From the IMG/VR virus record IMGVR_UViG_3300037189_005058, positions 1-23,507 of that record: a stretch of DNA of 23,507 nucleotides. One strand, written 5' to 3'. Positions 1 to 23,507 of the stretch are shown in pieces. The notes beneath the pieces are model-generated. The model saw nothing but the letters and a program-made list of their open reading frames with translations, was not told the DNA's origin and searched no databases. Position 1 is the stretch's first letter, and each line of letters opens with the position of its first letter. This stretch comes from a virus. Both the position numbers and the translations under genes were made by a program.

Positions 1-2217
1 AGTATTACAAGCTCCGTTTGTAGGAGGTGTAAGGCCCACATTTACTCCGTTCACTCTGTATTCATTATAAGTAGCAGAGTAAGGATTCACATCTCTATAT
101 ACTACATATGTACCACATGATACGCAAGTATTATAGTTTTGAGATGCCCATTGAGGTGTAGCATCATAAGTAGCAGTATTTTTTTCTATTACTCTTAATA
201 GCTCAACCTTTGTAAGATCATTAACTTCTGGAGTAAAATCTACTACTCTACTTAATCTATATAATCCACCATCTATATGTATATACTTACCAAAATTAAG
301 ATTAAAAATATCTTGATCAGTAAGCTTAAAATATCCAGTTAATAATCTACTATCCTTATCTGTGATCTCAGCTAAATAACTTGAGTAATATGTATTAAAT
401 AAATTATTACTTAAGTCACCAGTAGCTAATGTAAAATATAGCTGCTGAGGCGCACCAAAATTAATATCTTGAGTAGGAGCATCTGGATCATCTAAATGTC
501 CAGCATAAAGGTAATCTGTTCTAGATCCTAAGCTTGTAGCTCCATTATAAATAGTCCATGATGCCACACCAGTCTGATATGATGTCTGCATGATACGCAC
601 ATTATGATCCATAGGATCTTCTTTAGTATTCTCATTAGACTTCTTATAAATAGCTGGGAAAACTTTATCTTGCCCAGTTGCATTATATAATACAGAAGCA
701 CTAAAGATTACTTCCACTTGCTCAGTATCCTTAACAAACTCCAGGCCATTATCATAGATCCTATCACCATATCCCTCACTATATTTTTTACGATATTCCT
801 CATTATAGTAGTCGTTATCTTGTTTGTATTTTAAATTATAATATCTAGCATTTATCTCACTCATTGGCTTTTGCTTGATTACCTTCTCTCTATCAAGCTT
901 ATTACTCCAATCTAGTTGGCTACCATCCCAGAAATCAATATAAGGTGATATGATTAAATGATTCTTTTTATATTTATCCTCAGTTACTAAAAGATTAAAC
1001 ATCTTTAATATTGAGATAAAGAAATCCTTTTGAAAAATACCTTTTGGAATAGTATTATTAATTGGCAAAGATTCACCATAATTAATAGGTACTAAGCTAC
1101 TGGTAGTAGTACTCATATCAAAAGATCCATCTAATACGCTTAGATCATAGCTAGCTGCTCCACTCCATTCTACAGACACCTGGAAAGTATCACCATTATT
1201 AATCGTATTATTAGTTAATGCTAATGATACATTAAAATAATTTGTGCTGAATCCAGCTCCAATATATTGGCTAGCTACGCTAGTGCCATTTTTTCTAAGT
1301 TTGATAGTAGCTGGATTACCAATATTCCAAATACCCACTACTTTTAAATTGATATTTACCTCTTTTGTAGTACCAGTATAAGTAAATAAAGTATTTGAGC
1401 TTGTCAAAGTAAAACTACCTAATGTAGTAGCTACAAAGCTTAAATTAAATGATGTAGATCCAGATCCAGTATATTGCTTTAATTCTGGCATTGCTTCTAA
1501 CTGCACATTTCTATTCTTTTGTAGCACTGCTTGATTATTAGGTATAATCAAACGCTTGAATTTAGCCTCACTAAAAAATGGGCATTCGTAAGTATATCCA
1601 GCAGCCTGGAAAATTTTATCTAAATATTCTTTTACATATAAGGCTGGCTTAAATGTAGTGTATTGGAAATCTTTTTTAGCAGTACCATATACACCAGTAC
1701 TCACATTACCATAATCTATCAATGGGTAGCAGTAGCCAGATCCTGGTGTATTAGTCCAGCTACCCACTATGCTAGATGCATTATAGGTATGATTATATGC
1801 GCTAAAATCTAGATCCTCTAATCTGTTATTGCCTAATGCAGTAATAAATCCACCTAGCTCACCAAAGATCGCACATTCATATTCTACTGCATCACCATTT
1901 TGAACAATCTCAATTAATCTTAATACTCCTTTCATAATTTGCAGGCCATTTAGTTCTATTCTGGCATTTGCATTAACGGCAGCATTAAAATTATATAAGA
2001 CATTATCACTAGCTGGATTGTAAAAGTTTGAGCTATTAAACTCAAAAATATTACCTAATAATTTATTATTATTAGCAGTACCAGGTATTACGATAGTCTT
2101 TGTAAATGATGTGCTTTTGCTATCTAGATTTTGTAGATCATCAATAGCATAAGTGATCTGATTAGTAAGACCTTCTGTTAAATCAAGCTCATATCCCTCT
2201 ATAAATATTCTAGTCAT
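1..2217 (-). CDS. Phage structural (probable tail) protein, C-terminus cut by window edge
   Basis: The reading frame opens at an ATG at 2217 (protein begins MTRIFIEGYELDL) and stays open for 739 codons to the left edge, so the C-terminus lies outside the window. The protein is rich in Asn, Thr, Ser and Tyr, with many short beta-type stretches and no signal peptide or membrane segment. Near residues 710-720 there is a Cys-Val-Ser-Cys pair. The start lies one base beyond the stop of the upstream structural gene, so the two are tightly linked. It is the last visible member of the minus-strand block that runs from terminase through tail-like genes. Large size, composition and position suggest a virion protein, most likely a tail or baseplate/tip component. 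I recognise the overall type from Bacteroidota phages but cannot name a family. Structural role is fairly likely; the exact role is unknown. Confidence 0.75.
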   Translation of the reverse strand, partial: MTRIFIEGYELDLTEGLTNQITYAIDDLQNLDSKSTSFTKTIVIPGTANNNKLLGNIFEFNSSNFYNPASDNVLYNFNAAVNANARIELNGLQIMKGVLRLIEIVQNGDAVEYECAIFGELGGFITALGNNRLEDLDFSAYNHTYNASSIVGSWTNTPGSGYCYPLIDYGNVSTGVYGTAKKDFQYTTFKPALYVKEYLDKIFQAAGYTYECPFFSEAKFKRLIIPNNQAVLQKNRNVQLEAMPELKQYTGSGSTSFNLSFVATTLGSFTLTSSNTLFTYTGTTKEVNINLKVVGIWNIGNPATIKLRKNGTSVASQYIGAGFSTNYFNVSLALTNNTINNGDTFQVSVEWSGAASYDLSVLDGSFDMSTTTSSLVPINYGESLPINNTIPKGIFQKDFFISILKMFNLLVTEDKYKKNHLIISPYIDFWDGSQLDWSNKLDREKVIKQKPMSEINARYYNLKYKQDNDYYNEEYRKKYSEGYGDRIYDNGLEFVKDTEQVEVIFSASVLYNATGQDKVFPAIYKKSNENTKEDPMDHNVRIMQTSYQTGVASWTIYNGATSLGSRTDYLYAGHLDDPDAPTQDINFGAPQQLYFTLATGDLSNNLFNTYYSSYLAEITDKDSRLLTGYFKLTDQDIFNLNFGKYIHIDGGLYRLSRVVDFTPEVNDLTKVELLRVIEKNTATYDATPQWASQNYNTCVSCGTYVVYRDVNPYSATYNEYRVNGVNVGLTPPTNGACNT

Positions 2218-2218
2218 A

Positions 2219-3352
2219 TTATCTTAATTGGCTATATCTTTTAGTATTCATCTTTACATCTAACTCTAATACTCTTAATCTATTATTTACATATTTGCTA
2301 ATCTCAAAGTTATTTAAAGCTATAGTTACTGGATAATAATACCCATCTATCTCCATATATATCTGAGGTGAGTAGATTAACTCTTCAAGCCATTGATACT
2401 CTGCATCTGTAGGCGCATCCATTGTCAATCTCCACACATAATCACGCTGATTCAAGTAATTCACTTTACCAGCATAGTACTTGTTATTAGTATTATAATA
2501 TGTTACGCTGCTAGATCCTAGATTATAGTCTCTCTTCTCAAATTCCTTTCTATCTACATTTAATGTAAGCCTACTAGCCAAACCAAATTTAGCAGTATCA
2601 AACATGCCTAGGCTATTCATAAAGTGCAGATTATAACTAGTGTACTTTAGATTGCAGTCCAGGTAAATAGTATATACAGATGTACCAATAGTAGCAGTAT
2701 AGTATTTTACGCTGCTATCTATGATCGTAGTAGATTTATTTAATGCTGGTGAGCCTATATTAAGCTCAGCAAATGCCTTAGTACCACCTAAGCTAAATGT
2801 AGTGCTAGTGATCTGTGCATTATTATGGTTATATGTCACAATAGTAACACCAGATACATCTTTAGCGCCAATGAATAAATTATCACCTATGCTCGCATTG
2901 ATCGTACCAGGTCTGGTAGTCATTGCCTTATTGCTATATCCAGTAATATCCGATACTCTTCTCTTTAATAAAGGTGCGCTCCAATTATATGCAGTCACAT
3001 TACCACTTACTAAGTTTAAATATGTCACTCCACTATATTCTTCACCGATTCTATATTGATAAGTCTGTGCCACCTGGCCACTTACATTAGGCTCACATGA
3101 TAGCACATTATCTGTAGGCTCAAACCAATCATAGGTCATGGTATTGCGCACAATAGGCCCAGCATCAAAGTAACCCTTATTATTAGATGGCTCTGGGTAA
3201 ATCTTAACTCTTGATTGCTGCACACCTCCTACAAATACATCAAATACATATTTAAAATCAGTCACTCCAGTAACGCTAGTGTTAAATATATGCCACAGAG
3301 CATCCTGGCAAGTTGGTGTACCAGATGGATATGCTAAATTACTTATTGCCAT
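2219..3352 (-). CDS. Phage structural (probable tail) protein
   Basis: A 377-residue protein with an ATG start that overlaps the end of the upstream gene by 14 bases. It is rich in Tyr, Asn, Thr and Val, with alternating hydrophobic patterns typical of beta-sandwich virion proteins. It lacks a signal peptide, membrane segment and enzyme motifs. The C-terminal ~70 residues carry a compact segment (WRLTMDAPTDAEYQWLEELI, then IYMEIDGYYYPVTI) that looks like a folded tail-tube or tip domain. It sits between the frameshifted chaperone-like gene with the 218-residue protein and the large structural protein, in one transcription unit. A tail role is inferred from this context. I do not recognise a named family. 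Confidence 0.7.
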   Translation of the reverse strand: MAISNLAYPSGTPTCQDALWHIFNTSVTGVTDFKYVFDVFVGGVQQSRVKIYPEPSNNKGYFDAGPIVRNTMTYDWFEPTDNVLSCEPNVSGQVAQTYQYRIGEEYSGVTYLNLVSGNVTAYNWSAPLLKRRVSDITGYSNKAMTTRPGTINASIGDNLFIGAKDVSGVTIVTYNHNNAQITSTTFSLGGTKAFAELNIGSPALNKSTTIIDSSVKYYTATIGTSVYTIYLDCNLKYTSYNLHFMNSLGMFDTAKFGLASRLTLNVDRKEFEKRDYNLGSSSVTYYNTNNKYYAGKVNYLNQRDYVWRLTMDAPTDAEYQWLEELIYSPQIYMEIDGYYYPVTIALNNFEISKYVNNRLRVLELDVKMNTKRYSQLR

Positions 3353-3995
3353 TTCTTATATTTATTCGTTCAAATGTTATTACTATATCAGTCTCTAAAG
3401 CTTCCGCCATTTTGACCTCAAAATCTTTAAATGTTTCATTAAAGGCATCTGTGAAATAGTTAGTAGTCTTGATACCAAAACGCTTAATAAGATAAGCTAG
3501 CGTATCTACTTGTCTATCTATTAATGTTTTTTTCTCAGCAAATCTTACACCTTTTTTCTCACCTCCAATACCTAACGCTTTGTCATTCATTACGCTAGTT
3601 ATCTTAGCCTTTCCACTTAATATATATCTTTTTAGTGATGCTCTGCCAGAAGCTGGCATGCCATAATTCTTATATTGATATGGTGATCCTGGAGCATTCG
3701 CACTTGATTTAACACCTTTCACACCCTCATTTGGATAATCATAGTAATCCAGCATCCTTAGTCTAAAAGTAGTGATGCCATTTTCATTAATAATCTCTGG
3801 GATCATATTGCTTAATAAATCACCAGATCCCACTACTCCTTTTTGATTACCAAATTTACTAATATTAGATAATAGATCAGCTCCATACTGCTCTAGCACT
3901 CCGTTTACTACGCTAAATTCAGCTATATCCTCACCGCCAAAATCAGCTCCACTAGATAGCGCTTCTTTTTGCGCTCTGTTGATATTGATACTCAT
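3339..3995 (-). CDS. Hypothetical phage virion or tail-completion protein
   Basis: A 218-residue protein with an ATG start inside the end of the preceding frame (44-base overlap), which suggests translational coupling. The first ~60 residues are mixed. The middle is rich in Gly, Lys and Ser (around residues 90-155), and the C-terminal ~60 residues form a likely long amphipathic helix (KKTLIDRQVDTLAYLIKRFG and onward). It has no membrane segment, signal peptide or recognisable catalytic motif. It lies between the chaperone-like gene and the large tail-type proteins, so a head-tail joining, tail completion or minor tail role is plausible. This rests on position only. Confidence 0.6.
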   Translation of the reverse strand: MSININRAQKEALSSGADFGGEDIAEFSVVNGVLEQYGADLLSNISKFGNQKGVVGSGDLLSNMIPEIINENGITTFRLRMLDYYDYPNEGVKGVKSSANAPGSPYQYKNYGMPASGRASLKRYILSGKAKITSVMNDKALGIGGEKKGVRFAEKKTLIDRQVDTLAYLIKRFGIKTTNYFTDAFNETFKDFEVKMAEALETDIVITFERINIRNGNK

Positions 3996-4239
3996 CTACT
4001 AATCTTTTTTGTTTTAAATATGCCAAATCATTTAAAAATTGAATCACCGATAGATCATAGACTGCATCTAAAGGAATACCCTCCATCTCTGCTACTTGCT
4101 TTGCTGAGTAGATCCAGCCAAAATTTTCTGTGAATATAGTCTCAGCATTTTTAGTCGTTTCTTGTTCTGTCTCATCATTTTCATTAGTAAGTCCGAATAA
4201 ACCTCTGTATTGTTCGTTAAATTGGCCAAGAATATGCAA
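3952..4239 (-). CDS. -1 frame extension of the tail-assembly-chaperone-like gene (long-form C-terminus)
   Basis: This 95-codon frame has no ATG at its beginning. Its first codon is a TTG sitting directly on the T9 run at 4238-4246. It overlaps the zero-frame gene (4092-4730) by 148 bases. Its sequence looks natural: an acidic Glu/Thr linker, then a segment from FGWIYSAKQVAEMEG to FLNDLAYLKQKRL with good helix periodicity. The zero-frame tail over the same bases is Lys/Met-rich and less convincing. A -1 slip on T9 joins the first 164 residues of the zero frame to this frame, giving about 259 residues. That is the layout of gpG/gpGT-type tail assembly chaperones in siphoviruses. The alternatives are transcriptional slippage or a homopolymer length error or mutation that split one gene. 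I think it is not an independent gene. Confidence 0.6.
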   Translation of the reverse strand: MHILGQFNEQYRGLFGLTNENDETEQETTKNAETIFTENFGWIYSAKQVAEMEGIPLDAVYDLSVIQFLNDLAYLKQKRLVDEYQYQQSAKRSAI

Positions 4240-4730
4240 AAAAAAACCATTGCATTGTAGCCATGTCTAAACTCAGCTTGTTTCATATCATCTGCATATT
4301 GCTCATGCTTATCTACATCAAATGGCATAGGCACATATCTCATCTTGAGCCAGCTCCACTTCATAGGTGTGCAGATACTAGCCAGGATATTATGCATATC
4401 ATTGATAGGATCAGATTTACTAAATGTCAATACCTCAATATATCGGCCAGTATTAAACGGCTTTTTAATCTCAAAATTCAAACTATATACATTACCATTT
4501 GCCATTATTAGGCTTTTAGGAGCTTTCATTGTCTCTACTTGTACCTTTAGATCAAATGCCTTTTGTAGCTTATCACAAAGCTTTGCAAACTTCTTTAATG
4601 GCATCTTATCTATTTCCTCACTAGATTTATCTAGCAATATCTGCACCATCTTAGCTGCTTTCTCTAGCTCATTCTCTTCAAGACTAGCTATGGCATTAAG
4701 CCTTTGGAATTTGTCAATAGTTAAATTCAT
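4092..4730 (-). CDS. Tail-assembly-chaperone-like protein, short (zero-frame) form
   Basis: An ATG-started frame of 212 codons, 19 bases downstream of the large terminase stop. The N-terminal third is helical and charged (EENELEKAAKMVQILLDKSS). The middle has NGNVYSLNFEIKKPFNTGRY, then IEVLTF and a DPINDMHNILASI segment. A GYNAMVFF motif then runs straight into the T9 run. After the run the zero frame continues for only 48 residues to a stop at 4092. The short/long pair would match lambda gpG/gpGT, in which both forms coat the tape measure protein during tail assembly. No tape measure gene is visible in the window. The gene assignment rests on the frameshift geometry and the structural neighbourhood, not on a recognised domain. 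Confidence 0.6.
   Translation of the reverse strand: MNLTIDKFQRLNAIASLEENELEKAAKMVQILLDKSSEEIDKMPLKKFAKLCDKLQKAFDLKVQVETMKAPKSLIMANGNVYSLNFEIKKPFNTGRYIEVLTFSKSDPINDMHNILASICTPMKWSWLKMRYVPMPFDVDKHEQYADDMKQAEFRHGYNAMVFFCIFLANLTNNTEVYSDLLMKMMRQNKKRLKMLRLYSQKILAGSTQQSK
4238..4246 (-). other. T9 slippery run, candidate -1 programmed frameshift site
   Basis: On the minus strand the zero-frame codons are ATG GTT TTT TTT TGC, giving nine consecutive T (nine A on the plus strand). Re-reading one T after the second TTT puts the ribosome into TTG CAT ATT, the frame of the 95-codon extension. The run of T codons allows tRNA re-pairing in both sites. The same run is also a hot spot for polymerase slippage and for sequencing or assembly length errors, so the mechanism is not settled by sequence alone. 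Confidence 0.6.
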
Positions 4731-4749
4731 ACTCTATTAAATATATTTT

Positions 4750-5916
4750 TTATATAACATGGTATTTACCTACCATTTTGTGATCATTCCTACATTTATT
4801 AGCCAGGGCCAAAGCTATCACGCAGTCATCATGAAATCCCTGAGGAGCTGAGTATCTAACTCCAGTAGGTGTAAAGGTATACTCAAATACTTCAAGCTCG
4901 CCCTTTATAGGCCCTTCTGGGAAGCTTATCTGCTTTGTATGGATCGCACTAGCCAAACCTTCTAAAAGCTGCTGCTTGCTCACACTAGTGAACTTAAAGC
5001 CATGCATTTGTGTAAATTGCTTTTGTAGATCCTCTACTATGGCATCACCCACACCAGTGCTATCAATTACGATAGGCAAATTCTTAGGCAGCCTTAAAAT
5101 AGTTTCTTTTGTCTGCATCCAGTCTTTTTGGAATCTATCAAAATGCACCACATTGCCTTGCTTATCTAGTCCTATGATAACTGACCAGTCCACAGACTTA
5201 GCCAGGTCAATTCCGTAATAAGCAGCCACCCCAGATGATGATCTGGTACAAGCCTGGATAAATTCAGATCCAAATGGATTTGAGGCATTCTCCATGGGAT
5301 CTGCAAGATACTCTTGCTTAAATACCACACTAGGGAGCTGAGCTTTCGCAGCATCAATCTCGATCGGATCAATGAAAGGATTATCATAGGTGCTAAATTT
5401 AAACGATTCCCACTCTGGCTCACCACCACGCATAAATAGGCTATAAAAATAATTTTTGCCTCTAGGTGTACTTAAAAAGATAGCCTTTCCTTTGTAGTCT
5501 GTTAGTGTAGGTCTGATACTATTATTCCAGCCTTCCTCTAAATTTGAGATAAAGCTGGCCTCATCTATGATCACTAGGTGGAACTTCAAACCTCTCAGCG
5601 CATCCAATCTCTCACCAGTAAAGAATCTAATAGATCCACCAGTAACAAAATTGATCATTAAATCAGTCTCATTCTTTTTATATATTTTCTCTGGTAGTAG
5701 CTTGCATATCTCCTTAAAGAAAGTTTTACCTAGCTGATATGTAGGTGTGATATATGCAATGCTTTGTTTATGCAGTGCGCATTCTATTGATACATTCTGG
5801 CTAATTAATGATTTCCCAAATCTTCTACCACACATCATCACTCTGAATCTGGCATCACTATCTAGCACTGCCTTTTGTGCCTGGTGTGGCTTAGGTAATT
5901 TAATCTGGAGATTCAT
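4750..5916 (-). CDS. terL: Terminase large subunit (packaging ATPase and nuclease)
   Basis: The DNA packaging motor of the phage: it hydrolyses ATP to move DNA into the prohead and cuts the concatemer. At 388 residues it is compact. The ATPase half has a Walker A-type motif (CGRRFGKS, residues 29-36), a Walker B (LVIIDE, 114-119) and a coupling-type motif (STPRG, 149-153). The C-terminal RNase H-like nuclease half shows the expected acidic residues: D237 in YYGIDLAK, D285 in IVIDSTGVGD, and D363/D364 in FHDDCVIALALA. The start is an ATG that overlaps the small subunit by 17 bases. Portal or capsid genes do not follow, contrary to the common order; a chaperone-like and tail-type genes do. Identity is very secure. 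Confidence 0.96.
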   Translation of the reverse strand: MNLQIKLPKPHQAQKAVLDSDARFRVMMCGRRFGKSLISQNVSIECALHKQSIAYITPTYQLGKTFFKEICKLLPEKIYKKNETDLMINFVTGGSIRFFTGERLDALRGLKFHLVIIDEASFISNLEEGWNNSIRPTLTDYKGKAIFLSTPRGKNYFYSLFMRGGEPEWESFKFSTYDNPFIDPIEIDAAKAQLPSVVFKQEYLADPMENASNPFGSEFIQACTRSSSGVAAYYGIDLAKSVDWSVIIGLDKQGNVVHFDRFQKDWMQTKETILRLPKNLPIVIDSTGVGDAIVEDLQKQFTQMHGFKFTSVSKQQLLEGLASAIHTKQISFPEGPIKGELEVFEYTFTPTGVRYSAPQGFHDDCVIALALANKCRNDHKMVGKYHVI

Positions 5917-6334
5917 ACTTGATTGTAATAGTATCTATGTTTGTATTCTCAGTTACTGCTCTATCAGTCATGCCTAAAGCATTCTTTGCATAGAAGATAG
6001 CTTTGCCTTCATTTGCTACTATATCAGTAGCCAATGCCTTAAACATATCTACGATCTTATTGCAGATGTCATGATAAGGATGAGTAGGATCTTGTCTCAC
6101 TTTCCAAAGGCCCATCTTTGTGTAGAACTCAAACTCATGCTTTCTTAGCCAGTGATGTAAGAAATAATCTATAGTAGGCACAAACCTATCTCTAATAGAT
6201 ACAATCTTACCAGATCCAGTAGCCACCTCTTTAGTGCCACTCATGCAATCATCACAATATGCATATGCTAGATCCATTAGCTTCTCTTCATCTATATCCA
6301 TAAATTTTCTAGTTACATGTTCTCTTGCTTCCAT
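5900..6334 (-). CDS. terS: Probable terminase small subunit
   Basis: A 144-residue protein directly upstream of, and overlapping, the large terminase. It would recognise phage DNA and hand it to the motor. The N-terminal half is acidic and helical (MDIDEEKLMDLAYAYCDDC), followed by a segment with RFVPTIDYFLHHWLRKHEFE that resembles the helix-turn-helix part of small terminases. The C-terminal part contains NEGKAIFYAKNALGMTDR, very like the FxLKNxxGxxD segment common in small terminases and packaging proteins of Bacteroidota phages. The ATG start lies inside the end of the upstream glycosyltransferase-like gene (22-base overlap). Position next to terL and the C-terminal motif make the call good but not certain. 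Confidence 0.75.
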   Translation of the reverse strand: MEAREHVTRKFMDIDEEKLMDLAYAYCDDCMSGTKEVATGSGKIVSIRDRFVPTIDYFLHHWLRKHEFEFYTKMGLWKVRQDPTHPYHDICNKIVDMFKALATDIVANEGKAIFYAKNALGMTDRAVTENTNIDTITIKYESPD

Positions 6335-6924
6335 ATATTTAACTTTTTTGATCCGTTTCTATAACCTATCACATCATCTACATGCATTTGCCAATACTTT
6401 TGTACCAGTTCATTTTTATCCCATCCATATTCATTACCAGATGCATGTGATCCGATATGCTCAGCCTTACAATTCATCACATAGTATGTATAAAATCCAG
6501 CTAGATTGGCACGCTCGCAGTAGTCCAGGTCAATAGGCCCATATGGAAACATCTGCTCATTGAATAATCCTATATTATTTACTACATCCATGGATAGTAA
6601 CCAGTTTGATATTATATGCTCACTTTGGATATTATATCTAACATTATCCAGGCTTGATGCTACTATGCCAGCTTTAGGATAAGTCTGCAATGCTGCCATC
6701 TTTTTAGCTAGCCAATTCTCTGGCTCTTTAATGTCATTTGCTAAATAAGCTATAGCATCAAAATCATCTACTAAAGCTATATCTATGGCTTCATTCATTG
6801 CATTAGCTATCCCTTCTTTGCTAATAAAAATGCACTCAGCATCATATCCAGCATTCAAAAGATTATGTTCTAAAATATCTAACGGCCTATCTCCATATAC
6901 TAACCCAGCTATTAATATTTTCAT
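6313..6924 (-). CDS. Glycosyltransferase family 2-like (GT-A fold) protein
   Basis: A 203-residue protein that would transfer a sugar from a nucleotide-sugar donor. The N-terminus (MKILIAGLVYGDRP) and the segment IALVDDFDAIAYLANDIKEP fit the donor-binding half of a GT-A fold, with the ND at about residues 63-64 where a DxD-type metal site is expected. The segment from NIGLFNEQMFPYGPIDLDYC, followed by ERANLAGF, matches the family 2 acceptor region (usually FxxxxFxxxxEDxDxxxRxxxxG). At about 200 residues it is shorter than most GT2 enzymes, so it is a minimal or divergent member. It sits between an acyltransferase-like gene and the small terminase, so it belongs to a sugar-modification cassette in the packaging operon. 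The acceptor could be host surface glycan, a virion protein or DNA. The sequence does not tell. Confidence 0.72.
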   Translation of the reverse strand: MKILIAGLVYGDRPLDILEHNLLNAGYDAECIFISKEGIANAMNEAIDIALVDDFDAIAYLANDIKEPENWLAKKMAALQTYPKAGIVASSLDNVRYNIQSEHIISNWLLSMDVVNNIGLFNEQMFPYGPIDLDYCERANLAGFYTYYVMNCKAEHIGSHASGNEYGWDKNELVQKYWQMHVDDVIGYRNGSKKLNIWKQENM

Positions 6925-6936
6925 ATGTAAATATTT

Positions 6937-6967
6937 AACTTTACTTTATTACAGATTTTGTAAAGTT
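6937..6967. repeat. AT-rich inverted repeat between acyltransferase and glycosyltransferase genes
   Basis: Perfect 8-base arms AACTTTAC (6937-6944) and GTAAAGTT (6960-6967) are separated by 15 bases. They lie in the 68-base gap downstream of the acyltransferase-like stop and upstream of the GT2-like start on the minus strand. This is the only sizeable gap in the cassette. It could be an operator or a weak terminator/processing hairpin. The stem is weak because only two of eight pairs are G-C. Confidence 0.35.
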
Positions 6968-6992
6968 TTACCTTTACTTTGATCCGATTAGC

Positions 6993-7484
6993 TTACTTAT
7001 TCGGCTCATTTGGGCCTAGCCACTTTGCTGGATTGCCAGCATATTTCTGGTAAGGCTTAGTTATTAATTTTTTAGTTACCACTGCACCCATACCGATCAT
7101 GCAGCCTGGTGCTATCTCTTGCTTTTGATGGATCACTGCATTTAGTCCTACATTGCATTTAGGATGCACAATAGTATGCCCTCCAATCTTTGCACCACAT
7201 GATAACACTACATTTGATCCTATAAAGCAATCATGTCCCACATGCACATGCTTTAACATCCATACATCATTACTTATGTAGGTAGGTGATGTAGTGCCAG
7301 CATCTATAGTCACATGCCCAGTAATTACACATCCTTCATTTATGATCACTGATCCTATAGGCTTATTCCAGAAAGCCTTATGCTCTGCCATAGATCCTAT
7401 GATGCAGTATGGCCCAATATAAATATTATCACCTATTAATTTAACATTGTCGTAAACAATCGCAGTCGGATGTATATAATTCAT
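6993..7484 (-). CDS. LpxA-like hexapeptide-repeat acyltransferase
   Basis: A 163-residue left-handed beta-helix protein. Repeated hexapeptide turns ([LIV]-G-x-x-x-x) run through most of it, for example LIGDNIYIGPYCIIG, IGSNVVLSCGAKIGGHTI and CMIGMGAVV. H81-V-G-H84-D matches the HxxHD site of LpxA enzymes, whose second histidine is the catalytic base (His125 in E. coli LpxA). This indicates acyl- or acetyl-transfer to an amino or hydroxyl group of a (nucleotide-)sugar. E. coli LpxA is much longer (262 residues, with a helical C-terminal domain). This protein lacks that domain and ends in NPAKWLGPNE, a tail common to sugar O/N-acetyltransferases (aGNPAk). It may therefore be a phage sugar acetyltransferase rather than a lipid A enzyme. 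Its neighbours on both sides include glycosyltransferase-like genes. Confidence 0.82.
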   Translation of the reverse strand: MNYIHPTAIVYDNVKLIGDNIYIGPYCIIGSMAEHKAFWNKPIGSVIINEGCVITGHVTIDAGTTSPTYISNDVWMLKHVHVGHDCFIGSNVVLSCGAKIGGHTIVHPKCNVGLNAVIHQKQEIAPGCMIGMGAVVTKKLITKPYQKYAGNPAKWLGPNEPNK

Positions 7485-7690
7485 AGCGCTATTTGATCTT
7501 TAAATGTTTTATAAACATTTACTAAGAATGTACCCACGCATGCGCCACATCTGCTATTATAAGTATAGATCGGATCTACTAGCTTATAAATATCTAGCAA
7601 CTCATTCTGGATCTCATGTGTGAATCCCACTAGCTCGCCAGTCTTAATAAATAGATCATAAAAATGCTTATGCTTTAATAAGGTCTGCAT
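7481..7690 (-). CDS. Small hypothetical protein with CGAC motif
   Basis: The frame is open from 7759, but the best start is the ATG at 7690 (protein MQTLLKHKHFYDLF, 69 residues). An AGGAG lies 8 bases before it, and the overlap with the upstream glycosyltransferase falls to 23 bases. An ATG at 7723 is the alternative. The N-terminal part is helical. The C-terminal part has YNSRCGACVGTFLVNVYKTF, a single CxxC pair at about residues 49-52 that could bind metal by dimerising or form a disulfide. Its stop overlaps the acyltransferase start by 4 bases, so it is translationally coupled into the sugar cassette. I do not recognise a family or function. Confidence 0.6.
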   Translation of the reverse strand: MQTLLKHKHFYDLFIKTGELVGFTHEIQNELLDIYKLVDPIYTYNSRCGACVGTFLVNVYKTFKDQIAL

Positions 7691-8783
7691 ATGCTTCTCT
7701 CCTAAGTTTACTGATATGCTCATAATTGTACTTTTTTTTGGCCCAGTTGTAAAGATCATTACCCATCTTGATCCTTTCCTCTGGATTGTTAATTAAATAT
7801 GTTAAATGTTTGTACCAATCTTTTTGGCTTTCTATCCATAGCACTGGTGCATCTGTATCCATGCTATATGGCTGCACTTTACTCACTATGCATGGCACTC
7901 TCTTGCTTGCTGCCTCTAATATTTTTAGATTACTCTTGCACGCATGCCAGTCACTCTCTTGCAAAGGTATGAGCATAATGTCTGCCTCTTCAAAATGGCT
8001 CATGTATGCATTAGGCAAAGTACTTGCAAGCTTCTTATTTGGTAGTCTGCCACCATCTGTGAATAAGCTCCATAGCTGATCCCAGTATTGCTTACTCACT
8101 GGATCACTATCTGTGTAGCCACCTAGCACCATCTCAATATTGTTAAACTGGTGCAGCCTTTTTACTGGACCTTTCAATAGCTTGATATCATCCATATGCG
8201 TAGATCCACCCGCCCAGAATATTCTCACCTTATCACTAGACTTCTTATCCTCTGTGTATTGATGCTGGCCCAATGGTATGCAATTAGGTAAAATTACCAC
8301 CTTATCATGATATTGCCTAAGCTTCTGAGCTAGTCTCTCATTAGTGCATGTTACCATATCAGCATACTTAATGTTATTGATTACTCGTTCTCTTTGAGGT
8401 GCGTAGAATTTATGCAATGGGTGATTATATGGCAGATCCCAATCATCATCCATATCCATCACTATTTTATAATGCTTTTTAACCTCATCCCAGTTTTGAT
8501 CAAATGGAGAGAATCTGTTATACAAAAGTATATCAAATTGCCTTTTTTTTAGGATCTCTTCTGTAGGTACATTGCATACATGGTTATATGAATCTGGTAA
8601 AAATGCTAATGGTAATAGCACTCTATGCCATCCACATCCGCTAACCTTCTGCGTAATTCCCAGTACTTGTATTGTGCTATTTCCCTTGTCCACGATATGC
8701 TTTTGGTTTTGGTGTGTGTTTGTTATAACTCTTTTTTGGTGATCCACATTTGCGCTTTCCAAATGTTTGCTTTTTTGAATCAT
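7668..8783 (-). CDS. Glycosyltransferase, GT-B fold (family 4-like)
   Basis: A sugar transferase of about 335-371 residues. The N-terminal domain has GCGWHRVLLPLAFL, then DMDDDWDLPYNHPLHKFY and a YADMVTCTNERLAQKL segment. The linker VVILPNCIP is typical of GT4 enzymes. The C-terminal nucleotide-binding domain begins VRIFWAGGSTHMDDIKLL and ends with EEADIMLIPLQES, then KSNLKILEAASKRVPCIVSK. That last part is the ExxxxxxPxV-type donor site. The ATG at 8783 is doubtful: its first ~36 codons overlap a convincing small gene in another frame (8677-8802), and the residues they encode look out of frame. The conserved domain begins near IQVLGITQKVSG, about 8675. A GTG at 8693 or a rarer start there is more likely. 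Membership of the sugar cassette is clear, but the substrate is unknown. Confidence 0.82.
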   Translation of the reverse strand: MIQKSKHLESANVDHQKRVITNTHQNQKHIVDKGNSTIQVLGITQKVSGCGWHRVLLPLAFLPDSYNHVCNVPTEEILKKRQFDILLYNRFSPFDQNWDEVKKHYKIVMDMDDDWDLPYNHPLHKFYAPQRERVINNIKYADMVTCTNERLAQKLRQYHDKVVILPNCIPLGQHQYTEDKKSSDKVRIFWAGGSTHMDDIKLLKGPVKRLHQFNNIEMVLGGYTDSDPVSKQYWDQLWSLFTDGGRLPNKKLASTLPNAYMSHFEEADIMLIPLQESDWHACKSNLKILEAASKRVPCIVSKVQPYSMDTDAPVLWIESQKDWYKHLTYLINNPEERIKMGNDLYNWAKKKYNYEHISKLRREAYADLIKA

Positions 8784-8802
8784 TGCCTTTTGCCTTTGCC
8801 AT
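8677..8802 (-). CDS. Small basic protein, 41 residues
   Basis: An ATG-started frame (begins MAKAKGNDSKKQTFGKRK and ends YRGQGK) that is strongly basic and rich in Lys, Gly, Pro and Arg. It is too short for normal ORF cut-offs. Its start follows the upstream membrane-protein stop within a 4-base gap, which is the packing expected of a real gene. The TFGKRK...KPKAYRGQG pattern is one I associate with small conserved proteins of Bacteroidota phages, though I cannot name a family. Net charge suggests nucleic-acid or ribosome binding. It overlaps the first third of the annotated N-terminal extension of the glycosyltransferase, which argues that the extension is not translated. Confidence 0.6.
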   Translation of the reverse strand: MAKAKGNDSKKQTFGKRKCGSPKKSYNKHTPKPKAYRGQGK

Positions 8803-8806
8803 ATAT

Positions 8807-9046
8807 TTATTTAATTTTTTGACCTAAAAATCCAGCGCCAAATATGATAGCCACAAACTGGCTCACCTCAAATGGCAAGAAATAAAACACCACAGACATC
8901 CACACGCTTAGGCATGTCACACAATCAAATGGTTTGATCCTTTGCTCAAATGGGATGTGCCATACCTTTTTTATAAAGTAAACTATTTTGGCCACATTTA
9001 CAAAGTAATAAGCAAAAAAGAATCCAGCTAATGCTATTATTATCAT
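8807..9046 (-). CDS. Small membrane protein with CxxC motif
   Basis: A 79-residue protein with an N-terminal hydrophobic segment (IIIALAGFFFAYYFVNVAKI, about residues 2-21) and a second one (SVWMSVVFYFLPF, then VAIIFGAGFLG, about 47-75). A cysteine pair in PFDCVTCLSVW (residues 41-44) lies between them. It has an ATG start one base after the stop of the sigma-like gene. It is probably an inner-membrane protein. The C-x-x-C-x-S-x-W pattern before a membrane segment recurs in small Bacteroidota phage membrane proteins, but no function is known to me. It is unlikely to be the main holin, because a better lysis cassette is present elsewhere. Confidence 0.6.
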   Translation of the reverse strand: MIIIALAGFFFAYYFVNVAKIVYFIKKVWHIPFEQRIKPFDCVTCLSVWMSVVFYFLPFEVSQFVAIIFGAGFLGQKIK

Positions 9047-9047
9047 C

Positions 9048-9596
9048 TTATAAAGTTTTAGTTATACAAATATTTTTTAATTCTGCCCTGGTTTTACGGA
9101 TAATATCTTTTACATGCTTCTCTGGTATATTATAGAACTCAGCTACTTTCTTGCATGATCTAACCTCCACATACTTAGTAAATAATATAGCCTCATGTGC
9201 ATGCATCTCATCCTCAGCATGCTTATCATATAATCTCTGGCTTGCTATTGTAGCAAATTTAGGATTTAATTCTGGTAATTTAGTTTGACATCTTAAATAT
9301 TCTATTGCCTTATCATAATCAGATTGCCTAAATTTTTTATAGAATCTGCTGGTAGAACTAAATGCCATATTAGTAATAATCTTAATAGAAAAACCTATCA
9401 AGCCATTAGAATCATAAATAGTCTTAATCTTATCACAATCCATGTTAAGTAGTGCTAATGCCATCTCTTGCTTTAGATCATCTTGCAGATCCAGAGGATG
9501 CACAGACTTGATCAGCCTACAGATTTCTGGGTGATTATAGATAAATTCTATCATCTCATTGCATGTACTCGGTTTATTTTTTTCTATCTTATTCAT
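9048..9596 (-). CDS. Sigma-70-like / HTH transcription regulator
   Basis: A protein of 182 residues from the ATG at 9596; a TTG two codons upstream is a poorer start. The N-terminal part has PLDLQDDLKQEMALALLNMD, resembling sigma region 2.1-2.2 (core binding). GLIGFSIKIITNMAFSSTSR and FYKKFRQSD follow. The C-terminal SCKKVAEFYNIPEKHVKDII, then RKTRAELKN, is a good helix-turn-helix of region 4 type. Overall it resembles the small ECF-like sigma factors found in Bacteroidota phages, although the -10 recognition part is poorly conserved. It is the first gene of the long minus-strand packaging and structural block, so a switch to late transcription is a sensible inference. A non-sigma HTH regulator is the alternative. 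Confidence 0.68.
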   Translation of the reverse strand: MNKIEKNKPSTCNEMIEFIYNHPEICRLIKSVHPLDLQDDLKQEMALALLNMDCDKIKTIYDSNGLIGFSIKIITNMAFSSTSRFYKKFRQSDYDKAIEYLRCQTKLPELNPKFATIASQRLYDKHAEDEMHAHEAILFTKYVEVRSCKKVAEFYNIPEKHVKDIIRKTRAELKNICITKTL

Positions 9597-9620
9597 TATC
9601 AAGCATTTAACCTATATTTT

Positions 9621-9779
9621 GTACTAATGTACTCACTTAACCATAAAAAAATTGAACTAATAAAAACTTTATCTCTTAAAAAAATGAGGACCAACAAAAA
9701 ATCTATCTTAAGTAAGTACACCGAGTACAGAGATTATAAATAATTGATTTACAATATATTGCACATATTATAAATGTAC
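9621..9779. repeat. GTAC motif cluster upstream of the sigma-like gene
   Basis: The 192-base gap between the GIY-YIG gene and the sigma-like gene contains GTAC at 9621, 9629, 9716, 9725 and 9776. Flanks vary around a self-complementary core close to taaGTACtta. That is five sites where well under one would be expected in DNA this AT-rich. They could be operator sites for a repressor or the sigma-like regulator. The rest of the gap shows no gene or clear promoter box. Confidence 0.5.
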
Positions 9780-9788
9780 TTACTATGA

Positions 9789-10421
9789 CTAAAATTGTTC
9801 ATTTTTAAATGAAAATTCATGTTTATTATATTTTTGTCTATTTCTTTTTGTCTCTAAAACTAATCCAATCTTATTAGCAGCAAATAATAAAGATGTTTTA
9901 AATGCCTTTACTGAGCATTTTTCTGGTGATATCTTAGATAACATTTTATTATATTCTTTACCAAATTCGTAAAATGTATTATATTCAAAATTGGCAGATT
10001 TAATATAATCTAATACTTTATCTGAAATAATATTAGATTTCTTAATATTATCTTTTTGTCCAGCAGATTTCATTAATGATAATAATTTATCACTATCATT
10101 ATTATTATCTGCTATCCATTCATTGAATATTTTTAATGATTTATTATAGTCTGCATTCTTTTCATGCAAAATTCCTTTTACTACATCTTTTGAAATATCA
10201 AAAAATTCTCCATGCAATCTAAGATTTTCAAACCTAGCATGTAATTGTCTTTCATCTCTATGCCCATCATCTGTCTCAAAGAATCCTACTATCTCAGATC
10301 CAAATGGGGAATAAGTTTTAAAAGATTTAAACCTATCTAGTACACTTTCACCAGATGTTTTACCAATTTTAATAGCACTAATATCATTGTGCTTAAAGAA
10401 ATAAACATATTCTTTTTTCAT
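9789..10421 (-). CDS. GIY-YIG (T5orf172/MUG113-type) protein with primase-like C-terminal module
   Basis: A 210-residue protein. Residues 4-75 carry a T5orf172-type GIY-YIG nuclease pattern: YVYFFKHNDISAIKIGKTSG (the YVYF and IKIGKT elements), an R at the expected place in VLDRFKSFKTYSP, then DERQLHARFENLRLHGEFFD with the conserved Glu/His and the final HGEFF. A Lys/Asn-rich linker follows. The last ~55 residues (from EFGKEYNKMLSKISPEK to RNRQKYNKHEF) match the C-terminus of the neighbouring primase-helicase. The gene is more A/T- and Lys/Asn-rich than its neighbours and is flanked on both sides by GTAC clusters. These points suggest separate acquisition, possibly as a homing-type element. 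A role as a regulator or nuclease with a DNA-binding tail is the alternative. Confidence 0.82.
   Translation of the reverse strand: MKKEYVYFFKHNDISAIKIGKTSGESVLDRFKSFKTYSPFGSEIVGFFETDDGHRDERQLHARFENLRLHGEFFDISKDVVKGILHEKNADYNKSLKIFNEWIADNNNDSDKLLSLMKSAGQKDNIKKSNIISDKVLDYIKSANFEYNTFYEFGKEYNKMLSKISPEKCSVKAFKTSLLFAANKIGLVLETKRNRQKYNKHEFSFKNEQF
9813..9854 (-). repeat. Imperfect direct repeat, copy in GIY-YIG gene 3' end
   Basis: These 42 bases encode the ETKRNRQKYNKHEF end of the GIY-YIG protein. By eye they match 10608-10649 (end of the primase gene) at about 36 of 42 positions, in the same orientation, 795 bases apart. Most differences are third-codon changes, so the repeat is maintained or derived at the protein level. 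Confidence 0.7.
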
Positions 10422-10427
10422 AGTTGA

Positions 10428-10535
10428 GTACTTTTGTACTTAATTATATATATTAAGTACGCATTATGTACTTTTATGTACTTAATTAATTAAGTACTAA
10501 TTTTAGGTTTAACACTAAATTTTTGGCCAAAGTAC
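10428..10535. repeat. GTAC motif and palindrome cluster downstream of primase gene
   Basis: Seven GTAC sites (10428, 10436, 10457, 10468, 10478, 10494, 10532) lie between the primase-helicase and the GIY-YIG gene. Two pairs form longer dyads. One is a perfect 20-base palindrome at 10478-10497 (GTAC, 12 A/T bases, GTAC). The other has 9-base arms GTACTTAAT/ATTAAGTAC at 10436-10460 around a 7-base centre. The sites immediately precede the GIY-YIG start at 10421, so autoregulation by that protein, or an operator for another regulator, is possible. They could also mark the insertion edges of the element. Confidence 0.55.
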
Positions 10536-10588
10536 TCAAAAATCCCTCCGTTTGGATTTTTACTTAGCCATTTCTCAAAAGCTGCCAT
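10490..10588 (-). CDS. Possible 32-residue ORF or frameshifted primase C-terminal extension
   Basis: In a different frame from the end of the primase gene an ATG at 10588 opens a 32-codon frame. It starts MAAFEKWLSKNPNGGIFEYF and ends KISTst-like at a TAA at 10490. Its composition is protein-like (Trp, Phe, Gly, Pro well placed) rather than random AT-rich noise. Two readings are possible. It may be a tiny overlapping gene. Or it may be the original C-terminus of the primase-helicase, now reached only through a frame change, because the in-frame end of the primase (SRSDGSF then stop) is unremarkable. It overlaps the terminator-like hairpin at 10538-10561. Confidence 0.35.
   Translation of the reverse strand: MAAFEKWLSKNPNGGIFEYFGQKFSVKPKIST
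10538..10561 (-). terminator. Hairpin with T-rich arm after primase gene
   Basis: On the minus strand AAAAATCC pairs with GGATTTTT across an 8-base loop, ending in five T that belong to the stem. It lies 14 bases after the primase-helicase stop. It is symmetric, so it could work in both directions. Only two G-C pairs are present, and the same bases can be read as codons of a small ORF, so it is a weak call. Confidence 0.35.
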
Positions 10589-13070
10589 CGGATCTAGATA
10601 AGATTTTAAACTCATGTTTATTATTATTTTGTCTGTTTCTTCTTGTTTCTATTTTATCTCCTAATATGTCTGCTGCTACAGATAGGCCTTTCTTAAATCT
10701 TACTTGGCTATAATCCTTTTTATCAAGATCATTAATATTAAGAAAGCTGGTGTATTCTGCTCCAAACTCTCTCCATTGATCTCTCACAATGTCATCATAG
10801 TAAGCTAAGAAATCCTCTCCAAAGTTAAGCTTTATATTCTTACGATTAATAGTAAATGTATTCTCAAGCTGAGGAATACCATTTTCAAGATAAATTTGCA
10901 CACATTCTACCATAAAATTGTAAAAACGATTCCACTCATCACGATCCCAGTCATTAAATAAAGCATTACCAAAAAAGTCTAAAGGTGTATTCTTATGATT
11001 AAAGAATGAGCTAAACTCTATAATGCGTACTCTTCGCTTACCATGCCCACCGCTATAGTTAATAGTGTAGTTAGTAGTAAATCCAAACTTAGGCGCATCA
11101 TTATAGTTTATATATATCTCATCCTTATTCTTTTTTTCTATGGTTACACCTTCTGTAATCTTAGAATAGAATCCCTCAAAATCTACATTTTTACGGCAAT
11201 CCTCAATTACTATAAGTTGAGTAGATAATTCCACACGCTGGAAAGCAAAAGACTTGTCTAGCTTAAAGTTCTTACCATCTATGCTAACCAGGTTAATCAT
11301 TTTCCCAATAGCCTTAAAGAAGATACCCTTACCAGCTCCACCACCTTCTGATTCATTCTCAGTCTCTTCTGCTAGGATCACTGCATATGATTTTGTAGGA
11401 TCTTTATAGGTGTGCAGTAGATAGCCTATAAGTGCAATGCAATAAGCCACACGCTCTGGATCATCATTAGATACCTTCTCAATAAACTTAGTGTACTGGA
11501 CATAATTAAAATCTATATCATTCTCAATGTCTATATTAAAGTCTATCACCTGGTCTTTCCAGACATGCGCTCCAATCTCTCCATACTTTAAAAGCTCCTT
11601 TTTATTTTTAGTGATCTTTACCACACCATTTTTAAATGGATAGTAGGCAGCTTGCTTAGTATGCTTTAAAAGATTTAATTTTATGTTAGGCATAAACTCA
11701 AACAGAGACTTATTAAAATAAGCATCTGCGCCTTTGTATATAATCTCTCTAAGCCTACCTGGTGTGATGCCATCAAATTGGCTAGGCAGTCCATCAATGT
11801 AATTATTAATAAACTTTTTAATTTGCTCTGTGTTAGTCTCAGATACAAAGCCATCCTCTATCTTCACTAGCTTATAGTTGAGCTTATTATCATAGTAGTA
11901 GATATAAAAGCCACCATAATCTGATAGGAAAGATAGAAACTTATTGCGCTCTATGGTGATGATGCCTTTATCATTCACATTCCAGAACGCTAGGATCTTC
12001 TCAGACTTATCATTCTCTAATTCATTGACTATCTCCTCAGCTTTATCAATATCTATATTATGCCTTGATGCGATATGTACAGCAATATTCCGTACATCTA
12101 AGCCTTCATCCTTTTTTTTTATGTAGTCACGCTTAATATTTTCAGATACTTTATTGCGCTGCTCTCCATAGCCATCCTTAATTAATTGCTTTGCAGCTTC
12201 GCTAAAATTATTATTATGCTCAAGTAAAGCATAGATAGCAAAAGGCTTGTAGCCTTTATTAGTCTCAAATTCTGTAGAGGTGCTAAATACTTTAAATAAG
12301 CCCAGGCCTCTGTGGTAGTCTGCGCTTATGTGGCTATCAGTCTTACCTGGTCTCTTTAGGAAATCACGCTCACCTCTTGTCTCTATCCAGGTCCAGCCAT
12401 GATTCTCTAAAAGCTTTACCACATCACATTTAGCATTATAATCATCCCATGGTGTGAGATTAAATGTATCACTATCATTTACTACTTGAGTAGTGCGCAC
12501 CTCTTTTATCACTTCATTAAATGATCTGCAAATAGATAGGATGGATTCTCTTTGCTCTATGGTGATTACATTAACCTCAAACTCCTTCTCTTTAGTGTAC
12601 CCATCACTAGGAGGCGCTAGCACATAACCTCCCTCTCCTCTAGTCTCAATTAGTACGATCTCTTTTGCATGTGGTGTCTCTTTAAGCTCCTCTTTGGTAG
12701 CATGGCGCATGGCTAGCTTTTGATTACCTTCTACCACTTCACATCTATAGTACAGATGGTAGCCACCAGACTTAGTGCGTACAATATAAAGTAAAGGCAA
12801 TAGATCAGATAGAGCATCTTGTAGCCTGGTCCAAAGATTACCAGACACATCATATTTTAAATCTACATCTATGATCTCTAATCCACCAGAGACTGCGCCA
12901 CCAATTATGGCTATATTCTTGCAGCGCTCATTTGTGAACTGGTGCTTTAGTGTAATATCATCCATTATATTAGTTTGGTACTCAGTCCAAGGAAATATGG
13001 CCCTCTTATTATCTCCGATAGGGATAACACTAAAATTCTTGTTTATATAAAACTTGGCGGCTTTAAGCAT
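10575..13070 (-). CDS. Primase-helicase (Prim-Pol domain plus SF3/D5-like helicase)
   Basis: An 831-residue replication protein that should both prime and unwind DNA. The N-terminal Prim-Pol (archaeo-eukaryotic primase-like) domain, about residues 1-170, contains IIDVDLK (metal-binding DxD at 68-70), TKSGGYHLYYR (99-109) and ETRGEGGYVLAPPS (142-155). The C-terminal third is a superfamily 3/D5-type helicase: Walker A-like GGGAGKG (576-582), Walker B TQLIVIEDC (617-625), sensor-type KFGFTTNYT (661-669) and arginines at 679-682. The last ~60 residues (EFGAEY... RNRQNNNKHEF) are shared with the GIY-YIG protein and look like a winged-helix-type DNA-binding end. The ATG start at 13070 is 5 bases after the preceding stop. 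It belongs to the leftward arm of the divergent replication region. Confidence 0.9.
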   Translation of the reverse strand: MLKAAKFYINKNFSVIPIGDNKRAIFPWTEYQTNIMDDITLKHQFTNERCKNIAIIGGAVSGGLEIIDVDLKYDVSGNLWTRLQDALSDLLPLLYIVRTKSGGYHLYYRCEVVEGNQKLAMRHATKEELKETPHAKEIVLIETRGEGGYVLAPPSDGYTKEKEFEVNVITIEQRESILSICRSFNEVIKEVRTTQVVNDSDTFNLTPWDDYNAKCDVVKLLENHGWTWIETRGERDFLKRPGKTDSHISADYHRGLGLFKVFSTSTEFETNKGYKPFAIYALLEHNNNFSEAAKQLIKDGYGEQRNKVSENIKRDYIKKKDEGLDVRNIAVHIASRHNIDIDKAEEIVNELENDKSEKILAFWNVNDKGIITIERNKFLSFLSDYGGFYIYYYDNKLNYKLVKIEDGFVSETNTEQIKKFINNYIDGLPSQFDGITPGRLREIIYKGADAYFNKSLFEFMPNIKLNLLKHTKQAAYYPFKNGVVKITKNKKELLKYGEIGAHVWKDQVIDFNIDIENDIDFNYVQYTKFIEKVSNDDPERVAYCIALIGYLLHTYKDPTKSYAVILAEETENESEGGGAGKGIFFKAIGKMINLVSIDGKNFKLDKSFAFQRVELSTQLIVIEDCRKNVDFEGFYSKITEGVTIEKKNKDEIYINYNDAPKFGFTTNYTINYSGGHGKRRVRIIEFSSFFNHKNTPLDFFGNALFNDWDRDEWNRFYNFMVECVQIYLENGIPQLENTFTINRKNIKLNFGEDFLAYYDDIVRDQWREFGAEYTSFLNINDLDKKDYSQVRFKKGLSVAADILGDKIETRRNRQNNNKHEFKILSRSDGSF
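10608..10649 (-). repeat. Imperfect direct repeat, copy in primase-helicase gene 3' end
   Basis: Partner of 9813-9854, about 36 of 42 bases identical by eye. It encodes the ETRRNRQNNNKHEF end of the primase-helicase. The pair brackets the GIY-YIG gene with its upstream GTAC cluster. Confidence 0.7.
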
Positions 13071-13075
13071 ATAAT

Positions 13076-13363
13076 TTATTGGTTAAATTGTAAATCAAAA
13101 TATTCTAAATCTTTATTAGCATAAGATGCAGCATTTTCTATAGGATGACCAGCATTTTTATATGCTATAAATAAATCACACCATAACTTCATGCGATAAT
13201 TATTGATATTGCGCATTGTGCCTTTATCTTTAATTGTTTCTTTAGGTACATAACCTTTCATGATTATATCATGAGTCCTACTAAATTCCTCTTCAATAGC
13301 AGATTGTAATCTATCATTGAATTTTTTTCTTTGTTCTTCAAACCAACTTTCATTTTGTATCAT
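13076..13363 (-). CDS. Hypothetical helical protein
   Basis: A 95-residue, charged, mostly helical protein: WFEEQRKKFNDRLQSAIEEE at the N-terminus, then NNYRMKLWCDLFIAYKNAGH, then ENAASYANKDLEYFDLQF. It has no signal peptide, membrane segment or cysteine motif. The ATG overlaps the VRR-NUC stop by 4 bases (ATGA), and the stop is 5 bases before the primase start, so it is co-translated within the replication arm. Function is unknown; a small accessory protein of replication is suggested by position only. Confidence 0.6.
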   Translation of the reverse strand: MIQNESWFEEQRKKFNDRLQSAIEEEFSRTHDIIMKGYVPKETIKDKGTMRNINNYRMKLWCDLFIAYKNAGHPIENAASYANKDLEYFDLQFNQ

Positions 13364-13608
13364 ATATCTTGTATTTTATAAATTGTGCGCACTTCAAATC
13401 CATGCTCTTGTAATTGTTCATGTCTATACTTTTGCAGTTCAGATAGCCTACCTTTCTCAGTCTTACATTCTATAAAGAATGTCTTACCATCTTTGAGCAG
13501 CATAAGGTCTGGCATGCCATTTTTATTACATTGTATGATCTTTACTACAAGATAGCCTTTCAATTCAAAATGCTTAATGGCTTTACTTTGTATTATACTC
13601 TCTCTCAA
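13360..13608 (-). CDS. VRR-NUC domain nuclease
   Basis: An 82-residue single-domain nuclease of the PD-(D/E)XK superfamily. The pattern matches VRR-NUC: an early Glu (E3) with SIIQSKAIKHFELKGY, then NKNGMPDLMLL (the G-x-PD metal-binding element, D34), FFIECKTEKGRLSELQ (the E-x-K element, E47 and K49, with the usual KGRLSxxQ) and a closing HGFEVRTIY. Single-domain phage members act on branched or flapped DNA in replication and recombination. The only usual start in frame is a TTG at 13608, because a stop lies a little upstream. It overlaps the preceding small gene by 26 bases. Confidence 0.88.
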   Translation of the reverse strand: MRESIIQSKAIKHFELKGYLVVKIIQCNKNGMPDLMLLKDGKTFFIECKTEKGRLSELQKYRHEQLQEHGFEVRTIYKIQDI

Positions 13609-13723
13609 TTTCTTTAAGTTTTGGTTTAACTTCTTTTACAAACTTACCTTTGATCATAATAAAGATAGGTTTTTTCTTTTCTTTGTCTGGTAGTGGCTTA
13701 CGGCCTCTGGTTTCTTTTTTCAT
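13583..13723 (-). CDS. Small basic protein, 46 residues
   Basis: An ATG-started frame (MKKETRGRKPLPDKEKKKPI, then IMIKGKFVKEVKPKL, ending REYNTK) that is strongly basic with a helical C-terminal half. The RGRKPLPDKEKKKPI opening is like the basic DNA-binding N-termini of small Bacteroidota phage proteins. It is below normal ORF length cut-offs but fills the otherwise unexplained gap between two genes and ends inside the VRR-NUC start region (26-base overlap). Function is unknown; DNA binding is a guess from composition. Confidence 0.55.
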   Translation of the reverse strand: MKKETRGRKPLPDKEKKKPIFIMIKGKFVKEVKPKLKEIEREYNTK

Positions 13724-13746
13724 GTGTTTTTATTTTATTGTTAATA

Positions 13747-14019
13747 TTAATCTTTCCAATCATCAATCCAAGTTATAGATGGTAATTTTACTTTTGCATC
13801 TTTTGGAGCTTCACCCTTTTTTATTGATTCTTCTAATAACATTCTAGTAAGTAATAAAGATTGTAATGCTAATTCAAAATCATGTAAAAAAGATTTATAA
13901 TTTTCATAAGTTATACAATCAGCAATATCTTGAATAGTCTCTAGTTTATAACTTATTGCATTTTCTTTAGGATCTTTATTCATAAAAGACATTTTGATTT
14001 CAGCTTCTAATTCTTTCAT
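13747..14019 (-). CDS. Hypothetical protein, first gene of leftward replication arm
   Basis: A 90-residue, mildly acidic, helical protein with a leucine-rich central segment (FLHDFELALQSLLLTRMLLE, about residues 44-63) that may dimerise. The C-terminus is KLPSITWIDDWKD. There is no recognisable domain. The ATG at 14019 is about 20 bases downstream of a TATATTTG promoter-like box, so it should be expressed first from the divergent region. Its role is unknown. Confidence 0.62.
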   Translation of the reverse strand: MKELEAEIKMSFMNKDPKENAISYKLETIQDIADCITYENYKSFLHDFELALQSLLLTRMLLEESIKKGEAPKDAKVKLPSITWIDDWKD

Positions 14020-14040
14020 TATATTATTTTTGATGAGCTA

Positions 14041-14048
14041 CAAATATA
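14041..14048 (-). promoter_or_regulatory. Leftward promoter candidate (TATATTTG box)
   Basis: On the minus strand TATATTTG fits the Bacteroidota -7 element TAnnTTTG. It lies 15 bases after the end of the T8 half of the shared A/T tract (14064-14080) and about 21 bases before the ATG at 14019. No clear -33 TTG is present; the A/T tract occupies that area. It would drive the gene at 13747-14019 and the nuclease and primase genes beyond. Confidence 0.5.
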
Positions 14049-14063
14049 ATTTATAAAAACTTT

Positions 14064-14080
14064 AAAAAAAATTTTTTTTT
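14064..14080. promoter_or_regulatory. A8T9 tract shared by divergent promoters
   Basis: Eight A followed by nine T in the middle of the 119-base divergent gap, with a TAnnTTTG box about 15-16 bases away on each side. Such tracts are stiff and bent and may act as UP-like elements or an -33 substitute. A nearly identical A7T8 tract precedes the promoter-like box at 18707-18714. Confidence 0.45.
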
Positions 14081-14096
14081 ATTAAATAAATAATCT

Positions 14097-14104
14097 TACA
14101 TTTG
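14097..14104 (+). promoter_or_regulatory. Rightward promoter candidate (TACATTTG box)
   Basis: TACATTTG fits TAnnTTTG. It is 16 bases downstream of the T9 tract and 34 bases before the SSB-like ATG. A 5-base inverted repeat (GTAGT 14110-14114, ACTAC 14124-14128) falls at the predicted transcript 5' end. It should drive the plus-strand replication block. Confidence 0.5.
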
Positions 14105-14138
14105 TTCTCGTAGTATAAAACAAACTACATTTTTAATT

Positions 14139-14732
14139 ATGGCTCTAACAAAATCAGTAGGTACTAACACTATTTACCTATCCGTTGCAGATGGCAACCT
14201 AGTCCGCCAGCACAAAGAAGCAAACCAGTACACCACACAAAGGATCACTAAGACTGGCAAAGTGGTGAATGAGGAATTTTTTAAGGATCTAACTGCTACT
14301 ATTAAAAGCATCTCTACCAGAGAGAATGATTATGGTAAGCAATGGCAGATTACTTTTGAGGATGGAGATTCTACATATGTTATTAGCTTAGGCTATAGCA
14401 GTAGATACGCTGCATCTTTCTTAAAGGCTCTACCAAACCTTAATTTATCTAAGCCAGTACGATTCATGCCATGGGCTATGAAGGATAAAAATGATCCTAC
14501 TAAGACTATCACTGGTGTAACATTGTACCAGGATGGCAATAAGATTGCACCTTATTACACTAAAGAAGATCCTAATGGATTACCTCAAATGCAAAAGATT
14601 AAGGTGAAAGGTAAGGAGCAGTGGGATGATTCAGATATGATGGCATTCCTAGAAAATATGGCTACTAATATCTTCACATCTTTGACTGCTACTGAGCTTG
14701 AAGATGATGAAGATGATACTGCACCTTTTTAG
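14139..14732 (+). CDS. Single-stranded DNA-binding-like protein
   Basis: A 197-residue protein, the first gene of the rightward replication block. The core looks like an OB-fold: strands around NEEFFKDLTATIKSISTREN, then GKQWQITFEDGDSTYVISLG, KPVRFMPWAM and ITGVTLYQDGNKI. The C-terminus is a strongly acidic tail, ELEDDEDDTAPF, ending in a Phe, which is the classic protein-partner tail of SSBs. The ATG follows a TTTTTAATT leader without a Shine-Dalgarno site, as usual for Bacteroidota. It probably coats single-stranded DNA and recruits the replication partners encoded on both arms. Primary sequence alone does not show whether it is related to bacterial SSB or to T7 gp2.5-type proteins. Confidence 0.78.
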   Translation: MALTKSVGTNTIYLSVADGNLVRQHKEANQYTTQRITKTGKVVNEEFFKDLTATIKSISTRENDYGKQWQITFEDGDSTYVISLGYSSRYAASFLKALPNLNLSKPVRFMPWAMKDKNDPTKTITGVTLYQDGNKIAPYYTKEDPNGLPQMQKIKVKGKEQWDDSDMMAFLENMATNIFTSLTATELEDDEDDTAPF

Positions 14733-14756
14733 TTGGTGGTGAATAAGCACCAGTTA

Positions 14757-14781
14757 GCCTTCTGGATAAAAAGGCGCTTTT
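14757..14781 (+). terminator. Weak hairpin with T-run after SSB-like gene
   Basis: GCCTT (14757-14761) pairs with AAGGC (14771-14775) and is followed by GCTTTTT. A second small dyad (TGGTG/CACCA) lies just before it. The stem has only five pairs, so partial termination or transcript processing that sets high SSB expression is more likely than full termination. Confidence 0.35.
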
Positions 14782-14802
14782 TAACACCAAAAAATATTTA
14801 AC

Positions 14803-14994
14803 ATGCCTAATAATTATAGAATTGAGAGAGACACTAATCTAGCAGATGATTTTGTACGCTACTTTTTGTATGTAGATGATAGATTCATCACTGGATCTGA
14901 TACATTAGAAGATATAGAGCGCATTGCTCATCTTGTATGGCTTAATGATGGTAGCCTACATGTCAAAGAAACTATTAAAGAATACACTAAATAA
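14803..14994 (+). CDS. Small hypothetical protein
   Basis: A 63-residue acidic protein (YRIERDTNLADDFVRYFLYV, then DDRFITGSDTLEDIERIAHL and NDGSLHVKETIKEY). The strand-turn-helix look suggests one small alpha/beta domain. There are no catalytic, membrane or metal motifs. It is tightly placed between the SSB-like gene and the nuclease gene (5-base gap after). Function is unknown. Confidence 0.6.
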   Translation: MPNNYRIERDTNLADDFVRYFLYVDDRFITGSDTLEDIERIAHLVWLNDGSLHVKETIKEYTK

Positions 14995-14999
14995 AAACT

Positions 15000-15740
15000 A
15001 TGTTAGTAAAAACACACCCCAATCAATTAACCTTTGTAGATGGCAGATTCTACACAGATGACAATGGCCAGCACTATCCTAGTGCTACCACAATTTTAGA
15101 AGCTTATCCTAAGCCTTACCAGTTATTGCAATGGATGAAGGAGGTAGGCAGCAAAGCAGATGAGATTAAGACTGCTGCTGGCAGAAGAGGATCAAATGTC
15201 CACCAGCTCACAGAGGATTATGATAATGGCATGGAATGTAATTTATTAGATGATAATGGCTCTCCTAAATATAGCCTAGAGGAATGGAGCATGTTTGAGC
15301 GATATGTAGATTTTAGCAAGATGTATAAGCCAGAGCATTTATTAATAGAGCAAACATTTGTTAATGGATCATTAGGCTTTGCTGGTACTTTGGATCGCAT
15401 TTGTATAATAGATGGCAAAAACTATGTGCTTGATATCAAAACCAGCAATGGTATCTATAATAGCTACTGGCTGCAATTAGCAGCATATGAGCAATTATAT
15501 CTAGGTGCTAATTTAGATCAATTACCTACTATTGATGGTGTAGCTATCTTATGGCTTAATGCTAAGACCAGGACCTATGGCAAAAATGGTGCAATACAAG
15601 GGCCAGGATGGCAGATGGTGACCAAAGAGGATAGGTCCAAAGACTGGGATTTATTCCAATCTGTGCAAAAGTTATGGCTAGCTGAGCATGAAGATGATAA
15701 GCCTAGAGAATTTAGTTATCAATTATCTCATAAAAAGTAG
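15000..15740 (+). CDS. PD-(D/E)XK (RecB/Cas4-like) exonuclease
   Basis: A 246-residue nuclease with the RecB-family order of motifs. GRRGSNVHQLTEDY (61-74) carries the conserved His of motif I, and GFAGTLDRICIID (126-138) gives D132. VLDIKTSN (143-150) gives the D-x-K element D145 and K147, and WLQLAAYEQL (157-166) is the QxxxY motif. No cysteine cluster is present, so an iron-sulfur Cas4 type is excluded. Phage members of this family resect DNA ends for recombination or degrade host DNA. It lies directly in front of the DEDDy exonuclease gene in the replication block. The role in recombination-dependent replication is inferred. Confidence 0.88.
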   Translation: MLVKTHPNQLTFVDGRFYTDDNGQHYPSATTILEAYPKPYQLLQWMKEVGSKADEIKTAAGRRGSNVHQLTEDYDNGMECNLLDDNGSPKYSLEEWSMFERYVDFSKMYKPEHLLIEQTFVNGSLGFAGTLDRICIIDGKNYVLDIKTSNGIYNSYWLQLAAYEQLYLGANLDQLPTIDGVAILWLNAKTRTYGKNGAIQGPGWQMVTKEDRSKDWDLFQSVQKLWLAEHEDDKPREFSYQLSHKK

Positions 15741-15752
15741 TAATTTTATCCC

Positions 15753-16484
15753 ATGGCTACCAAAAGAAAACGCTTATATTTTGATATAGAGACTAGTCCA
15801 AATATCGGATTCTTTTGGCAGTCTGGGTATAAATTAAATATTGGCTATCAGAACATTTTAAAAGAGAGAGCCATCATTTGCATTTGCTATAAGTGGGAAG
15901 GTGAGAAAGAGGTGGAGGCTTTGACCTGGGATAAAAAGCAAAGTGATAAAAAGATGCTGCAAGATTTTATTAAGGTAGTAGATAGTGCAGATGAGCTGGT
16001 AGGCCATAATGGAGATAAATTTGATCTTGCATGGATTCGCACTAGATGCTTGTATCATGGCATTCAAATGTTCCCCAGCTACACTACCATAGATACTTTA
16101 AAAGTTGCTAGATCAAAATTTAAATTTAATAGCAATAGGCTAAATTATATAGCAGACTTTTTAGGCATTGGCCAGAAGATCAAAACAGACTTTGATCTCT
16201 GGAAAGATATAGCCTTAAAAAATGATATGAAGGCGCTAGATAAAATGGTTAAGTATTGCAAAATGGATGTGATATTATTACAGAAAGTACATGAGCATTT
16301 AAGCACACATATACCATCTAAAACACATTATGGTGTAGTATTTGGTGAAGATAGAGGATCATGTAAATCTTGCGGATCAGATGAATTAATCAAACATTCT
16401 AATAGAGTATTAGCATCTGGCACTAAGAAAATTATTTATAAATGTAAAACTTGTAATCACTTCACTATTAAAACTGATAAATAA
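15753..16484 (+). CDS. DEDDy 3'-5' exonuclease with C-terminal zinc ribbon
   Basis: A 243-residue protein. The first ~185 residues are an RNase H-like DEDDy exonuclease: LYFDIETSPN (D11, E13), LVGHNGDKFDLAWI (D91 as the second Asp) and KYCKMDVILLQKV (Y168xxxD172). This is the proofreading-domain type found in family B polymerases and related phage exonucleases, but no polymerase domain follows. A C-terminal zinc ribbon comes next: CKSC (204-207) and CKTC (231-234). The combination suggests an exonuclease that binds DNA or a partner through the zinc ribbon, perhaps supplying proofreading in trans. The stop overlaps the next ATG by one base. Confidence 0.88.
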   Translation: MATKRKRLYFDIETSPNIGFFWQSGYKLNIGYQNILKERAIICICYKWEGEKEVEALTWDKKQSDKKMLQDFIKVVDSADELVGHNGDKFDLAWIRTRCLYHGIQMFPSYTTIDTLKVARSKFKFNSNRLNYIADFLGIGQKIKTDFDLWKDIALKNDMKALDKMVKYCKMDVILLQKVHEHLSTHIPSKTHYGVVFGEDRGSCKSCGSDELIKHSNRVLASGTKKIIYKCKTCNHFTIKTDK

Positions 16485-16909
16485 TGGAGGTAGGAAAATA
16501 TTACCAGCATAAAACATTAAAAGATTTAATTGTTAAATGCATTAATTATAAAATAAATAATTTTGAATTTAGTGGTGAAATAATTACACTAAAAAAGGAA
16601 AATTATCTTTTTTATGATATAGGAACGATTGATTTTTTTAATGTAGATAAATTTATAGAATATGAAGGATCAATTCCAGAGCCAATGCAAGAGCCTACTA
16701 CTGATCAAATAGGAGGTATCCATTATAAAAAATTAAAGATCCAGCCTACAGAATTTATCCATGCTAATAACTTATCATTTATAGAAGGTAATATTATTAA
16801 GTATGTGGTAAGACATAAAGATAAAAACGGCATAGAAGATTTAAAGAAGGCAAAACATTATATAGATTTATTAATCAAATTTGAGTATGAAGATCCCAAA
16901 AAATTTTAA
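16484..16909 (+). CDS. DUF3310-containing protein
   Basis: A 141-residue protein. The N-terminal ~70 residues are variable and Lys/Ile/Asn-rich. The C-terminal ~65 residues have the DUF3310 pattern: IGGIHYKKLKIQPTEFIHAN, then LSFIEGNIIKYVVRHKDKNG and IEDLKKAKHYIDLLI. That domain is widespread in phages, is small and all-helical, and has some resemblance to nucleotide pyrophosphohydrolases. Its biochemical role is not established. The start (TAATGG) overlaps the exonuclease stop by one base, so the two are coupled. It may act in nucleotide metabolism next to the replication enzymes. Confidence 0.85.
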   Translation: MEVGKYYQHKTLKDLIVKCINYKINNFEFSGEIITLKKENYLFYDIGTIDFFNVDKFIEYEGSIPEPMQEPTTDQIGGIHYKKLKIQPTEFIHANNLSFIEGNIIKYVVRHKDKNGIEDLKKAKHYIDLLIKFEYEDPKKF

Positions 16910-17078
16910 CAAGATGAAAGCTACAGAGCAAGAGGCATGGTTAGTGAAAAAGTACACTGAGGTGGTGCAATTAGAGCAGCATATAAAAAAACTTTTGGCA
17001 ATGGTAAGAGGTGGGCAAGCTATATTTTTCCCAGATAACATTGATAGGCCAGATGAGGCTATGTTAAAAGATGCTTAA
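16887..17078 (+). CDS. Small hypothetical helical protein
   Basis: The ATG at 16887 gives 63 residues; a TTG two codons earlier is less likely. It overlaps the end of the DUF3310 gene by 23 bases. Residues 10-40 form a helix (ATEQEAWLVKKYTEVVQLEQ, then HIKKLLAM), followed by GGQAIFFPDN. There are no known motifs. The stop overlaps the next start by 8 bases, so it is embedded in a coupled run of genes. Function is unknown. Confidence 0.6.
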   Translation: MKIPKNFNKMKATEQEAWLVKKYTEVVQLEQHIKKLLAMVRGGQAIFFPDNIDRPDEAMLKDA

Positions 17079-17343
17079 AATTAAGATCATATATCGCAAG
17101 CTGGGTAGAGAAAAGGCCCATGGCATGGCATCTAGTGATGGCATAGTGGAGCTTGATGAGCGACTAAAAGGAAAGAAACATTTAGAGATCCTTATCCATG
17201 AGGTGTTACATTTATTATATCCTAGAAACTCAGAAGAAACAATAGTGAGAAATTCTGTAACATTAACCAGGATACTTTGGAAAGAAGGCTATAGAAGAAT
17301 AGATCAAAAAGAAGATGAGCCATTACAAGATGGCCAGATATAA
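17071..17343 (+). CDS. Small HExxH putative metalloprotein
   Basis: A 90-residue protein with an H43-E-V-L-H47 zinc-metallopeptidase motif in LEILIHEVLHLLYPRNSEET. Glutamates about 9 residues further on (E55, E56) are possible third ligands. The preceding GMASSDGIVELDERLKGKKH looks like the edge strand found in minimal metallopeptidases. The domain is very short, so it could be a minimal zincin, a metal-binding regulator or an inactive remnant. Its neighbours are replication genes, not lysis genes, so a cell-wall role is unlikely. Activity is not proven. Confidence 0.65.
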   Translation: MLKIKIIYRKLGREKAHGMASSDGIVELDERLKGKKHLEILIHEVLHLLYPRNSEETIVRNSVTLTRILWKEGYRRIDQKEDEPLQDGQI

Positions 17344-17381
17344 TACTGCATACCCTCTGAGCAGTTTAATATGATGAGGTC

Positions 17382-17445
17382 ATGGCTGGGAGTAATTATC
17401 AAATAGGGGTGTTTGGTTATGTTTAAACGATCCCAGCCATTTTTT
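17382..17445 (+). ncRNA. Structured RNA / terminator-like hairpin before helicase gene
   Basis: A perfect 10-base stem (ATGGCTGGGA 17382-17391 with TCCCAGCCAT 17431-17440) encloses 39 bases and is followed by a T6 run. Inside, 17395-17405 pairs with 17410-17420 (mostly A-U with G-U wobble, one mismatch) over a GGGG loop. A two-tier hairpin of this length is larger than a simple terminator. It could be a terminator/attenuator that limits helicase expression, a transcript-stabilising structure or a small RNA. It fills most of the 118-base gap between the HExxH and helicase genes. Confidence 0.55.
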
Positions 17446-17461
17446 ACATTAAATTTTTCCA

Positions 17462-18694
17462 ATGCAGTTAAGAAATTATCAAATAGATATTGCTGATCAA
17501 GCTATAGCTATACTTAAAGAATTTGGCCTGGTGTATCTAGCCATGCAAGTGCGCACTGGCAAAACTATCACTAGCTTGCATATTGCTAGCTTATATGGTG
17601 CAAAGAAAGTATTATTTGTTACTAAGAAAAAAGCCATTAGCAGCATCCAGGATGATTATGATAATAGTAACTGCTTGTATGATATTGATATAATTAATTT
17701 TGAGCAAGTACATAAAGTAGCACAAAGCTATGATGTGATCATAGTAGATGAGGCACACTCTTTAGGTCAATATCCTATACCATCTGAGCGAACAAAATCT
17801 TTAAAGGTTATATGCGAAGGAAAACCAATTATTTATTTATCTGGCACACCTAGTCCAGAATCTTATGCGCAGATGTATCACCAGTTTTGGATCAGTAGCT
17901 ATAGTCCGTTTAATGGATATGGTAACTTTTACAAATGGCATAAAGAGTATGGCATCCCAGCTAAAAAGTATGTTTTTAATAGGGAGCTTGCAGATTATAG
18001 CAAAGTAAAGCAAGAAAGGATCAGTACAGAAATATCACATCTTATGCTCACCTATACTCAAGAGGAGGCTGGATTTGAGAGCCTGGTGCATGAGGTGATC
18101 TTATATGTGCCTATATCTGATCGCATAAAATGGGCAATAGATAGGATTAGAAAGGATAAATTATTTAGGACCAAAGATGGCCAGTTAATCCTGGCAGATA
18201 CGGCAGTAAAAGAGATGCAGAAGATCCACCAGATATGCTCTGGATCAGTAAAGACTGAGGATGGCAATGCAGTGATATTTGATGATACTAAGGCTAATTT
18301 TATCAAAGAGCGCTTTAAAGGCCAAAAGATAGCCATATTTTACAAGTACATAGCAGAAGCTATGCAGCTTAGGGTAACCTTTGCTGGGCGCATTATAGAA
18401 GATCCTATGGCCTTTAATGAGGCATCTGGTGATGTGGTATTCATTTCCCAGATCCAATCTGGAAGAGAGGGCATAAATTTAAGCTCAGCAGATGCTCTGG
18501 TGATGTACAATATTGATTTTTCAGCAGTTAGCTATTGGCAGTCCAGGGCCAGAATGCAGACTAAGGATCGCACAGAGGCCTCTAATGTGTACTGGATATT
18601 TACCCAGGGAGGCATAGAGGAGCGTATTTTCGGCATGGTCCAGAATAAAAAAGATTACACTTTAAGCCATTTTAAAAAAATTTTTTTTAATTAA
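17462..18694 (+). CDS. SF2 DEAD/SNF2-like helicase
   Basis: A 410-residue ATP-dependent helicase or translocase. The first RecA domain has LRNYQIDIADQA (Q-like motif), VYLAMQVRTGKTITSL (Walker A-type, 28-35), FVTKKKAISS (motif Ia), VIIVDEAHS (DEAH, 96-99) and YLSGTP (motif III, 127-130). The second domain has KIAIFYKY, VVFISQIQSGREGINLSSAD (motif V region) and SYWQSRARMQTKDRT (motif VI with Arg residues). It is similar to the short SNF2-type helicases common in phage replication modules. It is preceded by the structured RNA, which may affect its expression. It ends in an AT-rich run that leads into the next promoter-like box. Confidence 0.92.
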   Translation: MQLRNYQIDIADQAIAILKEFGLVYLAMQVRTGKTITSLHIASLYGAKKVLFVTKKKAISSIQDDYDNSNCLYDIDIINFEQVHKVAQSYDVIIVDEAHSLGQYPIPSERTKSLKVICEGKPIIYLSGTPSPESYAQMYHQFWISSYSPFNGYGNFYKWHKEYGIPAKKYVFNRELADYSKVKQERISTEISHLMLTYTQEEAGFESLVHEVILYVPISDRIKWAIDRIRKDKLFRTKDGQLILADTAVKEMQKIHQICSGSVKTEDGNAVIFDDTKANFIKERFKGQKIAIFYKYIAEAMQLRVTFAGRIIEDPMAFNEASGDVVFISQIQSGREGINLSSADALVMYNIDFSAVSYWQSRARMQTKDRTEASNVYWIFTQGGIEERIFGMVQNKKDYTLSHFKKIFFN

Positions 18695-18714
18695 ATTAAA
18701 ATACCTTAGCTTTG
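18674..18714 (+). promoter_or_regulatory. Promoter candidate: A7T8 tract plus TAGCTTTG box
   Basis: An A7T8 tract (18674-18688) is followed 18 bases later by TAGCTTTG (18707-18714), fitting TAnnTTTG. The arrangement repeats the divergent promoter at 14064-14104. It starts within the last codons of the helicase gene and should drive the four small proteins and the DnaA-like gene. A 5-base hairpin (ATGCG 18723-18727, CGCAT 18741-18745) sits at the predicted transcript 5' end with AGGAAGG in its loop. Confidence 0.5.
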
Positions 18715-18785
18715 ATTTATCAATGCGTTTAGGAAGGTATCGCATATGGAACAATCTTCATACTTTTTAATTTTAATTTTTAATT

Positions 18786-18914
18786 ATGAACACGCTGAAA
18801 ACACCACAACAAAAAGCAAATGAGCGTTATCGCTCAGAAAGTATTAATCCACTATATGCTGGAATTATCCTGGCAGTAGCTTTTGTATTAACCGCTATAA
18901 TTGAAAACCTATGA
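18786..18914 (+). CDS. Small single-pass membrane protein, 42 residues
   Basis: The ATG follows a TTTTTAATT leader identical in style to that of the SSB-like gene. The N-terminal half is polar and basic (TPQQKANERYRSESINPLY). The C-terminal part is one hydrophobic segment (AGIILAVAFVLTAIIENL, about residues 25-42). It is likely an inner-membrane protein of unknown function. It is too short for normal cut-offs, but the promoter, the leader and a 4-base ATGA overlap with the next ORF support it. Confidence 0.55.
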   Translation: MNTLKTPQQKANERYRSESINPLYAGIILAVAFVLTAIIENL

Positions 18915-19027
18915 TAAAGACTATTTTAACCTTTGTTAAGTTTTTCTTTATAGCAGTGCCACTGGCATGCTTCTTATATGTAACATTATTTTTAATCGCA
19001 AAAATGAAAGAATATGGCAAATCATAA
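18911..19027 (+). CDS. Small single-pass membrane protein, 38 residues
   Basis: The start overlaps the previous stop by ATGA, which suggests coupled translation. A hydrophobic segment (FFFIAVPLACFLYVTLFLIA, about residues 11-30) follows a short basic beginning (MIKTILTFVK), and a short basic tail (KMKEYGKS) ends the protein. It is most likely an inner-membrane protein. The stop overlaps the following ORF by 14 bases. Function is unknown. With the previous ORF it may form a pair of membrane factors such as superinfection exclusion proteins, but there is no direct evidence. Confidence 0.5.
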   Translation: MIKTILTFVKFFFIAVPLACFLYVTLFLIAKMKEYGKS

Positions 19028-19199
19028 AGCATGGGTAGATTTACCTATAGTACATAAAATAGCATTAGTAGGTAAGATCACACACCTTTTACAGAATCAA
19101 TATCCTTATTACTTAGAGATGCTGGACCTAATTAGCAAAGCAGAAGATGATGGATTATTCAGTGATGTAGTAATTAATAATACAGATGAGCAAATATAA
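19014..19199 (+). CDS. Small hypothetical protein
   Basis: A 61-residue mildly acidic helical protein (DLPIVHKIALVGKITHLLQN, then YPYYLEMLDLISKAEDDGLF). No known motif. It overlaps both neighbours (14 bases on each side), as expected for a compact operon. Position just before the DnaA-like gene suggests an early or replication-associated role, but this is only positional. Confidence 0.58.
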   Translation: MANHKAWVDLPIVHKIALVGKITHLLQNQYPYYLEMLDLISKAEDDGLFSDVVINNTDEQI

Positions 19200-19575
19200 A
19201 GATATACTTAAATATATCCAGTTATACACTGGATGCAATGATCACGCATTAAAAAGAATAGATGTGATGCTGCAAGAGAAGATCAAAGCAGTGCCAGATA
19301 AAATAGTAGAGGTGAGATATGTGGAAAAATTCTCTAGGAAGGGAATAGATCCAAATTTAACTCTTGCTGATTTTACTGAGCAATACTGCGCAGCAAATAA
19401 CACTAGCTATAAAATGCTTTGTGATAGATCCAGGAAAACTGAGATAGTAATAAATAGGAATAGATTTGTAACATTTGCCTATAAAGAAGGCTACTCTGCC
19501 AGTGAGCTGGGTAGATATTTAGGATTTTGTCATGCTAGCATATTGCATGCATTGCATGAATCTAAGAAAAGGTAA
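19186..19575 (+). CDS. DnaA domain IV-like DNA-binding protein
   Basis: A 129-residue protein. The C-terminal ~65 residues resemble the DnaA C-terminal (Bac_DnaA_C) helix-turn-helix domain: VINRNRFVTFAYKEGYSASE, then LGRYLGFCHASILHALHESK. Here YSASELGRYLGFCHASILHA corresponds to the lS-xx-eIGr-fGr-dHsTVlha signature. The N-terminal half is helical. The AAA+ domain of DnaA is absent, so it is a DNA-binding adaptor, replication initiator or regulator. It ends the plus-strand block, just before the terminator at 19593. No canonical DnaA box cluster was noticed in the window. Confidence 0.75.
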   Translation: MSKYKDILKYIQLYTGCNDHALKRIDVMLQEKIKAVPDKIVEVRYVEKFSRKGIDPNLTLADFTEQYCAANNTSYKMLCDRSRKTEIVINRNRFVTFAYKEGYSASELGRYLGFCHASILHALHESKKR

Positions 19576-20023
19576 TATACTTTCCCCCATCTAAAGCCTT
19601 TAAGATTTGATTTCTTAGAGGCTTTTTTGTTGTATAGCTTACATGTACCCAGTCTGGATTTTGATCTGTGCCATGCTCCCAGATAAGCTGATCAAATTTT
19701 AAATGTCCTTTAATATACGCAAATATATCTGCATTAGTAATATCATGGCTATGTCCATCCATATCTATGTCTATAGCCTCACCTTTAGAATGCTGGCTAT
19801 TTTTAGCAGCTCCTTTGATCAAAGCACAAACCTCTGGTGATCTAAATCCACTAGAGATATAAATAGGCACTCTAAAATGATTACGGATTGGCTCAAAGAT
19901 ATGCTCTGCTAATGCCTTTAAATTCTCTATTTGCTCAGCATTAGGCATATTAGATAGGCCAGCTCTTTTAGCTGATTCAGAGCGTACAAGTTCACCTAGT
20001 GTGAGATGTTCAGATATGACCAT
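19562..20023 (-). CDS. Peptidase M15 endolysin
   Basis: A peptidoglycan-cutting endolysin of the M15 (D-Ala-D-Ala carboxypeptidase / L-Ala-D-Glu endopeptidase-like) family. The ATG at 20023 gives 153 residues beginning MVISEHLTLGELVRSE; the open frame reaches 20089 but the extra residues look like frame noise. Motifs: VPIYISSGFRSPEVCALI, then NSQHSKGEAIDIDMDG (zinc ligands His and Asp in H-x6-D) and WVHVSY (third zinc His). There is no signal peptide or membrane anchor, so a holin is needed for release. It is the last gene of the lysis cassette and overlaps the plus-strand DnaA-like gene by 14 bases tail to tail. Its C-terminal codons hide a terminator for the opposite strand. Confidence 0.93.
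   Translation of the reverse strand: MVISEHLTLGELVRSESAKRAGLSNMPNAEQIENLKALAEHIFEPIRNHFRVPIYISSGFRSPEVCALIKGAAKNSQHSKGEAIDIDMDGHSHDITNADIFAYIKGHLKFDQLIWEHGTDQNPDWVHVSYTTKKPLRNQILKALDGGKYITFS
19593..19628 (+). terminator. Strong intrinsic terminator of the plus-strand block
   Basis: AAAGCCT (19593-19599) pairs with AGGCTTT (19619-19625), followed inward by a T-G wobble, then TAAGA with TCTTA, over a 7-base loop. Six T (19623-19628) overlap the stem end. It lies 18 bases after the DnaA-like stop. The whole element is inside the coding region of the endolysin on the other strand. Confidence 0.8.
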
Positions 20024-20496
20024 ATAATTCTTTTTAAAAATACTATACCTATTAAAGTGATTATAACTGCCCAAAAACGCAGCTTCCATTTTGTGCTAGT
20101 GTTTATACTACTTTGTAAAGATGACTTATAAAATCGCACAGAATCAGCCAGGATGCCTAGCCTTCTGGTATCTACTATGTAGCCAGTTTTAATTTCTACT
20201 ACTTTTTTAGTTTTATAGATAATTTTGCCTTTCTCAGTCAATGTTATAACATTGTTTATAGTATCTCTTTTATAGTCTGTGATAGTGTCTATAGTCACTA
20301 ATGTATCTAGCAAAGTGATAAAGCTAGTATCATTAGCGCATGGCCTAGTTTTTTCTAATTCTCTAAATATTCGCTCAGATGCCTCTGGTGATGCTAATAC
20401 TTTACGCTCTGCTTTTCTTAATGGGTGACATCCAGATAAGATAAGAATGGCTAGTAAAACAAAATAAAATAATAATATCTTAGTTTTTATTCCCAT
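19996..20496 (-). CDS. Candidate unimolecular spanin (lipoprotein with C-terminal membrane segment)
   Basis: A 166-residue protein from the ATG at 20496 (MGIKTK-); the frame also opens 4 codons earlier at 20508. The N-terminus is a lipoprotein signal: basic MGIKTK, hydrophobic ILLFYFVLLAILI, then LSGC with the lipid-accepting cysteine at residue 23. The middle is Thr/Asp/Ile/Val-rich with short beta-type strands (SFITLLDTLVTIDTITDYKR, VITLTEKGKIIYKTKK). Near the C-terminus there is a single membrane segment (FWAVIITLIGIVFL), followed by KR and IIWSYL. A lipidated N-terminus plus C-terminal inner-membrane segment is the architecture of u-spanins (phage T1 gp11 type), which fuse the inner and outer membranes after the wall is cut. 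It lies between a holin candidate and the endolysin. An ordinary lipoprotein is the alternative. Confidence 0.68.
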   Translation of the reverse strand: MGIKTKILLFYFVLLAILILSGCHPLRKAERKVLASPEASERIFRELEKTRPCANDTSFITLLDTLVTIDTITDYKRDTINNVITLTEKGKIIYKTKKVVEIKTGYIVDTRRLGILADSVRFYKSSLQSSINTSTKWKLRFWAVIITLIGIVFLKRIIWSYLNISH

Positions 20497-20677
20497 ATCT
20501 AGTATCATGAGGATTCAAATAATTAACTATAATAGGCAGTAATGAGATAACTGCTGCACTTATGCATTCTTCTAAGGTAATCTCATAAATATTACCTTTA
20601 GAGATGATCATAGTAAGGATAGCAGAGATGGCTATTTTTAACCAGCTACCCCAAATACTATTTAGAAACTTCATCAT
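20480..20677 (-). CDS. Holin-like small membrane protein
   Basis: From the ATG at 20677, 65 residues (MMKFLNSIWGSW-); the open frame reaches 20743 but the upstream part overlaps another gene and looks out of frame. Two hydrophobic segments are present: LKIAISAILTMII (about 13-25) and ISAAVISLLPIIVNYL (about 39-54). A short polar C-terminus follows (NPHDTRYGNKN). Size, two membrane segments and location just before the spanin and endolysin genes fit a holin that makes the inner-membrane lesion. It overlaps its neighbours by ~20 bases on each side. Confidence 0.62.
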   Translation of the reverse strand: MMKFLNSIWGSWLKIAISAILTMIISKGNIYEITLEECISAAVISLLPIIVNYLNPHDTRYGNKN

Positions 20678-20852
20678 CTTTTTGTACTTTTTTTGTGGCA
20701 TTGTAATAGTAGCGGATTGCCATAATTCCAGATACAATAGCAACCAGACCAGCTATTAAAGTTACTATAGGCTGGATAGTGGTAATAGATACTATTGCAC
20801 TTAATACGCTTAATCCAGCTCCAAAATCTGCCTGGCTGCTATTGTGTGTCAT
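20658..20852 (-). CDS. Small membrane protein, holin or antiholin candidate
   Basis: A 64-residue protein. After a polar start (MTHNSSQADFGAG) there is one long or two short hydrophobic segments: LSVLSAIVSITTI and IVTLIAGLVAIVSGIMAI (about 15-46). A charged C-terminus follows (YNATKKVQKDDEVSK). It sits upstream of the second membrane protein in the lysis cassette, which suggests a holin/antiholin pair. It is not possible to say which is which from sequence. Confidence 0.6.
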   Translation of the reverse strand: MTHNSSQADFGAGLSVLSAIVSITTIQPIVTLIAGLVAIVSGIMAIRYYYNATKKVQKDDEVSK

Positions 20853-20855
20853 GGG

Positions 20856-21014
20856 TTAATCTTCTTTTTTTAAATCTACTACTGGCGCTTCTTGAGGCGC
20901 TTGTTCTTGTTGTAACTTACCAAAAAACTCTAATAATGGTAAGCCAATCTCTGTAGGGATCTTGTTAATGAATGCTTTTAAATCTGCTAGATTTTGTTCT
21001 GATAATGTGATCAT
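20856..21014 (-). CDS. Small acidic protein, 52 residues
   Basis: An ATG-started frame (MITLSEQNLADLKAFINKIP-, ending VVDLKKED) placed 3 bases before the next membrane-protein start. It has a helical N-terminal half and a Gln/Glu/Pro-rich C-terminal half. No membrane segment or motif. It is below normal ORF cut-offs but fills the only gap in the lysis cassette exactly and lies 17 bases after a TAAATTTG box. Function is unknown; it could be a lysis timing factor or a tail-fibre-linked small protein. Confidence 0.55.
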   Translation of the reverse strand: MITLSEQNLADLKAFINKIPTEIGLPLLEFFGKLQQEQAPQEAPVVDLKKED

Positions 21015-21030
21015 AATATATTATTTTTTA

Positions 21031-21038
21031 CAAATTTA
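21031..21038 (-). promoter_or_regulatory. Promoter candidate for lysis cassette (TAAATTTG box)
   Basis: On the minus strand TAAATTTG fits TAnnTTTG and lies 17 bases before the ATG at 21014, overlapping the tail fibre stop. No A/T tract or clear -33 element is present, so it may be a chance match in AT-rich DNA. Confidence 0.3.
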
Positions 21039-23507
21039 TGCTTTTTGTTTTAAAATATCTATCTCTTGCTTTAGTTCCTTTATAGCTTCTGCTAATAATG
21101 CTACTAATGATGGGTAATCTACCATGTATAAATCAGTATGCTCAAAATAATTAACTGCTTCTGGTACTATTTCTTGAACATCTTGAGCTATAAATCCTAT
21201 TTGCTTTTTTTCTGGTGTTTCAATCTTATTAAAATATACCCCTTGCAATTTCATTACTTTATCTAAGCTACTATCTATTGGAACTATATTTTCCTTAATT
21301 CTTCTATCAGATGTAACATTAAATGCAGTTGCATACATTGCACCCATTGCATAAGATTCTGATGTATATATCATTGTACCATTTGTACATGCTCTACCCC
21401 AGTTATAAGTAGTTGATCCTCCAATACCTACGCAGTTATTTCCAGATGAATAATAAATAGTCCATTTACTAGATGCTGATCTATAAAATCCACCAGATCC
21501 ATCTGATGTATGCATCATTGCCATTCCACTATATACATCTACAAAACCTCCGTATCCTCCTTTGCTTCCATCCATTTGCCAAGGTGAATATCCAGTATTA
21601 TTATTTGCTGCAAAAGTTCCACTATAACCATCACTATAATATATAGTAGATGCTACTGATTGAGCATAAAAATTACCTTGAACATGCAATTTATAAGATG
21701 GTGTTGTAGTTCCAATCCCTACTTTACTTGTACCCTCTGCTAATGATAAATCTGTATATGTAGATGTGCTTCTATTATAAGTTAATATTGTTGAATATGT
21801 AGTTCCATTATCAATTTCTATTCCTTGACCACCATTTGCACTAATTACAAACTTCCTCTGTGGTGATGTAGTTCCAATACCAACATTACCAGATGAATTA
21901 ATGATAAATCTATTAATCCATGAAATTGTATTACCAGCTATACCACTTACTGCATTTTGAAAAACAAATTGTCCAGTATCAGTAGTCATTAATGCAGCTA
22001 CATTATTTGATCTATAAACCCAGTTAGTACCATCATGAGTAGCATTATTCATCATAGCCATTTGTCCAGATCCGCCATATAATCCACCAGTATCATTTAA
22101 TAAAAATGCTCTAAATGAACTTAATCCCCATGTATTATTTGTATTAACTGCTAATGTATAAGAATTTGTTTCTTTTAAAATACCATCTCCTAAAGTACTA
22201 GTGCCAGTAAATTTAGAATAATTACCACTTGTACCAGTACCAGTCACTGGATTTGTTAATGCACTCTGCTTACTATTAAATGTACTCCAATCAGCAGCGC
22301 TTAAAAATCCAGCTTGAGAGCCAGATGCTTGCTGAATTGAAAAAACACCAGTAGTATTATTATAAAGCAGAGGACTAGTAGCACTTAAAGATGTTAAATT
22401 AATACCACCTAATCCAGCTAAGGTATAAGTAGGAATATTTAAAGCACCAGTAGTACTATTATAAGTACTTGCTCCATTATTACCAGTAGTAGTTAATGAT
22501 ATTGATGCTCTTGATCTTGCATTCGTATAATATAAATTTGTACCCTCTGTTAAATTACTAGTAGTCTTATTACCAAAGGCAGTATCAAATCTGCTTTGTG
22601 TATAATATAAATTTAATCCCTCTGAAATATTAGATGTAGTACCAGCAGTTTTAGTCCATAAATTAGTACTAGAAACATATTGTAATATATCACCATTAGA
22701 TGGACTTTGTGCAGCTACATTATGTAGCTCATCCATCTCATATCCATTTTGAATTTTAACCTCTATTTGGCCCTGGTTAGCATGGCTTCTAGTTACTACA
22801 CCAATATATACTAAATGCGCTGGTGCATATTGCTTTACATCTGTATAAGTACCAGCAGTTGTACTGCTTAGATATAATTGAGCGCCTTCTGCAAATGCAG
22901 ATGTATTTAAACCAGCTAAGTCACCTACAGATACTACATATCCATTTTGATTATTACTTATATCTGCTTGCACCATTCCAAAAGTCTGTGCAGATGTAGC
23001 ATCACTAGTAGCTATTGCTTTACTTACTAAAGCTTTATTTCCACTTGCACCGCTTATATATACTATAGTGCCTTTTGTCAAAGTAGCACCAGTCTCATTC
23101 CTTACTTGTCTTACTAATGTACCAGCTTGTCCAGCTATAGGGAAAGTTACTAATGATCCATCACCAGCTATATACTGCGTAGTATCACCAGTTGCAGTCA
23201 CTGAAAATACCCCACTATTAGTAATTGGTGATCCGCTCACTGCGAATGCACTTGGCATTGTTAGGCCTACACTCGTTACCGATCCAGTATATTGATCTGC
23301 ACTTGATATTGTAAAATTAGGATAAGTACCAGTGATGGTAGTAGTGCCAGATGCACTTAATGCTACCACTTGATCTGGTGCAGTATTTGTAATAACACCA
23401 CCAGAATAACTTATGCCAGTTCCAGCGCTATTTGCTGCTCTTGCTCTTGTAGTAGTAAAGTACTGATTTGTACCCTCTGCTATATCTGTAGTAGTTAAGC
23501 TAACTGC
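21036..23507 (-). CDS. Tail fibre protein with C-terminal S74 (intramolecular chaperone) domain, N-terminus cut
   Basis: The frame is open for 823 residues and runs off the right edge without a start, so the true N-terminus is outside. A GTG at 23369 is not the real start because coding continues in frame beyond it. The N-terminal two-thirds is rich in Thr, Gly and Ser with short beta repeats. It includes three copies of a (TTT)-x-I-x-E-G-T-N-x-Y-Y-T-x-x-R element. NVGIGTTSPQRKF and KVGIGTTTPSYKLHVQ follow, typical of fibre-stalk modules. The last ~100 residues are the S74 peptidase/chaperone: TSDRRIKENIVPIDSSLDKV (the S-D cleavage region), then QIGFIAQDVQEIVPEAV and a coiled-coil end. The domain assists trimerisation and is normally released by self-cleavage at the Ser. 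This is a receptor-binding fibre, next to the lysis genes. Confidence 0.9.
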   Translation of the reverse strand, partial: AVSLTTTDIAEGTNQYFTTTRARAANSAGTGISYSGGVITNTAPDQVVALSASGTTTITGTYPNFTISSADQYTGSVTSVGLTMPSAFAVSGSPITNSGVFSVTATGDTTQYIAGDGSLVTFPIAGQAGTLVRQVRNETGATLTKGTIVYISGASGNKALVSKAIATSDATSAQTFGMVQADISNNQNGYVVSVGDLAGLNTSAFAEGAQLYLSSTTAGTYTDVKQYAPAHLVYIGVVTRSHANQGQIEVKIQNGYEMDELHNVAAQSPSNGDILQYVSSTNLWTKTAGTTSNISEGLNLYYTQSRFDTAFGNKTTSNLTEGTNLYYTNARSRASISLTTTGNNGASTYNSTTGALNIPTYTLAGLGGINLTSLSATSPLLYNNTTGVFSIQQASGSQAGFLSAADWSTFNSKQSALTNPVTGTGTSGNYSKFTGTSTLGDGILKETNSYTLAVNTNNTWGLSSFRAFLLNDTGGLYGGSGQMAMMNNATHDGTNWVYRSNNVAALMTTDTGQFVFQNAVSGIAGNTISWINRFIINSSGNVGIGTTSPQRKFVISANGGQGIEIDNGTTYSTILTYNRSTSTYTDLSLAEGTSKVGIGTTTPSYKLHVQGNFYAQSVASTIYYSDGYSGTFAANNNTGYSPWQMDGSKGGYGGFVDVYSGMAMMHTSDGSGGFYRSASSKWTIYYSSGNNCVGIGGSTTYNWGRACTNGTMIYTSESYAMGAMYATAFNVTSDRRIKENIVPIDSSLDKVMKLQGVYFNKIETPEKKQIGFIAQDVQEIVPEAVNYFEHTDLYMVDYPSLVALLAEAIKELKQEIDILKQKA
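22501..22640 (-). repeat. Two tandem EGTNLYYT-type protein repeats in tail fibre
   Basis: Encoded repeats TTSNISEGLNLYYTQSRFD and TTSNLTEGTNLYYTNARSRA are adjacent in the fibre stalk. A third copy (TTTDIAEGTNQYFTTTRARA) is at 23433-23495 near the right edge. They are likely stalk segments of a trimeric fibre and provide sites for recombination between fibre genes. Confidence 0.75.

Follow-up and report, generated by a model that had tools for sequence, protein, structure and literature searches.

Two open reading frames on the minus strand of a viral DNA (23,507 nucleotides, positions 1 to 23,507 of IMG/VR record IMGVR_UViG_3300037189_005058; hereafter the window) overlap at a run of nine T (T9). 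This raises the question of whether a single gene yields two proteins here through a programmed change of frame, what those proteins would do, and whether it is the RNA polymerase or the ribosome that would slip. A preliminary description of this DNA had placed the overlap of the frames at this run and had given lengths of 212 residues for the zero-frame product and 259 residues for a -1 long form, and the sequence agreed on each point (Table 1). On the minus strand, the zero frame reads ...AAT GCA ATG GTT TTT TTT TGC ATA... around T9 and continues for 48 codons past the slip site, and a -1 shift at the run joins 164 residues to a further 95 to give the long form. According to the description, moreover, the downstream frame lacks an ATG. 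This is true of the region ahead of the conserved domain described below, but codon 52 of the -1 frame is an ATG (4086-4084), which lies inside that domain and is not conserved, most relatives having Phe there.

By itself, a T9 is no rarity in DNA so rich in AT: the window contains three such runs, against 1.08 expected. A further T9, at 14072-14080, is intergenic, between divergent genes at 14019 (-) and 14139 (+). Under the codon usage of this phage, Val-Phe-Phe would be written GTT TTT TTT with a probability of ~0.11. In the related genome G001, TTT TTT is used for 3/13 other Phe-Phe pairs, and GTT is a minority Val codon.

Table 1. Coordinates of the slip site, the frames that it joins and the neighbouring genes in the window.
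Feature	Position	Strand	Description	Basis
T9 slip site	4238..4246	(-)	zero frame GTT TTT TTT T; -1 frame goes on TTG CAT	sequence
Zero-frame gene, short form (G-like)	4092..4730	(-)	ATG 4730 to TAG 4092, 212 aa
-1 frame extension	3952..4239	(-)	95 codons + stop, without its own upstream start
Two-frame overlap	4092..4236	(-)	in the -1 frame mostly variable acidic linker
N-terminal domain, both forms	4239..4730	(-)	164 aa, with its end (..VFF) exactly at the slip site	AlphaFold2, relatives
C-terminal domain of the long form (T-like)	3955..4134	(-)	FTENFGWIYSAKQVAEMEG..FLNDLAYLKQK	conserved in alignments
Terminase large subunit gene (terL), directly upstream	4750..5916	(-)		Pfam Terminase_6N 4.6e-8, phrog_2 7e-45
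Next gene, overlapping the end of the -1 frame	3339..3995	(-)	218 aa	same place in relatives
Two tail-module genes	1..3352	(-)	377 aa; 739 aa of contig-cut gene	between slip gene and tape measure in relatives

We compared the junction with those of relatives collected by terminase and gene searches (~55 close relatives) and by profile searches with the -1 domain, from which the best 80 of 284 and the best 80 of 491 places were kept. After duplicates and junctions cut by a contig end had been dropped, 112 distinct junctions remained. Exactly T9, in the same phase, was present at 111 of these; the remaining one (L164) has no T run, and T7, T8, T10 or another slippery heptamer was found at none. 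The run is kept across 14 lineages, with N-domain identity as low as 19%, among them that of the cultured marine Nonlabens phage P12024S. By contrast, a control homopolymer in the primase gene (12112-12120 in the window; YIKKKDEG on the coding strand) keeps its nine A only in the nearest relatives, most of the others having A5-A6. A pattern search of GTDB genome contigs found no relative, and a sequence search of a phage collection with the long form gave no match. Within a single 63-kb contig (IMGVR_UViG_3300043436_001856), two copies of the -1 domain (L264 and L270) are separated by ~31 kb; the contig is perhaps a concatenated or mixed assembly.

The preliminary description had considered a homopolymer error within a single continuous gene to be the main competing explanation, and had suggested looking in related genomes for a conserved overlap. 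Homopolymers are error-prone, and the L164 frame is continuous; however, T9 recurs in many metagenomes, at 111 unique junctions, as well as in a cultured phage genome, and L164, having no T run at its junction, is not a corrected copy of a T9 gene. The constancy of the run in relatives therefore excludes a sequencing or assembly error, the chance of which we regard as negligible, and shows that the run is under selection. Relatives with one continuous frame and no slippery run had been named in advance as evidence against a slip; L164 is such a relative, set against 111 junctions that have T9. We also considered the possibility that the frames are two separate genes, with the -1 frame translated from a start of its own, either the TTG codon at position 4239 or the ATG further in. 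TTG is a possible start, and GenBank begins gene 39 of P12024S, the counterpart of the -1 frame, at an internal ATG. By contrast, the TTG position is TTA, not a usual bacterial start, in 83 of the 112 junctions, the ATG of the window is unconserved and placed within the conserved domain, and an accidental T9 would not persist. A separate start is thus ruled out as a general explanation, and two independent genes are very improbable.

In L164 (3468-4211), the N- and C-domains occupy a single 247-aa frame. The terminase genes are followed by the fusion gene, then by a 240-aa gene whose product resembles HK97 gp10, two tail genes and finally a putative tape measure gene. Because both domains are carried continuously, between terL and the 240-aa gene, the long protein is a real unit made by this family. 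L164 manages without a slip, suggesting that some phages may have no need of two forms or may produce them otherwise; with the slip absent in one member, the need for two forms becomes testable. Vladimirov is said to have described, in 2022, T4-like phage tail chaperones made without frameshifting. L164 resembles these in having a long form without a slip site, but differs from them in being a single fusion.

The N-terminal domain, which is conserved in relatives, gave a confident AlphaFold2 model (pLDDT 91.2, pTM 0.83); the model of the -1 domain was poor (pLDDT 54.7). In alignments of the relatives, the -1 extension opens with a brief conserved stretch (L..FN..Y.GLF), followed by an acidic linker that varies and then by a conserved domain with the consensus FGWIYNAK.VSEFE..L..VYDLPV.QFLNDL.YLK.K. 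Past the overlap, substitutions pile up at third codon positions of the -1 frame (4201 vs 2317 and 1027). Since the -1 extension is conserved as a protein domain, we conclude from the alignments that the long form is under selection and is a selected product. Within the overlap, by contrast, substitutions are spread nearly evenly across codon positions, and the rate per site is above that of both flanks. The tail of the short form past the slip site varies from 25 to 85 residues across relatives, and the zero frame stays open there for slightly longer than in synonymous simulations (Fisher P 0.006, with 14 lineages treated as independent though they are not). This slight signal of selection on the zero-frame tail is outweighed by the higher substitution rate of the overlap, which led us to take the tail as tolerated and, judging from the substitutions, as weakly constrained at best.

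A fold search of viral predicted structures with the N-domain as query returned 31 matches at E <= 0.001, none of them functionally named. Gene 38 of P12024S (BFVD I6R9M9; E 1.3e-7) was among these, and it was by this search that the cultured relative was reached; Flavobacterium phage 6H gave a weak fold match. Nonlabens (Persicivirga) phages P12024S and P12024L, of the genus Inhavirus, resemble the window in having terL, an N-domain gene, T9 and a -1 extension in the same phase. In P12024S (L236, JQ823122; 23136-23830), gene 38 starts at the last base of terL, T9 lies at 23578-23586, and the -1 frame has no stop for 81 codons, a stretch that runs through the annotated gene 39, so that genes 38 and 39 resemble one slip-joined gene. 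P12024S differs from the window in sequence, with an N-domain identity of ~19%, and in its GenBank annotation, where genes 38 and 39 are two hypothetical proteins and the frame transition is not noted. From this cultured relative, we infer that the host group is Bacteroidota. In a limited search of the literature on tail chaperone frameshifting and slippage, flavobacterial phages and P12024S, neither the gene nor a T9 chaperone site was described.

A tail chaperone gene usually lies immediately before the tape measure gene, although this is not absolute. The preliminary description had noted that the slip gene sits directly after terminase, away from any visible tape measure gene, and had called this position unusual. 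The gene indeed adjoins terL, as it does in P12024S and in most relatives examined (in one exception, G008, it is ~3 kb from terL), and such a place is unusual. The missing tape measure gene, however, reflects the end of the contig: the window ends within a repeat-bearing gene, leaving the tape measure out of view. This contig-cut gene (1-2217, (-)) encodes about 1,197-1,199 aa in relatives, with tandem 53-aa repeats that probably broke the assembly of the window. G001 (35,597 bases) has a 127-base direct terminal repeat and is therefore probably complete. Its gene order is terS, terL, slip gene, 218-aa gp10-like gene, 377-aa gene, ~1,197-aa gene with repeats, tape measure (28562-30175; phrog_3336, E 8.7e-6) and protease, followed by a scaffold-like gene, capsid, a 172-aa tail-tube-like gene (32795-33313) and portal; the small-terminase, scaffold, capsid and tube assignments were made by eye or from weak structural-protein profiles. 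Three genes thus separate the slip gene from the tape measure gene. The 218-aa gene product, which gave no profile match in the window, is similar to the head-tail joining proteins of HK97 gp10 type. Small proteins with the motif GYN[LI].L.G are encoded after the capsid gene, two in P12024S (2149-2694 and 5953-6552) and one in L089 (15795-16310), and look like tail tube proteins. In the window, the stretch immediately upstream of the gene for the small terminase, 6313-8783 (-), holds glycosyltransferase-like, hexapeptide-acyltransferase-like and second transferase-like genes, as judged by eye only.

We consider it likely that an invariant T9 here directs a programmed -1 frame transition within a gene for tail assembly, in a family of siphophages of Bacteroidota type. 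The architecture of the gene and the content of its module further suggest that it probably has the function of a gpG/gpGT-like tail assembly chaperone, as the preliminary description had proposed. A conserved frameshift of tail assembly chaperones was reportedly described by Xu, Hendrix and Duda in 2004. Chaperones of this type bind the tape measure and tail tube proteins, are missing from virions and are made at a fixed ratio of short to long form. As with lambda gpG and gpGT, the locus lies in a tailed-phage structural module and specifies a short form and a -1-shifted long form with a common N-domain, the conserved C-terminal domain being confined to the long form. Unlike those of lambda, the slip site is an invariant T9 rather than a mixed heptamer, the gene comes right after terL and three genes ahead of the tape measure gene, and the short form ends not close to the slip site but 25-85 codons beyond it. 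Overlapping frames with a conserved -1 slip site, a conserved long-form extension and, in G001 and P12024S, a downstream tape measure gene are all present, but the gene is not immediately upstream of the tape measure gene. Most transcripts or ribosomes would read through to give a short protein, with a folded 164-residue N-domain and a poorly conserved 48-residue tail, and a minority would slip to give a long protein, with the N-domain, the acidic linker and the conserved C-terminal domain. If the two forms act as lambda gpG and gpGT do, the tape measure protein would be coated by the N-domain, whereas recruitment of the tail tube protein would fall to the C-terminal domain, present in the rarer long form.

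Searches of Pfam and PHROGs, which the preliminary description had recommended, gave weak matches for the slip gene: phrog_166 tail protein (0.00095) was the best, followed by phrog_18582 tail assembly chaperone (0.0022) and, under its curated cut-off, Pfam Phage_TAC_7 (0.041). PDB fold and sequence searches gave no solved-structure match, so that the gene differs from solved chaperones in having no detectable sequence or fold likeness to them. The assignment of chaperone function therefore rests on architecture. The place of the gene directly after terL and ahead of a gp10-like gene, together with the weak chaperone family matches, would also suit a factor for head completion or another step linked to packaging, likewise with two forms. 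We regard this as unlikely, since the hallmark of tail chaperones is a slip site that yields two C-terminal variants within the structural module of a tailed phage, and since no frameshifted gene and no other chaperone candidate was found directly before the tape measure gene in either G001 or P12024S. In the latter, the tape measure is gene 49 (phrog_58, 2e-4); genes 47 and 48, just ahead of it, were considered as an alternative chaperone pair and dropped because they have a plain ATGA overlap and no slip run. Thus, the observation of the preliminary description is confirmed and its interpretation partly supported, the locus being a conserved T9 variant of the frameshifted chaperone architecture. 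A probable tail-assembly factor can thereby be named for a large phage family with almost no cultured members, and also for the cultured Inhavirus phages, whose annotation splits it into two genes.

In vivo, runs of nine A or T make bacterial RNA polymerase slip efficiently, and dnaX of Thermus thermophilus undergoes transcriptional slippage on nine T (PMC5009743). Such slippage yields mRNAs in which a U has been gained or lost. One added U in the T9 transcript gives exactly the -1 frame, and the frame junction has a conserved run of the kind associated with transcriptional slippage (at least nine A or T). As in T. thermophilus dnaX and other genes with transcriptional slippage, a nine-T run joins the frames, one additional nucleotide leads into the -1 frame and no RNA structure would be needed; unlike dnaX, the gene is a phage structural gene and the slippage itself is predicted from sequence. 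We judge the chance that RNA polymerase slips on this T9 to be even. Classical -1 ribosomal frameshifting on T_TTT_TTT, with no polymerase slippage, would give the same products from the same gene and is a nearly even prospect. A T_TTT_TTT heptamer is present in phase (4245-4239), but since every T9 holds such a heptamer in any phase, its presence is weak support. Tail chaperone cases are described as ribosomal in the review by Atkins (PMC5009743). A hydrophobic residue (Val or Leu, with T at codon position 2) can account for the first T of the run, and Leu in the -1 frame for the ninth. To our knowledge, all known tail chaperone cases are ribosomal.

By contrast, the run is never shortened to T7 or T8 or replaced by another slippery heptamer at any of the 112 junctions, and we found no stable or conserved RNA structure downstream that might stimulate a ribosomal shift: 13 z-scores for stability averaged ~+0.3, with one strong outlier (L045, z -2.9), and RNAalifold predicted no pairs. 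A stimulatory structure or an anti-ribosomal sequence close to the site is frequent in -1 ribosomal frameshifting, but not obligatory. Moreover, the residue encoded at the first T, Val or Leu elsewhere, is Asn in the non-slipping fusion of L164, which hints that Val is retained because its codon supplies a T. Because the first and ninth T are also explicable by hydrophobic residues, the two mechanisms stay close to even, and we lean slightly to the polymerase. The more specific proposal that polymerase slippage on T9, and not ribosomal frameshifting, determines the ratio of the two chaperone forms throughout this Bacteroidota phage family is tentative. If it is correct, tail building would be regulated at transcription; within the limited literature searched, polymerase slippage would be new for the tail chaperone class. 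Since its T9 is invariant and stands bare, no helper structure having been detected, the site offers a clean natural case for the question of whether polymerase or ribosome sets the chaperone ratio.
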